The notes under the pieces were generated by a model. It ran no database searches. It was not told where the DNA came from and saw only the letters and a list, made by a program, of their open reading frames with translations. A stretch of DNA of 64,000 nt, taken from NCBI RefSeq assembly GCF_030296015.1, contig NZ_AP027368.1:4512839-4576838 (forward strand), written 5' to 3'. The stretch comes from Ferrimonas sp. YFM (GTDB lineage: Bacteria > Pseudomonadota > Gammaproteobacteria > Enterobacterales > Shewanellaceae). Below are positions 1-64,000 of the stretch, piece after piece; position 1 is the stretch's first letter; every line of letters begins with the position of its first letter. A program made the position numbers and the translations under genes.

Positions 1-993
1 CGGAGTCACGTCGGTGGTCAGCACCACCACCTGGCGGGCGCCCCAGGCCAGGGCGGAGAACCAGCTGTCGGTAGCGGCAACGGCGATCTCCTCCAGGGCC
101 ACGGGCAGCACTTCACCCGGCAGCGCCTGCATCTGCTTCAGCGCCTCGTCGCCGGCACTGGCGTCATGGAGCAGCACCACGGGGCGGTTGTCCGCCAGTT
201 CGATGTATCGGGTGATCAGTCGCTTCAGGTAATCCTGCAGGGTGGCCGGTGCAGGCTGGTCATAACTGATGGCACCGGTGGGGCAGGCATTGGCACAGCT
301 GCCGGCACCATGACACAGGTTGTGGTCGACCACGATCTGGTTGTCGACACTGGCGATGGCGTCGGCCGGGCAGAAGTTGAGGCAGCGGGTACAGCCATTG
401 ATGCCACTGCCATGGTGGGCACAGATGTCCGCATTGATCTTCACATAGCGGGGCTTGGAAAACTCCCCCACCAGTTCAGGCAGTTGGGACAGCGCCGCCG
501 CCAGCTTGTTGGCGTCCTCGCCCACGTGAAAGTAGCCCGGAGGCAGCAGCTCCAGAGTCAGGCTGGGGCTCTGCCCCAGGTCCAGCACCAGGTCATAGTG
601 GGGACGGCGTACCGCAGCGGGCGCCAGTTCCAACTCCTTGTCGCTCTCCTTGATGAAGGCCTGGTACTGACCCAGGAAACCTTTCAGGCGAACCTGCTTG
701 CTGTAGTAGCTGGGCAGGCTTTCGGTGCGCTCCACCGCATCCATTACTCGGGCCAGGTGATCTTCATCCTGGCTGGTGATGGGGTCGGTGGCCACCAGAG
801 TCACGGAGGCCATGCCGTCGAGATCGGCGGCGGCCAGGCGAATGGCGTCCTCCGGCCCGAGAATCAAAAGGTGGCCGGCGGTAGTGTAGGTAACCGTCTG
901 CGGGATCAGGTTCTCCAGCATCTGGACCTGAGCCAGCGCCTGTTCGGCGTATTGGGTATTGCTCACTGTGCGTTCCTGTTTCTTTGTTGCCAT
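1..993 (-). CDS. 4Fe-4S ferredoxin-type protein of the formate dehydrogenase accessory cluster (3' end outside window)
   Basis: The minus-strand frame is open from ATG 993 to the window edge, so the C terminus is missing. After about 200 residues without cysteine motifs there are two ferredoxin-type clusters, CAHHGSGINGCTRCLNFCP and CHGAGSCANACP, so two 4Fe-4S clusters are expected. A Rossmann-like stretch follows (RPVVLLHDASAG). In Shewanella-type genomes such a protein sits with DUF3305 and DUF3306 proteins beside periplasmic formate dehydrogenase; that is the basis for the role, probably electron transfer or maturation in the cytoplasm. ATG 993 has AGGG upstream; GTG 966 with AGGA seven bases upstream is an alternative start. 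It lies downstream of the DUF3306 gene on the same strand. Confidence 0.8.
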   Translation of the reverse strand, partial: MATKKQERTVSNTQYAEQALAQVQMLENLIPQTVTYTTAGHLLILGPEDAIRLAAADLDGMASVTLVATDPITSQDEDHLARVMDAVERTESLPSYYSKQVRLKGFLGQYQAFIKESDKELELAPAAVRRPHYDLVLDLGQSPSLTLELLPPGYFHVGEDANKLAAALSQLPELVGEFSKPRYVKINADICAHHGSGINGCTRCLNFCPADAIASVDNQIVVDHNLCHGAGSCANACPTGAISYDQPAPATLQDYLKRLITRYIELADNRPVVLLHDASAGDEALKQMQALPGEVLPVALEEIAVAATDSWFSALAWGARQVVVLTTDVTP

Positions 994-1102
994 CGCCACC
1001 CTGTGTCTGTGCCGGATGGTCGTGACTGTGGATTCTTTTTTATACCGTTGATCAGCAAAGGCTGTACCAACAACTCACCTCAGAGGCTGACTTCAAGCCC
1101 GG

Positions 1103-1693
1103 TCAGCTCTGCTGAGTTGGGTCATCCTGTTCGACCTCTGGGTCAAGATGTCCCTGCTCCCCGTCGGCACCGGGTAATTCTGGCTGGTTTTCCTCGCCTT
1201 CGCCGGATTCCTGCTCGGCCTTCGCCAGGGCTTCCCGGCGACGCTCCTCCTCCAGCGCCTTATCCAGATGGCGGAACACCTGAGTGGCCACCTCTTTGGC
1301 CACCTGAGCACTGAGCTTGGGTTGATCGCTGTAATCCAGGGCGTACTCCGCCATGCCGTCGGTGATGTTGTATTGAGGCTGACTCCACAAGGCTCGCAAG
1401 GCATCACGCTTCTTGGTGGGGTCGACCCCCTCCTTCAGAAACGCAGCGAAACTGCCCCCCTCCTCGATGGCGTCCGGGTCCGGCAGCGCTTCGGCCTCCT
1501 CTTCGGAGCTGGCTTCCGCCTCCTCAGCCTCCCCGTCGACCGCCTCTTCCGCCTCTTTGGCCAGAGCCTGCTCTTTGGCCGCCAACTCTTCAGCAGCCTG
1601 CTCCTCGGCCAGGCGCTCCTCCTCCTGCTCCTCCTTGACCTTGGTCAGCCGCTGTTGCCAGCGGGAAAGCAGGCCAGGCTTAGGGTCGGTCAT
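1103..1693 (-). CDS. DUF3306 domain protein, formate dehydrogenase-associated
   Basis: The 196-residue protein opens with MTDPKPGLLSRWQQRL, then has a long acidic Glu/Ala-rich low-complexity segment (about residues 20-75), then a conserved block with GGSFAAFLKEGVDPTKKRDALRALW and a Tyr/Asp-rich patch typical of DUF3306. The tail is again charged. No signal peptide or membrane segment is seen, so it should be cytoplasmic. Its ATG overlaps the end of the DUF3305 gene by 14 bases, indicating translational coupling. The family is known only by its constant linkage to formate dehydrogenase loci; no biochemical role is established, and a maturation or assembly role is inference. Confidence 0.8.
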   Translation of the reverse strand: MTDPKPGLLSRWQQRLTKVKEEQEEERLAEEQAAEELAAKEQALAKEAEEAVDGEAEEAEASSEEEAEALPDPDAIEEGGSFAAFLKEGVDPTKKRDALRALWSQPQYNITDGMAEYALDYSDQPKLSAQVAKEVATQVFRHLDKALEEERRREALAKAEQESGEGEENQPELPGADGEQGHLDPEVEQDDPTQQS

Positions 1694-2147
1694 GGCGTTT
1701 CTCCCGGCGCTCTTTCATCTCTCCGCGCACATCGATGTGCTTACGGCGATGGGCGCAGATCTGCTGTTCGCCATGGCGGGTAATAAAGGCCTCAATCCAG
1801 CACCCCACCGCCTTGGGCAGCGGATAGGTAAACACCGGCTGATCGCTCTCCAGGCAGCCTGCGGCAATATTCTGGTTGGCGGTCACCAGCATGGGGATCG
1901 GCTGGCCAGATTCATCTTCGTCGCACACCACAAACAGCAGAGGGTTATCCAGGTCCAGGTTGAGGCGGTAGTTGGCCCGCTCATCCAGGTGCAGCTCCAG
2001 CCCCACCAGGGTGGCACCCTCGACCTGCTCGGCATCGCCGGGAAGCAGCGCATCCACCGACCAGCGGGTCTCGCTCCAGCGGCCCATGGTGACCTGTTCG
2101 GATTTCAGCTTGACCTGAAGCGGCCAGATGTTTTCGGTTCGTTGCAT
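1680..2147 (-). CDS. DUF3305 domain protein, formate dehydrogenase-associated
   Basis: A 155-residue protein starting MQRTENIWPLQVKLKSEQV. ATG 2147 is preferred over longer in-frame starts because GAGGA lies just upstream and conservation would begin here. The body has WPLQVKL, MGRWSETRW and the PLLFVVCDE block typical of DUF3305. It appears soluble. First gene of a three-gene minus-strand operon (DUF3305, DUF3306, ferredoxin-like) transcribed away from fdhD. The upstream sequence has a strong sigma-54 type promoter on this strand. The exact function is unknown; linkage points to formate dehydrogenase biogenesis. Confidence 0.8.
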   Translation of the reverse strand: MQRTENIWPLQVKLKSEQVTMGRWSETRWSVDALLPGDAEQVEGATLVGLELHLDERANYRLNLDLDNPLLFVVCDEDESGQPIPMLVTANQNIAAGCLESDQPVFTYPLPKAVGCWIEAFITRHGEQQICAHRRKHIDVRGEMKERREKRHDRP

Positions 2148-2198
2148 CGGTTCCTCGCCCTGTGATGGCTGTTCCGCACTTAAGTGTGCTCCAGAGGC

Positions 2199-2215
2199 TG
2201 CAAAAACCGTTCCAA
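2199..2215 (-). promoter_or_regulatory. sigma-54 promoter for the DUF3305 operon
   Basis: Read on the minus strand the sequence is TTGGAACGGTTTTTGCA. It matches the -24/-12 consensus TGGCAC-N5-TTGCW, with the GG and GC dinucleotides exactly ten bases apart. It ends about 50 bases upstream of the DUF3305 ATG. Confidence 0.75.
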
Positions 2216-2234
2216 CGCAAAATGGGGGTGAATG

Positions 2235-2250
2235 CGTGAGAATGATCACA
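2235..2250. promoter_or_regulatory. CRP-like site between the divergent fdh promoters
   Basis: CGTGA-GAATGA-TCACA matches the CRP consensus TGTGA-N6-TCACA at nine of ten positions. It lies between the two divergent sigma-54 promoters, about 20 bases upstream of the minus-strand -24 element. Confidence 0.55.
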
Positions 2251-2266
2251 TCCCCACAGTCTGAAA

Positions 2267-2279
2267 GGACATTTTGTCC
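2267..2279. promoter_or_regulatory. CATTTTG-centred palindrome, possible activator site
   Basis: GGACATTTTGTCC is a perfect inverted repeat (GGACA-TTT-TGTCC). The same CATTTTG core occurs in two palindromes upstream of tupA. A weaker relative (CCATTTCGACC on the minus strand) lies within the next 60 bases. Probable enhancer site for the sigma-54 activator encoded at 7865-9241 (inference). Confidence 0.55.
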
Positions 2280-2362
2280 CAACCGGGTCAGGGTGTTGGG
2301 TCAAACTGGTCGAAATGGAGTGACCCCATTCACAGAGTTGGGGCCCTCAAGCCCCTAAATGC

Positions 2363-2378
2363 TGGAACAGTTTTTGCT
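2363..2378 (+). promoter_or_regulatory. sigma-54 promoter for fdhD
   Basis: TGGAACAGTTTTTGCT fits the -24/-12 consensus with GG and GC ten bases apart and one mismatch in TGGCA. It is nearly the same as the divergent minus-strand element at 2199-2215. Transcription would start near 2390, giving a short leader to the ATG at 2425. Confidence 0.75.
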
Positions 2379-2424
2379 AACAAATCACTAGAGTTTGTAG
2401 ATCCCCTTGAACAGAAGAACCTCT

Positions 2425-3240
2425 ATGCCCCAATTCAGTCGAACCGACACCGATGCCCCGTTGACCAAGACGGTGGAGGCCATCGATGCCACCGGCCAGC
2501 GCCTGGAGAAGCAGATCGCCTGTGAGCGGCCCCTGACCCTCTACCTCAACTGGCAACCCATAGTGACCCTGATGACCCTGGGCGCCCGGCCCGAGAAACT
2601 GGCCCTGGGTTACCTGAAAAATCAGGGCTTCATCAGCGATGTGGACAAGGTGGAGTCGGTGATCGTCGACTGGTCCGTCAGCTCCGCCGCGGTGATCACC
2701 AGCGAGTCCATCGAGGGGCTGCAGGAGAAGCTGAGCGAAAAGACCGTGACCTCAGGCTGCGGCCAGGGCTCGGTATTTGGCAGCTTCATGGCCGATGTGG
2801 ACAACATCCGCCTGAAGGTACCCAGCCTGAAGCAGTCCACCATCTACGGTCTGCTGAAGAATCTCGGTGAGTACAACGAAACCTACAAGAACGCCGGGGC
2901 GGTGCACGGTTGCGGTGTCTGCCAGCAGACCGAGATCCTCTCCTTCGTAGAGGACATCGGCCGCCACAACGCCGTAGACACCCTGGCGGGGGAACTGTTT
3001 CTCAAACGTCAGTCCGGCGATGACCTGATCTTCTACACCACGGGTCGCCTCACCTCGGAGATGGTGATCAAGGTGGCCAAGATGGGCATTCCGGTGCTGG
3101 TCTCCCGCTCCGGCATTACCGAGATGGGTCTGGAACTGGCGCAGAAGCTGGGCATCACCCTGGTCTCCCGGGCCAAGGGGCGTCACTTCCTGGTCTACAA
3201 CGGCGCTGAAACCATAGAATTCGATGAGGTCCCCGCATGA
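2425..3240 (+). CDS. fdhD: formate dehydrogenase accessory sulfurtransferase FdhD
   Basis: The 271-residue protein matches FdhD over its length. FdhD moves sulfur from the cysteine desulfurase IscS to the bis-MGD cofactor of formate dehydrogenase in the cytoplasm. The catalytic CxxC loop is visible as HGCGVCQ (C163, C166). Other family blocks are EDIGRHNAVDTLAGE and YTTGRLTSEMVIKVAKMGIPVLVSRSG. ATG 2425 is chosen over an in-frame TTG at 2407. It is the first gene of a plus-strand unit and its stop overlaps the next ATG. The sigma-54-type promoter upstream suggests control by an NtrC-type activator. Confidence 0.93.
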   Translation: MPQFSRTDTDAPLTKTVEAIDATGQRLEKQIACERPLTLYLNWQPIVTLMTLGARPEKLALGYLKNQGFISDVDKVESVIVDWSVSSAAVITSESIEGLQEKLSEKTVTSGCGQGSVFGSFMADVDNIRLKVPSLKQSTIYGLLKNLGEYNETYKNAGAVHGCGVCQQTEILSFVEDIGRHNAVDTLAGELFLKRQSGDDLIFYTTGRLTSEMVIKVAKMGIPVLVSRSGITEMGLELAQKLGITLVSRAKGRHFLVYNGAETIEFDEVPA

Positions 3241-4142
3241 CGACGGAACGCGAAAACCTGTTTATGAACGCCAAGGAGGTTGCCGAGTATCTCGATCTGA
3301 ACGAGAAAAAGGTGTACGCCATGGCCAACGAGCAGCAGTTGCCCGGCACCAAGGTGACAGGTAAGTGGCTGTTTCCCAAGCCGATGATCGACCGCTGGGT
3401 GATGGAGTCCTGCCACTTTGGCATGCTCTCCGACCGGCTGATCATCACCGGCAGCGACGACCCGCTGCTGCAGTGGGTGATCAACCGTCTGGGGAGACGC
3501 ATCGAATCCGCCGGGCTGGTGAACTACTGCTCCACCGGCTCCAAGCTGGGCCTGAATCAGCTGGCCCGCGGCCACGCGGATGTCTGCGCCATGCATTGGG
3601 GCGAGGAATCCGAGCGGGATCTGCGCCACACCGCCCTGCTCAAGCGCCACCCTCAGTTCAAACAGTGGGTGATGGTTCACGCCTGCAGCCGGGATTACGG
3701 CCTGATGATGCGCAGCGACCATCAGCATCTGTGTCACGACCTCAGTGAAACCCTGGCCCTGCGCTACCGCTGGGTGGCCCGTCAGGAGGGCGCCGGTGCC
3801 CGTCATCACTTCGACAACTGGCTCACCAAGATGCACCGCACCACCACAGACATCAATGTGGTCAATACCGCCTACAGTGAGCGGGAGTTGGCGGGGATGA
3901 TCGCCCGTAACGAAGCGGAGTTTGGCATGGGCTGCCAGGGGATCGCCGGCGAGTTTGGCCTGGCGTTTGTGCCCCTGGGCAAGGAGTCCTTCGACCTGGT
4001 GATGCCTCAGGGTGTCTACTTCCGCTACCTGCTGCAGCAGCTGTTTGAACTGATGCAAACCCCGGATACCCTGGCCTTCGCCCAGCGTCTCGGGGGCTAC
4101 GACCTCTCCGGCTGTGGCCGCATCATCTGGAGCCCGAGCTAA
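3237..4142 (+). CDS. DNA-binding protein with helix-turn-helix and substrate-binding-like domain
   Basis: A 301-residue protein that starts on an ATGA overlap with fdhD. Residues about 8-60 form an excisionase/MerR-like helix-turn-helix (MNAKEVAEYLDLNEKKVYAMANEQ). The rest resembles the periplasmic-binding-protein-like domain (PBP-like) found in ModE-like and molybdate-responsive regulators (for example GSDDPLLQWVINRL, GHADVCAMHW, EFGLAFVPLGKESFDLVM). There is no signal peptide, so it should sense a ligand in the cytoplasm. Coupling to fdhD suggests a regulator responding to oxyanion or cofactor status; the ligand cannot be read from sequence. Confidence 0.75.
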   Translation: MTTERENLFMNAKEVAEYLDLNEKKVYAMANEQQLPGTKVTGKWLFPKPMIDRWVMESCHFGMLSDRLIITGSDDPLLQWVINRLGRRIESAGLVNYCSTGSKLGLNQLARGHADVCAMHWGEESERDLRHTALLKRHPQFKQWVMVHACSRDYGLMMRSDHQHLCHDLSETLALRYRWVARQEGAGARHHFDNWLTKMHRTTTDINVVNTAYSERELAGMIARNEAEFGMGCQGIAGEFGLAFVPLGKESFDLVMPQGVYFRYLLQQLFELMQTPDTLAFAQRLGGYDLSGCGRIIWSPS

Positions 4143-4152
4143 AGCGGCTCCG

Positions 4153-4175
4153 GGGTGGGCCTCTCCGGCCCACCC
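4153..4175 (+). terminator. hairpin after the fdhD operon
   Basis: GGGTGGGCC, loop TCTCC, GGCCCACCC: a perfect 9-bp stem directly after the stop at 4142. The following TAAATTTA is a weak U-tract. Confidence 0.5.
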
Positions 4176-4250
4176 TAAATTTACAGTTAAATATCAATGA
4201 CTTTTATCTGAGTCACCTCTATGCTTGTCCTCCCACTCTAAGGAGGCTTC

Positions 4251-5732
4251 ATGAAGTATCGCGTCGAACTGGAAGAGTTCACCACCACCCCCGAAATCCT
4301 GCTCATTGAACCCCAGCCCGATGGCAGCGAGCGGGTGGTCTGGCACCTGGCGATGAAGAGCGACGAAAAGCTGATCCTGGTTGAGGTGGTGGACGACACC
4401 CACCTGGTCATCGCCGACTGGTACGGCAACCTGTTCCTCTATCACATCCCCAGCAGGCGCCTGCTGGCCCAGCACAAATTTGACGCTCGAATCGCCATGA
4501 GCGCCAATATCAGCAGGGACGGCAACCATATTCTGGTCGCTTACTGCGACGAAGCCAACGGCCTACAAAAGGTTGTAGAGGTACTGGAAACCACCAGCCT
4601 CAAGCCGCTGTGCCGTCACCTGCTACCGGACTGGGACCAGCTTGGCGACGACTGCGAGTACGAGGTCGAGGTGGATGTGTACCAGTTTCAACAGCCCATC
4701 GATGGCGAAGCCTGGTTCTACTGCTGCGATGCCAACAGCAGCTGGGACCAGCCGAAGCCTCACGGCTACTACCAGCTGGATCTCGCCAGCGGCCGCAGCT
4801 CGTTTCGTCCCCTGCCAGGAGTGGGCAACGCCGACGATGACTTCTGCCGCCCCGCCCTCAATTTTGAACTGGGATTGGGGGCCATGCTGGACTGGTCAAA
4901 AGTTCAGATGACGGCAGACGAAGAGGGGCAGCCGCAGGCACACCTCTCCTTGGTGCTGTTCTCCCTCGACAGCTTCGCGCCGGTACGCACCCTGACCGCC
5001 CGCGCCTTTTCCGACGAGCAGCTGGACGATCTGGAGGCACTGCTTGCGGGTGCAGACGCGGACGCCGACGAATACTACCAAGCACTCAGCGATCTGATGG
5101 AACAGTTGCAGCGGCTTAAGTGGCAGGGGGACAAGCTCGCCCTCACCTTCGAGGACCGGCAGCAGTGGCAACTGGATCGTCACGGCGAGCGTGTCCAGAT
5201 TAAGGCCGAGCCGGAAGCCAAGCCCGAGCGCAGCTGGACACCAGAAGCGCAGTTCAGTGCCCGCATCCAGGGTCGCATCCCTCTGTTTGTAAAAGAGGAT
5301 ACCGCTGACACCCTGAAAGGGATGGTGAAACTGTGCGCTGACATCGACCGACAGCGACGGGGAAAGCGCTTCGCGTTCATGCTGATGGACTCCCAGGGCC
5401 AAGAGCTGGACCAGAGAGAGTTTTTCCGGCAAGCCGCCCTCAACCATCCCCAACCTCTGTTGGAGATGCTGGTCCACTTTGCCCAGTATGAGCACGCAGA
5501 CGAACTCTATGACGACCTCAATGAAAGTTACGGCGCCCTGTGCCATCTGGTGAAAGCACTGGTGGAGAGCGGCGTCCCTGACTACCTGATTGCGGTGGAG
5601 GCCTGGGTCAGGCAACTGGATCTGGACCACGAGTTATTTGTCCAGGAGGAGCTTCTCGGCGCACTGCAGCGTCAGTATGGTGCCGACCACCCAGGCGTGG
5701 CGACCATCATCGACTATGCCGGGAGCTGGTAG
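4251..5732 (+). CDS. uncharacterised 493-residue protein, possible beta-propeller N-terminal half
   Basis: I do not recognise this protein. It has a clear start (TAAGGAGGCTTC before ATG 4251) and no signal peptide or membrane segment. The N-terminal 200 residues contain repeated short strands with turns resembling WD40/YVTN blades (ADWYGNLFLYHIPSRRLLAQHKF, ANISRDGNHILVAYCDEANG). The middle is rich in Asp/Glu (LAGADADADEYYQ). The C-terminal 150 residues look helical. It is a single gene between a hairpin and a bidirectional terminator, so it is probably transcribed alone. Codon use and GC content match the flanking core genes, so recent transfer is not indicated. Confidence 0.8.
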   Translation: MKYRVELEEFTTTPEILLIEPQPDGSERVVWHLAMKSDEKLILVEVVDDTHLVIADWYGNLFLYHIPSRRLLAQHKFDARIAMSANISRDGNHILVAYCDEANGLQKVVEVLETTSLKPLCRHLLPDWDQLGDDCEYEVEVDVYQFQQPIDGEAWFYCCDANSSWDQPKPHGYYQLDLASGRSSFRPLPGVGNADDDFCRPALNFELGLGAMLDWSKVQMTADEEGQPQAHLSLVLFSLDSFAPVRTLTARAFSDEQLDDLEALLAGADADADEYYQALSDLMEQLQRLKWQGDKLALTFEDRQQWQLDRHGERVQIKAEPEAKPERSWTPEAQFSARIQGRIPLFVKEDTADTLKGMVKLCADIDRQRRGKRFAFMLMDSQGQELDQREFFRQAALNHPQPLLEMLVHFAQYEHADELYDDLNESYGALCHLVKALVESGVPDYLIAVEAWVRQLDLDHELFVQEELLGALQRQYGADHPGVATIIDYAGSW

Positions 5733-5745
5733 GCAAAAACACAAA

Positions 5746-5763
5746 GGGCGCCATCAGGCGCCC
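5746..5763. terminator. bidirectional terminator between convergent genes
   Basis: GGGCGCC, loop ATCA, GGCGCCC, followed by TTTTT on the plus strand and preceded by an A-rich run, so it can act for both convergent genes. Confidence 0.85.
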
Positions 5764-5771
5764 TTTTTCGT

Positions 5772-7883
5772 TTAACCGTGCAGCCCTCGAAGGCTGATGG
5801 ACTGGGTCTCCTCCTCTTTGGACGGGGCGTCCTTGGGGAGGTTGATGGTGAAGGTGGTGCCCACCCCCTTGGTGGAGTCCACCTCAATCTGACCTCCGAA
5901 GCGGCGGATGATGCCGTAGGAGAGAGCCAGTCCCAGGCCGGTCCCGGTCTTGCGGGTGGTGAAGAAGGGGTCGAAGATTCTGGGCAGCAGCTCAGGGTCG
6001 ATGCCGCAGCCGTCATCGGACACCGCCATCTGCACCCCCTTCACCTGACCCTCTTCATCCAGCCAGTCTCGGGTACTCACCCGAATCTGCCCACGCTCCT
6101 CCATGGCATGACTGGCGTTGATCACCAGGTTGATCAGCACCTGCAACAGTTGCTGTCGGTTGACCACCACCTCGGCACTTGCCTGAGGATCCAGAGCCAC
6201 ATCGATGGCCCGCTTCTCGATGGAGTGGCGTACCAGCACCCGCATCTCTTCGACAATGGGGTTGATGGGCTGACGCTCCAGGGGAGCGTCGAAGTCTCCG
6301 GGGCGGGCGTACTGCAGCAGGGATTGGATGATCGCCTTGATGCGCTGCACCTGTTGCAGCACCAGCTCGATCTCCTCCTCCACATCTTCGGCCCGGTCTC
6401 CCAGTTCGAACTTCATCAGCTCCATGTTGCCCAGGATCACCGCGGTGGGGTTGTTGATCTCATGGGCGATGCCGGCGGTGAGCTCACCCAAAGCCACCAG
6501 CTTTTCGTTGGTGACCATCTGCGCCCGGGTCTCCTCCAGCAGCTGCAGGTTCTCCTTCAGCTCCCGGGTACGCAGCTTGAGGCTGCGGGTGCGCTCCTCC
6601 ACCTTAAACTCCAGCTGCTCTGCCGCTGCCTTGATCTGGCGGTTTCGCTGCTGCAGCAGATCCAGCATACGGTCAAATTGTCGTGCCAACTGGGACAGTT
6701 CGTTGTCCGGGTCCAGCCCCAGGTTGCCGATGCGTCGCTCCTTGCCCTCCTGCATGGCCCGAACCACGGTGTGGATGCGGTCCAGGGGCTTCAACAGGCC
6801 GGTGGCGCCCTTGTACACCGCCAGACCGGAGAGGGAGAGCACCACCATCAGGATAAAACCCAGCTCCAGGATGTTCAGCAGATAGTTGTGGATGAAGGGG
6901 GCTTCGGTGAATCCGGTGTAGAGCATGCCGATACGCTTGCCGTCCACGTCATACAGCGGGGCATAGGCGGAGATGTACCAGTCGTCGTAGACGAAGGCAC
7001 GGTCGATCCACACCTGCCCCTTATCCAGCACCTTCATCCGCACCTGATCGGAAACCAGAGAGCCGATGGCCCGCTGTTCGCCTTCACGGCTGCCGGGCAC
7101 GTTGGTGCTGATGCGTACGCTGTCCAGGAACAGGGTCACTGTCCCCAGGGCATCCTGAGGCAGGGTACCGGGGGCATAAAGCAGGTCACGGATGTTGTCC
7201 ACCAGGGTCTGATTGCGATTGAGCAACACCCCACCATCCAGGTACCCCACCACCTCACCACTGGTGGCCTTTACCTTGAGCAGGGTGCGCATCACCATGC
7301 CACGGCTCTCCATGCCACCTGTACTGGAGGCGGACATGGGGGTGGATAAGATGGGCATTTCGGCGCGACGGGCCAGTACCGGCCCCAGGGAGGCCAGCTC
7401 CGGTTTCTGCAACACCTGAATGCCTGAGCGAGCCCGTTCACCCTCGGCCGGCATCAACTTGGCCAACCTGGGCTCCAGCAGCACCTGCTCCAGGGTCAGC
7501 AGCCGCAAAAAGTCCAGGCCGAGGTCCTCCCGGCTCTTCTCCAGCAACCGGTTGATGGCCACGTTATGGGAGTCCTGGGCAGACAGCAGGCTCTTCAGTT
7601 GCCAGGCACTCTGCACCTGGGAGATCACCTGCTCCTGGTCATTGAGCTGTTCGAGGATCACCCCTTGGGCCACCCCCAGATCGGCCCGCACCTTCATGAA
7701 CAGCTGGCTGCCGGTGTAGGAGACGTTCCAGTAGATGGTAATGAACACCAGGCTGGCCAGGGTCAGCAGCACTGGCAGCAGCATCAACACCAGCAAACGG
7801 TAGCGCACCGTGCTGGTCAGCAGGCGTACGTCCCCTTCGAAACGCTTCCGCCAATAGGAGAAGATCACTCCTGCAGGCCCCAC
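5772..7883 (-). CDS. membrane sensor histidine kinase with Cache-type periplasmic domain
   Basis: The 703-residue protein has a transmembrane helix at about 27-50, a long periplasmic region (50-335) with Cache-like motifs (VWIDRAFVYDDWYISAYAPLYD, GMLYTGFTE), a second helix at about 335-356, HAMP, a coiled coil (410-455), a HisKA box with GELTAGIAHEINNP (His474), and HATPase motifs (NLVINASHAM, DDGCGIDPELL, GTGLGLALS). It overlaps the upstream response regulator gene, so the two are coupled. The start is unclear: GTG 7883 or GTG 7868, which overlaps the regulator stop. By family this resembles DctB/NtrB-like kinases feeding sigma-54 activators. The ligand is unknown; location suggests a signal linked to molybdate, tungstate or formate metabolism. 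Confidence 0.9.
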   Translation of the reverse strand: MGPAGVIFSYWRKRFEGDVRLLTSTVRYRLLVLMLLPVLLTLASLVFITIYWNVSYTGSQLFMKVRADLGVAQGVILEQLNDQEQVISQVQSAWQLKSLLSAQDSHNVAINRLLEKSREDLGLDFLRLLTLEQVLLEPRLAKLMPAEGERARSGIQVLQKPELASLGPVLARRAEMPILSTPMSASSTGGMESRGMVMRTLLKVKATSGEVVGYLDGGVLLNRNQTLVDNIRDLLYAPGTLPQDALGTVTLFLDSVRISTNVPGSREGEQRAIGSLVSDQVRMKVLDKGQVWIDRAFVYDDWYISAYAPLYDVDGKRIGMLYTGFTEAPFIHNYLLNILELGFILMVVLSLSGLAVYKGATGLLKPLDRIHTVVRAMQEGKERRIGNLGLDPDNELSQLARQFDRMLDLLQQRNRQIKAAAEQLEFKVEERTRSLKLRTRELKENLQLLEETRAQMVTNEKLVALGELTAGIAHEINNPTAVILGNMELMKFELGDRAEDVEEEIELVLQQVQRIKAIIQSLLQYARPGDFDAPLERQPINPIVEEMRVLVRHSIEKRAIDVALDPQASAEVVVNRQQLLQVLINLVINASHAMEERGQIRVSTRDWLDEEGQVKGVQMAVSDDGCGIDPELLPRIFDPFFTTRKTGTGLGLALSYGIIRRFGGQIEVDSTKGVGTTFTINLPKDAPSKEEETQSISLRGLHG

Positions 7884-9241
7884 TCTTTGAATTTACGGTC
7901 CAGGGTTTTGCGGGACACACCCAGCACCCGGGCGGCGGCAGACTTGTTGCCCTGCTGGCTGTCCACCACCTGCATCACGTGCATGCGCTCCACCTCTTTC
8001 AGAGGCATCTCGTCCGGGTAGCCTGACTGGGCGGCATCGCTCTGGGTGTTCTCCGCGGTGATCTGCTGGCGCCAGTACTCCACCGGCGGCTTACCCAGGA
8101 GCAGGCAGCGCTCCACCAGGTTGCGCAGCTCACGGATGTTGCCCGGCCAGTCGTGGCGGGTCATCAGCTCCAGATCCTCATGGCTCCAGCTGACCTCTTT
8201 CAGGCCCAGCTCTGACGCCAGCTGCCGGGTAAAGTGGTGCACCAGTTCGACGATGTCATCCTGGCGCTCGCGCAGGGCCGGGATGCGCACATTCAATACG
8301 TTGAGGCGATAGTAGAGGTCGCGACGGAAGCGCCCCTCCTTCACCTCATCCATCAGCTCCCGGTTGGTGGCGGCGATCACCCGCACATCCACCGGAGTCT
8401 CCTTCTCGGAGCCCACGGGACGGATGGCACGCTGCTCCAGCACCCGAAGCAGGGCGGTCTGCATCTGCAGCGGCATCTCACCAATCTCATCCAGGAAGAT
8501 GGTGCCACCACTGGCGAAGCTGAACAGTCCCTCACGGGCACTGCGGGCACCGGTGAAGGCACCGGCCACGTGACCGAAGAGCTCACTCTCCAGCAGCTCC
8601 GGGGCGATGGCACCACAGTTCACCGGCACGAAGGGGCCACTGCGGCCGGACTTCTTGTGCAGCAGGCGAGCCACCAGCTCCTTACCTGTGCCGGACTCCC
8701 CCTCGATCAGCACCACGGAGTTGGTGGGGGCCACCCGGTCGATCACCTCCTTCACCCGGGTCATGGCGTCGCTGACCCCAATCAGGGTGTCGTCGCCGAC
8801 CTGGCTCTGCTTCACCTCCCGCTTCAGCAGCAGGTTTTCCCGGCGCAGCAGGCGACGTTCGAGGCAGCGATCTACTGCCTGCATCATCTGCTCCAGGTGG
8901 AAGGGTTTCATGATGAAGTCGGCAGCACCGGCCCTCAGGGCGCGGATGGCGGTCTCCATGTCGGCGTAGCCGGTCATAAAGATGATGTCGGAGCGGCGGC
9001 TGCCTGGATCCAGGGCCTCGTTCCACTCGATGCCGTCCCGGCCCGGCAGGCGGATGTCCACCACCAGCAGATCGAAATGGCAGCGGCTGCGCAGGCGTTC
9101 GGCGTCTTCGACACTGCCGGCGGTCTCCACCAAGGCGAAGCGCTTGGAAAGGGCTTTTTTCAGGAAAGAGCGCATGCCGGGTTCGTCGTCGACGATCAGA
9201 ACCGACAGGGCTGGGGTTTGTAGCACATCATCGTTGTTCAT
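7865..9241 (-). CDS. NtrC-family sigma-54-dependent response regulator
   Basis: The 458-residue protein has a receiver domain (phospho-acceptor D62 in VVDIRLPG), an AAA+ domain with Walker A GESGTGKE (181-188) and the sigma-54 contact loop GAFTGA (227-232), and a Fis-type helix-turn-helix at the C terminus ([23 protein letters not shown]). It is transcribed divergently from tupA and is followed by its coupled kinase. Sigma-54 promoters with shared palindromes lie upstream of tupA and on both sides of the fdhD intergenic region, so these are the best target candidates. No sigma-54 element is seen upstream of this gene itself. Confidence 0.93.
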
Positions 9242-9287
9242 GGCGCTGCATTGTCCGATTGATATGGAGCCAATTTGTCCCAGGCTA

Positions 9288-9300
9288 GGCCATTTTGGCC
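9288..9300. promoter_or_regulatory. CATTTTG-centred palindrome upstream of tupA (site 1)
   Basis: GGCCATTTTGGCC is a perfect inverted repeat (GGCCA-TTT-TGGCC) with the same core as the site at 2267-2279. Its centre is about 31 bases (three helical turns) from the next palindrome. Confidence 0.55.
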
Positions 9301-9319
9301 GTGCCCGCTAAAAGGGTGT

Positions 9320-9330
9320 GTCATTTTGAC
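9320..9330. promoter_or_regulatory. CATTTTG-centred palindrome upstream of tupA (site 2)
   Basis: GTCATTTTGAC is a perfect inverted repeat (GTCA-TTT-TGAC), about 55 bases upstream of the -24 element of the tupA sigma-54 promoter, a usual distance for an enhancer. Confidence 0.55.
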
Positions 9331-9350
9331 CTAGTTGACCAGCAAAATCC

Positions 9351-9366
9351 TGTGAGACAGCTCAAA
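9351..9366. promoter_or_regulatory. CRP-like site upstream of tupA
   Basis: TGTGA-GACAGC-TCAAA matches nine of ten positions of TGTGA-N6-TCACA. It lies between the palindromes and the sigma-54 promoter, echoing the layout upstream of fdhD. Confidence 0.4.
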
Positions 9367-9384
9367 CTTTTCAAGGAATCCAAG

Positions 9385-9401
9385 TTGGCATCTAAATTGC
9401 T
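9385..9401 (+). promoter_or_regulatory. sigma-54 promoter for tupABC-mob-moa
   Basis: TTGGCATCTAAATTGCT has TGGCA and TTGCT with the diagnostic GG and GC ten bases apart. It ends 47 bases before the tupA ATG. Confidence 0.8.
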
Positions 9402-9448
9402 GTTCATATAAAAGAATTTGCCATACCCAAATGAAAACGGAGAAACAG

Positions 9449-10246
9449 ATGAAGCGCATCGTCACCGGCCTGTTGGCCCTGACCCTAAGTTTTGGCGCCT
9501 TTGCGGCCAAGGACGTAAAACTGGCCACCACCACCAGCACCGACAACTCCGGTCTGTTGGCCTACCTGCTGCCCGCCTTTGAGCAGGACAGCGGCTACCA
9601 CATTCAGGTGATCGCCACCGGTACCGGCAAGGCCCTGCGCCACGGCCGTAACGGCGACGTGGATCTGGTGATGACCCACGCCCCAGGCGCCGAAGCCAAG
9701 TTTGTCAATGACGGGTTCGGCCGCATGCCACGTCAGATCATGGCCAACGACTTCATTATCCTGGGCCCTGACAGCGATCCCGCCGACCTGAAACACGCCA
9801 AAGGCATCGCCGATGCTATGAAGCGCATCCACGACACCAACGCCATCTTCGTGTCCCGCGGCGATGAGTCCGGCACCCACATGAAAGAGCTGAACCTGTG
9901 GAAGAAGGCCGAGGTTTCCAATGAGTACGCCGGCTACCGCGCCATCGGCCAAGGCATGGGCCCTGCGCTGCTGACCGCCAACGAAATGCAGGGTTACCTG
10001 CTGGCTGACCGTGGCACCTACCTGGCCTTTATGCACAAACTGAAGCTGAAAGTGCTGTTCGAGGGCGACGCGACCCTGCAAAACCCCTATCAGGTGATTC
10101 TGATCAATGACAAGAAGTACCCAGATCTGAATCATGACGGCGCCAAAGCCTTCTCCGATTGGCTGATCAGCGACAAAGGTCAGAAGATGATCGATGATTT
10201 CCGCATCAAGGGTCAGCCGCTGTTTAAAGCGACCTACAAAAAGTAG
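9449..10246 (+). CDS. tupA: tungstate ABC transporter substrate-binding protein TupA
   Basis: The 265-residue precursor has a signal peptide (MKRIVTGLLALTLSFGAFA) and the TupA signature LATTTSTDNSGLLAYLLPAFE plus a TGTGKALRHGRNGDVDLVMTHAP block. The conserved TTTS motif and this block distinguish TupA from ModA. It binds tungstate in the periplasm and delivers it to TupB. ATG 9449 (GGAG seven bases upstream) is preferred over an in-frame ATG at 9431. First gene of a tight plus-strand run, tupA-tupB-tupC-mobA-mobB/moeA-moaA. Specificity for tungstate over molybdate is by family, not shown here. Confidence 0.9.
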   Translation: MKRIVTGLLALTLSFGAFAAKDVKLATTTSTDNSGLLAYLLPAFEQDSGYHIQVIATGTGKALRHGRNGDVDLVMTHAPGAEAKFVNDGFGRMPRQIMANDFIILGPDSDPADLKHAKGIADAMKRIHDTNAIFVSRGDESGTHMKELNLWKKAEVSNEYAGYRAIGQGMGPALLTANEMQGYLLADRGTYLAFMHKLKLKVLFEGDATLQNPYQVILINDKKYPDLNHDGAKAFSDWLISDKGQKMIDDFRIKGQPLFKATYKK

Positions 10247-10251
10247 TGTGA

Positions 10252-10959
10252 ATGAGTAGCACCCTAGACACCCTGCAGCAGGCCGTGGGCCTGCTGCTCA
10301 GCTTTGATCATAAGGTGTGGAGCATCATCCTGGTCTCCTTCACTGTCTCGGTCAAAGCCCTGGGCCTGAGTCTGATACCCGCCATCATGGCGGGTTTTGT
10401 GCTTGCTCAGGGACGCTTTCCCGGACGCCACACCTGCATCGCCCTGTTCCAGACTCTGCAGGCGATTCCCACCGTGGTGGTGGGCCTGATGGTCTACCTT
10501 CTGCTGTTCCGCCAGGGCCCCATGGGCGATCTCCGTTGGCTGTTCACCCAGAATGCCATGGTAATGGGGCAGATCATGCTGGCGACGCCGGTGCTGGTCT
10601 CCACCAGTTACGCCGCCTTTGCCGGCGGCGACTGGCGGGCCTGGGAAACCGCCCGCACCCTGGGGGCGTCCAAACTGAGAGCATTTCTGACCCTGTGTCA
10701 TGAACTCAGAGTGCCACTGATGGTGGCCATCATCGCCGCGTTCAGCCGTATCATTACCGAGGTGGGCAGTTCCATGCTGGTGGGGGGAAACATTCAGAAC
10801 CTGACCCGCAACATGCCCACCGCCATCGCCCTGGAAACCAGCAAAGGGGAGTTCGCTCAAGCGGCCGCCCTGGGTATGGTGCTGGTGTTCCTGGCGCTGT
10901 TACTGAACTTCTCTCTGAGCGCGTTGCGCGGAAAACAGGAGCATCGTCATCGTGGTTAA
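10252..10959 (+). CDS. tupB: tungstate ABC transporter permease TupB
   Basis: The 235-residue membrane protein has about five to six hydrophobic helices and a permease EAA-type loop ([26 protein letters not shown]). It lies 5 bases after tupA and overlaps tupC by 8 bases. It forms the inner-membrane channel for tungstate with the TupC ATPase. Length and topology are normal for TupB. Confidence 0.9.
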
Positions 10960-11632
10960 GGTCTCTCTTATTGATCCTCTGATCGCCGTGGAAGGGCGAA
11001 CCCTGCTGCAGGCGGAGGAGATCAGCATCGAGGCTGGGCAAAGCATCTGGCTGCGCGGCGCCAACGGCGCCGGCAAGACCACCCTGCTCAAGACCCTGGC
11101 GGGACTGCGCAAACCCGACGGCGGCGAGCGCAGGGTCGATGGCGCCCCTGGCCCCTGGTGGCGTCTCAAGGTGGGCGCGGGTCAGATCATCTATCTGCAC
11201 CAGACCCCCTACCTGTTCGACGGCAGTGTCCGTCAAAACCTGGCTTACAGCCTCAGCCTGCTGCCGATGAACCGCAGCGACAAAGAGGCCCGAATCGACG
11301 AAGCGCTGCGCGCCGCCGAACTGACTCATCTGGTGGATCGTCCCGCCCAGGTGCTGTCAGGGGGCGAGCGTCAGCGTCTTGCCCTGGCCCGGGCCTGGGT
11401 GGTACGTCCGGCGATCCTGCTCCTGGATGAACCCACCGCCAACCTGGACCAGCACTCCATCGAGGTGGTGGCCGCCATGGTGACCCAGTTGCAACAGCGA
11501 GGCTGCGGCATTATGGTCACCAGTCACCAGACCACAGAGGTGACCAAGCTGTGCAGCGACGTATGGCAGATACACAATGGCCACCTGTTTCATACTGTCA
11601 GCGAGGAACACCCCCGTGCCAGCTACCAATAA
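10952..11632 (+). CDS. tupC: tungstate ABC transporter ATP-binding protein TupC
   Basis: The 226-residue ATPase has Walker [11 protein letters not shown]-loop, signature [16 protein letters not shown] and Walker [13 protein letters not shown] followed by the switch His (TSHQ). The start is GTG 10952, inside the end of tupB. It powers import through TupB. The 3' end overlaps mobA by 17 bases, which couples transport to cofactor synthesis. Confidence 0.9.
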
Positions 11633-12227
11633 CAACATCACCCTGGCCGTACTGGCCGGGGGCCGGGCCCGCCGTATGGATGGCGAAGACAAAGGCCTGG
11701 TGACCGTGGCAGGGAAGCCGATGATCAGCCACGTTCTGCAGCGTTTCGTTCCCGATGCCGCCCAGACCCTGATCATCGCCAACCGCAACCAGGATGCCTA
11801 TGGCGAACTGGGTCACCCCGTGTTCAGCGACGAGCTGGAGGGGTTCCAGGGCCCCATGGCCGGCATGCGCACCGCCCTGCGTCATTGCGACTCTCCCTAT
11901 CTGCTGGTGCTGCCCTGCGATGTGCCCATGCTGCCCGGTGACCTGCTTCACAAAATGTTGGATCAGTTGCAGAGAGAGGATGCGCAGATCGCCGTGGCCT
12001 GCGACGATGAGCGCGAACACTCCGTTATCCTACTGATGAAGTCGGATTTAGGCCCCTCCATCGACGAGTTTCTGGCCAATGGAGATAGAAAAATTCTGCT
12101 TTGGTACAACCAAAAACGCCTGACCAAGGTGATCTTCCCCGGTCAGGCCGAGGCCTTTGCCAATATCAATACTGCCGAGCAGCGGGACGAGCTGGAACAG
12201 CGGCTGCTGGCGAATAAGGATCTGTAA
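11616..12227 (+). CDS. mobA: molybdenum cofactor guanylyltransferase MobA
   Basis: The protein (203 residues) carries the MobA nucleotide-binding signature [16 protein letters not shown] and the downstream blocks [15 protein letters not shown] and [10 protein letters not shown]. MobA adds GMP to molybdopterin, giving the guanine dinucleotide cofactor used by formate dehydrogenase. GTG 11616 is chosen because GAGGA lies about nine bases upstream and the glycine-rich loop should begin close to the N terminus; a longer frame from 11577 would only extend into tupC. It is followed after 2 bases by the mobB-moeA fusion. Confidence 0.9.
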
Positions 12228-12229
12228 CT

Positions 12230-14029
12230 ATGAATGTCGACCAAATTCTGGCGGATTGCCGGGTGCCGGTACTGGGCATCTGCGCCTACAGTGGCACCGG
12301 AAAAACCACGCTGCTGAAAAAGCTGATCCCAGAGCTCAATCGTCGTGGCAAGAAGCTGGCCGTGATCAAGCACGCCCACCACAACTTCGATGTCGACATT
12401 CCCGGTAAGGACTCCTACGAGCTGCGCAAATCCGGCGCCGAACAGATGCTGGTGGCCTCCCACATTCGCCGCGCCCTGATGGCGGAAAAGGTCACCGACG
12501 GCGACCCCGACCTGAAAGAGCTGCTGGGGATGATCGACCAGACCCGGGTGGACATGATTCTGGTGGAAGGATTCAAGAAGCTGCCCCTGCCCAAGCTGGA
12601 GCTGCACCGCGCCGAAGTGGGCAAGCCCTTCGTCTTTACCCAGGATGACGCCATCCGCGGCATCGCCGTCGACGCCGACACCCAGTTGCCAGAGGATCTG
12701 GCCATGCCGGTGCTGGACATCAACGACGTCGATGCCATTGCCGACTTTATCGAGCAGTTTGCCGCTGACTGGAAACCGGTGGGCTACGCCCCTTTGGGCA
12801 CCTGTGGCTGTGACGACGTGGAGCGCAAACAGCTCTCCGTCGCCCAGGGCCAGGCGCGCATCCTTAGCGAAGTGAAGCCGGTCACCGCCATCGAAGCCAC
12901 TCCCCTGCTGCAGGCACAAAACCGGGTACTGGGGGCAGACATCGCCTCTCCGGTCAATGTCCCTCAGCACACCAACTCCGCCATGGATGGCTATGCCATC
13001 CGTAACGACGGTCAGCATGACAGCTTCACCGTGGTGGCCGAAGTGCTGGCCGGCCACGGCTATGACGCCGAGGTTCAGTCCGGTGAAGCGGTGAAGATCA
13101 TGACCGGCGCCCCGCTGCCTGCCGGCGTGGACACCGTCATCATGCGCGAGCTGGCCACCCAGGAGGGAGACCAGGTCCGCTTCGACGGTGACATCGAAAC
13201 CGGACAGAACATCCGTCAGGCCGGCGAAGACATCGCCGTTGGCGCCACCGCCCTGACCGCCGGCAACCGTATCGGCCCTGCCGAGCTGGGCCTGCTGGCC
13301 TCCCTGGGCCTGGGTGAACTGCCGGTCTACCGCAAACCCAAGGTGGCGGTGTTCTCCACCGGCGACGAAGTGTGTCAGCCCGGCGAGCCCCTGAAACCCA
13401 ACTGCATCTTCGACTCCAACCGCTTCACCATCCAGGGGATGCTGGCCAAGCTGGGCTGCGAAGTGGTGGACCTAGGCATTCTGGAAGACACAGAGGAAGC
13501 GATGGCCGATGCCCTGCAGGCCGCCAGTGAACAGGCGGACGTGGTGATCACCTCTGGCGGTGTCTCCGTGGGCGACGCCGACTTCATCAAGCCGGTGATG
13601 GAGCGTCTGGGTCACATCGACTTCTGGAAGATTGCCATGCGTCCCGGCCGTCCGCTGGCGTTCGGTAAGATCAAGGACACCCTGCTGTTCGGTCTGCCCG
13701 GCAACCCGGTGGCGGTGATGGTCTCCTTTATGCAGTTTGTTCAGCCCGCCCTGCGCAAGATGATGGGCGAGCCCAACTGGAAACCGCAGATGATGCGCGC
13801 CACCGCTGGCGAGCCGATGCGCTCCAAGCAGGGCCGCACCGAATTCCAACGCGGCATCATGCAGCTGAACAGCCTGGGTGAGCTGACGGTGACCACCACC
13901 GGCGCCCAGGGCTCAGGCATCCTGAGTTCGATGGTTCAGGGCAACTGCCTGATTATTATTGAAGAGTGCCAGGGCAACGTCAGCGCTGGCGAGGCGGTCT
14001 GGGTTCAGCCCTTCGCCGATCTGCTGTAA
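12230..14029 (+). CDS. bifunctional MobB-MoeA fusion protein
   Basis: The 599-residue protein joins two cofactor enzymes. Residues 1-170 are MobB, a GTP-binding adaptor (P-loop CAYSGTGKTTLLKKL, then VIKHAHHNFDVD). After a linker with a CGCDD motif, residues about 200-599 are MoeA, which inserts molybdate into adenylylated molybdopterin (NSAMDGYAIR, GDEVCQPGE, SGGVSVGDADF, LPGNPVAVMVSF). Both halves look complete. Such fusions are known in Shewanella-like genomes. It lies between mobA and moaA in the same operon, so tungstate/molybdate uptake and the last cofactor steps are co-expressed. Confidence 0.93.
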   Translation: MNVDQILADCRVPVLGICAYSGTGKTTLLKKLIPELNRRGKKLAVIKHAHHNFDVDIPGKDSYELRKSGAEQMLVASHIRRALMAEKVTDGDPDLKELLGMIDQTRVDMILVEGFKKLPLPKLELHRAEVGKPFVFTQDDAIRGIAVDADTQLPEDLAMPVLDINDVDAIADFIEQFAADWKPVGYAPLGTCGCDDVERKQLSVAQGQARILSEVKPVTAIEATPLLQAQNRVLGADIASPVNVPQHTNSAMDGYAIRNDGQHDSFTVVAEVLAGHGYDAEVQSGEAVKIMTGAPLPAGVDTVIMRELATQEGDQVRFDGDIETGQNIRQAGEDIAVGATALTAGNRIGPAELGLLASLGLGELPVYRKPKVAVFSTGDEVCQPGEPLKPNCIFDSNRFTIQGMLAKLGCEVVDLGILEDTEEAMADALQAASEQADVVITSGGVSVGDADFIKPVMERLGHIDFWKIAMRPGRPLAFGKIKDTLLFGLPGNPVAVMVSFMQFVQPALRKMMGEPNWKPQMMRATAGEPMRSKQGRTEFQRGIMQLNSLGELTVTTTGAQGSGILSSMVQGNCLIIIEECQGNVSAGEAVWVQPFADLL

Positions 14030-14041
14030 CGGGAGCACCCC

Positions 14042-15028
14042 ATGAGCCTGATAGACGGCTTTGGCCGTAAGATCGATTACCTGAGACTGTCCGTCACCGA
14101 CCGCTGCGATTTCCGCTGCGTCTACTGCATGGACGAAAACCCCAAGTTCCTCAAGCGGGATGATGTGCTGACCCTGGAGGAGCTGAGCGTCATCGCCCAG
14201 GCCTTCACCGAACTGGGCGTCGAGCGGATCCGCCTCACCGGTGGTGAGCCCCTGGTGCGCACCGACCTGAGCGTACTGGTGCGCAAGCTGTCCAAGTTGC
14301 CGGGTCTGAAAGATCTGTCCATGACCACCAATGGCTCGCGACTGACCAAGTTCGCCCATGTGATGTCCGGCAATGGCCTGCAACGCCTCAACATCAGCCT
14401 GGATACCCTGGATGCGGATCGCTTCGCCGAAGTCACCCGCAAGGGCAACCTGGAGCGGGTTCTGGCGGGCATCGATGCCGCCCGGGACGCCGATTTCGAG
14501 CGGATCAAGATCAACGCCGTGGTGATGAAGGGTAAGAACGACCACGAGGTGCTGGACCTGGTGAACTTCGCCCGGGACAAGGGGATCGACATCAGCTTTA
14601 TCGAGGAGATGCCCCTGGGCGCCTTCGACGGTGAGCGTCGTGAGCAGACCCTGTGTACCTCGGAAGAGGTGCGCAGCTTCATTGAGCCTACCTACCCGCT
14701 GACCCCCACCTCGGATCGCACCGGCGGCCCAGCCCGCTACTACAAGATGGCGGACAGCGACATTCGCGTGGGTTTCATCTCCCCCCACAGCCACAACTTC
14801 TGCCACGAATGTAACCGGGTTCGGGTTACGGTGAAGGGTGAACTGCTGCTGTGTCTGGGCAATGAGAACTCGGTGGACCTGAAACAGATCCTGCGGGACA
14901 ACGACGGCAGCGTCGAAGCGGTGAAGCAGGCGATCATCACCGCCATGAAGGTGAAGCCGGAGAAGCACCTGTTCGGCCATGAAGAAGGCACCCAGATCCT
15001 GCGCTTTATGAGCCTGACCGGCGGCTAA
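14042..15028 (+). CDS. moaA: GTP 3',8-cyclase MoaA
   Basis: The 328-residue radical SAM enzyme starts molybdopterin synthesis by converting GTP to the 3',8-cyclo intermediate. The N-terminal cluster motif is CDFRCVYC; the C-terminal cluster ligands are CHECNRVR followed by CLG; the conserved terminal Gly-Gly is present (LTGG). Last gene of the tup-mob-moa operon, 12 bases after moeA, with a terminator after it. moaBCDE are not in the window. Confidence 0.95.
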   Translation: MSLIDGFGRKIDYLRLSVTDRCDFRCVYCMDENPKFLKRDDVLTLEELSVIAQAFTELGVERIRLTGGEPLVRTDLSVLVRKLSKLPGLKDLSMTTNGSRLTKFAHVMSGNGLQRLNISLDTLDADRFAEVTRKGNLERVLAGIDAARDADFERIKINAVVMKGKNDHEVLDLVNFARDKGIDISFIEEMPLGAFDGERREQTLCTSEEVRSFIEPTYPLTPTSDRTGGPARYYKMADSDIRVGFISPHSHNFCHECNRVRVTVKGELLLCLGNENSVDLKQILRDNDGSVEAVKQAIITAMKVKPEKHLFGHEEGTQILRFMSLTGG

Positions 15029-15046
15029 CGCCGTTGACCGTTAAAG

Positions 15047-15068
15047 AGCCTCGCCATGGAGCGGGGCT
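15047..15068 (+). terminator. terminator of the tup-mob-moaA operon
   Basis: AGCCTCGC, loop CATGGA, GCGGGGCT (one G-U pair) followed by TTTTTT. Confidence 0.8.
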
Positions 15069-15130
15069 TTTTTATGGGCGTAAGCGACTGGGGAAAACAA
15101 GGGATTTTCTAGGGGCCAGAAACAGAAAAA

Positions 15131-15150
15131 GCCGCTGATAAACAGCGGCT
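15131..15150. terminator. terminator downstream of the tRNA pair
   Basis: GCCGCTG/CAGCGGC stem with an A-rich side that becomes a T-run on the minus strand, 14 bases after the 3' end of tRNA-His. Confidence 0.75.
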
Positions 15151-15163
15151 TCTCTATGAATAA

Positions 15164-15240
15164 TGGGGTGGCTGATGGGATTTGAACCCACGACAACCGG
15201 AATCACAATCCGGGACTCTACCAACTGAGCTACAGCCACC
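15164..15240 (-). tRNA. tRNA-His (GTG)
   Basis: A complete 77-base cloverleaf on the minus strand starting GGTGGCTGTAGCTCAGTTGG, with anticodon loop TTGTGAT (anticodon GTG) and an encoded CCA end. The extra 5' G and opposing C typical of histidine tRNAs are present. It follows tRNA-Arg, as in the enterobacterial argX-hisR order, but the Leu and Pro tRNAs of that cluster are absent. Confidence 0.97.
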
Positions 15241-15280
15241 ACAGAGTCTTTTGTGTCAAACCAAATCCCCTGGCGGAAAA

Positions 15281-15357
15281 TGGCGCGCCCAGGAGGATTC
15301 GAACCCCCGGCCTCACCCTCCGGAGGGGTGCGCTCTATCCAGCTGAGCTATGGGCGC
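15281..15357 (-). tRNA. tRNA-Arg (CCG)
   Basis: A 77-base cloverleaf on the minus strand starting GCGCCCATAGCTCAGCTGG, with anticodon loop CTCCGGA (anticodon CCG), normal T-arm GGTTCGAATCC and encoded CCA. First of the two-tRNA unit. Confidence 0.97.
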
Positions 15358-15423
15358 TTCCTTTGACGGCGGCTATGTTACGGTGAACACCGGCACAGGT
15401 CCAACGTTTTTTCCAAAAACACC

Positions 15424-15435
15424 GCTCGACCGAGC
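15424..15435 (-). terminator. possible terminator after rep
   Basis: GCTCG-GT-CGAGC hairpin on the minus strand followed by GGTGTTTTT, about 40 bases after the rep stop. The stem is short. Confidence 0.4.
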
Positions 15436-15472
15436 AAAAAATAGCTAAAGCGGCGGTTTTTGTCACTAGGCA

Positions 15473-17491
15473 TCACTGTTTGTTCTTCAGCATCGCCCGC
15501 AAGGCGGCGATATTGGCCTTGCCGGACTGCTGACGCTGAGCCTCGCTCTGGCGCTTTCGACCCTTATCCCAGTCGAGATCATCCTGGGGCAGTTCCGCCA
15601 GGAAACGGCTGGGCTCGCAGCGGATCTGCTCACCGAACTGACGGCGCTCCCGGCACAGGGTGAAGATCAGCTCCTTCTGGGCCCGGGTGATCCCCACATA
15701 GGCCAGACGGCGCTCCTCCTCGACGTTGTTCTCGTCCAGGCTGCTTTGGTGAGGCAGCAGCCCCTCCTCCATTCCGACCATAAACACATAGTGGAACTCC
15801 AGCCCCTTAGAGGCGTGAAAGGTCATCAGTTGCACCTGATCCGCCTCCTCCTCCTCGGAGTTGCGCTCCATCATGTCCCTCAGGGTCAGCTTGGTCACCA
15901 CCTGGGGCAGGGTCATGGGCTCTTCCAGATCGTCCCCCTCCAGCATGTCGGTGATCCAGCGGTAGAGTTCGGAAACGTTCTTCATCCGCATCTCCGCCGC
16001 CTTGGGGCTGGGGGAAGTGTCATACAGGAAGTCTTCGTAGTTGATCTCCCGCACCAGGTCCTTGAGTGCCGCCAGGGTGTCGCCGCGCATCGCCCGGTCC
16101 GCCAGCTCCACCACCCAGCGGGTGAACACCATCACCGACTCGGCGGCGGACTTGGGCAGGTGCTGCTCCAGATCCGGCTCGAACGCGGCGGCGAACAGGC
16201 TCAGCTGGCGCTGGTTGGCCAGCCGCCCCAGGCGCTCCAGGGTGGCCGGCCCCATGCCGCGCTTGGGCACGTTGCAGATGCGTAGGAAGGCGTTGTCGTC
16301 GTCGCCATTCACCAGCAGTCGCAGGTAGGCCATGATGTCCTTGATCTCCGCCCGGGAGAAGAAGGAGGTACCACCGGACAGCTTGTAGGGGATGCGGTTG
16401 GTCATCAGCGCCTTTTCGAACAGCCGTGCCTGATGGTTGCCCCGGTAGAGGATGGCGTACTCTTTGTAGTCGGTGCGATTGACGAAGCGGTGACGAATCA
16501 GCTCGGCCACCACCCTCTCCGCCTCGTGGTCCTCGTTGTTGGCACTGAGCACCCGCAGGGGATCCCCATAACCCAGCTCGGAGAACAGCCGTTTGTCATA
16601 GACATGAGGGTTGTTGGCGATCAGGATGTTGGCCGCCTTGAGGATCCGCTGACTGGAACGGTAGTTCTGCTCCAGCTTGATCAGCCTCAGCTTGGGGAAG
16701 TCCTGACCCAGCAGCACCAGGTTCTGCGGTTTGGCGCCCCGCCAAGAGTAGATGGACTGATCGTCGTCCCCCACTACGGTGAAGCGGGCCCGCTGGCCCA
16801 CCAGCAACTTCACCAACTGGTACTGGCTGGTGTTGGTGTCCTGGTACTCGTCCACCAACAGATAGCGGATGCGGTTCTGCCAGCGTTCACGCACCTCCTC
16901 GCTGCTGGCCAGCAGCAGGGTGGGAATCATGATGAGATCATCGAAATCCAGGGCGTTGTAGGCGGTCAGGTGCTCACGGTAACGGCCATAGAGCTGGGCG
17001 AACAGGATGGATTGCGGGTCCCGGGCCAGCTGCAGCGCCTTGTCCGGCAACACCAGGTCGTTCTTCCAGTTGCTGATGGCATTGATCAGCGCATTCAGCT
17101 GGTCCTTATCCCCCTCCAGCTCATTCTCGGTAAGCTCCTTGAGCAGGGCCAAACTGTCCTGGTCATCGAACAGGGTAAAATTGGGCTTGAGCCCCAGAGA
17201 CTTGTGTTCCCGGCGGACAATCTCCAGTCCCAGGGTGTGAAAGGTGGAGACCCACAGGCCCCGGGCTTCTTTCTTACCCAGGGTTTGGGACACCCGCTCA
17301 CGCATCTCACGGGCCGCCTTGTTGGTAAAGGTCACTGCCGCGATATGTCGCGCCTGATATTCACACTGCTGCACCAGATAGGCGATCTTGTTGGTGATCA
17401 CCCGTGTCTTGCCGCTGCCGGCTCCGGCCAGTACCAAGCAGGGGCCGGACACATACTCTACGGCCTCCTGCTGACCAGGATTCAGTCTCAT
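15473..17491 (-). CDS. rep: ATP-dependent DNA helicase Rep
   Basis: The 672-residue superfamily 1A helicase matches Rep in length and motifs: Walker A AGAGSGKT (Ia [10 protein letters not shown]), DEYQDTN (II), [12 protein letters not shown] (III), QNYRSS (IV), [10 protein letters not shown] (V) and VGITRAQ (VI). Rep unwinds 3'-5' and helps replication forks pass protein roadblocks. Its start [11 protein letters not shown] is the usual Rep N terminus. It lies upstream of the tRNA pair and divergent to ubiK. Confidence 0.95.
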
Positions 17492-17617
17492 TGTTTCTCC
17501 CGCTTTCGTTAGGGGCGCTATTCTACCGGAAATGGCGGCCTGGTGCGCCTATGATGAGACTCACCCTGTAGGCGAATTCTTTGTTACCATAAATCCAAGC
17601 ATTACGGAGTAGATACC

Positions 17618-17878
17618 ATGATTAACACGGACAAGCTGGAACAGATCGCCAAGCAGATGAACGACGCCCTGCCCCCAGGGCTGAAGAGCGCAGCGGAAGA
17701 TTTTGAGTCCAAAGCCAAAACCATTCTGCAGAGCCAGCTGGCCAAACTGGATATGGTCAGCCGGGAAGAGTTCGACCGCCAGAGTGCGGTGCTGGCCAAG
17801 ACCCGCCAGATGGTGGAGCAGTTGGAAGCGCGACTGGCAGAACTGGAAGCCAAGCAGGAACCAGACACTGAACAGTGA
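17618..17878 (+). CDS. ubiK: ubiquinone biosynthesis accessory factor UbiK
   Basis: An 86-residue BMFP (YqiC) family protein: N-terminal amphipathic helix (INTDKLEQIAKQMNDALPPG) and a C-terminal trimeric coiled coil (VLAKTRQMVEQLEARLAELEAK). UbiK interacts with UbiJ and supports the soluble ubiquinone biosynthesis complex. Divergent to rep. Its end overlaps the candidate start of the next gene. Confidence 0.93.
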   Translation: MINTDKLEQIAKQMNDALPPGLKSAAEDFESKAKTILQSQLAKLDMVSREEFDRQSAVLAKTRQMVEQLEARLAELEAKQEPDTEQ

Positions 17879-18356
17879 TCCCAAGCGTCAGTGGCAGCGG
17901 GGCGAATTCCTGCTGAGCACTGACCGGGCCAGACTGGATCGGGCCATGGTGCACCGCTACCTGAGTGAGGAGGCCTACTGGTCTCCCGGCATACCGCGAG
18001 CTCTGGTGGACACAGGCATCGACAATGCTCTTTGCTTTGGCCTGTATCATGGCCAGCAGCAGGTGGGCTTCGCCCGACTGATCACCGATTACGCCACCTT
18101 TGGCTACCTGGCAGACCTTTTTATTCTTCGGGAATTTCGAGGTCAGGGGCTGGCGAAATGGCTGGTGGAATCTCTGTTTCAGATGGAGGAAACCCAGCGG
18201 CTGAGACGCATTATGCTGGCCACTGTCGATGCCCATGAACTCTATCGCCAGGTCGGTTTCGGCCCCAGTGCCCACCCGGAAAGGCTGATGGAGATCCACC
18301 GCCCGGACATGTATCGCTCACTCTCCGTGAGCGATGAAAGTTCCCCCGAATTCTGA
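17868..18356 (+). CDS. GNAT family N-acetyltransferase, apparently non-AUG start
   Basis: A 162-residue GNAT protein with the acetyl-CoA loop as LREFRGQGLAKWLVES and a conserved start of the domain (WQRGEFLLSTDRARLD). No ATG, GTG or TTG lies in frame before the domain. CTG 17868 has AGGAA seven bases upstream, inside the end of ubiK, and gives LNSDPKRQWQRGEF. The next ATG (17946) would remove the first beta strand. So either a CTG start is used, or a sequence change has broken the start. Substrate unknown. Confidence 0.75.
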   Translation: MNSDPKRQWQRGEFLLSTDRARLDRAMVHRYLSEEAYWSPGIPRALVDTGIDNALCFGLYHGQQQVGFARLITDYATFGYLADLFILREFRGQGLAKWLVESLFQMEETQRLRRIMLATVDAHELYRQVGFGPSAHPERLMEIHRPDMYRSLSVSDESSPEF

Positions 18357-18489
18357 ATAGTTTGCAAAAGGCGAAGCGGTTCACCCTTTGGCAACATCAG
18401 GGATTGACCTTGGTGTAGCACAAGGGTTTAGCATACGCCCCAGCATATGTTCTAAGATGAATCCACAACCTGACCAAAAGGACAACCGA

Positions 18490-19143
18490 GTGAGCAAGCG
18501 TTTTGCCCTGGCCCTGGCCCTGATGTTCGCCCCCCTGGCGACCTGGGCGGCCCAATTTGTTGAAGGTACCCACTACATGGTCGTCAGCGACAAGCCGGCG
18601 TCCGAAAAGCCCGTTATCAAGGAGTTTTTCTCCCTCTATTGTGGCCACTGCTACAACATGGAGAAGCGCTACCTGCCGCTGATCAAGCCCGGCCTGGACA
18701 AGTCCATCGACTTCCAGCAGGCCCACGTGGACTTCATGAACTCCGAGATCGGCAATGAGGTGATCCTCTCCCTGGCCGTGATGCAGGAGATGGGTGTCGA
18801 GGAGAAGGTGAAAAAGCCCCTGTTTGCCATTCTGGCGGGCGGCGATCACCACCACGGTGCCGGCGAGTCCCACGATCACGAAGCGGAAGCGGGCATCCAC
18901 AACCGCGATGACATCAAGAAGGTGTTCACCGACAACGGCGTCGACGTGGCCGACTACGACAAGGTCGCCGCCAGCGAGGCGGTCAAGAAGAAGATCATGG
19001 GTTGGATGGTGGACCAGCAGAAGTTCCGTATTCAGAGCGTGCCCACCTTCGTGGTCAACGACAAATACATGATCAACATGAGCCAGATCCGCACCCTGAG
19101 CGAACTGACCGAGTTGATGAACTACCTGGCCACCGAGAAGTAA
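18490..19143 (+). CDS. dsbA: thiol:disulfide interchange protein DsbA with a His-rich insert
   Basis: A periplasmic oxidant of cysteine pairs. GTG 18490 (AAGGA upstream) gives MSKRFALALALMFAPLATWA as signal peptide, then the thioredoxin fold with active site CGHC and the helical insert, ending with the cis-Pro segment (SVPTFVVNDKYM). Between helices, at residues about 117-135, is GGDHHHGAGESHDHEAEAG, absent from E. coli DsbA. 217 residues in total. A strong terminator follows. Confidence 0.92.
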   Translation: MSKRFALALALMFAPLATWAAQFVEGTHYMVVSDKPASEKPVIKEFFSLYCGHCYNMEKRYLPLIKPGLDKSIDFQQAHVDFMNSEIGNEVILSLAVMQEMGVEEKVKKPLFAILAGGDHHHGAGESHDHEAEAGIHNRDDIKKVFTDNGVDVADYDKVAASEAVKKKIMGWMVDQQKFRIQSVPTFVVNDKYMINMSQIRTLSELTELMNYLATEK

Positions 19144-19165
19144 TTTCGGTCCAGACGATGAAAAA

Positions 19166-19185
19166 AGCCTCCGCCTTCGGAGGCT
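19166..19185. terminator. terminator after dsbA
   Basis: AGCCTCCG, loop CCTT, CGGAGGCT with A6 before and T-run after; can act in both directions. Confidence 0.9.
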
Positions 19186-19271
19186 TTTTTTGTGACCTTC
19201 GCCGAACATTGGCGAAGAAAACCCCAGGAAGATCACACCATCAGCCCCCTGCATTGGGCTAGGCTTGCCCC

Positions 19272-20654
19272 ATGAATGAGCTGCTCCTGTTCAATGTCTA
19301 TCTGTTTTACGGTCTGGTGTTTTTCACCATTGGCTGCGTCATCAGCTTCCGTAATCTCAAGTTCAGCAAGCTCACCATCGCCTCGGCCCTGCCTGCCCTG
19401 GCCTTGTTCGGCTTCATGCACGCCTTCCACGAATGGTCCGAGATGTTCCTCAAGCTCACCGACAATGAGTTTGGTTCGCTGTGGGGCATCCAGGTGGAGC
19501 TGCTGCGCATCACCAAGTTGCTGATCTCCTTCCTGGCCCTGGTGGGCTTTGCCTGGCAGATGCTGGAGATCCTGGCCGCCCCCCAGAGGCGCTGGCTGCG
19601 CTATCTGGTACCGGGCCTGCTGCTGGTGTACCTGAGCGCCACCCTGGTGCACCTGGCCATCTTCCCCGCGGAGCACTCTTTGGCCCTGTCGGTCAACCTG
19701 ACCCGTTGGATCTTTGGCCTGGCGGGAGGCTCCCTGGCAGGGGCTGCGATGATCTACTATTCCCGGGAACTGTCCGCCACCCATCATCAGGGGGCTCAGG
19801 CATTCGCCTACTGCGGTCTGGCCCTGATCGCCTATGCCCTGGCCGCCGGGGTGCTCTCCAGTGACTGGGGAATCTGGGTCCCCATAGTGCGCATGCTCTG
19901 CGCCGCCGGGTTGCTGTTGGGGCTGGTTCAGGCCCTGAAGCTGTTCGATCAGGAGTATCTGCAACTGGTGGAGGAGCAGCAACGACGCATCATGCGCAGC
20001 GAAAAGCTGCGGGCCATGGGTGAGCTGGCCTCCGGCATTGCCCATGAAATTAAGACCCCCCTGAGCTACGCCACCCTCAGTTGCGACCTGTTGGAACGGC
20101 AACTGGATGAGGCACCCGAGCCCAGGCGCCAACTGGACCGCATCCGCCATGGTTTGCATAGGGCCAGCCACATCAGCCAGGAGGTGCTGCACTTCGCCCG
20201 CCAGCACAGCGAGCCCAGCCGGGTGAACCTGCAGCAGATCACCGAGTCGGCCCTGGATCTGATGCAGCACAGGCTCAAGGGGTTCAAGCTCAAGTGCGCC
20301 TTTGAGGGGGATCTGTTCGTCGATGGCGACCCGGTCAAGCTGGAAGAGGTAGTGATTAATCTGGTGAACAACGCCATGGACGCCAGTGAGCCGGGCGGTG
20401 TCCTGTCATTGACCCTGCAGCAGCACGGCGACAGGGTGCGTTTTGCGCTGAGAGACCATGGCAGCGGCATCCATGCCGAGCAGCTGCATCAGGCGATGAG
20501 CCCCTTCTTCACCACCAAACCCCAGGGCCAGGGAACCGGCCTGGGTCTGGCGATCTGCCAGCAGATTGTCCAGCAGCATCAGGGTGAACTGGTGCTGGCC
20601 AACAAAGCCCCTGGCCTGGAGGCCAGCTTCACTCTGCCAAGGAGCGCCCCGTGA
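19272..20654 (+). CDS. multi-pass membrane sensor histidine kinase
   Basis: The 460-residue kinase has about seven hydrophobic helices in the first 220 residues (starting LLFNVYLFYGLVFFTIGCVISF), so the signal is probably sensed in or near the membrane. His/Glu residues lie between helices 2 and 3 (MHAFHEWSEMF). Then come HisKA (GELASGIAHEIKTP) and HATPase motifs (NLVNNAMDAS, RDHGSGI, GTGLGLAI). Its stop overlaps the GTG of the next gene. The membrane domain does not match a family I can name. Neighbouring octaheme cytochrome suggests a respiratory or redox signal (inference). Confidence 0.88.
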   Translation: MNELLLFNVYLFYGLVFFTIGCVISFRNLKFSKLTIASALPALALFGFMHAFHEWSEMFLKLTDNEFGSLWGIQVELLRITKLLISFLALVGFAWQMLEILAAPQRRWLRYLVPGLLLVYLSATLVHLAIFPAEHSLALSVNLTRWIFGLAGGSLAGAAMIYYSRELSATHHQGAQAFAYCGLALIAYALAAGVLSSDWGIWVPIVRMLCAAGLLLGLVQALKLFDQEYLQLVEEQQRRIMRSEKLRAMGELASGIAHEIKTPLSYATLSCDLLERQLDEAPEPRRQLDRIRHGLHRASHISQEVLHFARQHSEPSRVNLQQITESALDLMQHRLKGFKLKCAFEGDLFVDGDPVKLEEVVINLVNNAMDASEPGGVLSLTLQQHGDRVRFALRDHGSGIHAEQLHQAMSPFFTTKPQGQGTGLGLAICQQIVQQHQGELVLANKAPGLEASFTLPRSAP

Positions 20655-21292
20655 CCCTGACCATTTTGCTTGCGGAAGATGACCTGGAACTCAACGACAC
20701 CATCACCGAGGTCCTGCAGTCGGAAGGGTGCGACGTCTACGCCTGCCACAGCGCCGAACAGGCGTTGGATCTGGCCGAGCAGCGCAAGTTCGACATCGCC
20801 CTGTTTGATCTGGTGATGCCCGGCATGACCGGTGTCGAGGCGATCGCCGCCCTCAAGCGGCTGCAACCGGGCATCAGCGTGGTGATCACCACCGCCTTTG
20901 CCACCGTGGACACCGCGGTAGACGCCATGAAAAAGGGGGCCGACGACTTCATCACCAAACCCTTTAACCTGACCACCCTGATCACCACACTGCGACGGGT
21001 TCAGGCCCAGAAGCAACCGGCCATGGCTCTGGAGGATGAGGACGCCAACAAGGTGTTCTCCGCCCTGTCCAACCCCATGCGCCGGGCGGTGCTGCAACAG
21101 CTTGCCCGACATAAGAAACTGCGCTTTATGGATCTCTGCCGTCTGGCCGGAGTAGAAAACCACACTCAGTTCAACTTCCACCTTCGCCAGCTCAGGCAGA
21201 GTGGCCTGGTCGAGCAAAATGCGAGCAAGGTCTATTTTCTGACAACACAGGGGCAACAAATGGTGGCCCTGCTCAGCTCCTCGTCCGATTAA
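20651..21292 (+). CDS. response regulator with ArsR-type winged-helix output
   Basis: The 213-residue protein has a receiver domain (LAEDD, phospho-acceptor in FDLVMPGMTG, ITKPFN) and then, instead of an OmpR or NarL output, a winged helix of ArsR type (FSALSNPMRRAVLQQLARHKKLRFMDLCRLAGVENHTQFNFHLRQLRQSGLVEQ). This combination is uncommon. It starts at GTG 20651, overlapping the kinase stop. Two inverted repeats upstream of the next gene could be its operators. No metal-binding cysteine pair of classical ArsR is seen, so phosphorylation should be the input. Confidence 0.88.
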   Translation: MTLTILLAEDDLELNDTITEVLQSEGCDVYACHSAEQALDLAEQRKFDIALFDLVMPGMTGVEAIAALKRLQPGISVVITTAFATVDTAVDAMKKGADDFITKPFNLTTLITTLRRVQAQKQPAMALEDEDANKVFSALSNPMRRAVLQQLARHKKLRFMDLCRLAGVENHTQFNFHLRQLRQSGLVEQNASKVYFLTTQGQQMVALLSSSSD

Positions 21293-21324
21293 TTACATCA
21301 TTCAAATCATAGGCTTGAATCCAA

Positions 21325-21346
21325 TCTGATAAGTTCTCTTATCAGA
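21325..21346. promoter_or_regulatory. 9-4-9 inverted repeat upstream of the octaheme cytochrome gene
   Basis: TCTGATAAG, spacer TTCT, CTTATCAGA: a perfect inverted repeat of the size bound by winged-helix dimers. No U-tract follows, so a terminator is less likely. Confidence 0.5.
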
Positions 21347-21351
21347 GGGTA

Positions 21352-21366
21352 AAGTTGTGTCAACTT
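21352..21366. promoter_or_regulatory. second inverted repeat upstream of the octaheme cytochrome gene
   Basis: AAGTTG-TGT-CAACTT, six bases after the larger repeat; a possible second operator or promoter-overlapping site. Confidence 0.35.
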
Positions 21367-21448
21367 CCCTAATCTGGATGACATTTTCGCCAAATTCGAT
21401 ACTGCAGTTGGGAAACAGACAGTGGAACACCACTGCAGGAGAATGATG

Positions 21449-23041
21449 ATGAAAACCCACACCAAACTGCTGGCGTCCCTTATCGCCGCAACCCTGCTGA
21501 CCGCTTGCGGCAGCGACGACAACAACAACGATACCGTCCTTCCAGACCCAAATACGCCGCCGGTTGCGGTGGACCTGGATGCCGCCACCACCAGCGCCAC
21601 TGCCATCATGATCGATGCCCTGGCCTCCGCCAGCGACGCTGATGGTGACACCCTGACACTGAGCTCCGCCATCGCCACCCACGGCAACGCCGAAGTGAAA
21701 GATGGCCAGATCAAATACGACCCTGCCGGTTACGTGGGTGACGATGTCATCGATTACAAGGTCAGCGACGGAAGTGATGAGACCGCCGCCAAGATCCTGG
21801 TAACCGTAACCGAAGAGGTGATTGAGCTGACCTACGTAGGTTCAGAGACCTGCGGTGGGTGTCACAAGGGCAAATTTGAGAGCCACCAGAACCACGGCCA
21901 CAACTTCAAGATCTCCAAGATTGAAGGCGAGATGCCCACCTTCCCCTACACCGACGTATCCGGTGCACTGGAGATGGTTCAGGATGGCGCGACCCCACGC
22001 AACACCCTGGGTGTGCCGGAGTCCTATCAGGATGTCACCTACACCACGGGCGGTTACTGGAAGAAGATTCGTTGGTTCGATAAGAACGGCCACATCGTGA
22101 CCGGTGCCGACGTACAGTACAACCTGTATGGTTCCGGCGACCAGCAGCTCAGCGATTACAAGAACGATGAGCACTACGATGATCTGGTCTACAACTGCGG
22201 TAACTGCCACAACACCGGCTGGAAGCCCTATGATGAGACTCTGAACCCTCACCGTCAGGATGACCTGGCCGGCATGGGCGGCACCTTTGCCCTGGCCGCA
22301 GTACAGTGTGAGGCGTGCCACGGCGCTGGTTCCGAACACATCAAGGCGCCTTCTGCCGAGAACATCACCAAAGTCGCCAAGCCTCGCAGCTCCGAGCTGC
22401 TGCAAAGCGACACCATGGGCTTTGGTGCACCGATGCACTGCAGTGAGTGCCATACCCGTGACGGTGACCGTAACCACAGCAATGGCTACGTCAACAAGTT
22501 CCACGCCGCCTTCCCTGACAGTGACCTGCCTGAAACCGCTGGACGCATCGACGCCAAGGGTGGCCTGACCCGTCATCACCAGACCTACGATGAGTTCTTC
22601 GGTATCGATCCTGAAACCGGTGAAGCCACCAACCCGCACTACCTGGCTGGCCTGGACTGCGTGAGCTGTCACGACCCGCACAAGTCCACCGTCAACATGG
22701 CTGAATCCGGCGCCAAGCTGTCTGTCTGCAGCGATTGTCACGGCGAAAAGGAGTTCAAGGACGGTCTGACCCTGCACGCCACCATGGCAGAGTGCACCAC
22801 CTGTCACATGCCTGAAGTGGTGAAGAACGCCACCAGCATCACCACCAACGGCGGTGTGACCTTCGGCGACGAGATGATGCACGTGGTGACCATCGACCTG
22901 TACAACGAGAAGCCTCAGATCACCGAAGACAACAAGATGAATCCCTTCCTGAAGGACGCCTGGGCCTGCGGTGAATGCCACGCCGAAGGCAGCAAGCTGC
23001 AGAGCCTGACGGACAACTACGGAGGCAAGATCCACAAGTAA
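21449..23041 (+). CDS. octaheme c-type cytochrome lipoprotein with N-terminal Ig-like domain
   Basis: A 530-residue lipoprotein: signal ending LLTAC (lipobox), an Asn/Asp-rich linker, a cadherin/Ig-like domain at about 25-125 (NTPPVAVDLDA, ASASDADGDTLTLSS, YVGDDVIDYKVSDGSD), then eight CXXCH heme motifs: CGGCH, CGNCH, CEACH, CSECH, CVSCH, CSDCH, CTTCH, CGECH. Three ATGs in a row follow AGGAG; the third (21449) has the best spacing. Likely anchored at the outer membrane or facing the periplasm and used for electron transfer to extracellular or soluble acceptors. It is not a decaheme MtrC/OmcA type. It follows the kinase and ArsR-type regulator. Confidence 0.9.
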   Translation: MKTHTKLLASLIAATLLTACGSDDNNNDTVLPDPNTPPVAVDLDAATTSATAIMIDALASASDADGDTLTLSSAIATHGNAEVKDGQIKYDPAGYVGDDVIDYKVSDGSDETAAKILVTVTEEVIELTYVGSETCGGCHKGKFESHQNHGHNFKISKIEGEMPTFPYTDVSGALEMVQDGATPRNTLGVPESYQDVTYTTGGYWKKIRWFDKNGHIVTGADVQYNLYGSGDQQLSDYKNDEHYDDLVYNCGNCHNTGWKPYDETLNPHRQDDLAGMGGTFALAAVQCEACHGAGSEHIKAPSAENITKVAKPRSSELLQSDTMGFGAPMHCSECHTRDGDRNHSNGYVNKFHAAFPDSDLPETAGRIDAKGGLTRHHQTYDEFFGIDPETGEATNPHYLAGLDCVSCHDPHKSTVNMAESGAKLSVCSDCHGEKEFKDGLTLHATMAECTTCHMPEVVKNATSITTNGGVTFGDEMMHVVTIDLYNEKPQITEDNKMNPFLKDAWACGECHAEGSKLQSLTDNYGGKIHK

Positions 23042-23094
23042 GCCCTGCAAGTTTTTCCGACCACAAACAACTCATCATTACTGTCGGAAGCCAA

Positions 23095-23112
23095 GCCGCC
23101 CTCTCGGGCGGC
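23095..23112 (+). terminator. terminator of the octaheme cytochrome gene
   Basis: GCCGCCC, loop TCTC, GGGCGGC, then TTTTTT. Confidence 0.9.
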
Positions 23113-23201
23113 TTTTTTCGGATTTGGGCTCACCAGAAACCACCTTTGTGATCCCGCAGGCACTCAGGACGCTGGAATTTTCTACAATCGCACCTTATTA
23201 T

Positions 23202-23217
23202 ATTAGATTAATCTAAT
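23202..23217. promoter_or_regulatory. 16-bp perfect palindrome before the SLAC1-family gene
   Basis: ATTAGATTAATCTAAT, an uninterrupted palindrome 15 bases upstream of the ATG at 23232 and just before the ribosome-binding site. Probable operator overlapping the promoter or transcript start. It shares AATCTRAT with the repeat at 21325-21346. Confidence 0.5.
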
Positions 23218-23231
23218 TCAAGGATGTCCGG

Positions 23232-24209
23232 ATGAATCAGCAAGCGCAGTTGAGCCACTCCTCCAAGCTGGCCTACTTTCCCATCTCCTTCTTCGCCATG
23301 ATCATGGGGATGAGCGGCCTGACCCTGGCCTGGGAGAAGGCTCACCATGTTCTGGGGGCCCCTGAATGGGTGGGTCAGGTCCTGCTGGGCATGACCCTGT
23401 GCCTGTTCACCGTCATCTCCGGCAGCTACCTGATGAAGCTCGTCACCCAGCGCCAGGCTGTACAGGCAGAGCTGGAACACCCGGTGAAACTGAGCTTTTT
23501 CCCCACCATCTCCATCAGCCTGTTGCTGCTCAGTGCCGCGCTGCTGCCGGTCTCCAGGCCTTTGTCTCTGCTGTTGTGGGCCATAGGCACCGCTGTGCAT
23601 CTGTTGTTCACCCTCTATGTGCTGACTCAGTGGATTCACCACCCCAAGTTCCAGATTGCCCACAGCACACCGGCCTGGTTTATCCCCATCGTCGGTAACG
23701 TCATCGTGCCCATCGCCGGTGTCGAGCACGGCTTCATGGAGATCAGCTGGTTCTTCTTCTCCATCGGCATCCTGTTTTGGGTCATCCTCAAGGCACTGAT
23801 CCTCAATCGGGTGATCTTCCACGACCCCTTGCCAGAGAAGTTGTTGCCCACCCTATTCATCTTCATTGCCCCACCCGCCGTGGGCTTTGTCTCCTACACC
23901 AAACTCACCGGTGGCCTGGATCCCATGGGGCAGATCCTGTTTAACGTGGCCATGTTCCTGGTGTTGCTGCTGGTCACCCAGTTCCCCCGCTTCTCCAAGA
24001 TCCGCTTCTACATCAGCTGGTGGGCCTACTCCTTCCCCCTGGCCGCGGCCTCGGTCGCCTCTCAGGTGATGTATACCGCCACAGGCAATGAGATCTTCGG
24101 CTACCTGGCCTACGCCTTGCTGGCCCTGGTGACCGGAGTGATTCTGCTGCTGCTTGTTCGCACCCTGAAGGCGGTGCTCAATGACGAGATCTGCCAGCCA
24201 GAAGGGTAG
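23232..24209 (+). CDS. SLAC1/TehA (TDT) family anion channel or exporter
   Basis: The 325-residue protein has about ten hydrophobic helices and the TDT-family start (PISFFAMIMGMSGLTLAWEKA), with TPAWFIPIVGNVIVPIAG and the pore segment typical of SLAC1. Family members pass tellurite, dicarboxylates, sulfite or small anions; the substrate here is not decidable. The gene has its own palindromic operator and no partner genes. Confidence 0.88.
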   Translation: MNQQAQLSHSSKLAYFPISFFAMIMGMSGLTLAWEKAHHVLGAPEWVGQVLLGMTLCLFTVISGSYLMKLVTQRQAVQAELEHPVKLSFFPTISISLLLLSAALLPVSRPLSLLLWAIGTAVHLLFTLYVLTQWIHHPKFQIAHSTPAWFIPIVGNVIVPIAGVEHGFMEISWFFFSIGILFWVILKALILNRVIFHDPLPEKLLPTLFIFIAPPAVGFVSYTKLTGGLDPMGQILFNVAMFLVLLLVTQFPRFSKIRFYISWWAYSFPLAAASVASQVMYTATGNEIFGYLAYALLALVTGVILLLLVRTLKAVLNDEICQPEG

Positions 24210-24355
24210 CGGCGGAATAAAGGAAGCCGGGCCCTGCGTCCGGCCAATTCCAGTGAACCCCACCACTCTCCCTGCAACTGACACATATCGCTGTAAGGCG
24301 ATGTAAGATCTCTGGGGTATCACCGCCCCTGTGGGTACACTTAGGCTCTGGAGAA

Positions 24356-25057
24356 TTGTCGACTGAGTGGACCAAGGTGGCCAAAGCCAAAATTTTGATC
24401 GTCGAGGACGATACTGAAATCGCCCGACTCACCGCCATGTACCTGCAAGCTGAGCAGTATGAAACCCGTGTCGTAGACAGGGGTGACGAGGCTCTGACCG
24501 CCATCCGTGAGTTTCAGCCAGACCTGATGGTGCTGGATCTGATGCTTCCTGGGATGAGCGGCATCGATGTCTGCCGAGCCGCCAGGGAGTTCTTCCAGCG
24601 GCCCATCATGGTACTGACCGCTTGCGACGATGAGTTCAGCGAAATCAGCCTGCTGAAGATCGGTGCCGACGACTACCTGACCAAGCCGGTAAAGCCCCAC
24701 CTGTTGGCAGCCCGCATCGAAGCCCTGTTACGACGCTGGCAACCCCAAGGCCAGGAGTGCCTGGAGGTCGGTCCCATCACCGTCAACCGTCGCCGCCAGA
24801 AAGTCAGCCTCAATCATCAGGAGGTGGACCTGGCCGAGTCCGAGTACAAGATGCTGTTGCTGCTCGCCGAGAGTGCCGGCCAGGTAGTCACCCGAGAGGA
24901 GTGCTGCCGCGCCCTGAGAGGCATCGACTACGATGGCTATGACCGCTCTGTGGACATGCGCATCTCAGGCCTGAGGAAAAAGTTAGGGGATGCCAAGGCG
25001 CCCTACCGACTGATCCTTACCGTCCGCAACCGTGGCTACATGCTGGTCAATGAATAA
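24356..25057 (+). CDS. RstA-like OmpR-family response regulator
   Basis: The 233-residue protein has a receiver domain (VEDDTEIARL, phospho-Asp in VLDLMLPGMSG) and an OmpR-type winged helix with the RstA-like stretch LRGIDYDGYDRSVDMRISGLRKKLG. The start is uncertain: TTG 24356 (GGAG close upstream) or GTG 24377. The 3' end overlaps the kinase ATG by 8 bases. It is a paralogue of the regulator at 28804-29496. Confidence 0.88.
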   Translation: MSTEWTKVAKAKILIVEDDTEIARLTAMYLQAEQYETRVVDRGDEALTAIREFQPDLMVLDLMLPGMSGIDVCRAAREFFQRPIMVLTACDDEFSEISLLKIGADDYLTKPVKPHLLAARIEALLRRWQPQGQECLEVGPITVNRRRQKVSLNHQEVDLAESEYKMLLLLAESAGQVVTREECCRALRGIDYDGYDRSVDMRISGLRKKLGDAKAPYRLILTVRNRGYMLVNE

Positions 25058-26480
25058 ACTCATCCCCCCGCTGTTCACCCGCATCTATGTGGGTATGGTG
25101 CTGGCCCTGGTAGGCAGCGTTTTCCTGACCTCCAGCTTCAGCGACTCCTGGTATGAGGAGACCGAGGTCCAGGACTTCTATGCCGACACCTTCGCCATGG
25201 TCACCTTCTTCCGTAAAAGTTGGCAAATGCAGTCGATCTCCGCCGAAGAGTACATCAACGCCATCGATCTGAGCATGTCTCCCTGGGACACCAAGTGGTT
25301 GGAGGGTCTGGATACCCCGGCCTGCGAAGACTGCAAACTGATGGCCAGCTTCGACGACAGTGAGGTCTACCAGCTGGAGGAGTTTCGCTATCTCGCCACC
25401 TTCCCTATGCCAGAGCAGGGGGGAGTACTGGTGATGTACGACAAGGACTTTGCCGTCTTTGAAGAGGACCTCAGAGGCATTCTGGAGGAGGATCCGGAAG
25501 CGGCCAGCTCACAGCTGCTGTACGACTCTGAATTCCGGGATCTGGACGAGGACCTGCTGACCATTGTCGAGGAGGACCCGGATGTTGCCAGCACCCTGCT
25601 GCTCTTTGGTCTGATGCTGTCCGCCTTTGGCGCGGTGATCTACCTTCCCGCCCGCCAGCTACAGCGACAGATTCAAAAACTCAGCGCCACCCAAGCCCAG
25701 TTCGGTCAGGGACAGCTGAACGCCAGGGCCGATGTGCCCCGCTCCGAGCCGGTTCGCCAGTTGAGCAGCGGCTTCAACAAGATGGCCGATGCCATCTCCC
25801 GCTCCGTCGAAGAGAGCCGGGTACTGGCCCAGGCGGTCCCCCATGAACTGCGCACCCCCCTAAGCCGAATTCAGCTGGCCAATGGCCTGCTGCGCAAGCA
25901 GTGCGATAAGCCTGAGCAGGTGGAGCTGCTGGACGACATCGACAACTACATCGAGGACATGGATCAGCTGACCCATCAGGTGCTGACCCTGTTCCGGCTG
26001 AACTCTCCGGACAAAGGCAACTGCAGCCAGCAGCCCGATGTGGACCTGGCGGAAATCCTGGATCAGCGTCTGAAATGGTTCCAGCAAACCGGCACTCTGC
26101 CGGTAAGAGCCTACATCCCCAGCCTGCCCGCTCAGGGAGTGAACCCCACCTGCTTCCGGCTGCTGCTGGATAATCTGATGAGCAACGCCCAGCGCTATGG
26201 TCACAGCCAGGTGCGCCTCAGTGCCGAAGCCACCCCTCAAGGCACCCGCCTTCATGTGGAGGAGGATGGCGAAGGGATCCCGGAAGCGGACCGGGAGCTG
26301 ATTTTCATCCCCTTCTCCCGGCTGGACAGCAGCCGTACCCAGGCCACAGGCGGACTCGGTCTCGGCCTGGCCATCGCCCAAGCCGCCGCCCACAGACTGG
26401 GGGCCCACCTGTCCGTCAGTGACAGCGAACTGGGGGGCGCCAAGTTCACCATCGTTTTTAAGGAGCAAACCGGTGCTTAG
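25050..26480 (+). CDS. RstB-like sensor histidine kinase with internal repeat
   Basis: The 476-residue kinase has a first transmembrane helix (RIYVGMVLALVGSVFL), a periplasmic domain with a CEDC motif (C92, C95), a second helix at about 182-202, HAMP, HisKA (AQAVPHELRTPLSRIQ) and HATPase (NLMSNAQRYG, EDGEGIPE, GLGLGLAI). Just before helix 2 a block of about 28 residues is repeated in tandem (LRGILEEDPEAASSQLLY, then LLTIVEEDPDVASTLLLF). It is the partner of the preceding regulator and overlaps the next gene by 8 bases. Confidence 0.88.
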   Translation: MNKLIPPLFTRIYVGMVLALVGSVFLTSSFSDSWYEETEVQDFYADTFAMVTFFRKSWQMQSISAEEYINAIDLSMSPWDTKWLEGLDTPACEDCKLMASFDDSEVYQLEEFRYLATFPMPEQGGVLVMYDKDFAVFEEDLRGILEEDPEAASSQLLYDSEFRDLDEDLLTIVEEDPDVASTLLLFGLMLSAFGAVIYLPARQLQRQIQKLSATQAQFGQGQLNARADVPRSEPVRQLSSGFNKMADAISRSVEESRVLAQAVPHELRTPLSRIQLANGLLRKQCDKPEQVELLDDIDNYIEDMDQLTHQVLTLFRLNSPDKGNCSQQPDVDLAEILDQRLKWFQQTGTLPVRAYIPSLPAQGVNPTCFRLLLDNLMSNAQRYGHSQVRLSAEATPQGTRLHVEEDGEGIPEADRELIFIPFSRLDSSRTQATGGLGLGLAIAQAAAHRLGAHLSVSDSELGGAKFTIVFKEQTGA

Positions 26481-27438
26481 ACTCCTGGCCGTTCTGATGT
26501 TGCTTTCAGCTTCGGTTCACGCCAACGATTTTGTCGACAACGGCTGGCTGGCACCGGAGAACCTCCCTGACTATCTGAACCAATTCCAGAAACAACAACA
26601 GCAGGCACGGCTGGAGCTTGATGGTCAGCGTTATCCTTTAGGGTTTCTGGATATGGAGGAGCAACGGGTCTACCTGAGCTTCGATCTGGGCGTTATCGTC
26701 GCCGAACTGGGTGAAGAGGCCGATGGCGAACGGGAGCTGGTGATCCTGCTGGGCAACCCGAACGACCTGGACGCCATAATGGAGGCGCCGGACAGAGTCC
26801 TGGTCGATGAACGCGCGCAGCTGACCACAGAGGGGGACAACTCCGTCTTCAGGAGCCTCCTCGAAGATGAGCAGAGCGGCGCACGCCAGCAGGCGCTGTT
26901 GGTGTTCAATGATTCTGTGTTTGAAGCGGGTAGCATCACCCTGAATGTGGTGGGACACCAAGCCATACTCAAAGGCGATCTGGGCACCAACGCCTACCTG
27001 CAACTGCGAACCCTGATACAGACTCACCCAGAGGTCACCGAGCTGGTGTTTCAGGATGTGCCCGGCTCCCTGTTCGACGGCATCAACCTGCACAGCGGCC
27101 GGCTGGTTCGCCAGGCAGGGCTCACCACGGTCATGCCCTCAGACGGCGAAGCCTACTCCGGTGGGGTGGATCTCTTCCTGGCGGGAGCCAAGCGGGTCTA
27201 TCAACCCGGTGGCAAGCTGGGGGTGCACTCCTGGTGCTGCGAAGAGGAAAAGGGCGCCGACGAACTGCCGAAGAGCCATCCGGCCCACGATGCCCAGTTG
27301 ACCTTCGTCCGGGAGATGCTGGGGCCTGAGCTGGGCCCCGAGTTCTACTTCTACACCCTGGAGGTGGCGCCCTTCGACGGCATTCACCTGATGAGCCACG
27401 ACGAGATTCGTCACTACCTCAAGCCTCAACCCTTCTAG
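26473..27438 (+). CDS. exported protein with a ClpP/crotonase-like domain
   Basis: GTG 26473 (AAGGAG upstream) gives a 321-residue precursor with signal peptide (MLRLLAVLMLLSASVHA). The C-terminal 150 residues follow the pattern of exported ClpP-class proteins (COG3904-like): FQDVPGSLFDGINLHSGRLVRQAGLTT, then GEAYSGGVDLFLAGAKRVY where the catalytic Ser would lie, and PGGKLGVHSW with a candidate His. The usual Ser-Ala-Cys is replaced by Tyr-Ser-Gly-Gly, so activity is uncertain. Cotranscribed with the RstAB-like pair, possibly as target or signal modifier. Confidence 0.75.
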   Translation: MLRLLAVLMLLSASVHANDFVDNGWLAPENLPDYLNQFQKQQQQARLELDGQRYPLGFLDMEEQRVYLSFDLGVIVAELGEEADGERELVILLGNPNDLDAIMEAPDRVLVDERAQLTTEGDNSVFRSLLEDEQSGARQQALLVFNDSVFEAGSITLNVVGHQAILKGDLGTNAYLQLRTLIQTHPEVTELVFQDVPGSLFDGINLHSGRLVRQAGLTTVMPSDGEAYSGGVDLFLAGAKRVYQPGGKLGVHSWCCEEEKGADELPKSHPAHDAQLTFVREMLGPELGPEFYFYTLEVAPFDGIHLMSHDEIRHYLKPQPF

Positions 27439-27517
27439 GGCGTGTTGACCTTTGCTGAGTATTTTTGCGCCAGCATCCAGCCACTAAGGCCTCGACGTGT
27501 CGACACTGTGCCCAAAA

Positions 27518-28804
27518 CTAGGGCGCCTGCTTCAATCCCAGGGAGAGCTTTGCCCCTCCCAGGGTTTTAGAACGGCCGACGGTCAACCGGGTATCCATCC
27601 ACTGGGCGATGCGGGCGACGATAGCCAGGCCCATGCCGTGGCCGGCGTTGCCCCGGCTCTGCCGCCCACGGACAAAGGGCTTGAGCACCTGCTCCGCCTC
27701 GCTGTCATCGATCCCCTCCCCGTCGTCCTCCACATGGAGCCACACCCGGTCGCCTTCCTGCCTAAGGGACAGCTCGACCCGGCTTTGGCCGAATCTCAAG
27801 GCATTGCTCACCAGATTGTTGACCTGCATCCCCAGATATTGGGGGTCCGCCCTCACCTGAGGCAGAGCCTCAGGGGTGTCGAGTACCAGAGTCATGTCAT
27901 CACTCTGCTGATGCTCCAGGGCACGGCCCACCAGTTCAGCCAGGTCCAGAGACTGCCAATTGGGGGTGATGTTGGCCTCATCCAGGCGGGCATACTGCAG
28001 CAGGATCGCCACCAGCTCCTCCATGGCATCCAGATCCCGGCGGAGCCGCTGCAGATAGCGCTGTCGCTGAGCTTCACTCTGCACCTCCTCTAGGGCCTCG
28101 ATGCCGAACCTCAACCTGGCGATGGGGGTTTTCAGATCGTGGGACACCGCCCGGCTCAGCAGCTTGTTGTCCTCAAGCAGTTGCTGAATCCGCTCCGCCA
28201 TATGGTTGAACTCGTTCTCGATGGGCCGAATGTAGGAGACCCTGCCCGAGCTTACCCGCTGCTCCAGCTGGCCCATGCCAAACGCCTGGGCCACCCGGCT
28301 GAGGTTGATCAGGCTGCGGATCAGCGGCGACACCCAGACCAGCAGTATCAACACCACCCCGGCGTAGAACATCACGGTAAAGAGCTGATTGATGCCGCTC
28401 TGCTGTTCGGGAAACTGAAGGCCTGTGCTGATGCTGAGCACCCTCTGTGTCAAAGGCAGATGGTAGTGGAGGGAGATCCCCTCCTCCGACTCCAGCACCA
28501 GGGGCTCACCGGCGAGAAAGCCCGGCCTCAGGCTGGGGGGCAGCACAAAGGCGCGCAGATCGGACAGGGCCAGCTGCTCCGGGTTATGCCGGTTCCAGCT
28601 GCGAATCAGCGGCTCGGACTCCTGCTCCTCGTCCAGGGTCCGCGCCAAAGACTCTCCCAGGCGCTGCACCGCCGCCAGCTGGGTGGCGGCATTGGGCTGA
28701 GTCTCTGCCTCAGAGTAGACCGAGGCCAGCTCACTGATGGACCAGCCGAGACCGGCGATGGCCACCAACACCACCAGCATCAGCGACAGGGCCAGACGCT
28801 TCAT
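27518..28804 (-). CDS. RstB-like sensor histidine kinase
   Basis: The 428-residue kinase has transmembrane helix 1 (LALSLMLVVLVAIAGLGW), a periplasmic domain of about 120 residues, helix 2 (FTVMFYAGVVLILLVWV), HAMP, HisKA (SRAVSHDLKTPIARLRFG) and HATPase (NLVSNALRFG, EDDGEGID, GHGMGLAIV). It is the last gene of the minus-strand mipA-DUF3019-rstA-rstB unit and converges on the first RstAB operon. In enterobacteria RstB responds with PhoP control; here the signal is unknown. Confidence 0.9.
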   Translation of the reverse strand: MKRLALSLMLVVLVAIAGLGWSISELASVYSEAETQPNAATQLAAVQRLGESLARTLDEEQESEPLIRSWNRHNPEQLALSDLRAFVLPPSLRPGFLAGEPLVLESEEGISLHYHLPLTQRVLSISTGLQFPEQQSGINQLFTVMFYAGVVLILLVWVSPLIRSLINLSRVAQAFGMGQLEQRVSSGRVSYIRPIENEFNHMAERIQQLLEDNKLLSRAVSHDLKTPIARLRFGIEALEEVQSEAQRQRYLQRLRRDLDAMEELVAILLQYARLDEANITPNWQSLDLAELVGRALEHQQSDDMTLVLDTPEALPQVRADPQYLGMQVNNLVSNALRFGQSRVELSLRQEGDRVWLHVEDDGEGIDDSEAEQVLKPFVRGRQSRGNAGHGMGLAIVARIAQWMDTRLTVGRSKTLGGAKLSLGLKQAP

Positions 28805-29496
28805 CAGCCCTCCTGCTCCTGACAGAACAGATACCCCTTACCCCGAACCGTCTTGATCACGTAGGGTTGAGGCGGCGCCTCCTGCAGTTTGCGTCTCAGC
28901 CTGGAAGCACGAATGTCGATGGAGCGATCCAGGCCGTCATACTCGATGCCACGAAGGGTCTGGGTCAGTTCCTCCCGGGTGACCACGGTGCCCGCCCGGT
29001 TGGCCAGCAGCCACAGCAGGTCAAACTCATTGTCGTTCAGCTCCACCTTCTGACCGGATACCGTCACCGACTTGGCTACCGCATCCATCTCCAGTTCGCC
29101 AAAATGAAGCTGCTCCTTGGGCGGCGCATCCGTGGTGCGGCGCAACAGCGCCTTGATTCGGGCCAGCAGCACCTTGGGCCGCACCGGCTTGGTCAGGTAA
29201 TCATCGGCCCCCACATCCAGGCCCAGGATCTCATCCCCCTCCTCGCTGCAGGCGGTCATAAACAGCACCGGCCCCCGATAGAAGGCTCGAGCCTCGCGAC
29301 ACACCTCGAAGCCGTCCTTGACCGGCATCATCACATCGAGCAGCACCAGGTCCGGGGTCTCCTCGGCGATCATGGTCAGGGCGTAATCGCCCTGGCTGGC
29401 CACCGACACGCTGTAACCGTGTTCAATCAGGTAGTCGCTGATCCACTCCGCCAGGGAGAGATCGTCCTCCACCACCAGGATATGCTTGTTGCTCAT
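28804..29496 (-). CDS. RstA-like OmpR-family response regulator
   Basis: The 230-residue protein has a receiver domain (VVEDDLSLAEW, phospho-Asp in LLDVMMPVKDG, YLTKPVRP) and a winged helix containing LRGIEYDGLDRSIDIRASRLRRKLQ, the RstA hallmark. Its ATG overlaps the stop of the DUF3019 gene and its end overlaps the kinase start, so the four genes are coupled. A sequence close to the E. coli RstA box lies at 30857-30870 in the divergent promoter region. Confidence 0.9.
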   Translation of the reverse strand: MSNKHILVVEDDLSLAEWISDYLIEHGYSVSVASQGDYALTMIAEETPDLVLLDVMMPVKDGFEVCREARAFYRGPVLFMTACSEEGDEILGLDVGADDYLTKPVRPKVLLARIKALLRRTTDAPPKEQLHFGELEMDAVAKSVTVSGQKVELNDNEFDLLWLLANRAGTVVTREELTQTLRGIEYDGLDRSIDIRASRLRRKLQEAPPQPYVIKTVRGKGYLFCQEQEG

Positions 29497-29885
29497 CAGA
29501 ACAGCCTCCAGCCTGAACGGCTCTGCCTTGGCGCCTTATAGACCCAGGTCACCTCCACCTTCACCTCGGCCAGGGGCACAGGTTCCCCCTCCCGGATCAG
29601 GCTGAATCGGGTGGTCTTGTCCCCTTCGAAACTGAACAGGTAGTTCTGGCGACTGCGCCCGGTCCAGCACAGCAACTGCTGTCTGTCCCGCGCCTGCATC
29701 AGACAAAAGCGACCGCTCTCCGGGGTCTGCCAGTTAAACTCCACGTCCTGGTAGCAGAGCTGGCCCTTGTGCAGTGCGATGCAGCGCTCAGGGGTGGCAG
29801 TGAACTGCACCGGGCTGTCCATGCCCAGGGCACTCAGGGGCATCAGCATCAGCGAACAACAGAGGGTACGAATGGTCATCATCAT
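29496..29885 (-). CDS. DUF3019 family exported protein
   Basis: A 129-residue or slightly shorter precursor; three ATGs in a row follow AGGAGGG, the third best spaced. It has a signal peptide, then about 100 residues with four Cys (ERCIAL, GQLCYQD, GRFCLMQ, LLCWTG), probably two disulfides, in an Ig-like beta pattern. DUF3019 proteins occur beside MipA/OmpV and RstAB genes in Shewanella relatives; function unknown. Confidence 0.8.
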   Translation of the reverse strand: MMMTIRTLCCSLMLMPLSALGMDSPVQFTATPERCIALHKGQLCYQDVEFNWQTPESGRFCLMQARDRQQLLCWTGRSRQNYLFSFEGDKTTRFSLIREGEPVPLAEVKVEVTWVYKAPRQSRSGWRLF

Positions 29886-29890
29886 CCCTC

Positions 29891-30748
29891 CTAAAACACG
29901 TAGCTGATGGACACGCTCGCCACGGAGCGGTGATCATCGGTGACGAAGGGACTGTCACTGATCTCTCCGGGGAGAGACCAGAAACGGTAGAAGCCGCGAA
30001 ACACCAGACTCTGGCTGATGGGGTAGGCCACCCCAAGCTCCACGCCAAAGGAGAGCGACGCATCAGGTTGGTACTCGGGAAACAGGTTGGTGGCCTCCTC
30101 CTTGCTCACCCCGTAGAGGTGGCGGTTGAGGGTAGCGGAGCTGTACTCCATGCTGCCCAGCATGTGGAAGTTCCAGTTCCTGACCTGCCAGGACTTGCCC
30201 AGGCGTACCGAGCCATACATCCCCTGATCGTCGTAATAGTCGTGGACCAGCCTCATCTGCAGCACGTACTGATTGTCCCAGTAACGGGTGGCCCGCAGAC
30301 CGGCGCCGATGTAGAGGGAGTCCTCTTCCGAGAGCAGGTAGTAGTTGCGCTCCATCTCATTGAGCTGGGACGGGTCGACCCCGTCGATACGACTGACGGA
30401 GCCCAGCAGGTTGGCCGCCAGCAGATCCAACGACCAGTTTTCCGAGTTCCAGAAATTGAACCCCAGGTTGATGCCATCCTGGGACTGGTGAATCATCTCG
30501 GCGAACAGGCCGCCATACTGATAAACGCCGCTGATCAGCAGCGATGGCTGCAAGCTGTTCTCATCCTCGTAACGAAGGTCTCCGCTGGAGCCCAGGTAAC
30601 TGACCGCCGCCCCTATTTCAAAGTAGCCACCGTCACCACTGTGAGCAGCACCACCACTGACACTTTCAGCGATGTCTCCCGCCTGGGCGCCCCAGGAGAG
30701 CGCCAGCAAGCCGGCGGCGGTCCCCCGCAATGCTCTGTTCAGGTCCAT
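29891..30748 (-). CDS. MipA/OmpV family outer-membrane protein
   Basis: The 285-residue precursor has a signal peptide (LLALSWGAQA), alternating beta-strands and a terminal aromatic residue (SISYVF), as in outer-membrane barrels. The family includes MltA-interacting protein and OmpV. First gene of the four-gene minus-strand unit with DUF3019 and RstAB. GGAAG precedes its ATG. Confidence 0.85.
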   Translation of the reverse strand: MDLNRALRGTAAGLLALSWGAQAGDIAESVSGGAAHSGDGGYFEIGAAVSYLGSSGDLRYEDENSLQPSLLISGVYQYGGLFAEMIHQSQDGINLGFNFWNSENWSLDLLAANLLGSVSRIDGVDPSQLNEMERNYYLLSEEDSLYIGAGLRATRYWDNQYVLQMRLVHDYYDDQGMYGSVRLGKSWQVRNWNFHMLGSMEYSSATLNRHLYGVSKEEATNLFPEYQPDASLSFGVELGVAYPISQSLVFRGFYRFWSLPGEISDSPFVTDDHRSVASVSISYVF

Positions 30749-30856
30749 ATCTTCCTGCCGGTTTCTCTGATTGTTATGCCCCGGCCATCAGGGCCGGTGG
30801 AACCGATTCGATAACGACTATTCTACCCGCAAATCCGTGTCATCCCCATGCCAGGA

Positions 30857-30870
30857 TACATTCGGATACA
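30857..30870 (+). promoter_or_regulatory. RstA-box-like direct repeat
   Basis: TACATTCGGATACA has two TACA elements ten bases apart and differs from the E. coli RstA box as I recall it (TACATNTNGTTACA) at two defined positions. It lies between the two divergent MipA-type genes, 64 bases before ATG 30934. Confidence 0.5.
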
Positions 30871-30933
30871 GAGTCTTATTCCGCTGGTGGATAGAGTGAT
30901 CCCATCAAACAGACAAACACCAGAGGGAACATC

Positions 30934-31707
30934 ATGAAACAGATTGCACTGCTCATCACCGCCGCCCTGATCTCCGGCCAGGCCCTGGCTGACGGCAACA
31001 CCTACATCCGCAACGGTAACATCTACAGCCATGAAGGCAGCTTCTTCGCCGGCGCCGGCGTCGCCACCGGCAGCAAGTTCTACAAAGGCCAGGATCATCA
31101 GAGTGGCATCTACCTCAATGGTGGCTACCACGGTGAGGATTTCAACGCCGATCTGGGCGGCATCAACTACCGCTTCTACGGCGACAATGATAGCCAACTG
31201 AACTTCAGCGTGTTTGCCGTGGCCACACCGGGCTTCGACTCCGGGGACGCCGACATTTTAAAAGGGATGGAGGACAGGGACTGGGGTGCGGAGCTGGGGC
31301 TCAACGCCGATGTCCACTTCGCCCAGGGCACCCTGTCCACCAAGTTCCAGCACGACGTCACCGGCACCCACAAGGGGTATCAGGCCGATCTCACCTACTT
31401 CCATCCTTTGGCGCTGGGCTTCGGCGACTTGGTGCCCTTTGCCGGCGTGCACTACGCCAGTAAGGACTACGTCGACTATTACGCCGGGGTAAAAGCCTCT
31501 GAGGCAACACCCGCACGCCGTGCCTATAAGGCCGACGACGAATTCAGCTACCACGCCGGTTACCAGCTGGTGGTGCCCGTCAGCAAACACCTGGACATCG
31601 TCCACGGCGCCGCCTACACCCGCCTGGGCAATGAGTTTGGCGACTCCCCTCTGGTGGACAGCAAGAACCAGTGGGTGACCACCCTGGGCATGACCTACAC
31701 CTTCTAA
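30934..31707 (+). CDS. second MipA/OmpV family outer-membrane protein
   Basis: The 257-residue precursor has a clear signal peptide (MKQIALLITAALISGQALA), a barrel pattern and C-terminal Phe (TLGMTYTF). The core DLVPFAGVHYASKDYVDYYAGV matches the MipA/OmpV signature. Divergent to the first MipA-type gene, with a shared 185-bp regulatory region; probably also under RstA-like control. Followed after 16 bases by a small lipoprotein gene. Confidence 0.87.
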   Translation: MKQIALLITAALISGQALADGNTYIRNGNIYSHEGSFFAGAGVATGSKFYKGQDHQSGIYLNGGYHGEDFNADLGGINYRFYGDNDSQLNFSVFAVATPGFDSGDADILKGMEDRDWGAELGLNADVHFAQGTLSTKFQHDVTGTHKGYQADLTYFHPLALGFGDLVPFAGVHYASKDYVDYYAGVKASEATPARRAYKADDEFSYHAGYQLVVPVSKHLDIVHGAAYTRLGNEFGDSPLVDSKNQWVTTLGMTYTF

Positions 31708-31723
31708 CCCTGAGGAGAGAACC

Positions 31724-32182
31724 ATGAGACGCCTGATGCAACTGATGGGCTGCCTGAGCCTGGCCCTGCTGGTGAGCGCCTGCGCCACCTCCTACGACAC
31801 CGAGAAGTCCTTCTGGACCTTCGGCGAAGGGTTCGACACTGTGCAAATAGCCCCGGACAGCTGGCAGATCAGCTTCGTGGGCAACAACGCCACCGACCGG
31901 GCACTGGCGCGCAAATACGTGCTCTACAAGTCTGCCGAGTTGTGCCGCAGTGCGGGCTACCCCTACTTTATGTTCACCAGTGAGCGGGTGGACCGGGACT
32001 CCGTCGGCCAGTTCGGCGTAGGCACCGACATCGATAAGGATTTCCTCATCGGCAGCAGCAGTATCGAGAAGCAGACCTCGCTGATTGTGGAGGTGACCGG
32101 CCTCAAAGAGCAGGCAGAACAGGGCGACTCTCGGGTCTACTCCACCGATTACATCCTCGGTCACATCAAGATCGACGACTGA
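31724..32182 (+). CDS. small lipoprotein, CC0125/CC1285-like family
   Basis: A 152-residue lipoprotein with lipobox LVSAC at about residue 20. The mature part has SWQISFVGNNATDRALARKYVLYKSAELCRSAGYPYF, as in the CC0125/CC1285 family of unknown function. It is preceded by TGAGGAGAGAACC and probably cotranscribed with the MipA-like gene. Confidence 0.75.
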   Translation: MRRLMQLMGCLSLALLVSACATSYDTEKSFWTFGEGFDTVQIAPDSWQISFVGNNATDRALARKYVLYKSAELCRSAGYPYFMFTSERVDRDSVGQFGVGTDIDKDFLIGSSSIEKQTSLIVEVTGLKEQAEQGDSRVYSTDYILGHIKIDD

Positions 32183-32366
32183 CCCCTCTGATCTCAGGCC
32201 ACCTTCCGGTGGCCTGTGTCATTCAGCGGCCCCGTATTTTCAACAAACTGCATAAACTGTTTAGCAAAGGCGGCGGATTATCTTCCAATAAGCGAAAAAC
32301 TACACTGTCTCCCATACTGTAGAGCCAGCTCTTTCTCTGGCCGCATCACTCATCTGGGAGCCCAAA

Positions 32367-33170
32367 ATGCACAAGACCATTCTGATCACCGGCGCCACCG
32401 ACGGCATCGGCCTGGAAACCGCCAAGCAACTGGCTTCCCGGGGCCACCACCTGTTGATTCACGGTCGCAGCGACGCCAAATTGCAGGCGGTGGCCTCCCA
32501 ACTGACCGACTTGCCCGGTGCCGGCAAGATTGAGCTGTATCAGGCCGACCTCTCCCACCTGGACCAGGTCGAGGCTCTGGCACAGCAGATCGGCGAGCGT
32601 TACGACCACCTGGATGCACTCATCAATAACGCCGGCGTCTATAAGCTGCCCCAGCCACAAGGCGACAACGGCATCGACCTGCGCTTTATGGTCAACACCA
32701 TCGCCCCCTATCTGCTGACCAAGAAGCTGCTGCCGCTGCTGGACAGCCACAGCCGGGTGGTGAACCTCTCCTCCGCCGCTCAGGCGCCGGTGGATCTCGG
32801 CGCACTCACCGGCAGCAGCCGCCTGTCCGACGGGGTTGCCTATGCCCAGAGTAAGCTTGCCCTGACCATGTGGAACCGTCACCTGGCGGAGCAACTGGGT
32901 GAACAGGGACCGGTGCTGATTGCGGTCAATCCGGCCTCCATGCTGGGCAGCAAGATGGTCAAACAGGCCTATGGCGTCAGTGGCGGCGATCTGAGCATAG
33001 GTGCCGACATCCTGTGTCGTGCCGCCCTCTCCGACGAGTTTGCCCAGGCATCCGGGCGCTATTTTGACAACGACAGCGGCCGGTTCGCCGACCCTCATCC
33101 CCACGCCCTCGACGGCGCCAAGAATGCCGCGGTCGTAGAGGCGATGGAGCAGCTGTTGAGTCAGCGCTGA
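32367..33170 (+). CDS. short-chain dehydrogenase/reductase
   Basis: The 267-residue SDR has the cofactor loop TGATDGIG, the NNAG motif and the catalytic Ser...YAQSK. The Arg after the second strand (HGRSD) suggests NADP(H). It resembles the retinol dehydrogenase/WW-domain oxidoreductase-like subset. Substrate unknown; monocistronic in appearance. Confidence 0.85.
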   Translation: MHKTILITGATDGIGLETAKQLASRGHHLLIHGRSDAKLQAVASQLTDLPGAGKIELYQADLSHLDQVEALAQQIGERYDHLDALINNAGVYKLPQPQGDNGIDLRFMVNTIAPYLLTKKLLPLLDSHSRVVNLSSAAQAPVDLGALTGSSRLSDGVAYAQSKLALTMWNRHLAEQLGEQGPVLIAVNPASMLGSKMVKQAYGVSGGDLSIGADILCRAALSDEFAQASGRYFDNDSGRFADPHPHALDGAKNAAVVEAMEQLLSQR

Positions 33171-33259
33171 CCCCTGGTGTCATCATCGGCAGCGGTCTCC
33201 TCCGCTGCCCCCGTTTCTCTTTGAGTCTGCCATCCCCCCTGGAATGGCTGAGGATCCCT

Positions 33260-34135
33260 ATGCATTATCAAGGCAAGGTTTACCGCCCCTGGCCCGAGGC
33301 GGAAAGCGTGCTGATTCAAACCACCCTGGGCTGCAGCAACAACCAATGCACCTTCTGCAACATGTTCAGCGACAAGAGATTCAAGGTTCGCGAGCTTGAG
33401 GAGATATTCCGGGACATTGAGCAGGCCCGGCGCCTCTACCCCAAGGTGGAGTCCATCTTCCTGATCGACGGCAACGTCATTGCCGCCAGAACCGAGTTTT
33501 TGTTGAAGATCTTCGACAAGATCACCGCCACTTTCCCGGAGATCAAGAATATTGCCCTCTACGCCGGTTACAACGACCTGAGGCGCAAGACCCCGGCCCA
33601 GTTGAAACAGCTGACTCAGGCGGGACTGACCATGGCCTACGCCGGACTGGAGTCCGGGGACCCCGAGGTATTGAAGTGGACCCAAAAGGGGATGACCCAG
33701 GAGCAGGTAATGGAGGGTGCCGCTCTGGCCAAAGACGCCGGCCTGAAGATGCTGGCCTCCTTCATCTTCGGCCTGGGTGGTCGCCACCGCTCCGAGGAGC
33801 ACATCCAGGCCACCACGGATCTGGTGAACCAGATTGAGCCGGAGGAGATCGCCCCCATGGCCCTGGCCATCCAGCCCGGCACCGAGCTGGAGCGCCAGGT
33901 GCTTTCGGGCGAGTTCATGATGCCCTCCCCTCTCCAGGTGTTGGAGGAGGAGCGCTATCTGCTGCAGAACCTGAACGATTTCGACTGCTACTACTGGGGC
34001 GATCACGGCAACAACCTCTCCCGCATGAAGGGGATGCTGCCAAGCGCCCGCCAGCCCTTCCTGGACAGGATCAATCAGCACATCGCCCACAACCCGGTCA
34101 CTCGTCAGGAGGTGATTCAGACCTTCGCCTGGTAA
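33260..34135 (+). CDS. radical SAM protein with CX4CX2C motif
   Basis: The 291-residue protein has a TIM-barrel pattern. The cluster motif is GCSNNQCTFC, a CX4CX2C form with one extra residue compared with classical CX3CX2C. Downstream is FLIDGN and a GLESGDPEVL block typical of HemN/Elp3-like enzymes. ATG 33260 (GAGGA upstream) is chosen over an in-frame TTG at 33221. The reaction is unknown. Confidence 0.85.
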   Translation: MHYQGKVYRPWPEAESVLIQTTLGCSNNQCTFCNMFSDKRFKVRELEEIFRDIEQARRLYPKVESIFLIDGNVIAARTEFLLKIFDKITATFPEIKNIALYAGYNDLRRKTPAQLKQLTQAGLTMAYAGLESGDPEVLKWTQKGMTQEQVMEGAALAKDAGLKMLASFIFGLGGRHRSEEHIQATTDLVNQIEPEEIAPMALAIQPGTELERQVLSGEFMMPSPLQVLEEERYLLQNLNDFDCYYWGDHGNNLSRMKGMLPSARQPFLDRINQHIAHNPVTRQEVIQTFAW

Positions 34136-34260
34136 TGCCCAAGGGCCGCTACGGTGGCCCTGAATCTCCCTGCCTCTTCAATCCCCAAACCGCAGCCTGG
34201 GACACGTCCTGATATGACGCTGCGGTTACGCTCTTCTCAAACCCCAATCGAGCCATCGCC

Positions 34261-34488
34261 ATGCAGGCACTCATCTTCGTCAATCTGCTGTTTGCCCTGG
34301 CCCTGGGCGCCTTCCTGCTGCTGCCGGTGACGTCCAACTGGGCCTGGCTGGGGCTGATTGTCAGCTGGTGTGTTGCCGAAGGCTGGCTGGCGAAAGACGC
34401 CAACCTGAAGTGGTGGCACTTTGGCTTGTTGTTTTTGGTACTGGGCGCACTGGAGCTGTTTCTGGTGCTGCATTTTGGAGGCCAGTGA
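34261..34488 (+). CDS. small membrane protein (75 residues)
   Basis: Nearly all hydrophobic, two to three helices (LIFVNLLFALALGAFLLLPV, WAWLGLIVSWCVAEGWLA, HFGLLFLVLGALELFLVLHF). It ends on a TGATG overlap with the next small gene, supporting both as real. Family unknown. Confidence 0.6.
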   Translation: MQALIFVNLLFALALGAFLLLPVTSNWAWLGLIVSWCVAEGWLAKDANLKWWHFGLLFLVLGALELFLVLHFGGQ

Positions 34489-34667
34489 TGTTCTGGAAAA
34501 TCGTCGGCACACTGTTGCTGCTGTGGGCAGGCTGGGATCTGACCCAAGGGTACACCTACCTGTTTGACCGGGTCTATCGGGAGGCCGATCCCCTGCTCTA
34601 CTGGAGCGCCCTCGCCGCCTGGACCACTTTGGGATTCAGTTGCTTCTTCAGTTGGCACAACCATTGA
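34488..34667 (+). CDS. small membrane protein (59 residues)
   Basis: ATG 34488 overlaps the preceding stop, with GGAG ten bases upstream. The product (MFWKIVGTLLLLWAGWDLTQ...) has two hydrophobic helices and a WHNH end. No recognised family; paired with the previous gene and upstream of the DUF2141 gene. Confidence 0.55.
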   Translation: MFWKIVGTLLLLWAGWDLTQGYTYLFDRVYREADPLLYWSALAAWTTLGFSCFFSWHNH

Positions 34668-34696
34668 TCTTGACTCATTGAGGAGGGAGACTCTCC

Positions 34697-35131
34697 ATGA
34701 CCAAACAAACTCTGGGACTGACACTGTCCGCCCTGTTGCTTTCCCTGCCGGCCAAGTCGGCGGACTTGACCATCTCCGTTAACGAGCTTCGAAATCAACA
34801 GGGCAGTCTGTTGCTGGCACTGTTCGACAACCCGAAAGCCTACGACAACCTGGATGAGAAGGGCGCCGTTGCCAGCCTGGCGCTCAGACCCATGATAGGC
34901 GGCAATACAGTGACCCTGAGGGATCTGCCACCAGGGCAGTATGTGATTACCGCCCTGCACGATGAAAACCGCAACGAGCAGTTGGACACCAACAAGCGTG
35001 GGTTCCCCATCGAGGGTTATGGCTACTCACGCAATGCCGGCGCCCTGGAGACGCCCAAGTTTTCTGAGGCAGCGTTCTCCCTGACACCGGGCAACGCAAC
35101 TGAGTCCATTAAACTCATCTACATCAAATAG
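34697..35131 (+). CDS. DUF2141 family exported protein
   Basis: A 144-residue precursor with a signal peptide (LTLSALLLSLPAKSA) and the DUF2141 pattern: ADLTISVNELRNQQGSLLLALFD, LPPGQYVITALHDENRNEQLDTN, GFPIEGYGYSRNAG. The HDENRN...LDTN region looks like a calcium-loop. AGGAGG lies upstream. Nine bases separate it from the hydroxylase gene, so they are cotranscribed, a pairing also seen near carotenoid and lipid genes. Confidence 0.85.
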   Translation: MTKQTLGLTLSALLLSLPAKSADLTISVNELRNQQGSLLLALFDNPKAYDNLDEKGAVASLALRPMIGGNTVTLRDLPPGQYVITALHDENRNEQLDTNKRGFPIEGYGYSRNAGALETPKFSEAAFSLTPGNATESIKLIYIK

Positions 35132-35140
35132 GAACACGTC

Positions 35141-36019
35141 ATGGAAAGCCTGTGGGAAAGGACGTTCAACAGCTGGGTGTTCTATGAGTGGGAACTGATT
35201 GCAGAGGACTGGTTCTTCCTGTTCGCCATGGCGTTCTTCGGATTCGAACTCATAATGCTGACCTTCAGGGGCAGGATGAGTTGGAACCTGGCGCTGGACT
35301 CGGTCAACAACTTTGTCACCCTACTGGCCCACCTGGGGCTGGTGGCTCTGTTTGCCGCCCTCTATCTGTGGAGTTTCTACTGGGCCTGGGAACTTGCGCC
35401 GATGCCGTTGCCCAACACCCTGACTACCCTGGCACTGTGCATATTGGCCTGTGACCTGGCCTACTACTGGGAGCACAGGATGGCACACCAGATAGGCATC
35501 GGCTGGGCTACCCATACGGTTCACCACAGCTCGCCCCACTTCAATATCTCGGTGGCCTATCGCCACGGTCCTCTGGACGCCATCTTCGGCCTGCCCTTCC
35601 TGCTGGTTGTAGTGCTACTGGGATTCGACCCTTTGATGGTATTGCTGTCCGCGGCCCTGGTGCAGCTGTTCCAGACGGCACTGCACACCGAATCCATCGG
35701 CCGCCTACCCCGCCTCATCGAGGCGGTGTTCAACACTCCCTCTCATCACAGGGTGCACCATGGCTCCAACCCCCAGTACATTGACAAGAACTACGCCGGC
35801 ATCCTGATCATCTGGGACAAGCTGTTCGGCACCTTCGCCCGGGAGCAGGAGAAAGTGGTCTATGGTGTGCTGCCTCCAATCGGATCCAACAATCCTCTGG
35901 TGGTGCTGTTTCATGGATTCAGCCGACTCTTCAAAAAGATGAAGACAACGCCGGGGTTCGGCAACAAGCTGGCCTGCCTGGTGAGAGGGCCAGGCTGGCA
36001 ACCCAAACCCCGCTCCTAA
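35141..36019 (+). CDS. sterol desaturase/fatty acid hydroxylase family protein
   Basis: The 292-residue integral membrane di-iron enzyme has the His-box set EHRMAH, HTVHHSS and SHHRVHHG, plus four hydrophobic helices. The family hydroxylates or desaturates lipids or carotenoids. Substrate unknown. Coupled to DUF2141 upstream and ended by a bidirectional terminator. Confidence 0.88.
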   Translation: MESLWERTFNSWVFYEWELIAEDWFFLFAMAFFGFELIMLTFRGRMSWNLALDSVNNFVTLLAHLGLVALFAALYLWSFYWAWELAPMPLPNTLTTLALCILACDLAYYWEHRMAHQIGIGWATHTVHHSSPHFNISVAYRHGPLDAIFGLPFLLVVVLLGFDPLMVLLSAALVQLFQTALHTESIGRLPRLIEAVFNTPSHHRVHHGSNPQYIDKNYAGILIIWDKLFGTFAREQEKVVYGVLPPIGSNNPLVVLFHGFSRLFKKMKTTPGFGNKLACLVRGPGWQPKPRS

Positions 36020-36021
36020 AA

Positions 36022-36045
36022 AAGACGCCCTTTTCTGGGCGTCTT
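36022..36045. terminator. bidirectional terminator
   Basis: AAGACGCCC, loop TTTTCT, GGGCGTCTT. The minus strand has the better T-run, serving the TrmO-like gene; the plus strand serves the hydroxylase gene. Confidence 0.8.
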
Positions 36046-36078
36046 GTCTGTTATTGAACGCAAACGGCCCATTAAAGA

Positions 36079-36483
36079 TTAAGGACAGCAACGCACCGCA
36101 GGTTTGATGTCCAGCAACCGGGTGCCACTCAAGCAGTCCAGGCCTCGTACCTGCACCCGGCCATGGTCGATGGACTCGATGGTCACCTCGGACGCGGCAA
36201 TGGGGTTGGGACGATGGGGCGATCTCAGGGCAAAGGTGCCCACAGGATCCGCCTCAGGGTTGTGGAACGGCACCTGCAACATAGGATGCTGACGGTCCGC
36301 GTCGTGGAACCAGTAGAGCACCAGAATCCGCTGCCCCACCTCCAGGGCCGTCAGTCCCTCAACGTACTGGTCCTCCAGCACCAGGGTGCAGAGGGGGCCA
36401 TCCTTCTGCACATTGGAGGGACACTCCTCTACGGCGTGATAAGGGGTCTCAATGTGCCCAATGAATGTTAACTCTGCGTTCAT
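36079..36483 (-). CDS. TrmO/TsaA-like tRNA-modifying methyltransferase, short form
   Basis: The 134-residue protein carries TsaA-domain motifs (FIGHIETPYHAVEECPSN, LVLYWFHDADR, GTFALRSPHRPNPIAASEV, GLDCLSGTRLLDIKP). This family methylates t6A37 in tRNA-Thr. It lacks the C-terminal extension of E. coli TrmO, so it is either a compact homologue or acts on another substrate. Confidence 0.8.
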   Translation of the reverse strand: MNAELTFIGHIETPYHAVEECPSNVQKDGPLCTLVLEDQYVEGLTALEVGQRILVLYWFHDADRQHPMLQVPFHNPEADPVGTFALRSPHRPNPIAASEVTIESIDHGRVQVRGLDCLSGTRLLDIKPAVRCCP

Positions 36484-36525
36484 GCCCTTCTCTCACTCCT
36501 ATAAAAATCAAACTTGGCGACGGTG

Positions 36526-37350
36526 CTATCGTTTCCACTCACTGCGGAAGGCCTGGGGTGACTGCCCCGACATCCGTTTGAAGAAGCGGCAAAAGTAACT
36601 GGTGTCCTTGTACCCCAACTTAAATGAGATGGTTTTGATGGTCTTTTGGGTAAAGGCCAGTTCCCGTCTCGCTTCGACAGTCACCTTGTCATGGATCAGC
36701 TGGGTCACGGTACGGCTGAACCGCTGCTTGGACAGCTCATTCAGCCGCTTACTGGTCATCGACAGCTGCTGAGCATACATGGCCACATCCTTGCGCTCCC
36801 GGAAGTTGTCGTCGATGAGGTTCAACAGCCTGACCATGCGCTTATCAGCCATGGTGTCACTGTCATCGCCTTCATCCAGATAGCGCATCATGTAGCGCAG
36901 ATAACCCACCAGCAGTGCACTCATCAGATCCCTGTCCGGAAGCTCTCGGGCCAGCTCACGACCAACCATCTCCAGCAGACCGAGCAGCTCGCCACCGCCC
37001 AACTCATCCAGGCTGATGTAGGGCTCAGTGGAGCGATTGCGCAGAAACAGGCGGTCAATGGGCTGCTGGCAATACTCCCTTGAGCTGATGAACTCAGGGT
37101 TGAATGACACCGACACCATCTTTTGCGGCATGGCGTGAACATCATGAACCTGACCCGGTGCGATGAAGAACACCTGACCCGGCATCATGGGAAACTCGCG
37201 AAAATCGATGCTTTGTGAACCCTCCCCCTCCAGCACCCAGAAGATCTGGAAATACTCATGACGGTGAGGGTGAGGAGTCTGTCGACCTGGGCGCTGCAGA
37301 AACTCCACGTCCAGCGGTACCCCCTCTGGCAACCTCTTGACCTCAATCAT
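36526..37350 (-). CDS. AraC-family transcriptional regulator
   Basis: The 274-residue protein has an N-terminal cupin (HPHRHEYFQIFWVLEGEG, FPMMPGQVFFIAPGQVHDV) and two C-terminal helix-turn-helix motifs (MTSKRLNELSKQRF and TISFKLGYKDTSYFCRFFKRMSGQSPQAFR). Upstream on the minus strand is a 628-bp intergenic region. Target genes cannot be assigned; a neighbour such as the TrmO-like gene or the antiporter operon is possible. Confidence 0.88.
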   Translation of the reverse strand: MIEVKRLPEGVPLDVEFLQRPGRQTPHPHRHEYFQIFWVLEGEGSQSIDFREFPMMPGQVFFIAPGQVHDVHAMPQKMVSVSFNPEFISSREYCQQPIDRLFLRNRSTEPYISLDELGGGELLGLLEMVGRELARELPDRDLMSALLVGYLRYMMRYLDEGDDSDTMADKRMVRLLNLIDDNFRERKDVAMYAQQLSMTSKRLNELSKQRFSRTVTQLIHDKVTVEARRELAFTQKTIKTISFKLGYKDTSYFCRFFKRMSGQSPQAFRSEWKR

Positions 37351-37978
37351 CTGAAACGTGTCGCTCCCTTATTGGACCTGCGGTTCACTGGCCTGCGACT
37401 CAGCGTGGATAGCACGAACCGGCCCCCTTGATAGTGGGGTCAATTATGGCGTGATGGCGGTGTTTGAGAAGAGGATAAAATGGACATGGGATGGCACTAT
37501 TTGCACACCCACTTCAAAGCCATCAATAGCACCCACATTGGCAACACCAACCAACTAATTGTATTTGTTATTTTTTATGTGCTTTGCCACTGGTGACGGC
37601 ATGGACCAAAACTTCCTGGCCAACTCTGCCTCATCCCAGCGCTCTCCGTGGTTCCAAGTAAAGGCCAAGCTGCCTTTAAGGGCCGCTCAACCGCCTCAGC
37701 GCATGGGCAGCTTGACTTGAATTATTGACGGTCGCTGCCCCAGCCTTGTTTGTGGTGAATACACCCCGGAATCTCAGCCTAACCCTCTGATCATCACCTA
37801 CACTTTTGGTAAGACGAGGGACAGTTATCTCACCCTCGAACTTACGACGAAACACGCACCAAGCAGCCCAGCCTCCCCACCTAATCGGCCTGTTGGCATA
37901 GCCAGTCTTCAGGGCAGAGGGGCGGCTGCCGCTCAGGGCAAAGACTGATGTCAGTAGAGAGGGATTCAGGAGCTGTGG
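37351..37978. other. 628-bp region without a convincing gene
   Basis: Between the AraC gene and the antiporter operon. It holds a short plus-strand frame (37358-37558) and a minus-strand frame (37676-37987, 103 codons), neither with a good ribosome-binding site or a recognisable domain. Parts are AT-richer than the flanks. It presumably holds promoters for both neighbours; it may also hold decayed coding sequence. No clear hairpin or palindrome stood out. Confidence 0.5.
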
Positions 37979-38521
37979 ATGAGTCAACCATTGGCAACCG
38001 GCAAACCGCGCGACAGACTGAGCGTCCAGCGCCTTGGGGCGGGATGGCGTGCCGCAGCATTTGCCCTGCTGTGGTGGGTAGTTAGCGACGGCTCGATGTC
38101 ATCCTGGTGGATCGGAGCTCCAGTGGTGCTGCTGGCGACCCTGGTCAGCCTGAAACTGGTCACTCCCTTCTCCTTCTCCCCAGTCGGGTTTCTCCGGTTT
38201 ATTCCGCACTTCATCTGGTACTCACTGCGCGGCGGGATGGATGTCGCTTGGCGTGTGTTCCACCCTCTGTGCCCCATCGCGCCAACGCTCATCGACTTTC
38301 CGCTGCGATTACCGTCAGGTATGGCCAGGGTGTTTTTGGCCAACACCGTCAGCTTGCTGCCAGGCACATTGAGTGCAGAGTTGGAGTCCAGGGTGCTGAG
38401 GGTTCATGTCCTGGATGGGAACAAGGCGGTCACACCGGAGCTGATGGAACTGGAGAGGGTCGTCGCCAGGGTGTTTGGCATCGCACTGCCAGCGGATGAC
38501 GCAAGCGACCGATTGAGCTGA
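37979..38521 (+). CDS. mrpE: Mrp-type antiporter subunit E
   Basis: The 180-residue protein has hydrophobic N-terminal helices (AAFALLWWVVSDG, WIGAPVVLLATLVSL) and the MrpE blocks FIPHFIWYSLRGGMDVAWRVFHP and FLANTVSLLPGTLSAEL...VHVLD. AGGAG precedes its ATG. It is the first gene of a nine-gene operon for a multi-subunit cation/proton antiporter. Confidence 0.9.
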   Translation: MSQPLATGKPRDRLSVQRLGAGWRAAAFALLWWVVSDGSMSSWWIGAPVVLLATLVSLKLVTPFSFSPVGFLRFIPHFIWYSLRGGMDVAWRVFHPLCPIAPTLIDFPLRLPSGMARVFLANTVSLLPGTLSAELESRVLRVHVLDGNKAVTPELMELERVVARVFGIALPADDASDRLS

Positions 38522-38580
38522 ATCGTCAAAATGCTGGCCGCCCCTGACTGAGTCTGGCCATCGAGAGGAACGGAGACCCT

Positions 38581-38859
38581 ATGCAAACCCTGCAATTCTC
38601 ATTGGCGCTGTTCCTGTTGCTGAACCTGATTGCCGGGATGTGGCGGGTGTTGACGGGACCTACGGCGGCCGATCGCATGCTGTCCGCTCAGTTGTTCGGC
38701 ACCACCTCGGTGGCCACCCTGCTGTTGCTGGCCCAGGCCACCGGCCTGACTGCATTGCGGGACGTGGCCCTGGTGTTCGCCCTGTTGGCAGCGGTTACTG
38801 CGGTGGCCTTTGTGCGACGAGCCTGGCCGGGAGAGGAGACAGGTGATGACAGCCACTGA
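38581..38859 (+). CDS. mrpF: Mrp-type antiporter subunit F
   Basis: The 92-residue membrane protein has three helices and the MrpF motif WRVLTGPTAADRMLSAQLFGT plus RDVALVFALLAAVTAVAFVRR. GAGAGGAACGGAGACC gives a good start. It overlaps mrpG by 14 bases. Confidence 0.9.
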   Translation: MQTLQFSLALFLLLNLIAGMWRVLTGPTAADRMLSAQLFGTTSVATLLLLAQATGLTALRDVALVFALLAAVTAVAFVRRAWPGEETGDDSH

Positions 38860-39145
38860 CGCCCTCTCGATGATTCTGCTTATCTGCGGAGGACTGTTCT
38901 TCCTGGCCGGCACCCTGGGGCTGTTGCGATTCCCCGACGTCTACACCCGGCTGCATGCCCTGACCAAGGCAGACAACGTCGGCCTGGGGCTGATCGTGGC
39001 GGGACTGGCAATGGAGGCTCACAACTGGCTGGCCGTACTGAAACTGCTGCTGATCTGGGGGCTGGTGATTCTCGCCAGCGCCACCATCGCCCACCTGATT
39101 GCCCGGGGTGCCTTGCTGCGAGGTATCAAGATATGGAAGAGGTGA
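38846..39145 (+). CDS. mrpG: Mrp-type antiporter subunit G
   Basis: The 99-residue membrane protein has the MrpG motif GTLGLLRFPDVYTRLHALTKADNVGLGLIV. ATG 38846 (GAGGAG upstream) is preferred over a GTG three bases before it. It overlaps the following gene by 13 bases. Confidence 0.9.
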   Translation: MTATDALSMILLICGGLFFLAGTLGLLRFPDVYTRLHALTKADNVGLGLIVAGLAMEAHNWLAVLKLLLIWGLVILASATIAHLIARGALLRGIKIWKR

Positions 39146-39438
39146 CCGCGCTCTACTGGCTGCTGGACGGATTGCTTGGAACAGGGTTGTTCTGCCTTGC
39201 CTGGCAGACTCTGGCCAGCTCAGACCTGTTCAAGGCGGCAGTGCTTTTCATCAACTTTGGGCTGCTGATGGCTTTGGCCTGGGTGCGACTCAACGCCGTG
39301 GATATTGCCCTGGCAGAAGCGGCCATCGGAGCAGGGCTCACCGGCGCCCTGCTGTTGGCCGCCCTGGCCCGACTGCAGCACAACCGGGAGCAGTCGGATA
39401 GGGACCCGGGTCCGCCCCGTAAGGACGAGGAAGGGTGA
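39133..39438 (+). CDS. MbhD-like (DUF4040) antiporter subunit
   Basis: The 101-residue membrane protein matches the MbhD/DUF4040 domain, which in canonical Mrp is the C-terminal part of MrpA (FINFGLLMALAWVRLNAVDIALAEAAIGAGLTGALLL). Here it is a separate gene. The tail is hydrophilic (DRDPGPPRKDEEG). Together with the NuoL-like subunit at 41879-43375 it can replace MrpA. Confidence 0.88.
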   Translation: MEEVTALYWLLDGLLGTGLFCLAWQTLASSDLFKAAVLFINFGLLMALAWVRLNAVDIALAEAAIGAGLTGALLLAALARLQHNREQSDRDPGPPRKDEEG

Positions 39439-39439
39439 G

Positions 39440-40096
39440 ATGATCAAAGAACACTGGGTTCGATGGCCGCTGATACTGCTGATCTTTTTCGGGATCGGCT
39501 ATGCCGTGGTGAATACTCCGGGCCCAGCAGCCCCTCTGCTCACTCAGGTGACCCAGCAGATGGACTCCAGCGGTGTCACCAATCCGGTGACGGCGGTGCT
39601 GCTCAACTTTCGTGGCTACGACACCCTGCTGGAGCTGGCGGTGTTGCTGGTGGCCCTGCTCGGTGTCTGGTCTCTGGGTGACCTGACAGCCTATCGCTCT
39701 GCCGCGCCCGGACCGGTGCTGGAGATGATGTCACGGCAGCTGGTGCCCGTGCTGCTGCTGGTGGCCGGCTACCTGTTGTGGGCCGGCGCCTCCTCTCCCG
39801 GCGGTGCCTTCCAGGCAGGTTCGCTGCTCGGCGCCGCGGGCGTGCTGCTGCTGTTGTGCGGTTGGCAAGTGGACAACCGCTTGCCGGGGCTGCCAGTCAG
39901 GCTGATGCTGGTGGCCGGGTTGGGGGTGTTCATCCTCACCGGGGCAGCCCTGCTGCTGAACGGCAAGTTTCTGCAGTTTCCCCCCGCGCTCGCCGCTGAC
40001 CTGATACTGGCTATCGAGGCGGCCGCCACCTGCTCCATTGGCGTCACCTTGGCGGCCCTGTTTCTCGGCAGCCCACCCACAGGGAGGCCCGGATGA
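39440..40096 (+). CDS. fused MbhE-MrpB antiporter subunit
   Basis: The 218-residue protein has two parts. Residues 1-90 match the MbhE region normally at the end of MrpA (NPVTAVLLNFRGYDTLLELAVLLVALLGVW). Residues about 95-218 match MrpB/MnhB (MSRQLVPVLLLVAGYLLWAG, GGAFQAGSLLGAAGVLLLL). ATG 39440 follows one base after the previous stop. It overlaps mrpC by 4 bases. Confidence 0.87.
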   Translation: MIKEHWVRWPLILLIFFGIGYAVVNTPGPAAPLLTQVTQQMDSSGVTNPVTAVLLNFRGYDTLLELAVLLVALLGVWSLGDLTAYRSAAPGPVLEMMSRQLVPVLLLVAGYLLWAGASSPGGAFQAGSLLGAAGVLLLLCGWQVDNRLPGLPVRLMLVAGLGVFILTGAALLLNGKFLQFPPALAADLILAIEAAATCSIGVTLAALFLGSPPTGRPG

Positions 40097-40422
40097 GCCA
40101 CATCTACCTCTATGCCTTGTTGGGTGTTGCCCTGTTTGTACTGGGGCTCAATGCCCTGCTCGTCCATCGCCACCTGCTGAAAAAGATACTCGCCCTCAAT
40201 GTGATGTGCAGTGGGGTATTCCTGACTCTGGTGGCCCTGGCCGTCCGCCATCCGCAGCAGCCCGCCGACCCGGTCCCCCACGCCATGGTGATCACCGGCA
40301 TCGTAGTCACCGTGTCGGCAACCGCCCTGGCACTGCGTCTGATGCTCAGGGTATTCCAGGCCACCGGGAAGAGTGAGCTTGTCGACCACCTGACTGAGTC
40401 ACACCGCGACCGGAGCCCATAA
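40093..40422 (+). CDS. mrpC: Mrp-type antiporter subunit C
   Basis: The 109-residue NuoK-like subunit has three helices (LYALLGVALFVLGLNALLV, ILALNVMCSGVFLTLVAL, PHAMVITGIVVTVSATALALRLMLRV). The conserved PHAMVITGIVV region is clear. ATGA overlap with the preceding gene. Confidence 0.92.
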   Translation: MSHIYLYALLGVALFVLGLNALLVHRHLLKKILALNVMCSGVFLTLVALAVRHPQQPADPVPHAMVITGIVVTVSATALALRLMLRVFQATGKSELVDHLTESHRDRSP

Positions 40423-40445
40423 GCTGAGAATGCAAGGAGTGGACA

Positions 40446-41882
40446 TTGCTGGAGTTTGCCTGGGTCATCCTGCCGATTATCGTGCCGCTGCTGGGGGGCA
40501 TCGTCTGCTTCCTGTTGCCGGCGCGCTGTCGCTGGCTTGGCTTACTCTGGGCCATCGCCACCCTGATTTGTGTAGCAGGTCTGGGCTGGCAGCTGAGCCA
40601 ACTGGAGGAGGTGCGCTACCCCATCGGAGGCTGGGGCGCGCCCCTGGGCATCGACCTGTTTGCCGACGGGCTGAGCCTGATGATGCTGATGACCACCGCC
40701 CTGACCGGACTGGGGATCAGTGTCTATGCGTGCGGCTACTTTGGCGCGGACAAGGCAGGTCACTTCTGGCCTCTGTGGCTGCTGCTGTGGGGTGCACTCA
40801 ACGCCCTGTTTCTGTCCGCAGACATCTTCAACCTCTACGTCACCCTGGAGCTGCTTGGCTTGGCGGCAGTCGCCCTGGTAGCCCTGGCCGGCGGCGCCCA
40901 GGCGCTGACCTCTGCCATGCGTTATCTGCTGGTGGGCCTGCTGAGCTCGCTGTTTTACCTGTTGGGGGTGGCCCTGCTCTATCACGGTGTTGGCACCCTG
41001 GACCTCGCCCTGCTGGCCGAGCGGATAGTCCCGTCACCTTCGGCATGGGTGGCGCTGGGGCTCATGGGTGCCGGCCTGCTGATCAAATCCGCCCTGTTCC
41101 CCCTGCACTTCTGGCTGCCTCCGGCCCACGCCAACGCCCCCACTCCGGTCAGCGCGCTGTTGTCGGCCCTGGTGGTTAAAGCGGCCTTCTACATTCTGCT
41201 GCGTCTTTGGTGGGCCCTGCTGCCGGCCACCACAGTGCCATTAGCGCAACTGCTGGGAGCACTGGGGGGCATCGCCGTGGTGTGGGGCGGCCTGCTGGCA
41301 CTGCGTCAGACCCGGTTGAAGCTGCTTATTGCTTACTCGACGGTCTCCCAGCTCGGCTATCTGTTCCTGGTTTTTCCCCTTGGCATCGGCCTCGCCTGGA
41401 AAGGCGCGGTATACATGGTGTTGTCTCACGCCATGGCCAAAGCCGCCCTGTTTATGGCGGCAGGCAACATCCTGGCGGCAGCCGGACACGACCGCATTGC
41501 CGAGTTTGACCCCATCCTCCAGAAACTGCCTCTGACCATAACCGCCTTTACCCTGGCCGGAGTCAGCATCATGGGGCTGCCTCCCAGCGGGGGATTCGTC
41601 GCCAAGTGGTTGCTGTTGCAGGCGTCAGTTCAGTCCGGGCAGTGGTGGTGGGCCCTGATTCTGCTGCTGGGCGGCTTCCTGGCCGCGGCCTACCTGTTCA
41701 GGGTGATTGGCTGCGTCTTTACCCAAGCCAAACCCTCGACATCACTACAGGAGATCTCGCCACAGATGGCCTGGCCTCCTTTGGTGATGGCCTTGCTGGC
41801 GATCCTCCTGGGGCTGCTCGCTGCACCGCCTATGACGATGATGGAGCTTGGAGCACCATTCAGCCTAAGGGGGAGCGGATGA
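40446..41882 (+). CDS. mrpD: Mrp-type antiporter subunit D (NuoN/M-like)
   Basis: The 478-residue membrane protein has about 14 helices and the proton-channel pattern of NuoM/N homologues (VTLELLGLAAVALVALAG, LIKSALFPLHFWLPPAHANAPTPVSALLSALVVKAAFY, LLIAYSTVSQLGYL, HAMAKAALFMAAGNI). The start is TTG 40446, with AAGGAG six bases upstream. ATGA overlap with the next gene. Confidence 0.9.
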   Translation: MLEFAWVILPIIVPLLGGIVCFLLPARCRWLGLLWAIATLICVAGLGWQLSQLEEVRYPIGGWGAPLGIDLFADGLSLMMLMTTALTGLGISVYACGYFGADKAGHFWPLWLLLWGALNALFLSADIFNLYVTLELLGLAAVALVALAGGAQALTSAMRYLLVGLLSSLFYLLGVALLYHGVGTLDLALLAERIVPSPSAWVALGLMGAGLLIKSALFPLHFWLPPAHANAPTPVSALLSALVVKAAFYILLRLWWALLPATTVPLAQLLGALGGIAVVWGGLLALRQTRLKLLIAYSTVSQLGYLFLVFPLGIGLAWKGAVYMVLSHAMAKAALFMAAGNILAAAGHDRIAEFDPILQKLPLTITAFTLAGVSIMGLPPSGGFVAKWLLLQASVQSGQWWWALILLLGGFLAAAYLFRVIGCVFTQAKPSTSLQEISPQMAWPPLVMALLAILLGLLAAPPMTMMELGAPFSLRGSG

Positions 41883-43375
41883 GTTGGAGCCAGTCCCTGC
41901 CGCTGCTGATCCTGGGCAGTTCTCTGCTGCCGGGTTTGATTATCTTCCTGCTGCCGGAGGAACGGGTCATCAGCCGCACCACCCTGAACCTGGCCGGCGC
42001 TGTGGTGAAGATAGCGCTGGTGCTGGCGATGCTGGCAGGCATGTTGCGAGGCGAGCACTACCAGGCTCAGTTGCCCCTGACCGAGGGTCTGGATCTGATG
42101 CTGCGCGCCACACCCTTATCGATGCTGTTTCTGCTGCTCTCCGCCATTCTCTGGCTGGTCACCACAGTCTACGCCGTGGGCTACCTGGAAGACTCCCCCA
42201 ATCGCAGCCGCTTCTTCGGCTTCTTCAGCCTGTGCGTGACCGCCACAGTCGGTGTCGCCCTGGCGGGCAACCTGCTGACCTTCCTGCTGTTCTATGAACT
42301 GCTGACCCTGTGTACCTATCCGCTGATCGTCCATCGCGGCACCGAGGTAGCGCGACGGGCTGGCCGAAACTACCTGGCCTACACCGTTGGCGGCGGCGCC
42401 CTGCTGCTGCTGGCCACCGTGTGGCTATTCACCTTGACCGGCTCCCTGGACTTCCGGGAGGGCGGATTCCTGGCCGAAGTGGATGCCTCCCTTCACCCGC
42501 AGCTGACTCTGGTGTTCGTCTTGCTGATCGCCGGACTGGGGGTCAAGGCGGCGCTGGTCCCCCTCCATGGCTGGCTGCCCCAGGCGATGGTGGCACCGGC
42601 CCCGGTCAGTGCCCTGTTGCACGCGGTGGCCGTAGTCAAAGCCGGCGCATTCGGCATCATTCGCGTCATTTTTGACGTTTATGGCATCAACTTCGCCGCC
42701 AGTCTGGGGCTGATGCTGCCCCTGGCCGCCCTGGCCGCCATCACCATAGTCTACGGTTCGGTCAGGGCACTGTTCCAGCAGGAGCTGAAACGGCGGCTGG
42801 CGTTCTCCACCGTCAGTCAGATAGCCTACATCATCCTCGGCGTTGCCCTGGCGGGCCCCATTGCCGCCACCGGCGGCCTGGTGCATCTGGTGCATCAGGG
42901 GGTACAGAAGATCACCCTGTTCCTCTGTGCCGGAAACCTGGCCGAAACCCTGGGCATTCACCACATCGAGGAGATGGACGGGGTGGGCCAGCGCATGCCC
43001 TGGACCATGGCTTCCTTCACCCTGGGGGCGTTTGGCATGATAGGGGCTCCGCCCCTGGCGGGGTTCTTCAGCAAGTGGTATCTCGGGCTCGGAGCCCTTG
43101 AGATGAACCAGGGCTGGGTGATCCTGGCCCTCTCCGTCAGCAGCGCCCTCAACGCCGCCTACTTCCTGCCTATCCTGCACCGCGCCTGGTTCAGGGAACC
43201 GCCGTCGAGCTGGCCGGCGGAGCGCAATCTGGGGAACCAGGAGACCGCCTGGGCGCTGCTGCTGCCTCCCCTGGCAACGGCAGTCATGATCGTGATGCTG
43301 GGGGTGCTGGCCTCCGCTCCCTTCGGCCTGGTGGAGTGGGCCGGCATCATCGCCGACCGGGGGTTCGCCCCATGA
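41879..43375 (+). CDS. NuoL/MrpA-like antiporter subunit
   Basis: The 498-residue membrane protein has the conserved Glu in helix 5 (LLFYELLTLCTYPL), the Lys-containing loop (VKAALVPLHGWLPQAMVAPAPVSALLHAVAVVKAGAFGI) and HQGVQKITLFLCAGN. It is about the length of the NuoL-like part of MrpA without its C-terminal extensions, which are separate genes here (39133 and 39440). ATG 41879 overlaps the mrpD stop. Confidence 0.88.
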   Translation: MSWSQSLPLLILGSSLLPGLIIFLLPEERVISRTTLNLAGAVVKIALVLAMLAGMLRGEHYQAQLPLTEGLDLMLRATPLSMLFLLLSAILWLVTTVYAVGYLEDSPNRSRFFGFFSLCVTATVGVALAGNLLTFLLFYELLTLCTYPLIVHRGTEVARRAGRNYLAYTVGGGALLLLATVWLFTLTGSLDFREGGFLAEVDASLHPQLTLVFVLLIAGLGVKAALVPLHGWLPQAMVAPAPVSALLHAVAVVKAGAFGIIRVIFDVYGINFAASLGLMLPLAALAAITIVYGSVRALFQQELKRRLAFSTVSQIAYIILGVALAGPIAATGGLVHLVHQGVQKITLFLCAGNLAETLGIHHIEEMDGVGQRMPWTMASFTLGAFGMIGAPPLAGFFSKWYLGLGALEMNQGWVILALSVSSALNAAYFLPILHRAWFREPPSSWPAERNLGNQETAWALLLPPLATAVMIVMLGVLASAPFGLVEWAGIIADRGFAP

Positions 43376-44628
43376 CGCTGATGACCCTGCTTCTGACTCT
43401 GGCTCCGGGGCTGCCTCTGACTCTGGCCCTGCCGTCACTGCGCCGCAGCTTGCCCTGGCCGCTGCTGCTGGCCCTGCTGCCTGCGGCAGTGCTGGCGCTG
43501 GTGCCAACCCCGGCTTGGGTGTCCCTGTCATGGTTCAAGGCCGGGGTCGCCCTGAGCCTGGACCCGACCGCGCGCTGGTGGCTGGCGATGTCGGTGGTGG
43601 CCTGGGCCAGCGCCTATCTGCTGTTGCCTGCCACCCTTAGAGTCTACCGGGGCACCTGGCTGTTGCTGGCACTGAGTGGCCAGATGGGCGCACTGCTCAG
43701 CACCGAGCTGATGGGGTTTTACGCCTTCTCGACCCTGATGAGCTACGCCTTTATCGGCTTGCTGCTCACCGACTTCGACCCGGCCAACCGTCGCGTCGGC
43801 CAGCTCTATCTGGTGCCGCTGATCATCGCCGACCTGCTGCTGTTTGACGCCATGCTGCTGGCCACAGACGCCATTGGAAGCCTGAGTTTTAGCCACCTGG
43901 CACAGACTGGCTCTCCCGGCCTCTACCCTGTATTGGTGGCCCTGGGCTACCTGCTGAAGATGGGCCTGTGGCCCCTGCTGCTGTGGATTCCCAAAGGGCA
44001 CCGTACGCCCAGCCCGGCGCTGTCACTGCTGTTCTGGATCGGTCCCGTCGCTACGTCTCTGCTCGGTCTGCTGCGCTGGCTGCCACTGGGTATCCTTGAT
44101 GCCCCCATATCCGGGGCCCTGCTGCTGACCACCGGGGCTGGCGTGGTTGTGTACACCTTGTGGCAGGGAATAACAGAGAGGCGCAGGAACAAGCTGAGCA
44201 CCCTGGTGGTAAGTCTGACCGCTGCGGGGATGACCCTAGTGATTGGCGCCAGTCTGATGCAGCCCACCCTCTGGTCCGAGGTTGAAAGCGGGCTTCCTTT
44301 GCTGGCGGCCGTCGGCACCGGGGCACTGATCCTCATCGGTGCCCTTAACTTGGGGAAGGAGGACGCCGTCAGCCGAGAAGAGTCAGCTATGCCGGTCGGC
44401 CACAGCGTTGTGTATCGAAGGGTAAGAGGGGCAACCACCCTTAGCCTGCCCAGGCTGCGAGCCGCCTGGCTTGGCTATGGGCGGGAGTTATGGCTGAGAC
44501 ACAGGTGGCCACAACGCCTGGAAGGCGGTGAACGCTACCTGCGTCAGTGGCGCCTGGCCATTACCCTGCTTCTGCTGCTGGCGGTCATTATGGTGGCACT
44601 GCCTGTGTCGGCGTACTCATGGATTTGA
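43372..44628 (+). CDS. third antiporter-type membrane subunit with a duplicated 3' end
   Basis: The 418-residue protein has about 12 helices and a weaker NuoM/N-type pattern (LGYLLKMGLWPLLLWIPKGHRTPSPALSLLFWIGPVATSLLGLLRW). The C-terminal extension (about 335-418: MPVGHSVVYRRVRG, RHRWPQRLEGGERYLRQWR, a last helix) is encoded by one copy of a 232-bp direct repeat; the other copy lies 1.7 kb downstream. The ending (PVSAYSWI) is therefore probably not the ancestral one. ATGA overlap with the preceding subunit. Last gene of the antiporter operon. Confidence 0.82.
   Translation: MTLMTLLLTLAPGLPLTLALPSLRRSLPWPLLLALLPAAVLALVPTPAWVSLSWFKAGVALSLDPTARWWLAMSVVAWASAYLLLPATLRVYRGTWLLLALSGQMGALLSTELMGFYAFSTLMSYAFIGLLLTDFDPANRRVGQLYLVPLIIADLLLFDAMLLATDAIGSLSFSHLAQTGSPGLYPVLVALGYLLKMGLWPLLLWIPKGHRTPSPALSLLFWIGPVATSLLGLLRWLPLGILDAPISGALLLTTGAGVVVYTLWQGITERRRNKLSTLVVSLTAAGMTLVIGASLMQPTLWSEVESGLPLLAAVGTGALILIGALNLGKEDAVSREESAMPVGHSVVYRRVRGATTLSLPRLRAAWLGYGRELWLRHRWPQRLEGGERYLRQWRLAITLLLLLAVIMVALPVSAYSWI
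44372..44603 (+). repeat. direct repeat copy A (3' end of the last antiporter gene)
   Basis: 232 bases that recur in the same orientation at 46075-46306, offset 1703 bases, with about ten differences by eye (near 96 percent identity). The differences are scattered but four of ten fall in the last 20 bases. Confidence 0.9.
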
Positions 44629-46074
44629 ACAATAAAGTTTGACACAAGCATCTGCTGGCTGCCAAATGGTCGGCTCTTGGTGATCTTTTCTGGTTTCACA
44701 ACGGCCAGCCCACTTTATCGCGAGCGGCGGTGCCAGGCCTAACTAAGGCCCGGCTCTTATTGCTTAGTTAGCTGGACAGCCCTTCTTATTAACAATACCG
44801 CCGTCTGTCGGACATCTATCTTTCTTGTTAGGCACTCCATCGCCATCGATGTCGGGATCGCAGGCATCTCCAATGCCATCAGCATCTAAGTCTGCCTGGT
44901 CTGTGTTGGCCGCAAGTAAGCAGTTATCGCTTGCATCATTCACTGAATCGCCATCAGAATCAGCATCTGCTGCAAGCACATCACATGCATCGCCTACGCC
45001 ATCGTCATCATAGTCTGACTGGTTCGGGTTGGGTACTGCAGGGCAGTTATCAGTCTTGTTAGAAACCCCGTCGCCATCTGAGTCACTGTTTTTGTTTGTT
45101 TTTTCTGTGTCACAGGCATCACCAATTCCATCTGAGTCGCTGTCAGTTTGGTCGGAATTCGCAGTGCTTGGGCAGTTGTCTAGCTCATCAGTTACCTCAT
45201 CACCATCGGCGTCCTGGCCAGTTTGAATCAGGGAGGTGATGGTACTTATTACACTTATTTCGCCTTGTATAGAGTCATTGAATACTAAAACTAACCTCGC
45301 AAAGTTTGCTAATGAGATGTCCGGAGGATTGCTAGAGTTCTGTTCGTCAGTGAGAAATGTAGGTGGAATGGAGCCAGATGCCTGACTTTGAAGAAGAAAG
45401 TAAGAGTAACTGTAGTCATCAAATGCAACACCAAGATCATAGATTTCGCGGTTGACCGTGTAATCGTCGTAGTAAGTTACTCCGTCAAAGGAATCGTTTC
45501 TTAGGTTTATGCTGCCACTACTAGATGTTGTGGCCGTTCCATCAGACAAGCTGCCTACCTGAAATGAAACTGCAGATGGTGGCGGATAGAAGGTGCCGTT
45601 ACTTGTGCCGATAGGTGGATCGTTGGGGTCGAAAGTGTATTCAAGGATCACGGTGTCTCCCAATTGAAAGGGGTGTGCCGCTCCTAGGTCAGCTGCGATG
45701 TGGCTTATGATCCCTGTGGCTCTAAAAGTGACCTCCTGGGCAGTGGCCAAAGGAAGCCCAAAAGGTATCGCGAACATAAGAGTCGCCAGAGTTTTATGGT
45801 TGGTCATGCTGAAGATACGTGATCTTTTCATAACGGGTACCACAACTTAACGAAGTGAGAAGAATGCTTGCAGAAAAGAGGGCTAAGTATAGTGGCTGTT
45901 CCTTTAACCGCCACTCGGCGTGAGCAGCCAACTTTAGTGATTGGGCAGAGAGTGTAGTTCTTTCATTCGTGAACTCGCTGACCTGCTGACATATGACGGG
46001 ACCCGTCTGGCGTTGCAAAGCTGTATGGGGTGGTAATTTCAGGTGATCGGGTAGTGGTGAGGGTGACAGTCAAG
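44604..46074. other. AT-richer insert between two direct repeats
   Basis: About 1.47 kb between the repeat copies, less GC-rich than either flank, with one gene (44764-45831, minus). No transposase, integrase or terminal inverted repeats are seen. 45832-46074 has no gene I can support. Confidence 0.6.
44764..45831 (-). CDS. exported protein with thrombospondin type 3 repeats
   Basis: A 355-residue precursor (ATG 45831; ATG 45807 is an alternative, neither with a strong ribosome-binding site). Signal peptide ends near PLATAQEV. The middle, about 170 residues, is beta-rich with no known family. The C-terminal third has at least four calcium-binding thrombospondin type 3 repeats (DSDSDGIGDACD, DYDDDGVGDACD, DLDADGIGDACD, DIDGDGVPNKKDRCP). 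Likely secreted or surface-located. Base composition differs from the flanks, consistent with transfer. Confidence 0.82.
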   Translation of the reverse strand: MKRSRIFSMTNHKTLATLMFAIPFGLPLATAQEVTFRATGIISHIAADLGAAHPFQLGDTVILEYTFDPNDPPIGTSNGTFYPPPSAVSFQVGSLSDGTATTSSSGSINLRNDSFDGVTYYDDYTVNREIYDLGVAFDDYSYSYFLLQSQASGSIPPTFLTDEQNSSNPPDISLANFARLVLVFNDSIQGEISVISTITSLIQTGQDADGDEVTDELDNCPSTANSDQTDSDSDGIGDACDTEKTNKNSDSDGDGVSNKTDNCPAVPNPNQSDYDDDGVGDACDVLAADADSDGDSVNDASDNCLLAANTDQADLDADGIGDACDPDIDGDGVPNKKDRCPTDGGIVNKKGCPAN

Positions 46075-46306
46075 GCCGGGAAGAGTCAGCTATGCCAGTC
46101 AGCCACAGCGTTGTGTATCGAAGGGTAAGAGGGGCAGCCACCCTTAGCCTGCCCAGGCTGCGAGCCGCCTGGGTTGGCTATTGGCGGGAGTTATGGCTGA
46201 GACACAGGTGGCCACAACGCCTGGAAGGCGGTGAACGCTACCTGCGTCAGTGGCGCCTGGCCATTACCCTGCTTCTGCTGCTGGCGGTAGCCATGGTGGC
46301 ACTGCC
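46075..46306 (+). repeat. direct repeat copy B
   Basis: Second copy of the 232-base repeat. In the same frame it reads MPVSHSVVYRRVRG and RHRWPQRLEGGERYLRQWR and runs on past the repeat without a stop into sequence antisense to the flavoprotein gene, so it is a fragment, not a full gene. Confidence 0.9.
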
Positions 46307-46319
46307 AGCTTTGGCTAAC

Positions 46320-47507
46320 TCAGACGTTCTGTCCCGCCACATAGCCGGAGGCCCAGGCCCACTGGAAGTTGAAGCCCCCCAACCAGCCGGTGACGTCCAT
46401 CACCTCACCGACGAAGTAGAGACCGGGCACCCTCTTGCACTCCATGGTCTTGGAACTGAGCTCATCGGTGTCTACCCCACCCAGGGTCACCTCGGCGGTG
46501 CGGTAGCCCTCGTCGCCGCCGGGCTTAAGCTGCCAACGGTTGAGCTGTTCGGGAATGGCGGCCAGGGTGGCCTTGTTCAGCTGCCCCAGGGGGTGATTGG
46601 GCCAACCGTGGTAGGCGATCAGCGTCTCCGCCAACCGCCCGGGGAAATGCTCTGACAGCCAGGTGGAGAGCTGGCGCTTGGGGTTCTGCTCCCTGGCCAG
46701 GGCCAGGGCCTCGGCCACGTCCACAGCGGGCAACAGGTCAATGGTGACCCCCTCGCCGGGCTCCCGGTAGTTGGAGGCCTGCAGCACACTGGGGCCGGAG
46801 AGGCCACGATGGGTGATCAGCATCTGCTCGGTAAAGGCCGGGCCACGCTTGGCGGCCACATTGGCGGTCAGGCTGATGCCGGACAGGGGCTCGAAGTGCT
46901 GTTTGTCCTGGGGTTGCAGAGTAAAGGGCACCAGGCCTGCCCGGGTCGGCTTGAGCCTGAGGCCAAACTGCTCAGCCAGCTTGTAACCATAGGGGGTGGC
47001 CCCCAGCTTGGGCATGGAGAGGCCACCTGTGGCCACCACCAGAGACTGGCATTGGATGCGGCCGATGCTGGTGGCCACGGCGAATCCGCTCTCCACCCGG
47101 CTCACCGACTCGATCTCGGTCCGCAGCCGCAACTGTACCTGGCCCTTGTCGCACTCATCCAGCAGCATACGCACGATCTCTTTGGCGCTGTCATCGCAGA
47201 ACAGCTGGCCATGATCCCGCTCGTGATAGGCGATGTTGTGGCGCACCACCAGATCGATGAAATCCCACTGGGTGTACTGGGCCAGGGCGGATTTAACGAA
47301 GTGGGGATTGCTGCACAGGTAGTTGGCTGGCTCCACATAGAGGTTGGTGAAGTTGCAGCGGCCACCACCACTGATCAGGATCTTCTTACCCGCCTGCTTG
47401 GCGTGGTCGATGACCATCACCTTACGGCCGCGGGCAGCGGCGGTTGCGGCACACATCAATCCGGCGGCACCGGCGCCGATCACCAGCACCTCTGTTTCAA
47501 GACTCAT
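46320..47507 (-). CDS. HI0933/YhiN family FAD-dependent oxidoreductase
   Basis: The 395-residue flavoprotein has the FAD-binding motif VLVIGAGAAGLMCAATAAARG, GGGRCNFTN, VVATGGLSMPKLGATPYGY, and the C-terminal GGVDTDELSSKTMECKRVPGLYFVGEVMDVTGWLGGFNFQWAWASG. ATG 47507 is preferred over GTG 47510. Function of the family is unclear. Its 3' end almost abuts repeat copy B. Confidence 0.92.
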   Translation of the reverse strand: MSLETEVLVIGAGAAGLMCAATAAARGRKVMVIDHAKQAGKKILISGGGRCNFTNLYVEPANYLCSNPHFVKSALAQYTQWDFIDLVVRHNIAYHERDHGQLFCDDSAKEIVRMLLDECDKGQVQLRLRTEIESVSRVESGFAVATSIGRIQCQSLVVATGGLSMPKLGATPYGYKLAEQFGLRLKPTRAGLVPFTLQPQDKQHFEPLSGISLTANVAAKRGPAFTEQMLITHRGLSGPSVLQASNYREPGEGVTIDLLPAVDVAEALALAREQNPKRQLSTWLSEHFPGRLAETLIAYHGWPNHPLGQLNKATLAAIPEQLNRWQLKPGGDEGYRTAEVTLGGVDTDELSSKTMECKRVPGLYFVGEVMDVTGWLGGFNFQWAWASGYVAGQNV

Positions 47508-47528
47508 CACTTCTACCTAAAAAACAAA

Positions 47529-47550
47529 AAGGGATGCGGCTGCATCCCTT
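47529..47550. terminator. terminator downstream of gpsA
   Basis: AAGGGATGC, loop GGCT, GCATCCCTT with an A-run that reads as T on the minus strand. Confidence 0.8.
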
Positions 47551-47576
47551 TGGAATCATTTTGACCACCGGTCATT

Positions 47577-48581
47577 TTACTCGGACTTGGGGTCCCGGGA
47601 CAGCAGTTGTTTCGCTGCCTCCTTCACCGGCTTGCCCTCATAGAGCACCTGGAAAAGCTGTTCGCAGATGGGCATCTCCACGCCGACCCGCTTGGCCAGC
47701 ATGTACACCTCTTTGGTGTTGCGATACCCCTCCACCACCTGACCGATCTCGGTCTGGGCGGTGTCGACATCTTTCCCCTGGCCCAGGGCCAGGCCAAAGC
47801 GTCGGTTACGGGACTGGTTGTCGGTGCAGGTCAGCACCAGATCACCCAGGCCAGCCATCCCCATGAAGGTGTTCTTGTCCGCGCCCAGGGCACAGCCCAG
47901 ACGACACAGCTCCACCAGACCACGGGTAATCAGCGCGGTACGGGCATTGGCACCAAAACCGATGCCGTCAGACATGCCAGCGCCGATGGCGATGACGTTT
48001 TTCACCGCACCACCGAGCTGCATACCGATGAAGTCGGCGTTGCGGTACACCCGAAGCCAGGTGCCGCAGTGCATCAACCGGGCCATCTCTTCGGCGAAAT
48101 CATCGTCGGTAGAGGCCAGGGAGATGGCGGTGGGCAGGCCGGCGGCCATCTCTTTGGCAAAGGTGGGACCGGACATCACCGCCAGCGGGATCTGCTCACC
48201 CAGGATCTCACGGGCAACATCCTGCAGCAGCCGACCAGTCTCAGGCTCCAGGCCTTTGGTGGCCCAGACGACGCGGGCGTCATCACGCAACAAGGGCTGG
48301 GCCTGTTTCAGCACCAGGGCGAATACATGGCTCGGCACCACCACCAGCACATTGCGGCTGGCAGCCAGGGCCTTGCCCAGGTCCGCTTCCACCACCAGCT
48401 CATCGGGGAAATCGACGCCGGGGAGAAACTCCTCGTTGCGGCGATCCTGCTCCAGCTGTTCCATATGGTCCGGCAGGTGCCCCCAGATGATGGTGCGATG
48501 ACCATTCCGGGCCAGGGATATGGCAAGGGCGGTGCCATAAGACCCCGCCCCTAGAACCGTTACTGCGGCTTGTTCAGTCAA
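47577..48581 (-). CDS. gpsA: NAD(P)+ glycerol-3-phosphate dehydrogenase GpsA
   Basis: The 334-residue enzyme makes sn-glycerol 3-phosphate for phospholipids in the cytoplasm. Visible are the Rossmann motif [27 protein letters not shown], the catalytic Lys region [32 protein letters not shown], and [18 protein letters not shown]. It lies 13 bases after secB, as in E. coli. Confidence 0.96.
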
Positions 48582-48594
48582 CTGACTCGCTCCC

Positions 48595-49077
48595 TTAGGC
48601 GTCAGCTTGCTCAGCGGCTTGTTCCTGCTGACGCTGAACGTACTGAGCGAACAGGGCGTCGAAGTTTACAGGAGCCAGGTTCAGTGGAGGGAAGGTACCA
48701 CGGTTAACCATGCTGGCGATCGCTTCGCGAGCGTAAGGGAACAGGATGTTAGGGCAACCAGCACCCAGGGCGTGGGCCAGCTGAGGCTCAGGCAGGTTGG
48801 CGATGGAGAAGATACCGGCTTGCTGAACTTCGCACAGGAAGGCCACGTCTTCTTCAACCTTGGTGGTTACGGTGATGTTCAGAACCACTTCGTACACGTC
48901 GTCAGCCAGCTTGTTGCTGCGGGTATCCAGGTCCAGCTTAACTTCTGGCTTCCACTCTTTCTGGAAGATAGCGGGAGAGTTAGGAGTCTCGAAGGAGATG
49001 TCCTTGGTGTATACACGCTGAATCTGGAACTGAGGTGCGGCCTGCTCGTTGGCTGCGGTGTTAGCTGCTTCTGCCAT
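48595..49077 (-). CDS. secB: protein-export chaperone SecB
   Basis: The 160-residue tetrameric chaperone holds precursors unfolded for SecA. Core motifs: [76 protein letters not shown]. Tight gene pair with gpsA. Confidence 0.96.
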
Positions 49078-49088
49078 TTGTCTAAATC

Positions 49089-49187
49089 CTAAATATTGTT
49101 GTCGTCGTTCTGGGCGTCTCGAAACTCCACAACCTGGTTACGGCGGTCGCGCCGGGCCGGCTTGAAGCTGAGTGTGTCGCCATCCAT
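49089..49187 (-). CDS. possible 32-residue ORF in the position of grxC
   Basis: ATG 49187 to TAG 49089 reads [20 protein letters not shown] then [12 protein letters not shown]. It lies between the rhodanese gene and secB, where E. coli has grxC. It is not a glutaredoxin. The ribosome-binding site is weak. Highly charged; it may be a real small protein or leader, or a chance frame. Confidence 0.3.
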
Positions 49188-49215
49188 ATCGTCTTATGCG
49201 CGACCAGAAAAAGGG

Positions 49216-49650
49216 TTAGCGCCTTTTACGCACTACCAGCAGGTTGGCCGCTTTCCAATCGGTCATGCCACCCTGCAGGCTGAATACCTTCTCAAAGCCC
49301 GCGGATACCAACATTTGCGCCGCCTGTACGGAGCTCACGCCAGCGTTACACACAACTATAATGGGAGCACTCTTGTGGTTTTCAAGGGTGGACAGCTGAT
49401 TATTTTTAATCTCTGCCAGAGGAATGTGCTTGGCGTTGGCGATGTGGCCCTTGCGGAACTCCTCATCGCTGCGCACGTCCACGACCACGGCGTCCTCTTT
49501 GTTGATCATCTGCACCGCCTGCTGGGCGGGGATATTCTTAACCTTGGAGAAGGCGGATTTGATGGTGACGAACAGGAAGGCCACCAGCAGACCCACCCAA
49601 GCCGCACTCAGCATGGCGTGACGGCCGAGAAAATCGATATATTCCTGCAT
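49216..49650 (-). CDS. rhodanese-like sulfurtransferase with membrane anchor (YibN-like)
   Basis: The 144-residue protein has an N-terminal helix (LSAAWVGLLVAFLFVTI) and a rhodanese domain (DAVVVDVRSDEEFRKGHIANAKHIPL) with the active Cys loop VCNAGVSS. ATG 49650 is chosen over an upstream frame start. It matches YibN upstream of secB in the usual gene order. Confidence 0.9.
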   Translation of the reverse strand: MQEYIDFLGRHAMLSAAWVGLLVAFLFVTIKSAFSKVKNIPAQQAVQMINKEDAVVVDVRSDEEFRKGHIANAKHIPLAEIKNNQLSTLENHKSAPIIVVCNAGVSSVQAAQMLVSAGFEKVFSLQGGMTDWKAANLLVVRKRR

Positions 49651-49887
49651 TAACTTGCCTAAATCGGTTGACGTTGGTGAGGAGTGAAAGTCGCCAGTAT
49701 AACCGGATCCCCCGGCATGTGAAGTGTCTGTAACCAGCGGGGACGGGGCGCGGATCACAGCACAGAGGGAAATGAGGATGTAATAAAATTACATTTTTGC
49801 CTGGGCGATCTGGAGAAGATCGCTGGTTACGTTGTACACTGACAGCAGTTTTATTTGCGATTGCCTCGACGGCAAAAAGGATAGTAG

Positions 49888-51423
49888 ATGACCAAGCGCA
49901 CTACCCCACTTGCCCTCCTGATCCTGGACGGCTGGGGACACAGAGCCGACGCTGACGACAACGCCATCAGCAGAGCCAACACTCCCACAATGGATCGCCT
50001 GTTCCGCGACTACCCCTCGACCCTGATCTCCGGATCCGGTAACGACGTTGGCCTGCCCGACGGTCAGATGGGTAACTCCGAAGTGGGCCACATCAACCTG
50101 GGCGCCGGACGCATCGTCTATCAGGACCTGACCCGAATCGGCAAGTCCATCGAAGACGGTGAGTTCAACCACAACCCTGTACTGTGCAGTGCCGTAGACA
50201 AGGCCAAGGCCAACGACGGTGCCGTACACATCATGGGATTGCTCTCTCCCGGGGGCGTACACAGCCATGAAGACCACCTGGAAGCCGCCATCCGCATGGC
50301 CGCCGAGCGTGGTGCCAAGAAGGTGTACCTGCACGGCTTCCTGGACGGCCGCGATACCCCGCCCCGTTCCGCCCACGACTCCCTGGTTCGCTTCGACAAA
50401 CTGTTCGCCGAACTGGGTTGTGGCGCCATCGGCTCCATCGTAGGCCGTTACTACGCCATGGACCGTGACCAGCGTTGGGAACGGGTTCAGGCCGCGTTTG
50501 ACCTGCTGACCCTGGGCAAGAGCGAGCACAGCTACGCCAGTGCCACAGACGCCCTGCAGGCGGCCTACGATCGTGACGAGAACGACGAGTTCGTCGCCCC
50601 CTCCTCCATCGACGCAGACGCCACCTTCAACGATGGCGATGCGGTGATCTTCATGAACTTCCGTGCCGATCGCGCCCGTCAACTGACCCGCGCCTTCACC
50701 GACGCCGACTTCGACGGTTTCACCAAGGCCAAGGCCCCCAAGCTGACCGACTTCGTGATGCTGACCGAGTACGCCGCCGACATCGACACAAGCTGCGCCT
50801 TCCCGCCAGAGGCCCTGAAGAACACCTTCGGTGAGCTGATGGCCAACCAGGGCAAACGCCAGCTACGCATCTCCGAAACCGAGAAGTACGCCCACGTTAC
50901 CTTCTTCTTCAACGGTGGCATCGAGCAGCCCTTCGAAGGAGAAGAGCGCATCCTGGTGAAGTCCCCCAATGTCGCCACCTACGACATGCAGCCAGAGATG
51001 AGCAGCGGCGAGCTGACCGACAAGCTGGTGGACGCCATCGAAAACGGCAACTTCGACACCATCATCTGCAACTACCCCAACGGCGACATGGTCGGTCACA
51101 CCGGCGACTTCGATGCCGCAGTGAAGGCCTGCGAAGCGGTGGATGCCAGCATTCAACGTGTTCTGGACGCCATCGAGCGTGCCGGTGGCGAGTGCCTGAT
51201 CACCGCCGACCACGGTAACGCCGAGCAGATGTGCGACGCCAATTCCGGTCAGGCGCATACCGCGCACACCAGTGAGCCTGTTCCCTTCATCTACGTGGGC
51301 CGCAACGCCCAGGTACGGGAAGGTGGCCGCCTCTCCGACGTGGCTCCCACCATGCTGCACCTGATGGGCCTGGAGATCCCCGAGGAGATGACCGGTACCC
51401 CCATCGTCACCCTGGCGGAATAA
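49888..51423 (+). CDS. gpmI: 2,3-bisphosphoglycerate-independent phosphoglycerate mutase GpmI
   Basis: The 511-residue Mn-dependent glycolytic enzyme has the metal/phosphoserine motif [17 protein letters not shown], a domain-swap body and the C-terminal metal site [13 protein letters not shown] with [18 protein letters not shown] precedes its ATG. Stop is one base before envC. Confidence 0.96.
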
Positions 51424-51424
51424 G

Positions 51425-52564
51425 ATGAAGTTTCTGTCGTTCCTGTGGCCCGCCCTCCTGGCGGGCCTGTTCAGCCTGCCCCTGGCCGCCAGCCAGGAGG
51501 AGATTGATCAACAGCAGCAGCAGCTTCAGAAGCTGCAGAAGCAGATCAAGGCCAGTCAGTCCAAGCTGATCGCCAGCCAGGCCAGCCGGGACAAGGCCAG
51601 CAAGGCGCTGCGCCAGGACGAACTGGCCATCGGCAAACAGGCGGCGGCCATCCGTGGCAATCGCAACAAGCTGGACAGCCTCAATGATCAGCTGGCCGAG
51701 CTCTCCAAAGAGCAAACACGGCTGGAGCGACAGTATGAACAGCAGCAACAGCAGCTGGCCGCCCAGATCCGCGCCTCCTGGGTCGCGGGTCAGGGAGAAA
51801 CCGGTCAACTGCTGCTCAAACAGAACAGCGCCGACAAGCAGCGGCTGCTGACCTACTACCACTATCTCAATCAGGCACGCATCCAGGCCATGGAAGCGAT
51901 CGCCGACACCAAAGACGCCCTCACCAACAACCATCGTCAGCAACTGGAACGCAAAGCCCAGCTGGAGCGTACCCAGGAGAAGCTGGACAACCAGCAGAAA
52001 TCCCTCCGCCAGCAGCAGGAAAAGCGAAAGCAGACCCTGGCCAAGCTGGAAGCCCAGCTCAAGAATGAGAGCCGCAAGCTCAACCAGCTTGAGGTGGACA
52101 GCGAGATCCTGGCCCAGGCCATTGAGGAGGCCCTGGCCGCCCTCGCCGCCCGCCCGGTCTCCCTGGACGGACTGAAAAAACTCAAGGGCAAGCTGGACTG
52201 GCCGCTCTCAGGTAAGGTCAAGCACCGCTTCGGCAGCCACCGCCAGGGGCAGCTCAAGTGGAACGGCCTACTGATCGCCGGACGGGAAGGCCGCAACGTT
52301 GAATCGGTAGCCCCAGGCCAGGTGGTGTTTTCCGACTGGCTGCGAGGCTATGGCCTGGTGGTGGTGGTGGATCACGGCGAAGAGTACCTCAGCCTGTACG
52401 GCCACGCCCAAAGCCTGCTCAAGGAAGTCGGCGATCGGGTAGAGGGGGGAGAAGTGATTGCCCTCAGCGGAGACTCAGGCGGACAGTCCGATAGCGGACT
52501 ATACTTTGAAATCCGTCATCGGGGACTCGCTGTGGACCCTGCCCCCTACCTGAAGAGGCGGTAA
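51425..52564 (+). CDS. envC: murein hydrolase activator EnvC
   Basis: The 379-residue precursor has a signal peptide (ALLAGLFSLPLAAS), a long coiled coil (about 25-245) and a C-terminal LytM domain (RFGSHRQGQLKWNGLLI, VVVDHGEEYLSLYGHAQSLL). The zinc ligands of active LytM enzymes are missing, as in EnvC, which activates AmiA/AmiB amidases at division. Follows gpmI, as in many gammaproteobacteria. Confidence 0.93.
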   Translation: MKFLSFLWPALLAGLFSLPLAASQEEIDQQQQQLQKLQKQIKASQSKLIASQASRDKASKALRQDELAIGKQAAAIRGNRNKLDSLNDQLAELSKEQTRLERQYEQQQQQLAAQIRASWVAGQGETGQLLLKQNSADKQRLLTYYHYLNQARIQAMEAIADTKDALTNNHRQQLERKAQLERTQEKLDNQQKSLRQQQEKRKQTLAKLEAQLKNESRKLNQLEVDSEILAQAIEEALAALAARPVSLDGLKKLKGKLDWPLSGKVKHRFGSHRQGQLKWNGLLIAGREGRNVESVAPGQVVFSDWLRGYGLVVVVDHGEEYLSLYGHAQSLLKEVGDRVEGGEVIALSGDSGGQSDSGLYFEIRHRGLAVDPAPYLKRR

Positions 52565-52599
52565 CACAGCCCCGCCAATGTGGCCAGAGGGTATGCGCT

Positions 52600-53790
52600 A
52601 TGCCGCAACTGTTCGCCTTGCTGGTCGGCATTCTGTTTGTGTTCAGTCCACAGGCAGAAGAGCACAGGGAAGTGGCGGCGCCGACACTGGAAGAAGCTCA
52701 GGAACTGATCGTCACGGTGCAGGACATCGTGGAGTATTACTACGTCGATCAGGTGGATCGCCGTGCCATGATCGAGGGCGCGCTCAAGGGGCTGTTTGAA
52801 TCCCTGGATCCGCACTCCACCTACCTGACCCCACAGACTCTGGAACTGCTCAGAGAAGCCAACGACGGCCATTACTACGGCTACGGCATCGAGGTGAGCA
52901 TCGACGAGGGAGTGGTGCAGGTGATCACCCCCCTGGCCCACAGCTCTGCCCACTACGCCGGCATCAAACCGGGGGACATTCTGGTGCGGGTGGACGACCT
53001 GCCCGCCACACCGGACACCATGGACAAGCTGATCCAGTACATCAAGACCGCCAGCCGCGAAGACCGCACCCTCACCCTCACCCTCAAGCGGGAGAAAGCG
53101 CCCATGCCGCTGACGGTGAGCCTGCAGCCCAGCAACATCACCATCGACAGCACCCAGTTCCGCTCCCTGCCCCACCAGGTGGGCTACCTGAAGATCAACA
53201 GTTTCAACCGCCAGACCACCGACGAGGTGGCCAGATTCAGCAGCCGCATCCGCCAGGAGGGGCTTACCCAGCTGATCCTGGATCTGCGCAACAACCCCGG
53301 CGGCATGTTTGACTCCGCCGTTCAGATCGCCGACATGTTCCTCGACGCCGGGCTGATCGTCTCCACCCATGGCCGCTTCCTGGACGCCAACAACGACTAC
53401 TACGCCTCAGACGCCGCCCCCCTCGGCCAGCTGGAAGTGGTGGTGCTGATCAACGAAGGCAGCGCCTCGGCGGCAGAGATTCTCGCCGGTGCCCTCAAGG
53501 ATCACCAGAAAGCCACCCTGTTTGGCCAAACCTCCTTCGGCAAGGGCACGGTGCAAAGCCTCATCCCTCTGCTGGGGCAGCAGGGCGCCATCAAGCTGAC
53601 CACCGCCCGTTACGCCACCCCCAACGGCACCTTCATCGACAAGAAGGGGATCGACCCGGACATTCAGGTGCTGCTGGAGAATAGCGTCGAGAAGCCTATA
53701 ATGGCTGAATCAGAAATGAACGGACAATGGCTACAGGACAGTCAGTTGGCAGCCGCCTATGAGTGGTTGTTGCAGCCTTCCCGGGAGTAA
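52600..53790 (+). CDS. S41 family C-terminal processing peptidase
   Basis: The 396-residue protein has an N-terminal signal segment (LFALLVGILFVFSPQA), a PDZ domain (GYGIEVSIDEGVVQVITPLAHSSAHYAGIKPGDILVRV) and the serine/lysine protease core (LRNNPGGMFDSAVQIADMF, EGSASAAEILAGALKD, FGKGTVQ). Periplasmic processing peptidase near EnvC, probably affecting cell wall hydrolases. It overlaps the YibQ-like gene by 28 bases. Confidence 0.92.
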   Translation: MPQLFALLVGILFVFSPQAEEHREVAAPTLEEAQELIVTVQDIVEYYYVDQVDRRAMIEGALKGLFESLDPHSTYLTPQTLELLREANDGHYYGYGIEVSIDEGVVQVITPLAHSSAHYAGIKPGDILVRVDDLPATPDTMDKLIQYIKTASREDRTLTLTLKREKAPMPLTVSLQPSNITIDSTQFRSLPHQVGYLKINSFNRQTTDEVARFSSRIRQEGLTQLILDLRNNPGGMFDSAVQIADMFLDAGLIVSTHGRFLDANNDYYASDAAPLGQLEVVVLINEGSASAAEILAGALKDHQKATLFGQTSFGKGTVQSLIPLLGQQGAIKLTTARYATPNGTFIDKKGIDPDIQVLLENSVEKPIMAESEMNGQWLQDSQLAAAYEWLLQPSRE

Positions 53791-54602
53791 TCATCAGGTA
53801 CGCTTTTCTGGCTTTGCTGCTGTGGGTCCACACCGCCACAGCGGCAGAGCTGACGCTCATTATCGACGATGTAGGTTACCGGCAGACCGATAAAGGTGTG
53901 CTGGCGCTACCTGCTGCCACCACACTGAGTGTGCTGCCCCATACCCCCTGGGGTCGGCAGCTGGCCATCGCCGGCTGGCGCCAGGGCAATGAGATCATGC
54001 TGCATCTGCCGATGCTGGCCGATGGCGGCAACGCCCTGGGGCCCAGCGCCCTGGTAGGCGGCATGACCCCCTGGGAAGTACAGGTCACCATCAAGCGCGC
54101 CCTGGCGGACATCCCCTTTGCCCGGGGCATCAACAACCACATGGGCAGCACCCTGACCCGCCAGCGCCCCATGATGGACGCCGTCATGGCGGAGGTGGCC
54201 CATAGAGATCTCTACTTCGTCGACAGCCTCACCACCCCGGACTCCGTCGCCTACGACGCCGCCGTGGCTCAGGGGATACCGGCCCTCAAGCGTCATGTGT
54301 TTCTGGACAACGAAACCGAAGAGGTGGATCTGCAGCAACAGTTTGACCAGGCGGTGACCATCGCCAGGCGATATGGCCGGGCGGTGCTCATTGGCCACCC
54401 CTACCCGGAAACCCTGACCTTCCTGGAGCAGGCATTGCCCACCCTGGACGGCCAGGGCGTCACCCTGGTACCGGCTTCGGCTCTGCTCAGCGACCAACAG
54501 CGGGCCCAGCTCAGGCCACTGAAGCCGCCCACCGCCTTTCTGCATAAGCTGCCCACGCCACAGCCCTCCCAGGCGAGCCTGGGCGGCGCCAGCCTCCACT
54601 AG
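53763..54602 (+). CDS. YibQ-like divergent polysaccharide deacetylase
   Basis: The 279-residue exported protein has a signal peptide (YAFLALLLWVHTATA) and the family start LTLIIDDVGYRQTDKGVLALPAATTLSVLP. Later blocks are EIMLHLPMLADGG, GINNHMGSTLT and FVDSLTTPDSVA. The start is GTG 53763 inside the peptidase gene; no ATG is available. End of the gpmI-envC-ctpA-yibQ run, as in other proteobacteria. Confidence 0.88.
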   Translation: MVVAAFPGVIIRYAFLALLLWVHTATAAELTLIIDDVGYRQTDKGVLALPAATTLSVLPHTPWGRQLAIAGWRQGNEIMLHLPMLADGGNALGPSALVGGMTPWEVQVTIKRALADIPFARGINNHMGSTLTRQRPMMDAVMAEVAHRDLYFVDSLTTPDSVAYDAAVAQGIPALKRHVFLDNETEEVDLQQQFDQAVTIARRYGRAVLIGHPYPETLTFLEQALPTLDGQGVTLVPASALLSDQQRAQLRPLKPPTAFLHKLPTPQPSQASLGGASLH

Positions 54603-54607
54603 AAAGA

Positions 54608-54623
54608 GCCAGCGATTGCTGGC
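54608..54623. terminator. terminator after the yibQ-like gene
   Basis: GCCAGC, loop GATT, GCTGGC, then CCTTTTG; short stem, bidirectional, between convergent genes. Confidence 0.6.
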
Positions 54624-54645
54624 CCTTTTGTTATTGTTCGGCAGA

Positions 54646-55518
54646 TTAGAAACCAAACTTGCCATTGCTGTTGGCCCACTGCTCCTGAGGCGGAATCGCT
54701 TCGATGGTGTCCCAGTGTTCAACAATCTTGCCTTTGCTCAGGCGGAACAGGTCGTAGAAGGCCACATGCTCACCGAGGAACTGCCCTTCGCTCACCGACA
54801 GCACAAAGTTGCCTTTACCCAGGGTGATGTGGTGCTTGGTGTAGATCATTGGGGTGCCCGCGTCCGCCAGTGCCCCCAGGGCAGCAAACAGCCCCTCCAG
54901 ATCATCGGCCACGCCAGGGTTGTGCTGCAGATAGTCGCCCTTGCCTCCATCGATGTAGTTGCTGATGTCCCCTGTGCCATCCATCAAAATGGTCTCGACG
55001 AACTCGGTGACGATCATGATGTTCTCATCGGTGCTGTCCAGATCGCTGATTCGGGTCTCGCCGTCGAACTGGGTGCGGCCGCTGGCGTTGGGGGGCGCTA
55101 TCTCCTGCAGGTTGTCCCAGTGCTCGACGATCAGGCCATTTTCGAAACGGAAGATGTCGAAGCCCGCCTTGGGACCGAAGAAGTTGTACTCAGTATGAGC
55201 CACCACGTATTCGCCATACTCGAACACCCGCTTTACATCCGCCTTGGCGCTGCCCTCGGGCAGGGCCTGCAGCACCTCACCGAAACCGGCCAGGCCATCT
55301 TTCACCGCCAGGTTGTGCTGGATGTACTTATTGGGATTGATGTAGGCCACGGGAGCCTGATCGCCGGTCTCGATGCTCTCCAGCAGGGCCACCACCTTCT
55401 GCTCTTTGTCCGTCAGTGCGGGGGCGTCGTTATCGGAGTCGGAATTGGCACACCCCACCAGGCCCAGAGTCAGGACCATAGAGGTGGCGGCCGCCAGGTG
55501 TTTGATCTGTTGTTTCAT
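54646..55518 (-). CDS. lipoprotein with two tandem SnoaL-like domains
   Basis: The 290-residue lipoprotein has lipobox GLVGC. Two homologous halves follow: KYIQHNLAVKDGLAGFGEVL...FDIFRFENGLIVEHWDNLQEI and DYLQHNPGVADDLEGLFAAL...YDLFRLSKGKIVEHWDTIEAI. This is the SnoaL-like/NTF2 fold, usually a dimer of single domains, here an internal duplication that can form the dimer in one chain. GAGAGACAGC precedes the ATG. Ligand or reaction unknown. Upstream on the same strand lies an AraC gene. Confidence 0.85.
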   Translation of the reverse strand: MKQQIKHLAAATSMVLTLGLVGCANSDSDNDAPALTDKEQKVVALLESIETGDQAPVAYINPNKYIQHNLAVKDGLAGFGEVLQALPEGSAKADVKRVFEYGEYVVAHTEYNFFGPKAGFDIFRFENGLIVEHWDNLQEIAPPNASGRTQFDGETRISDLDSTDENIMIVTEFVETILMDGTGDISNYIDGGKGDYLQHNPGVADDLEGLFAALGALADAGTPMIYTKHHITLGKGNFVLSVSEGQFLGEHVAFYDLFRLSKGKIVEHWDTIEAIPPQEQWANSNGKFGF

Positions 55519-55752
55519 AGCTGTCTCTCCCTTGGAATCTGGATACCATCCTAGATATCTCCCTCGGGTGAGGCGCGGTGGGTTAAAGCCTAAAAATGGT
55601 AAATGTCGAACATTTAGATTAACTAACCAGGCTTGAAAAACGGAGTTAAACAGAAAAAATGAGAGTCAAGATCGTTAAATGTCGGCGAATTGCCAGATAA
55701 ATAGGGGGTAGGCGCTGGAGATTGCGCTATCAAGCAGCTGGTGAATATCCAA

Positions 55753-56631
55753 CTATAAAGTGGGCGTAATGAAGCTGTGACGAAACTGGCTGGGCGTCAT
55801 CTGCACCTGTTTCTTAAAGTACTTAACGAAGTTGCTGGCGTCTTCAAACCCGAGATCCAGGGCCATCTGGGACGAGGTATCCTGACTGACCACCAGCCGC
55901 CGCTTGATCTCCAGGATGGTGTAGGCATCGATGGCCTGTTTGGCGGTCATCTCCATGGCCGTCTTGCACAGGCAGTTGAGGGTCTTATAGGTAACGCCTA
56001 TCTGGCCGGCGTACCAGTTGGCATCCCGGGTCCGGTGAAAATGGGCCTCCAACAGCACCATGAAACGCCCCAGCCGGACACGCTGCTCATCCGACAGCCT
56101 TTCCTGCCGATGTTGCGGCTTAAGCCGGTGAAGCAGCAGATTCAGCGCGGAGAACAGATGCATCACCATCAATGAATCCGGTTGCTCCAGGGCGGTTTCC
56201 CTGGCCATTTCGCCGGTCAGTGCCTGACAACGGGCCAGGTTTTCGACGTCCAGTTGGGTCAGCGGGTGGTGGTGTTGATTCAGATGGGTGGGGGTAAAAC
56301 TGGTCAGGCGCATCTGGTTGTGCAGCTTATCCAGGAAGCCCTGGGTGAACAGCAACAGCTTGCCTTTCAGCTCGGCACTGAAACGAAACGCCTGGACCTG
56401 TCCTGGTTGAACAAAAACCACGGTTCCGGGAGAGATGGGGTGCTCCTGAAAGTCCACCATATGCTGACCCTGGCCCTGCTCAATCAGCAGCAGCTGGAAG
56501 AAGCGGATACGATGGGGAAGCTGAGGGTCATGCCGCTTCATGGCACGGCCAGACAGGGACTGCAGAGATAAGATCTCGAGCTCCGCCTGATTGGTTCGAT
56601 TGAGGTCAAACCCCACCTTGGGAATCGCCAT
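55753..56631 (-). CDS. AraC-family transcriptional regulator
   Basis: The 292-residue protein has an N-terminal cupin-like sensor (HRIRFFQLLLIEQGQGQHMVDF, ISPGTVVFVQPGQVQAF) and a C-terminal AraC domain (ITYKTLNCL-like first HTH and LDLGFEDASNFVKYFKKQVQMTPSQFR second HTH). It lies upstream of the SnoaL-like lipoprotein gene on the same strand and may control it (inference). Confidence 0.88.
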   Translation of the reverse strand: MAIPKVGFDLNRTNQAELEILSLQSLSGRAMKRHDPQLPHRIRFFQLLLIEQGQGQHMVDFQEHPISPGTVVFVQPGQVQAFRFSAELKGKLLLFTQGFLDKLHNQMRLTSFTPTHLNQHHHPLTQLDVENLARCQALTGEMARETALEQPDSLMVMHLFSALNLLLHRLKPQHRQERLSDEQRVRLGRFMVLLEAHFHRTRDANWYAGQIGVTYKTLNCLCKTAMEMTAKQAIDAYTILEIKRRLVVSQDTSSQMALDLGFEDASNFVKYFKKQVQMTPSQFRHSFITPTL

Positions 56632-56725
56632 CCCTGTCTCCGCTTCTGGTCCCGACAGCCCAGTGTACTGACTGCCTCAGAAGGCGCAAGGAGGAACGCT
56701 CCCTGCAATTGAGTCAATGGAGGAG

Positions 56726-57313
56726 TTAAGTTTGCCGCCAGAGCTGTCGCCTGGAAAAGCTCAACTTGTTTTTTTCTGACTCTGTCAGCAGATGTTCAAC
56801 ATTCCTGAGTAACTCTTCCACCTGCTTATAATCTTTCGCTTGCCAAGCTGGACCGAGTTGCCGGCGAATATGAGACAGCCGAGTCTCTATAGCAAGCTCA
56901 TGACTCTCAAGATCGCGCTGCTCTTTCAGGGCAAGAAAAGCTTCAGCATCCCCCTTGAGTAAATCGGGACCAATATCTAACAACAGTGATGCCATCTTCT
57001 CCAGGCACCGCACCATTGACTCCTCTGAAGCCGCAGCAAAAGAAGTTTGGAGATCAAGAGCTTCAACACCCTTTAACATCGCCACTTCTCTTAAGTCGAA
57101 TGTCTCTTCAGGCTCATAATCTGTTCGTCCCTGCTGGCCAATACACACTTCAAGGTCATATCCGTGGCCAAAGTCATAAGACACGATGACAATAACCTCA
57201 TCGCTTTCATATCGGGCAGTTCCATCTAGGCCATCAACTCGACTAAAACCAAAACTCTCTTCTAAATAAGCAAACTCTGAGACAGTGGCCCTTTTGAATC
57301 CTGATAAGCTCAT
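56726..57313 (-). CDS. uncharacterised 195-residue protein
   Basis: I do not recognise it. The N-terminal half is beta-rich (EVIVIVSYDFGHGYDLEVCIGQQG), the C-terminal half helical and charged (ALKEQRDLESHELAIETRLSHIRRQ). No signal peptide. AGGAGCGGGC precedes ATG 57313. The pattern is reminiscent of immunity or cytosolic adaptor proteins, but this is not a claim. It lies just inside the core side of the island boundary. Confidence 0.65.
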   Translation of the reverse strand: MSLSGFKRATVSEFAYLEESFGFSRVDGLDGTARYESDEVIVIVSYDFGHGYDLEVCIGQQGRTDYEPEETFDLREVAMLKGVEALDLQTSFAAASEESMVRCLEKMASLLLDIGPDLLKGDAEAFLALKEQRDLESHELAIETRLSHIRRQLGPAWQAKDYKQVEELLRNVEHLLTESEKNKLSFSRRQLWRQT

Positions 57314-57335
57314 GCCCGCTCCTTACAGCTAGAGG

Positions 57336-57611
57336 TTATCCCTTGAGCGCCGCTCCGGCTCTCAGAGTTTCATAGGTGTCCTGCTCGAGCAGGGTGAGGG
57401 TCGCCATCGCCTGCTCATCGGTGCCGCCGCAGAGGTCGGCGTCCGGCTTGAAGGCACCGCACACCACAGGCCGCTGGGGCTGGCCGAAAAGCTTGCACAG
57501 GTTGTTGTCATCCAGCTGAATGCAGCGCACGCCGGCGGGCTTGCCATGGGGCATGCCGGGAATGGGGGAGCTGATTGAGGGAGCGATGCAGCAGTGGTGG
57601 CACCCTGATTT
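57336..57611 (-). pseudogene. YkgJ-family cysteine cluster gene lacking its start
   Basis: The frame reads SGCHHCCIAPSISSPIPGMP then HGKPAGVRCIQLDDNNLCKLF and ends normally, so most of a YkgJ-type zinc/iron-chelating protein is present, including a CxxCC motif. There is no start codon before the first cysteines; a TAA lies at 57612-57614 in AT-rich sequence. A 72-residue product could start at ATG 57554 but would lack the first cysteine cluster. The break marks the border of the AT-rich island. Confidence 0.65.
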
Positions 57612-57793
57612 TTAGAACTTAGAAATGGCTATAAGCATATAATTTAGCTCAACTTTACATTTTTTCTAAACTTAAGCCCATTGGGCAATTTTTCCCCTCG
57701 CCAAAAACTAAGCCGTTACGCACGATTTCTAAAACTATGCTCCAACGGGGCGATTTACCTCCGCGGGAGCATGGTATGGGCAGGCTACCTCCT

Positions 57794-59494
57794 TCACTGT
57801 CCCCGAGTATAGTACCCCTCCAACCTCGGAGTTGTGCGTACATCACCAGCAGTAACGTTTGCGACTCCGTTCCTTTCAATGATCTTTTCTCTTGCGCCAC
57901 CGAGAGAAACGGCTATTCGTGGGTAGTCTTCTTCCAAATCTGGATACTCTTCCTGCAACCAGAGAGGGAAAGCAGGAGCCCGTGCTAGTTGGAGTTCTTT
58001 ACCGCGTACATAGACACTACCCTTAGCAAGCTCTTTGACCATAGGAAGTTCTGCCCCACCACCTGTAAGCGCTATACCAAGAGCTCCATTAGGTGCGCCA
58101 TTTGTAAAGCTAGAATCGATTCTAGACAAAATCCTATCTCTACACTCGGTCAAAGATCGTCCGAAGCTCTTTACCTGCTCCAATGCCAAAAACTCATCAA
58201 TGGTTACGGTTACAAGTTCATCTGTAAAGAGCCTTACAGAAACCTCTCCACTTAAAAACAAGCGCTCCTTGTGGTCTCTAAGGTCAAGTTCTAGGTTACC
58301 GAGAACATTCAACCAATGCTCATGTGTATGGTCGACTTCAGATTTGCTAAGAATAAAACCCTTCAGTAGGTTATCCAGATGATTTCCAGCTTCAGTTATA
58401 CCTTCATTTGAGTCCGCAACCTCAAGAGCAGTACTTACTTTTGTATTTTCGTCATATCGCATTCTAAACACACTGAAGTCACTAGTTCCTGCCCCGACAT
58501 CAATTACCATCACTAAGGAGTTCACACTTTTCGTCCAACTAATTAGTGAACCAGCGACACCCAAAGGTTCTGTGATATCTTCGGCAATGAATGGGTAATT
58601 CAGTCGCTTTTCTCTTATCGCATATACTATTTCAACAAATTTATTAATAGGTATGCCATCTTGCATCGAGTTGCTGAACGTATCTGCTAGAATCTGTGCT
58701 TCGCCTAACATGGAACCTAACAATTGAGCTGTATCTCGTGATTTTGAAAGCTCTAAACATGGCATTGCATACCTTCGAATAACATTCTTCGGCTCACCTA
58801 ACTCAGCCAAGCACTGATTAGCAGTCCATGTCAGATACATTAGATTAGCAAGGATCATATCCCCATACGTTACACTATAGGATGTCGGGTTGAACCTTTC
58901 ACTAACTATACTTGAAAACCCTTCCTCTGATAAATATCGCTTAATATTATCTAATCGCTGGCGCCCATCTTTTTCTAACCGCGAACGATCAACTGCTGAC
59001 TTTCCAAACCAAAGGTATCCTTCTTGGTCAATAAACACAGAAGAGATCAGCATTGTTTCACTAATTTCCTCTTGGTCACCAGGAATCCCTAGGGTTAAAA
59101 CCTCAATTTCCTCAAAATCGCTTCCACCACTAGTGTCACGAACCAAAGTTACCTTTGACATAGCAGTACCAAAGTCCAAGCATAGACGGTGGCCCTCTGA
59201 AGCTTCCGGTAAATCAAGGACACTCAGATCTATCTCTATGCTTGGAGAATCTTGATCTTCTACCTGGGTTTTAGGTGTGTCATCAATAGTTCTGTTTGAA
59301 CTATCCAATTCAAAAGTAGCTTGCTTCTCAACGGTTACACTTGGCTCTTCACTACTTAATACGTTTAAAGCCAGCCTCAAGGCACTCATTTCATCATCAG
59401 TTAATGTACCACGAAGTTCATAGCTATCTTCTTCTACTTTCCTAAACCTCTTTATAAGGCTCTTAAGTAGAACCTTTCCCTCAAAAACTTCCAT
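57794..59494 (-). CDS. actin/Hsp70-like ATPase of the hsdR-linked system
   Basis: ATG 59494 (GGAGG upstream; ATG 59497 also possible) gives 566 residues. About 100 N-terminal residues have no known domain. Then the actin/Hsp70 fold: phosphate-1 LCLDFGTAMSKVTL, phosphate-2 MVIDVGAGTSDFSVF and adenosine motif IALTGGGAELPMVKEL. There is no room for a canonical substrate-binding domain after it. It follows the GrpE-like gene after 25 bases, and both follow hsdR. It is probably a cytoplasmic ATPase that works with its neighbour. It is not DnaK itself, since length and motifs differ. Confidence 0.85.
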   Translation of the reverse strand: MEVFEGKVLLKSLIKRFRKVEEDSYELRGTLTDDEMSALRLALNVLSSEEPSVTVEKQATFELDSSNRTIDDTPKTQVEDQDSPSIEIDLSVLDLPEASEGHRLCLDFGTAMSKVTLVRDTSGGSDFEEIEVLTLGIPGDQEEISETMLISSVFIDQEGYLWFGKSAVDRSRLEKDGRQRLDNIKRYLSEEGFSSIVSERFNPTSYSVTYGDMILANLMYLTWTANQCLAELGEPKNVIRRYAMPCLELSKSRDTAQLLGSMLGEAQILADTFSNSMQDGIPINKFVEIVYAIREKRLNYPFIAEDITEPLGVAGSLISWTKSVNSLVMVIDVGAGTSDFSVFRMRYDENTKVSTALEVADSNEGITEAGNHLDNLLKGFILSKSEVDHTHEHWLNVLGNLELDLRDHKERLFLSGEVSVRLFTDELVTVTIDEFLALEQVKSFGRSLTECRDRILSRIDSSFTNGAPNGALGIALTGGGAELPMVKELAKGSVYVRGKELQLARAPAFPLWLQEEYPDLEEDYPRIAVSLGGAREKIIERNGVANVTAGDVRTTPRLEGYYTRGQ

Positions 59495-59519
59495 CATAAA
59501 ACCTCCATGTGACAAAGTA

Positions 59520-60995
59520 TCAATCTGCGTTCTTAACCCTGGGCTTCACAAGTATCTTGGTTTTTCCACCGAAGTCTTTCTGAATACCATCACGTAACAC
59601 TTTCACCTTACGAACACCATATTGGTGTCCTCCCAGCATTTCGTGTTGCAAAGGGTTATAATCTAATACTGCTCCTTTCAAGCCCATATGTTTGAGCTTT
59701 CGCATCTTTGCTAGATGCCTTGCTGTCTCAGAAATTTCCCCATAACTTAGGGCAGCTTTTTTTACATTCTCTGATAGTGCTGGCTCCATCACTTCCAGCA
59801 TTGGAACAACAGCCCTTTCAAGCTTTTCCATAACCGTTTTACTTTCTTCCACATTAATCAACAACGACCCTATTTGTTGATCATCTGAATTACTCACTTT
59901 GTGCTCGGCCACACGTTTAGGAGAGCTTACATCTCCAGCTCTTTCCCACCACTCTCGCACATCCGGATCAAGCTCATGTGCACTGGAGAAATGGGCTATA
60001 ATCGCAGCTCTAGCCTGCGCTTTCGAGTAGTAAGCAAAGCGGAGTGAATCCATTAATCCTTTATCTGTACTATTTTGTCTAGCCAAGACCAAAGCAGACT
60101 CTTTTAAAGCTGTTCTAACTTTTTCTAGGAACTGTGACCTCCGCATGATCTCAACCCATACATCATGCTTAAATGTTGTTCTCGCACGGTCAAGTACGCT
60201 ATATGTTTCTGCTATCAGAGCAAACGAGAACCGCAGCTCGATCACTCGCAAGAGAATAGATAGAGTATCATCGATGAGATCCACCAAGACAGAGACATCA
60301 ACATCTTTTCGGCTTGTCATCGTCACAGATGAGAACCATTCAGATAAGGCAACCCCAGGGCTATAGCCTACATCGCCTTCCCACTGCCGTATTACGTCCG
60401 AAGAGACACTACTCAAACGTCTGGCTCGTTTGTAGCGAGTATCATCACTGTCGATGGCTTTTAATGTTGGAAATACTTTGGAAGTACTCAGCAAAAAACC
60501 TGCTAAGGATCCAAACTTAGACAACGCGGTAGACAACAGCACACGTCTCGCCTTTTCCGCTGTATCGATATCCACCGCTTGATTAAGGCAGTACTCCGCT
60601 AACCACGGCTGGTTTAACTCAGCTAAGCAAAGTGATGCATAATACTTCTCATCGCCATCTTCAAGAGCCTCTATTGAGCCAGGTTGAGTTTCAGAAAACA
60701 AATCCGATAAACGAGAAAAAACAGCGCCTTCCCTGCCCCGAGCCACCGCTGACAGCCTTCCTAAAACCGCAGCACAGATCAAGGTTCTATTTTGAGAGTC
60801 CGAGCGTACTAAACCCTTACTGAGGACGACATCACAAATATGATCCAGATTCTGTCCTTTTATAAGCGCTTGAATCTTCTGTTTCGCCATAACTCTAGTG
60901 AGAAGCTCGTTGACTCCCCGCAAGTCCTGACAATCCTCAATAAAATCGAGTTGAGCTTCTACACCATCATCGAGAACTTGCTCTAAGTGCCCCAT
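59520..60995 (-). CDS. uncharacterised helical protein with a GrpE-like C terminus
   Basis: 491 residues from ATG 60995 (GGGGGAGAG upstream; ATG 61007 is an alternative). The body is mostly alpha-helical. The last 60 residues, MGLKGAVLDYNPLQHEMLGG then HQYGVRKVKVLRDGIQKDFG and a final beta segment, follow the pattern of the GrpE beta domain (DP..H..., V..V...G, final strand), preceded by a helical segment as in GrpE. That fits a nucleotide-exchange factor for the adjacent Hsp70-like ATPase. This assignment rests on pattern reading only. It lies 52 bases after hsdR in the same direction. Confidence 0.6.
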   Translation of the reverse strand: MGHLEQVLDDGVEAQLDFIEDCQDLRGVNELLTRVMAKQKIQALIKGQNLDHICDVVLSKGLVRSDSQNRTLICAAVLGRLSAVARGREGAVFSRLSDLFSETQPGSIEALEDGDEKYYASLCLAELNQPWLAEYCLNQAVDIDTAEKARRVLLSTALSKFGSLAGFLLSTSKVFPTLKAIDSDDTRYKRARRLSSVSSDVIRQWEGDVGYSPGVALSEWFSSVTMTSRKDVDVSVLVDLIDDTLSILLRVIELRFSFALIAETYSVLDRARTTFKHDVWVEIMRRSQFLEKVRTALKESALVLARQNSTDKGLMDSLRFAYYSKAQARAAIIAHFSSAHELDPDVREWWERAGDVSSPKRVAEHKVSNSDDQQIGSLLINVEESKTVMEKLERAVVPMLEVMEPALSENVKKAALSYGEISETARHLAKMRKLKHMGLKGAVLDYNPLQHEMLGGHQYGVRKVKVLRDGIQKDFGGKTKILVKPRVKNAD

Positions 60996-61047
60996 TCTCT
61001 CCCCCATCTACATTTAAAAATAATTACTATCTACAAGGGCATTTGTA

Positions 61048-64000
61048 CTACAACTTAACCATCCGCTGCATGCTCTGGCTCAAAGAAGCTTTGAAAGCCG
61101 CATCTTTGGCAAATCGTTTGTAGAATTCCATGTCGACCAAGCGATGTTTGAGCATCACCTCCGTCAACATCTTCTCCCAAGCTAATTGGCGGTTATGAGG
61201 GTCAGGGTTATTCTGGTACTTAGCCTCGAAGTCTGGATGGTTCTTCATGCTTTCAGCGATCTTTATGAACTTGATCCGATTCTCTTCAGGTGTAGCGTCC
61301 CACCCCTGAAACCAGTGCTCGTTGAAAGCTTGGACAATCTCATCAAGAGGATTGGTTTCCTTTTCACCGCCGTGAGCTCCTCGTGGATTGGGATTTTGCG
61401 GATCTAGCTCAGTTTCTTCGGCATCCAAACCTATCTTATGATTCAGCTTCACCCGCTCCAGACCATAGGAACTTAGATCAACCGACTCCAACAACTCATC
61501 CAATACATCCGCTTCAGGATCTTCCAACTTCAGCTTTGGAATCAAAAACTTGAGGAACCAAAACAACTTCTCCCATAACACCACTTCATAAGGCATAATA
61601 GAGGCCATTTGGCCGTAGATCTTCACGAACTGCTTGGCCTTAATCTTAAAGTCCGCTTTATCCTCATTTTCCAGCTCCAACTCATTGTTGAAGCGGGCAG
61701 CAGCAGTATCGATAAGCGGGCTCAACTCTTGAGCATCCACGCCATCAATAAAGCGGGTAGTGAACTGGTCTACTTCATGCCACTCGTAGACACCCACATC
61801 ATCCATGGCGTCCTTCAACTCGTGCAGCACGTTCACATCAGTTGCTTCGGACAAGGTGGTCGCGGTGTAAAAGGGGTCAAACGAGCTCTTGATATCCTCA
61901 ACGGTATTGAAGAAATCCAGGACAAACAAGTCTTCTGTCTTTTTGCCCAGTTTCGGGGCAGAACGGTTCAGCCGCGACAGGGTCTGCACACACAGCACCC
62001 CAGGGAGTTTCTTGTCCACATACATTGAGCAAAGCTTGGGCTGATCAAAGCCGGTCAAATACTTATTCGCTACTACCAACAGGCGATATTCATCGGAATC
62101 GAACTTGTCTTTGGTCTCGGTATCAGCAAAACCATTCAGGCTCGCTTCTGTATGCTCAATCCCATCGACCTTTTTGGTTTCTGAGAATGCCACCGCTACT
62201 TTGAATGGGTTGCCCATCTGCTCCAACTGGCGTGTAATAGCTTTGTAGTAACGGATAGCTGTCTCAATATTCTGCGTGACCACCATACCTTTGCCTTTGC
62301 CCTTAAGCTTCTTGGCATTCACCACATGGGGGATAAAATGGTCGAGCATTATCTCCGCTTTGATATCGATGGTCTGCTGACTCCGCTCCACATAGGCTCG
62401 CAGCTTTTTCTGGGCTTTCCTGCTATCAAACTCTGGGTTTTCAGCGATCGACTTCTCAATCTCGTAGTAGCTCTTGTAGGTGGTGTAGTTGGCCAATACA
62501 TCAAGGATGAACCCCTCCTCAATGGCCTGCTTCATTGAGTACAGGTGGAACGACTTAAAGCTTCCGTCATCCTGCCGCTCACCAAACTTCTCCAAAGTGG
62601 AGTTTTTAGGCGTTGCAGTGAAGGCTAAGTAGGAGGCATTACCTCGCATCTTTCGGGCACGCATTGCCTGCAGGATCTTATCCTGAGCATCCTCGTACTC
62701 CTCATCAGAGCCCATCGCCTTGTTCATGTTGTCATGGGCAGAGCCCGATTGAGAGCTGTGCGCCTCATCAATGATCACGGCAAAGCGCTTATTGCTAAGA
62801 TCAGATATCCCATCGATGATGTAGGGAAACTTCTGAATGGTGGTAATGATGATCTTCTTACCGATCTCAAGCGCCGATTTGAGTTCTGCCGAGCGATTAG
62901 CGTGCGCGACAATGTTCTTAACCTCAGAGAACTCTTTGATGGTGTCCCGCAGTTGCTTGTCCAGCAAACGACGGTCAGTCACCACGATCACCGAATCAAA
63001 TAACGGCTGTTCAATGCCACAGCTCCCCGGCACCTCATTACTAACAGGATATGCCTCAATAAGCTGAAATGCAGCCCAAGTAATAGAGTTGGACTTACCC
63101 GAGCCAGCCGAGTGCTGAATAAGGTAGGTCTGCCCCACCCCTCGGTTGCATGCATCATCAATCAGCTTACGCACCACATCCATCTGGTGATAACGGGGAA
63201 AAAACAATGTGCGCTTATTCAGCGGCGTTTTGCTGGTGCCATCCAATCGGACAAAGTGCTGAATGATATTGGCCAGGCTCTCCTTGGTGAACACCTCTTC
63301 CCACAGGTAAGCCGTCTTATGGCCGTGAGGATTAGGCGGATTCCCCTTACCATGGTCGTAGCCCTTATTGAACGGCAAGAAGAAGGTTTTTTTTCCAGCC
63401 AGCTTGGTCGTCATATAGACCTCATCGGTATCCACCGCCATATGCACCAGACATCGACCAAAACTCAATAGCGGCTGGGTAGAATCACGATCTTCCTTGT
63501 ACTGCTTCTGCCCATGGTAACGGGCATTCTGACCGGTCCAAGCGTTCTTTAACTCCAGTGTGACCACAGGGATACCGTTGATAAACAGCACCATGTCGAT
63601 CTCCTGCAGCGGCCTTTGCTTGTTGTAGCGAACCTGCCGAGTACAGCTGAAGATATTGGCGTCGAAGTTTTGCTTAACCCGCTCACTGCTGCTGGCCAGC
63701 GGTGCCGGGCACATCAAGATCAGGTGGGCGTCATCAACGCTCAGGCCCTTTTTCAGCAAGTGCAAGATCCCATGCTTGCTGATCAACCGGTCAAACCGTT
63801 CCAGCACCTTGCGCTGCCAATCATTGGGGCTGTTGCGCTTAAGCTTCTCCAGCTCCTGTTCCTGTGTCAGCTCTAGGAATTGCCAGAAGTACTTGGTATC
63901 CAGCGCATACTGCATATCAAAGTCATCCGGCACTCCCAACTGGAATCGGCGATTACCATAGTTCGGAACGGCCCCACCCAGTTTAAGAGTCTCAACACAG
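61048..64000 (-). CDS. hsdR: type I restriction endonuclease subunit R (5' end outside window)
   Basis: The frame is open to the window edge, so the N terminus is missing. Visible are the PD-(D/E)XK nuclease (EIDMVLFINGIPVVTLELKN), Walker A AGSGKSNSITW, the DEAH box IIDEAHSSQSG, TATPKNSTL and RLNRSAPKLGKK of the translocase, and a helical C-terminal region. HsdR cuts DNA after ATP-driven translocation when the HsdM/HsdS complex meets unmodified sites. hsdM and hsdS are not in the window and should lie to the right. The next two genes are not usual type I partners. Confidence 0.93.
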   Translation of the reverse strand, partial: CVETLKLGGAVPNYGNRRFQLGVPDDFDMQYALDTKYFWQFLELTQEQELEKLKRNSPNDWQRKVLERFDRLISKHGILHLLKKGLSVDDAHLILMCPAPLASSSERVKQNFDANIFSCTRQVRYNKQRPLQEIDMVLFINGIPVVTLELKNAWTGQNARYHGQKQYKEDRDSTQPLLSFGRCLVHMAVDTDEVYMTTKLAGKKTFFLPFNKGYDHGKGNPPNPHGHKTAYLWEEVFTKESLANIIQHFVRLDGTSKTPLNKRTLFFPRYHQMDVVRKLIDDACNRGVGQTYLIQHSAGSGKSNSITWAAFQLIEAYPVSNEVPGSCGIEQPLFDSVIVVTDRRLLDKQLRDTIKEFSEVKNIVAHANRSAELKSALEIGKKIIITTIQKFPYIIDGISDLSNKRFAVIIDEAHSSQSGSAHDNMNKAMGSDEEYEDAQDKILQAMRARKMRGNASYLAFTATPKNSTLEKFGERQDDGSFKSFHLYSMKQAIEEGFILDVLANYTTYKSYYEIEKSIAENPEFDSRKAQKKLRAYVERSQQTIDIKAEIMLDHFIPHVVNAKKLKGKGKGMVVTQNIETAIRYYKAITRQLEQMGNPFKVAVAFSETKKVDGIEHTEASLNGFADTETKDKFDSDEYRLLVVANKYLTGFDQPKLCSMYVDKKLPGVLCVQTLSRLNRSAPKLGKKTEDLFVLDFFNTVEDIKSSFDPFYTATTLSEATDVNVLHELKDAMDDVGVYEWHEVDQFTTRFIDGVDAQELSPLIDTAAARFNNELELENEDKADFKIKAKQFVKIYGQMASIMPYEVVLWEKLFWFLKFLIPKLKLEDPEADVLDELLESVDLSSYGLERVKLNHKIGLDAEETELDPQNPNPRGAHGGEKETNPLDEIVQAFNEHWFQGWDATPEENRIKFIKIAESMKNHPDFEAKYQNNPDPHNRQLAWEKMLTEVMLKHRLVDMEFYKRFAKDAAFKASLSQSMQRMVKL

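What the first reader, a model, noticed from the sequence alone, without database searches (positions are those of the whole stretch)
57794..64000. hsdR followed by a GrpE-like and an Hsp70-like gene: possible chaperone-coupled restriction system
Seen: hsdR, a 491-residue helical protein and a 566-residue actin/Hsp70-type ATPase lie on one strand with gaps of 52 and 25 bases in an AT-rich island. Seen: the middle protein ends in a stretch matching the GrpE beta-domain pattern, and the ATPase has both phosphate motifs and the adenosine motif but no substrate-binding domain. Known: Hsp70 ATPases work with GrpE-type exchange factors; type I R subunits normally stand with M and S only. Inference: the pair could be a private nucleotide-switch that gates or repairs the restriction complex, or a separate defence module added to it.
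Basis: partly seen in the sequence, partly recalled or inferred. Interest (0 to 1): 0.85.

Follow-up and report, generated by a model that had tools for sequence, protein, structure and literature searches.

The report
Hsp70-type ATPase pair beside restriction genes
Two neighbouring bacterial genes, one a stripped-down Hsp70-type ATPase and one a helical partner protein, form a rare, already catalogued but untested virus-defence candidate that travels as its own module and here sits at the end of a DNA-restriction operon.

Summary
The two downstream of hsdR match PADLOC's candidate defence system PDC-M61 end to end (A E 2.8e-201, B E 2.9e-234). B is an Hsp70-type nucleotide-binding domain with catalytic residues kept and no substrate-binding domain. 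A is predicted helical and of no recognised family. The GrpE reading did not survive tests: no Pfam match, GrpE profiles score A at background level, and the NPxxHE motif is missing in 2 of 5 sequences. Four further A-B pairs were found: after hsdS in two related genomes with a very different HsdR, alone between BREX and PDC-M51 genes, and at a prophage-like end. So the pair is an independent module, not a part of one HsdR. Here it lies in a 21.9-kb island inserted in a ykgJ-family gene near rpoH and absent from a close relative. Most likely it is a nucleotide-gated two-protein defence switch; antiphage activity and mechanism are untested. New member of a known, uncharacterised kind.

The parts
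57794..59494 (-). M61B: Hsp70-type NBD-only ATPase (566 aa from ATG 59494; open frame to TTG 59515, and residue numbers here count from that TTG, 573 aa). Residues 8-54 small N-terminal domain, about 55-100 variable linker, 105-552 actin/Hsp70-type ATPase
   Evidence: PADLOC PDC-M61B PDLC04731 E 2.9e-234; hhalign to DnaK/HscA profile 96.1%, E 3.1e-9, residues 105-495; all 50 listed Foldseek rows are Hsp70-family entries, on a low-confidence model
59520..60995 (-). M61A: predicted all-helical partner protein with a conserved C-terminal segment (491 aa from ATG 60995; open frame to ATG 61007, and residue numbers here count from that ATG, 495 aa)
   Evidence: PADLOC PDC-M61A PDLC04730 E 2.8e-201 and three further M61A models; no Pfam match over cut-off and no NCBIfam match at E<=1; AF2 helical, pLDDT 48.6
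61048..64000 (-). hsdR, type I restriction subunit; starts 86 bp beyond the window edge (1012 aa from a TTG)
   Evidence: Pfam HSDR_N, SWI2_SNF2, ResIII, T1R_D3-like; PADLOC REase_I E 7.6e-40; full ORF in L003
57595..64000 (.). Left part of a 21,851-bp genomic island (G000:C1:4570433-4592283) carrying, beyond the window, DUF4268/PDC-S11, hsdS, hsdM, an N6-methylase-like gene, a helicase and three large genes of which one is an integrase
   Evidence: Flanks contiguous in relative G009 (L091 1403|1404); gene content
56696..57331 (.). Separate small insertion (about 636 bp) with a 195-aa ORF of unknown family (56726-57313, minus), absent from G009; not part of the pair
   Evidence: blastn of flanks against L091

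Best explanation
An autonomous two-gene defence candidate (PADLOC PDC-M61) placed at the 3' end of a type I restriction operon. B is an Hsp70-type nucleotide-binding domain without a substrate-binding domain. It probably binds and hydrolyses ATP and changes shape or assembly state with the nucleotide. A is probably a helical-repeat protein that both recognises an infection-linked protein and sets B's nucleotide state. Neither protein has a recognised nuclease, protease or other effector domain, so the likeliest action is ATP-gated capture of, or assembly around, a phage or host-takeover factor, blocking phage growth; any effector step is unknown. Shown: conserved pair, ATPase residues, no SBD, mobility, occurrence with and without hsd genes. 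Inferred: A-B binding, ATPase activity, antiphage action, the target.
For: Both proteins match PDC-M61 models over nearly their whole length. In 5 of 5 loci A and B are adjacent, same strand, A first, from an 11-bp overlap to a 25-bp gap. The prophage-borne pair, 19%/31% identical to the window's A/B, still matches both models (A E 1.3e-20, B E 4.1e-90). Context: type I hsd operons in 3 of 5 (two of these from related genomes), between BREX (PglX, BrxC, BrxB, BrxA) and PDC-M51A/B in 1, end of a phage-like stretch in 1. DnaK's D8, T11, K70, E171, D194, T199 and D201 correspond to D114, T117, K192, E316, D339, T344 and D346, invariant in 5 of 5 (alignment, whose DnaK counts one less than E. coli from K70 on; E. 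coli numbers recalled). B against the DnaK/HscA profile 96.1%, E 3.1e-9; all 50 listed Foldseek rows Hsp70 family.
Against: No antiphage test of this family was found: the term PDC-M61 gives 0 held papers, and a 2026 paper says most PDCs lack experimental validation (passages). Only five loci, two closely related. Both AlphaFold2 models are poor (pLDDT 48.6 and 46.3), so the helical-repeat reading of A is weak (best Foldseek E 0.008, none <=0.001). On single sequences MreB (79%) scores between HscA (88%) and DnaK (58%) for B, and a profile search of PDB sequences puts FtsA first at E 0.036 and lists no Hsp70, so 'Hsp70' rather than 'actin-like ATPase' is not fully settled. A-B interaction was not tested.
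Confidence: 0.58

Rival explanations
1. Chaperone-coupled restriction: A and B act on HsdR or the R-M-S complex, gating, assembling or recycling it.
For: In 3 of 5 loci the pair follows the last hsd gene of a type I operon: 3 bp after hsdS in HTCC2148 and G1308 (GTG starts) and 52 bp after hsdR in the window. No terminator-like site was found at 57300-61300 (a simple scan).
Against: The window's HsdR and HTCC2148's share Pfam domains but no significant BLASTP similarity (E 0.086), and gene order differs (hsdS-DUF4268-hsdR-A-B against hsdR-hsdM-hsdS-A-B). In G1083 no type I subunit was found in the 19 neighbouring ORFs given to PADLOC, of 24 ORFs of 150 aa or more listed; in the phage-like contig none in 10 neighbouring ORFs, the rest of the 44 listed being judged by eye.
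Confidence: 0.12
2. A is a true GrpE-type exchange factor for B: an N-terminal helical domain fused to a GrpE beta-domain.
For: YNPLQHE lies in the most conserved part of A. The motif class occurs once in 157,074 residues of 1123 background frames (0.003 per 491 aa), and hhalign's best local match of whole A puts it in the GrpE motif's register. GrpE beside HSP70 is described in GAP1-N2 conflict systems (PMC7159879, passages).
Against: hhalign 0.6% for whole A; 0.3% for its C-terminal part, aligned elsewhere. With A's own frames and duplicates taken out, a GrpE HMM ranks the window's A 8th of 1128 sequences at E 6.1 (the stretch matched is 389-417, not the beta-domain) and the other four 22nd to 215th; a C-terminal-only HMM ranks two A proteins 32nd and 252nd and does not report three. 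No Pfam GrpE match (at E<=1; at E<=0.5), although that model finds GrpE in 21 of 21 genomes and 12 of 14 controls. Motif lost in G1308 (YKPLKYE) and the phage-like contig (YSPNVYD). No GrpE among the 50 listed Foldseek rows of a poor model.
Confidence: 0.1
3. A mobile-element helper: a chaperone-like pair that serves the phage or island carrying it (stability, assembly or counter-defence), not defence of the cell.
For: One pair lies at the end of a phage-like stretch; the window's pair is on an island with an integrase gene.
Against: Four of five pairs adjoin known or candidate defence genes; defence genes often ride on prophages and islands (general knowledge).
Confidence: 0.12

Closest known systems
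PDC-M61 (PADLOC-DB 2.0.0 candidate system; models seen here PDLC04727-04731)
   Same: Both proteins match over nearly full length; two adjacent genes beside immune genes
   Different: Nothing tested contradicts membership. The library entries carry no description or mechanism; the phage-borne and free-standing copies and the Hsp70 residue map were worked out here
CoCoNuT type III CnuD/CnuCD (Hsp70-like NBD/SBD with HEAT-like repeats; PMC11090510, passages read)
   Same: Hsp70-like ATPase coupled to helical repeats in a defence setting
   Different: CnuD has an SBD, degenerate Walker A-like motifs and a McrBC-type GTPase system; B has no SBD, keeps its catalytic residues and no GTPase partner was recognised beside the pair
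GAP1-N2 GTPase conflict systems with HSP70 + GrpE, some with an HSP70 domain lacking its peptide-binding domain (PMC7159879, passages read)
   Same: NBD-only Hsp70 in a predicted conflict system
   Different: No GAP1-N2 GTPase, DnaJ or full-length Hsp70 was recognised beside this pair; A is not recognisable as GrpE
YegD (E. coli HSP70 family protein, 450 aa)
   Same: Hsp70-type domain too short for an SBD; hhalign 72% to M61B, but over only 18 columns around phosphate-2
   Different: No M61A-like partner among the annotated neighbours; B has an added N-terminal domain and linker

Membership tests
PDC-M61 | Component A matches M61A models | tested here: met
   4 models, best E 2.8e-201
PDC-M61 | Component B matches M61B model | tested here: met
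   E 2.9e-234 over model positions 1-587 of 588
PDC-M61 | A and B adjacent | tested here: met
   5 of 5 loci
PDC-M61 | Association with known immune systems | tested here: met
   4 of 5 loci beside hsd or BREX genes (two of them related); 1 of 5 phage-borne without them
PDC-M61 | Protects against phage | not testable with these tools
   Needs phage challenge
Hsp70 (DnaK) family | Hsp70-type NBD fold | tested here: met
   hhalign 96.1% to DnaK/HscA profile; 50 of 50 listed Foldseek rows Hsp70 family, but model pLDDT only 46.3, and single-sequence and PDB-sequence tests do not separate it cleanly from MreB/FtsA
Hsp70 (DnaK) family | Pfam HSP70 PF00012 over cut-off | tested here: not met
   Not reported at E<=1; PF00012 in the own genome gives 3 matches (DnaK-, HscA- and MreB-like ORFs) and not B
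Hsp70 (DnaK) family | Catalytic residues K70, E171, D194, T199 | tested here: met
   K192, E316, D339, T344, invariant in 5 of 5 (E. coli numbering recalled)
Hsp70 (DnaK) family | Substrate-binding domain | tested here: not met
   Only 78 residues follow the last aligned NBD residue (495 of 573)
GrpE | Pfam/HMM GrpE match | tested here: not met
   the family model works in controls
GrpE | Beta-domain fold at the C terminus | tested here: inconclusive
   AF2 pLDDT about 30-40 there, two short strands at 476-479 and 482-485
HsdR-coupled system | Conserved hsdR-A-B order with related HsdR | tested here: not met
   1 of 5 loci has hsdR directly before A; HTCC2148 HsdR shows no significant BLASTP similarity to the window's (E 0.086), only shared Pfam domains

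The most novel reading that the evidence does not exclude
PDC-M61 is a chaperone-derived immune machine: an Hsp70 NBD without a substrate-binding domain that uses a separate helical-repeat protein as its recognition arm, trapping a viral protein in an ATP-dependent way without cutting nucleic acid. It would be a defence principle distinct from the restriction operon that carries it.
Probability: 0.2. Interest if true: 0.75.

Novelty: new member of a known kind. Interest (0 to 1): 0.42.

Why it matters
It shows that the striking hsdR-X-Hsp70 order is not a private partnership but a candidate module that moves between operons, islands and a phage-like element. The free-standing copies make a clean test possible: A+B alone, without restriction genes. 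If active, it would show how an Hsp70-type ATPase without a substrate-binding domain can serve immunity.

Tried and rejected
GrpE identity of A: tested by Pfam, hhalign and hmmsearch against background frames; not supported. The first background still held A's own frames, which inflated the motif count to 5; one search took out 8 such frames and duplicates and left 1 hit. Structure: two AlphaFold2 jobs on three-sequence alignments gave poor models. Foldseek of A gave mostly weak HEAT/ARM/TPR-type or designed helical-repeat rows in PDB, and nothing at E<=0.001 in PDB or the viral library. PDB sequence searches gave nothing at E<=0.03.

Survey: M61A in 1 of 398 genomes (phylum), 2 of 394 (order), 1 of 227 (genus of G1083), 2 of 195 (relatives of G1105) and 2 of 293 (order of G1105); each count includes a genome already known to carry it, and the samples overlap. 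M61B model: 61 of 369 genomes had E<=0.001, but only the own genome scored above 34 bits; the others were taken as Hsp70/actin cross-matches and dropped. (B as protein): 2 of 60 by its tally, the own genome and a 19.8-bit partial match in G025, dropped. Plasmid and phage collections (A and B, and the phage-borne B, as proteins) and E. coli (DNA only): no match. Genome contigs: first scan 0 relatives in 36 stretches, second 1 in 73. Viral contigs: 7 scans; 4 found no relative and 3 found the same one contig.

Literature: PDC-M61 0 papers; six further searches gave precedents only. One BREX paper was checked for Hsp70, GrpE and DnaK and has none. The guilt-by-embedding preprint by Payne and colleagues was not found in these searches; its title and authors are recalled, and I saw it only as cited in PMC12988326.

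Full report
What is there. The three minus-strand genes are real and open as far as the window and its genome show. hsdR ends at 61048. A runs 60995-59520 (491 aa), with a purine-rich GGGGGAGAG just before its ATG. B runs 59494-57794 (566 aa), with GGAGG before its tandem ATGs. The gaps are 52 and 25 bases. GC falls to 0.42-0.50 from about 0.60. hsdR carries HSDR_N, SWI2/SNF2 and type I R domains.

The wider operon. The window cuts hsdR; 1012 aa are seen in L003. In order of transcription the locus is: a 587-aa protein with N6_Mtase and Methylase_S stretches, hsdM, hsdS, a DUF4268 protein that matches another PADLOC candidate (PDC-S11, E 6.1e-179), hsdR, A, B. On the far side are a helicase gene, a small gene with a weak DUF6262 match below cut-off, and three large genes, of which one matches Phage_integrase and two have no Pfam match at E<=0.01; calling them a recombinase trio is from recall of such elements.

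The island. In relative G009 (rpoH 99% identical) the araC-type gene lies next to rpoH. The window's flanks are contiguous there at L091 1403|1404, which defines an insertion of 21,851 bp (window 57595 to L004 8283) inside a small gene of the ykgJ kind. The name rests on Pfam CxxCxxCC in the island's own similar gene and on recall. Of 13 other genomes of the genus, 12 have the usual left-flank genes (araC in 1, the 54646-55518 gene in 1, the 53763-54602 and 52600-53790 genes in 10) within 1.5 kb of rpoH; G001 showed none of them.

Family. Both proteins match PADLOC's candidate PDC-M61, with nothing over cut-off in Pfam or NCBIfam. A 2026 paper describes PDCs as putative candidates found by guilt-by-embedding and mostly without validation (PMC12988326, passages). 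No held paper names PDC-M61.

Relatives. Four further pairs were found. G1083: free-standing, about 8 kb from BREX genes (PglX, BrxC, BrxB, BrxA and a WYL gene) on one side and 1.3 kb from a PDC-M51B/A pair on the other. HTCC2148 and G1308: sigma54 activator, hsdR, hsdM, hsdS, A, B, then an AAA ATPase and a gene of about 300 aa (the AAA domain was tested in HTCC2148 only). L048: a contig end where an endolysin-like gene and other phage-like genes (3 of 8 proteins matched PHROGs, two of unknown function) precede A and B, and FAD-oxidoreductase and dihydrodipicolinate-synthase family genes follow. That this is a prophage end is inference. HTCC2148 and G1308 are related (HsdR 93% identical), and their kind of HsdR shares Pfam domains with the window's but no significant BLASTP similarity (E 0.086). 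A and B are adjacent and in the same order in 5 of 5 loci.

B. Against a profile of 12 DnaK/HscA sequences B aligns over residues 105-495 with 96.1% probability (E 3.1e-9); an MreB profile gives 17%. With single sequences the order is HscA 88, MreB 79, YegD 72, two further Hsp70-domain ORFs about 70, DnaK 58 and FtsA 24%, so the margin over actin-like relatives depends on the profile. Twenty shuffles each of DnaK, YegD and FtsA reach scores of at most 26.5, against 43, 46 and 35 for the real three. A profile search of PDB sequences gave FtsA first (E 0.036) and no Hsp70 at E<=10. Foldseek of a poor model lists Hsp70-family entries in all 50 rows shown, of 166 at E<=0.001. The catalytic residues are kept and invariant in 5 of 5; DnaK T12 is replaced by A118. 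No SBD can fit. The N-terminal 50 residues are a predicted alpha-beta-beta-alpha unit at pLDDT about 65-70.

A. It is predicted helical, with conservation highest at the C terminus: 61% of positions 463-495 are invariant in the four closer sequences, against 18-52% in the other blocks. The GrpE idea rests on YNPLQHE. The C-terminal model is too poor to decide the fold.

Mechanism. Because the pair occurs with very different HsdR proteins, after hsdS, beside BREX and in a phage-like contig, it is best read as a self-contained module. The commitment made here is an ATP-gated switch in which A supplies recognition and B the nucleotide cycle. Activity and target are inferred. Precedents for Hsp70-type ATPases with helical repeats or with GrpE in conflict systems come from passages of PMC11090510 and PMC7159879. 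PMC12169576 (passages) reports that the host chaperone DnaJ mediates phage sensing by a bacterial NLR-like protein.

Limits. Five loci, two of them related; poor structural models; sampled rather than complete surveys, whose positives include the starting genomes.

Noticed in passing
L003:12921-14057 (beyond the window's right edge): A DUF4268 protein between hsdS and hsdR matches a second PADLOC candidate, PDC-S11 (E 6.1e-179): two candidate defences in one type I operon.
   Followed up: partly
G000:C1:4570433-4592283; L004:2346-2693: The island sits inside a ykgJ-type gene at its GCGACC motif and carries its own full-length similar gene (Pfam CxxCxxCC) beside the integrase genes, as if it replaces the gene it interrupts.
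   Followed up: partly
L003:17851-19614: 587-aa protein upstream of hsdM with partial N6_Mtase and Methylase_S matches; a fused or decayed second methylase/specificity protein.
   Followed up: no
L040:2141-3670 and L044:5996-7693: A sigma54 activator (in HTCC2148 with weak, below-cut-off RtcR and CARF matches in its N-terminal part) precedes hsdR-hsdM-hsdS-A-B on the same strand in both genomes; a possible stress trigger for the operon.
   Followed up: partly
L040:13226-16116; L045:3249-6100: An AAA ATPase (AAA_15 in HTCC2148) and a gene of about 300 aa without Pfam match follow B in both related genomes.
   Followed up: partly
L039:4108-5954: A PDC-M51B/A pair (another PADLOC candidate: kinase-like and radical-SAM-like by eye) lies 1.3 kb from the G1083 A-B pair.
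   Followed up: no
window:56726-57313: 195-aa ORF in a separate insertion of about 636 bp, absent from G009; no family found over cut-off.
   Followed up: partly
window:38000-45000: Stretch of GC 0.62-0.65 with strong AT skew (about -0.2), unlike the rest of the window.
   Followed up: no
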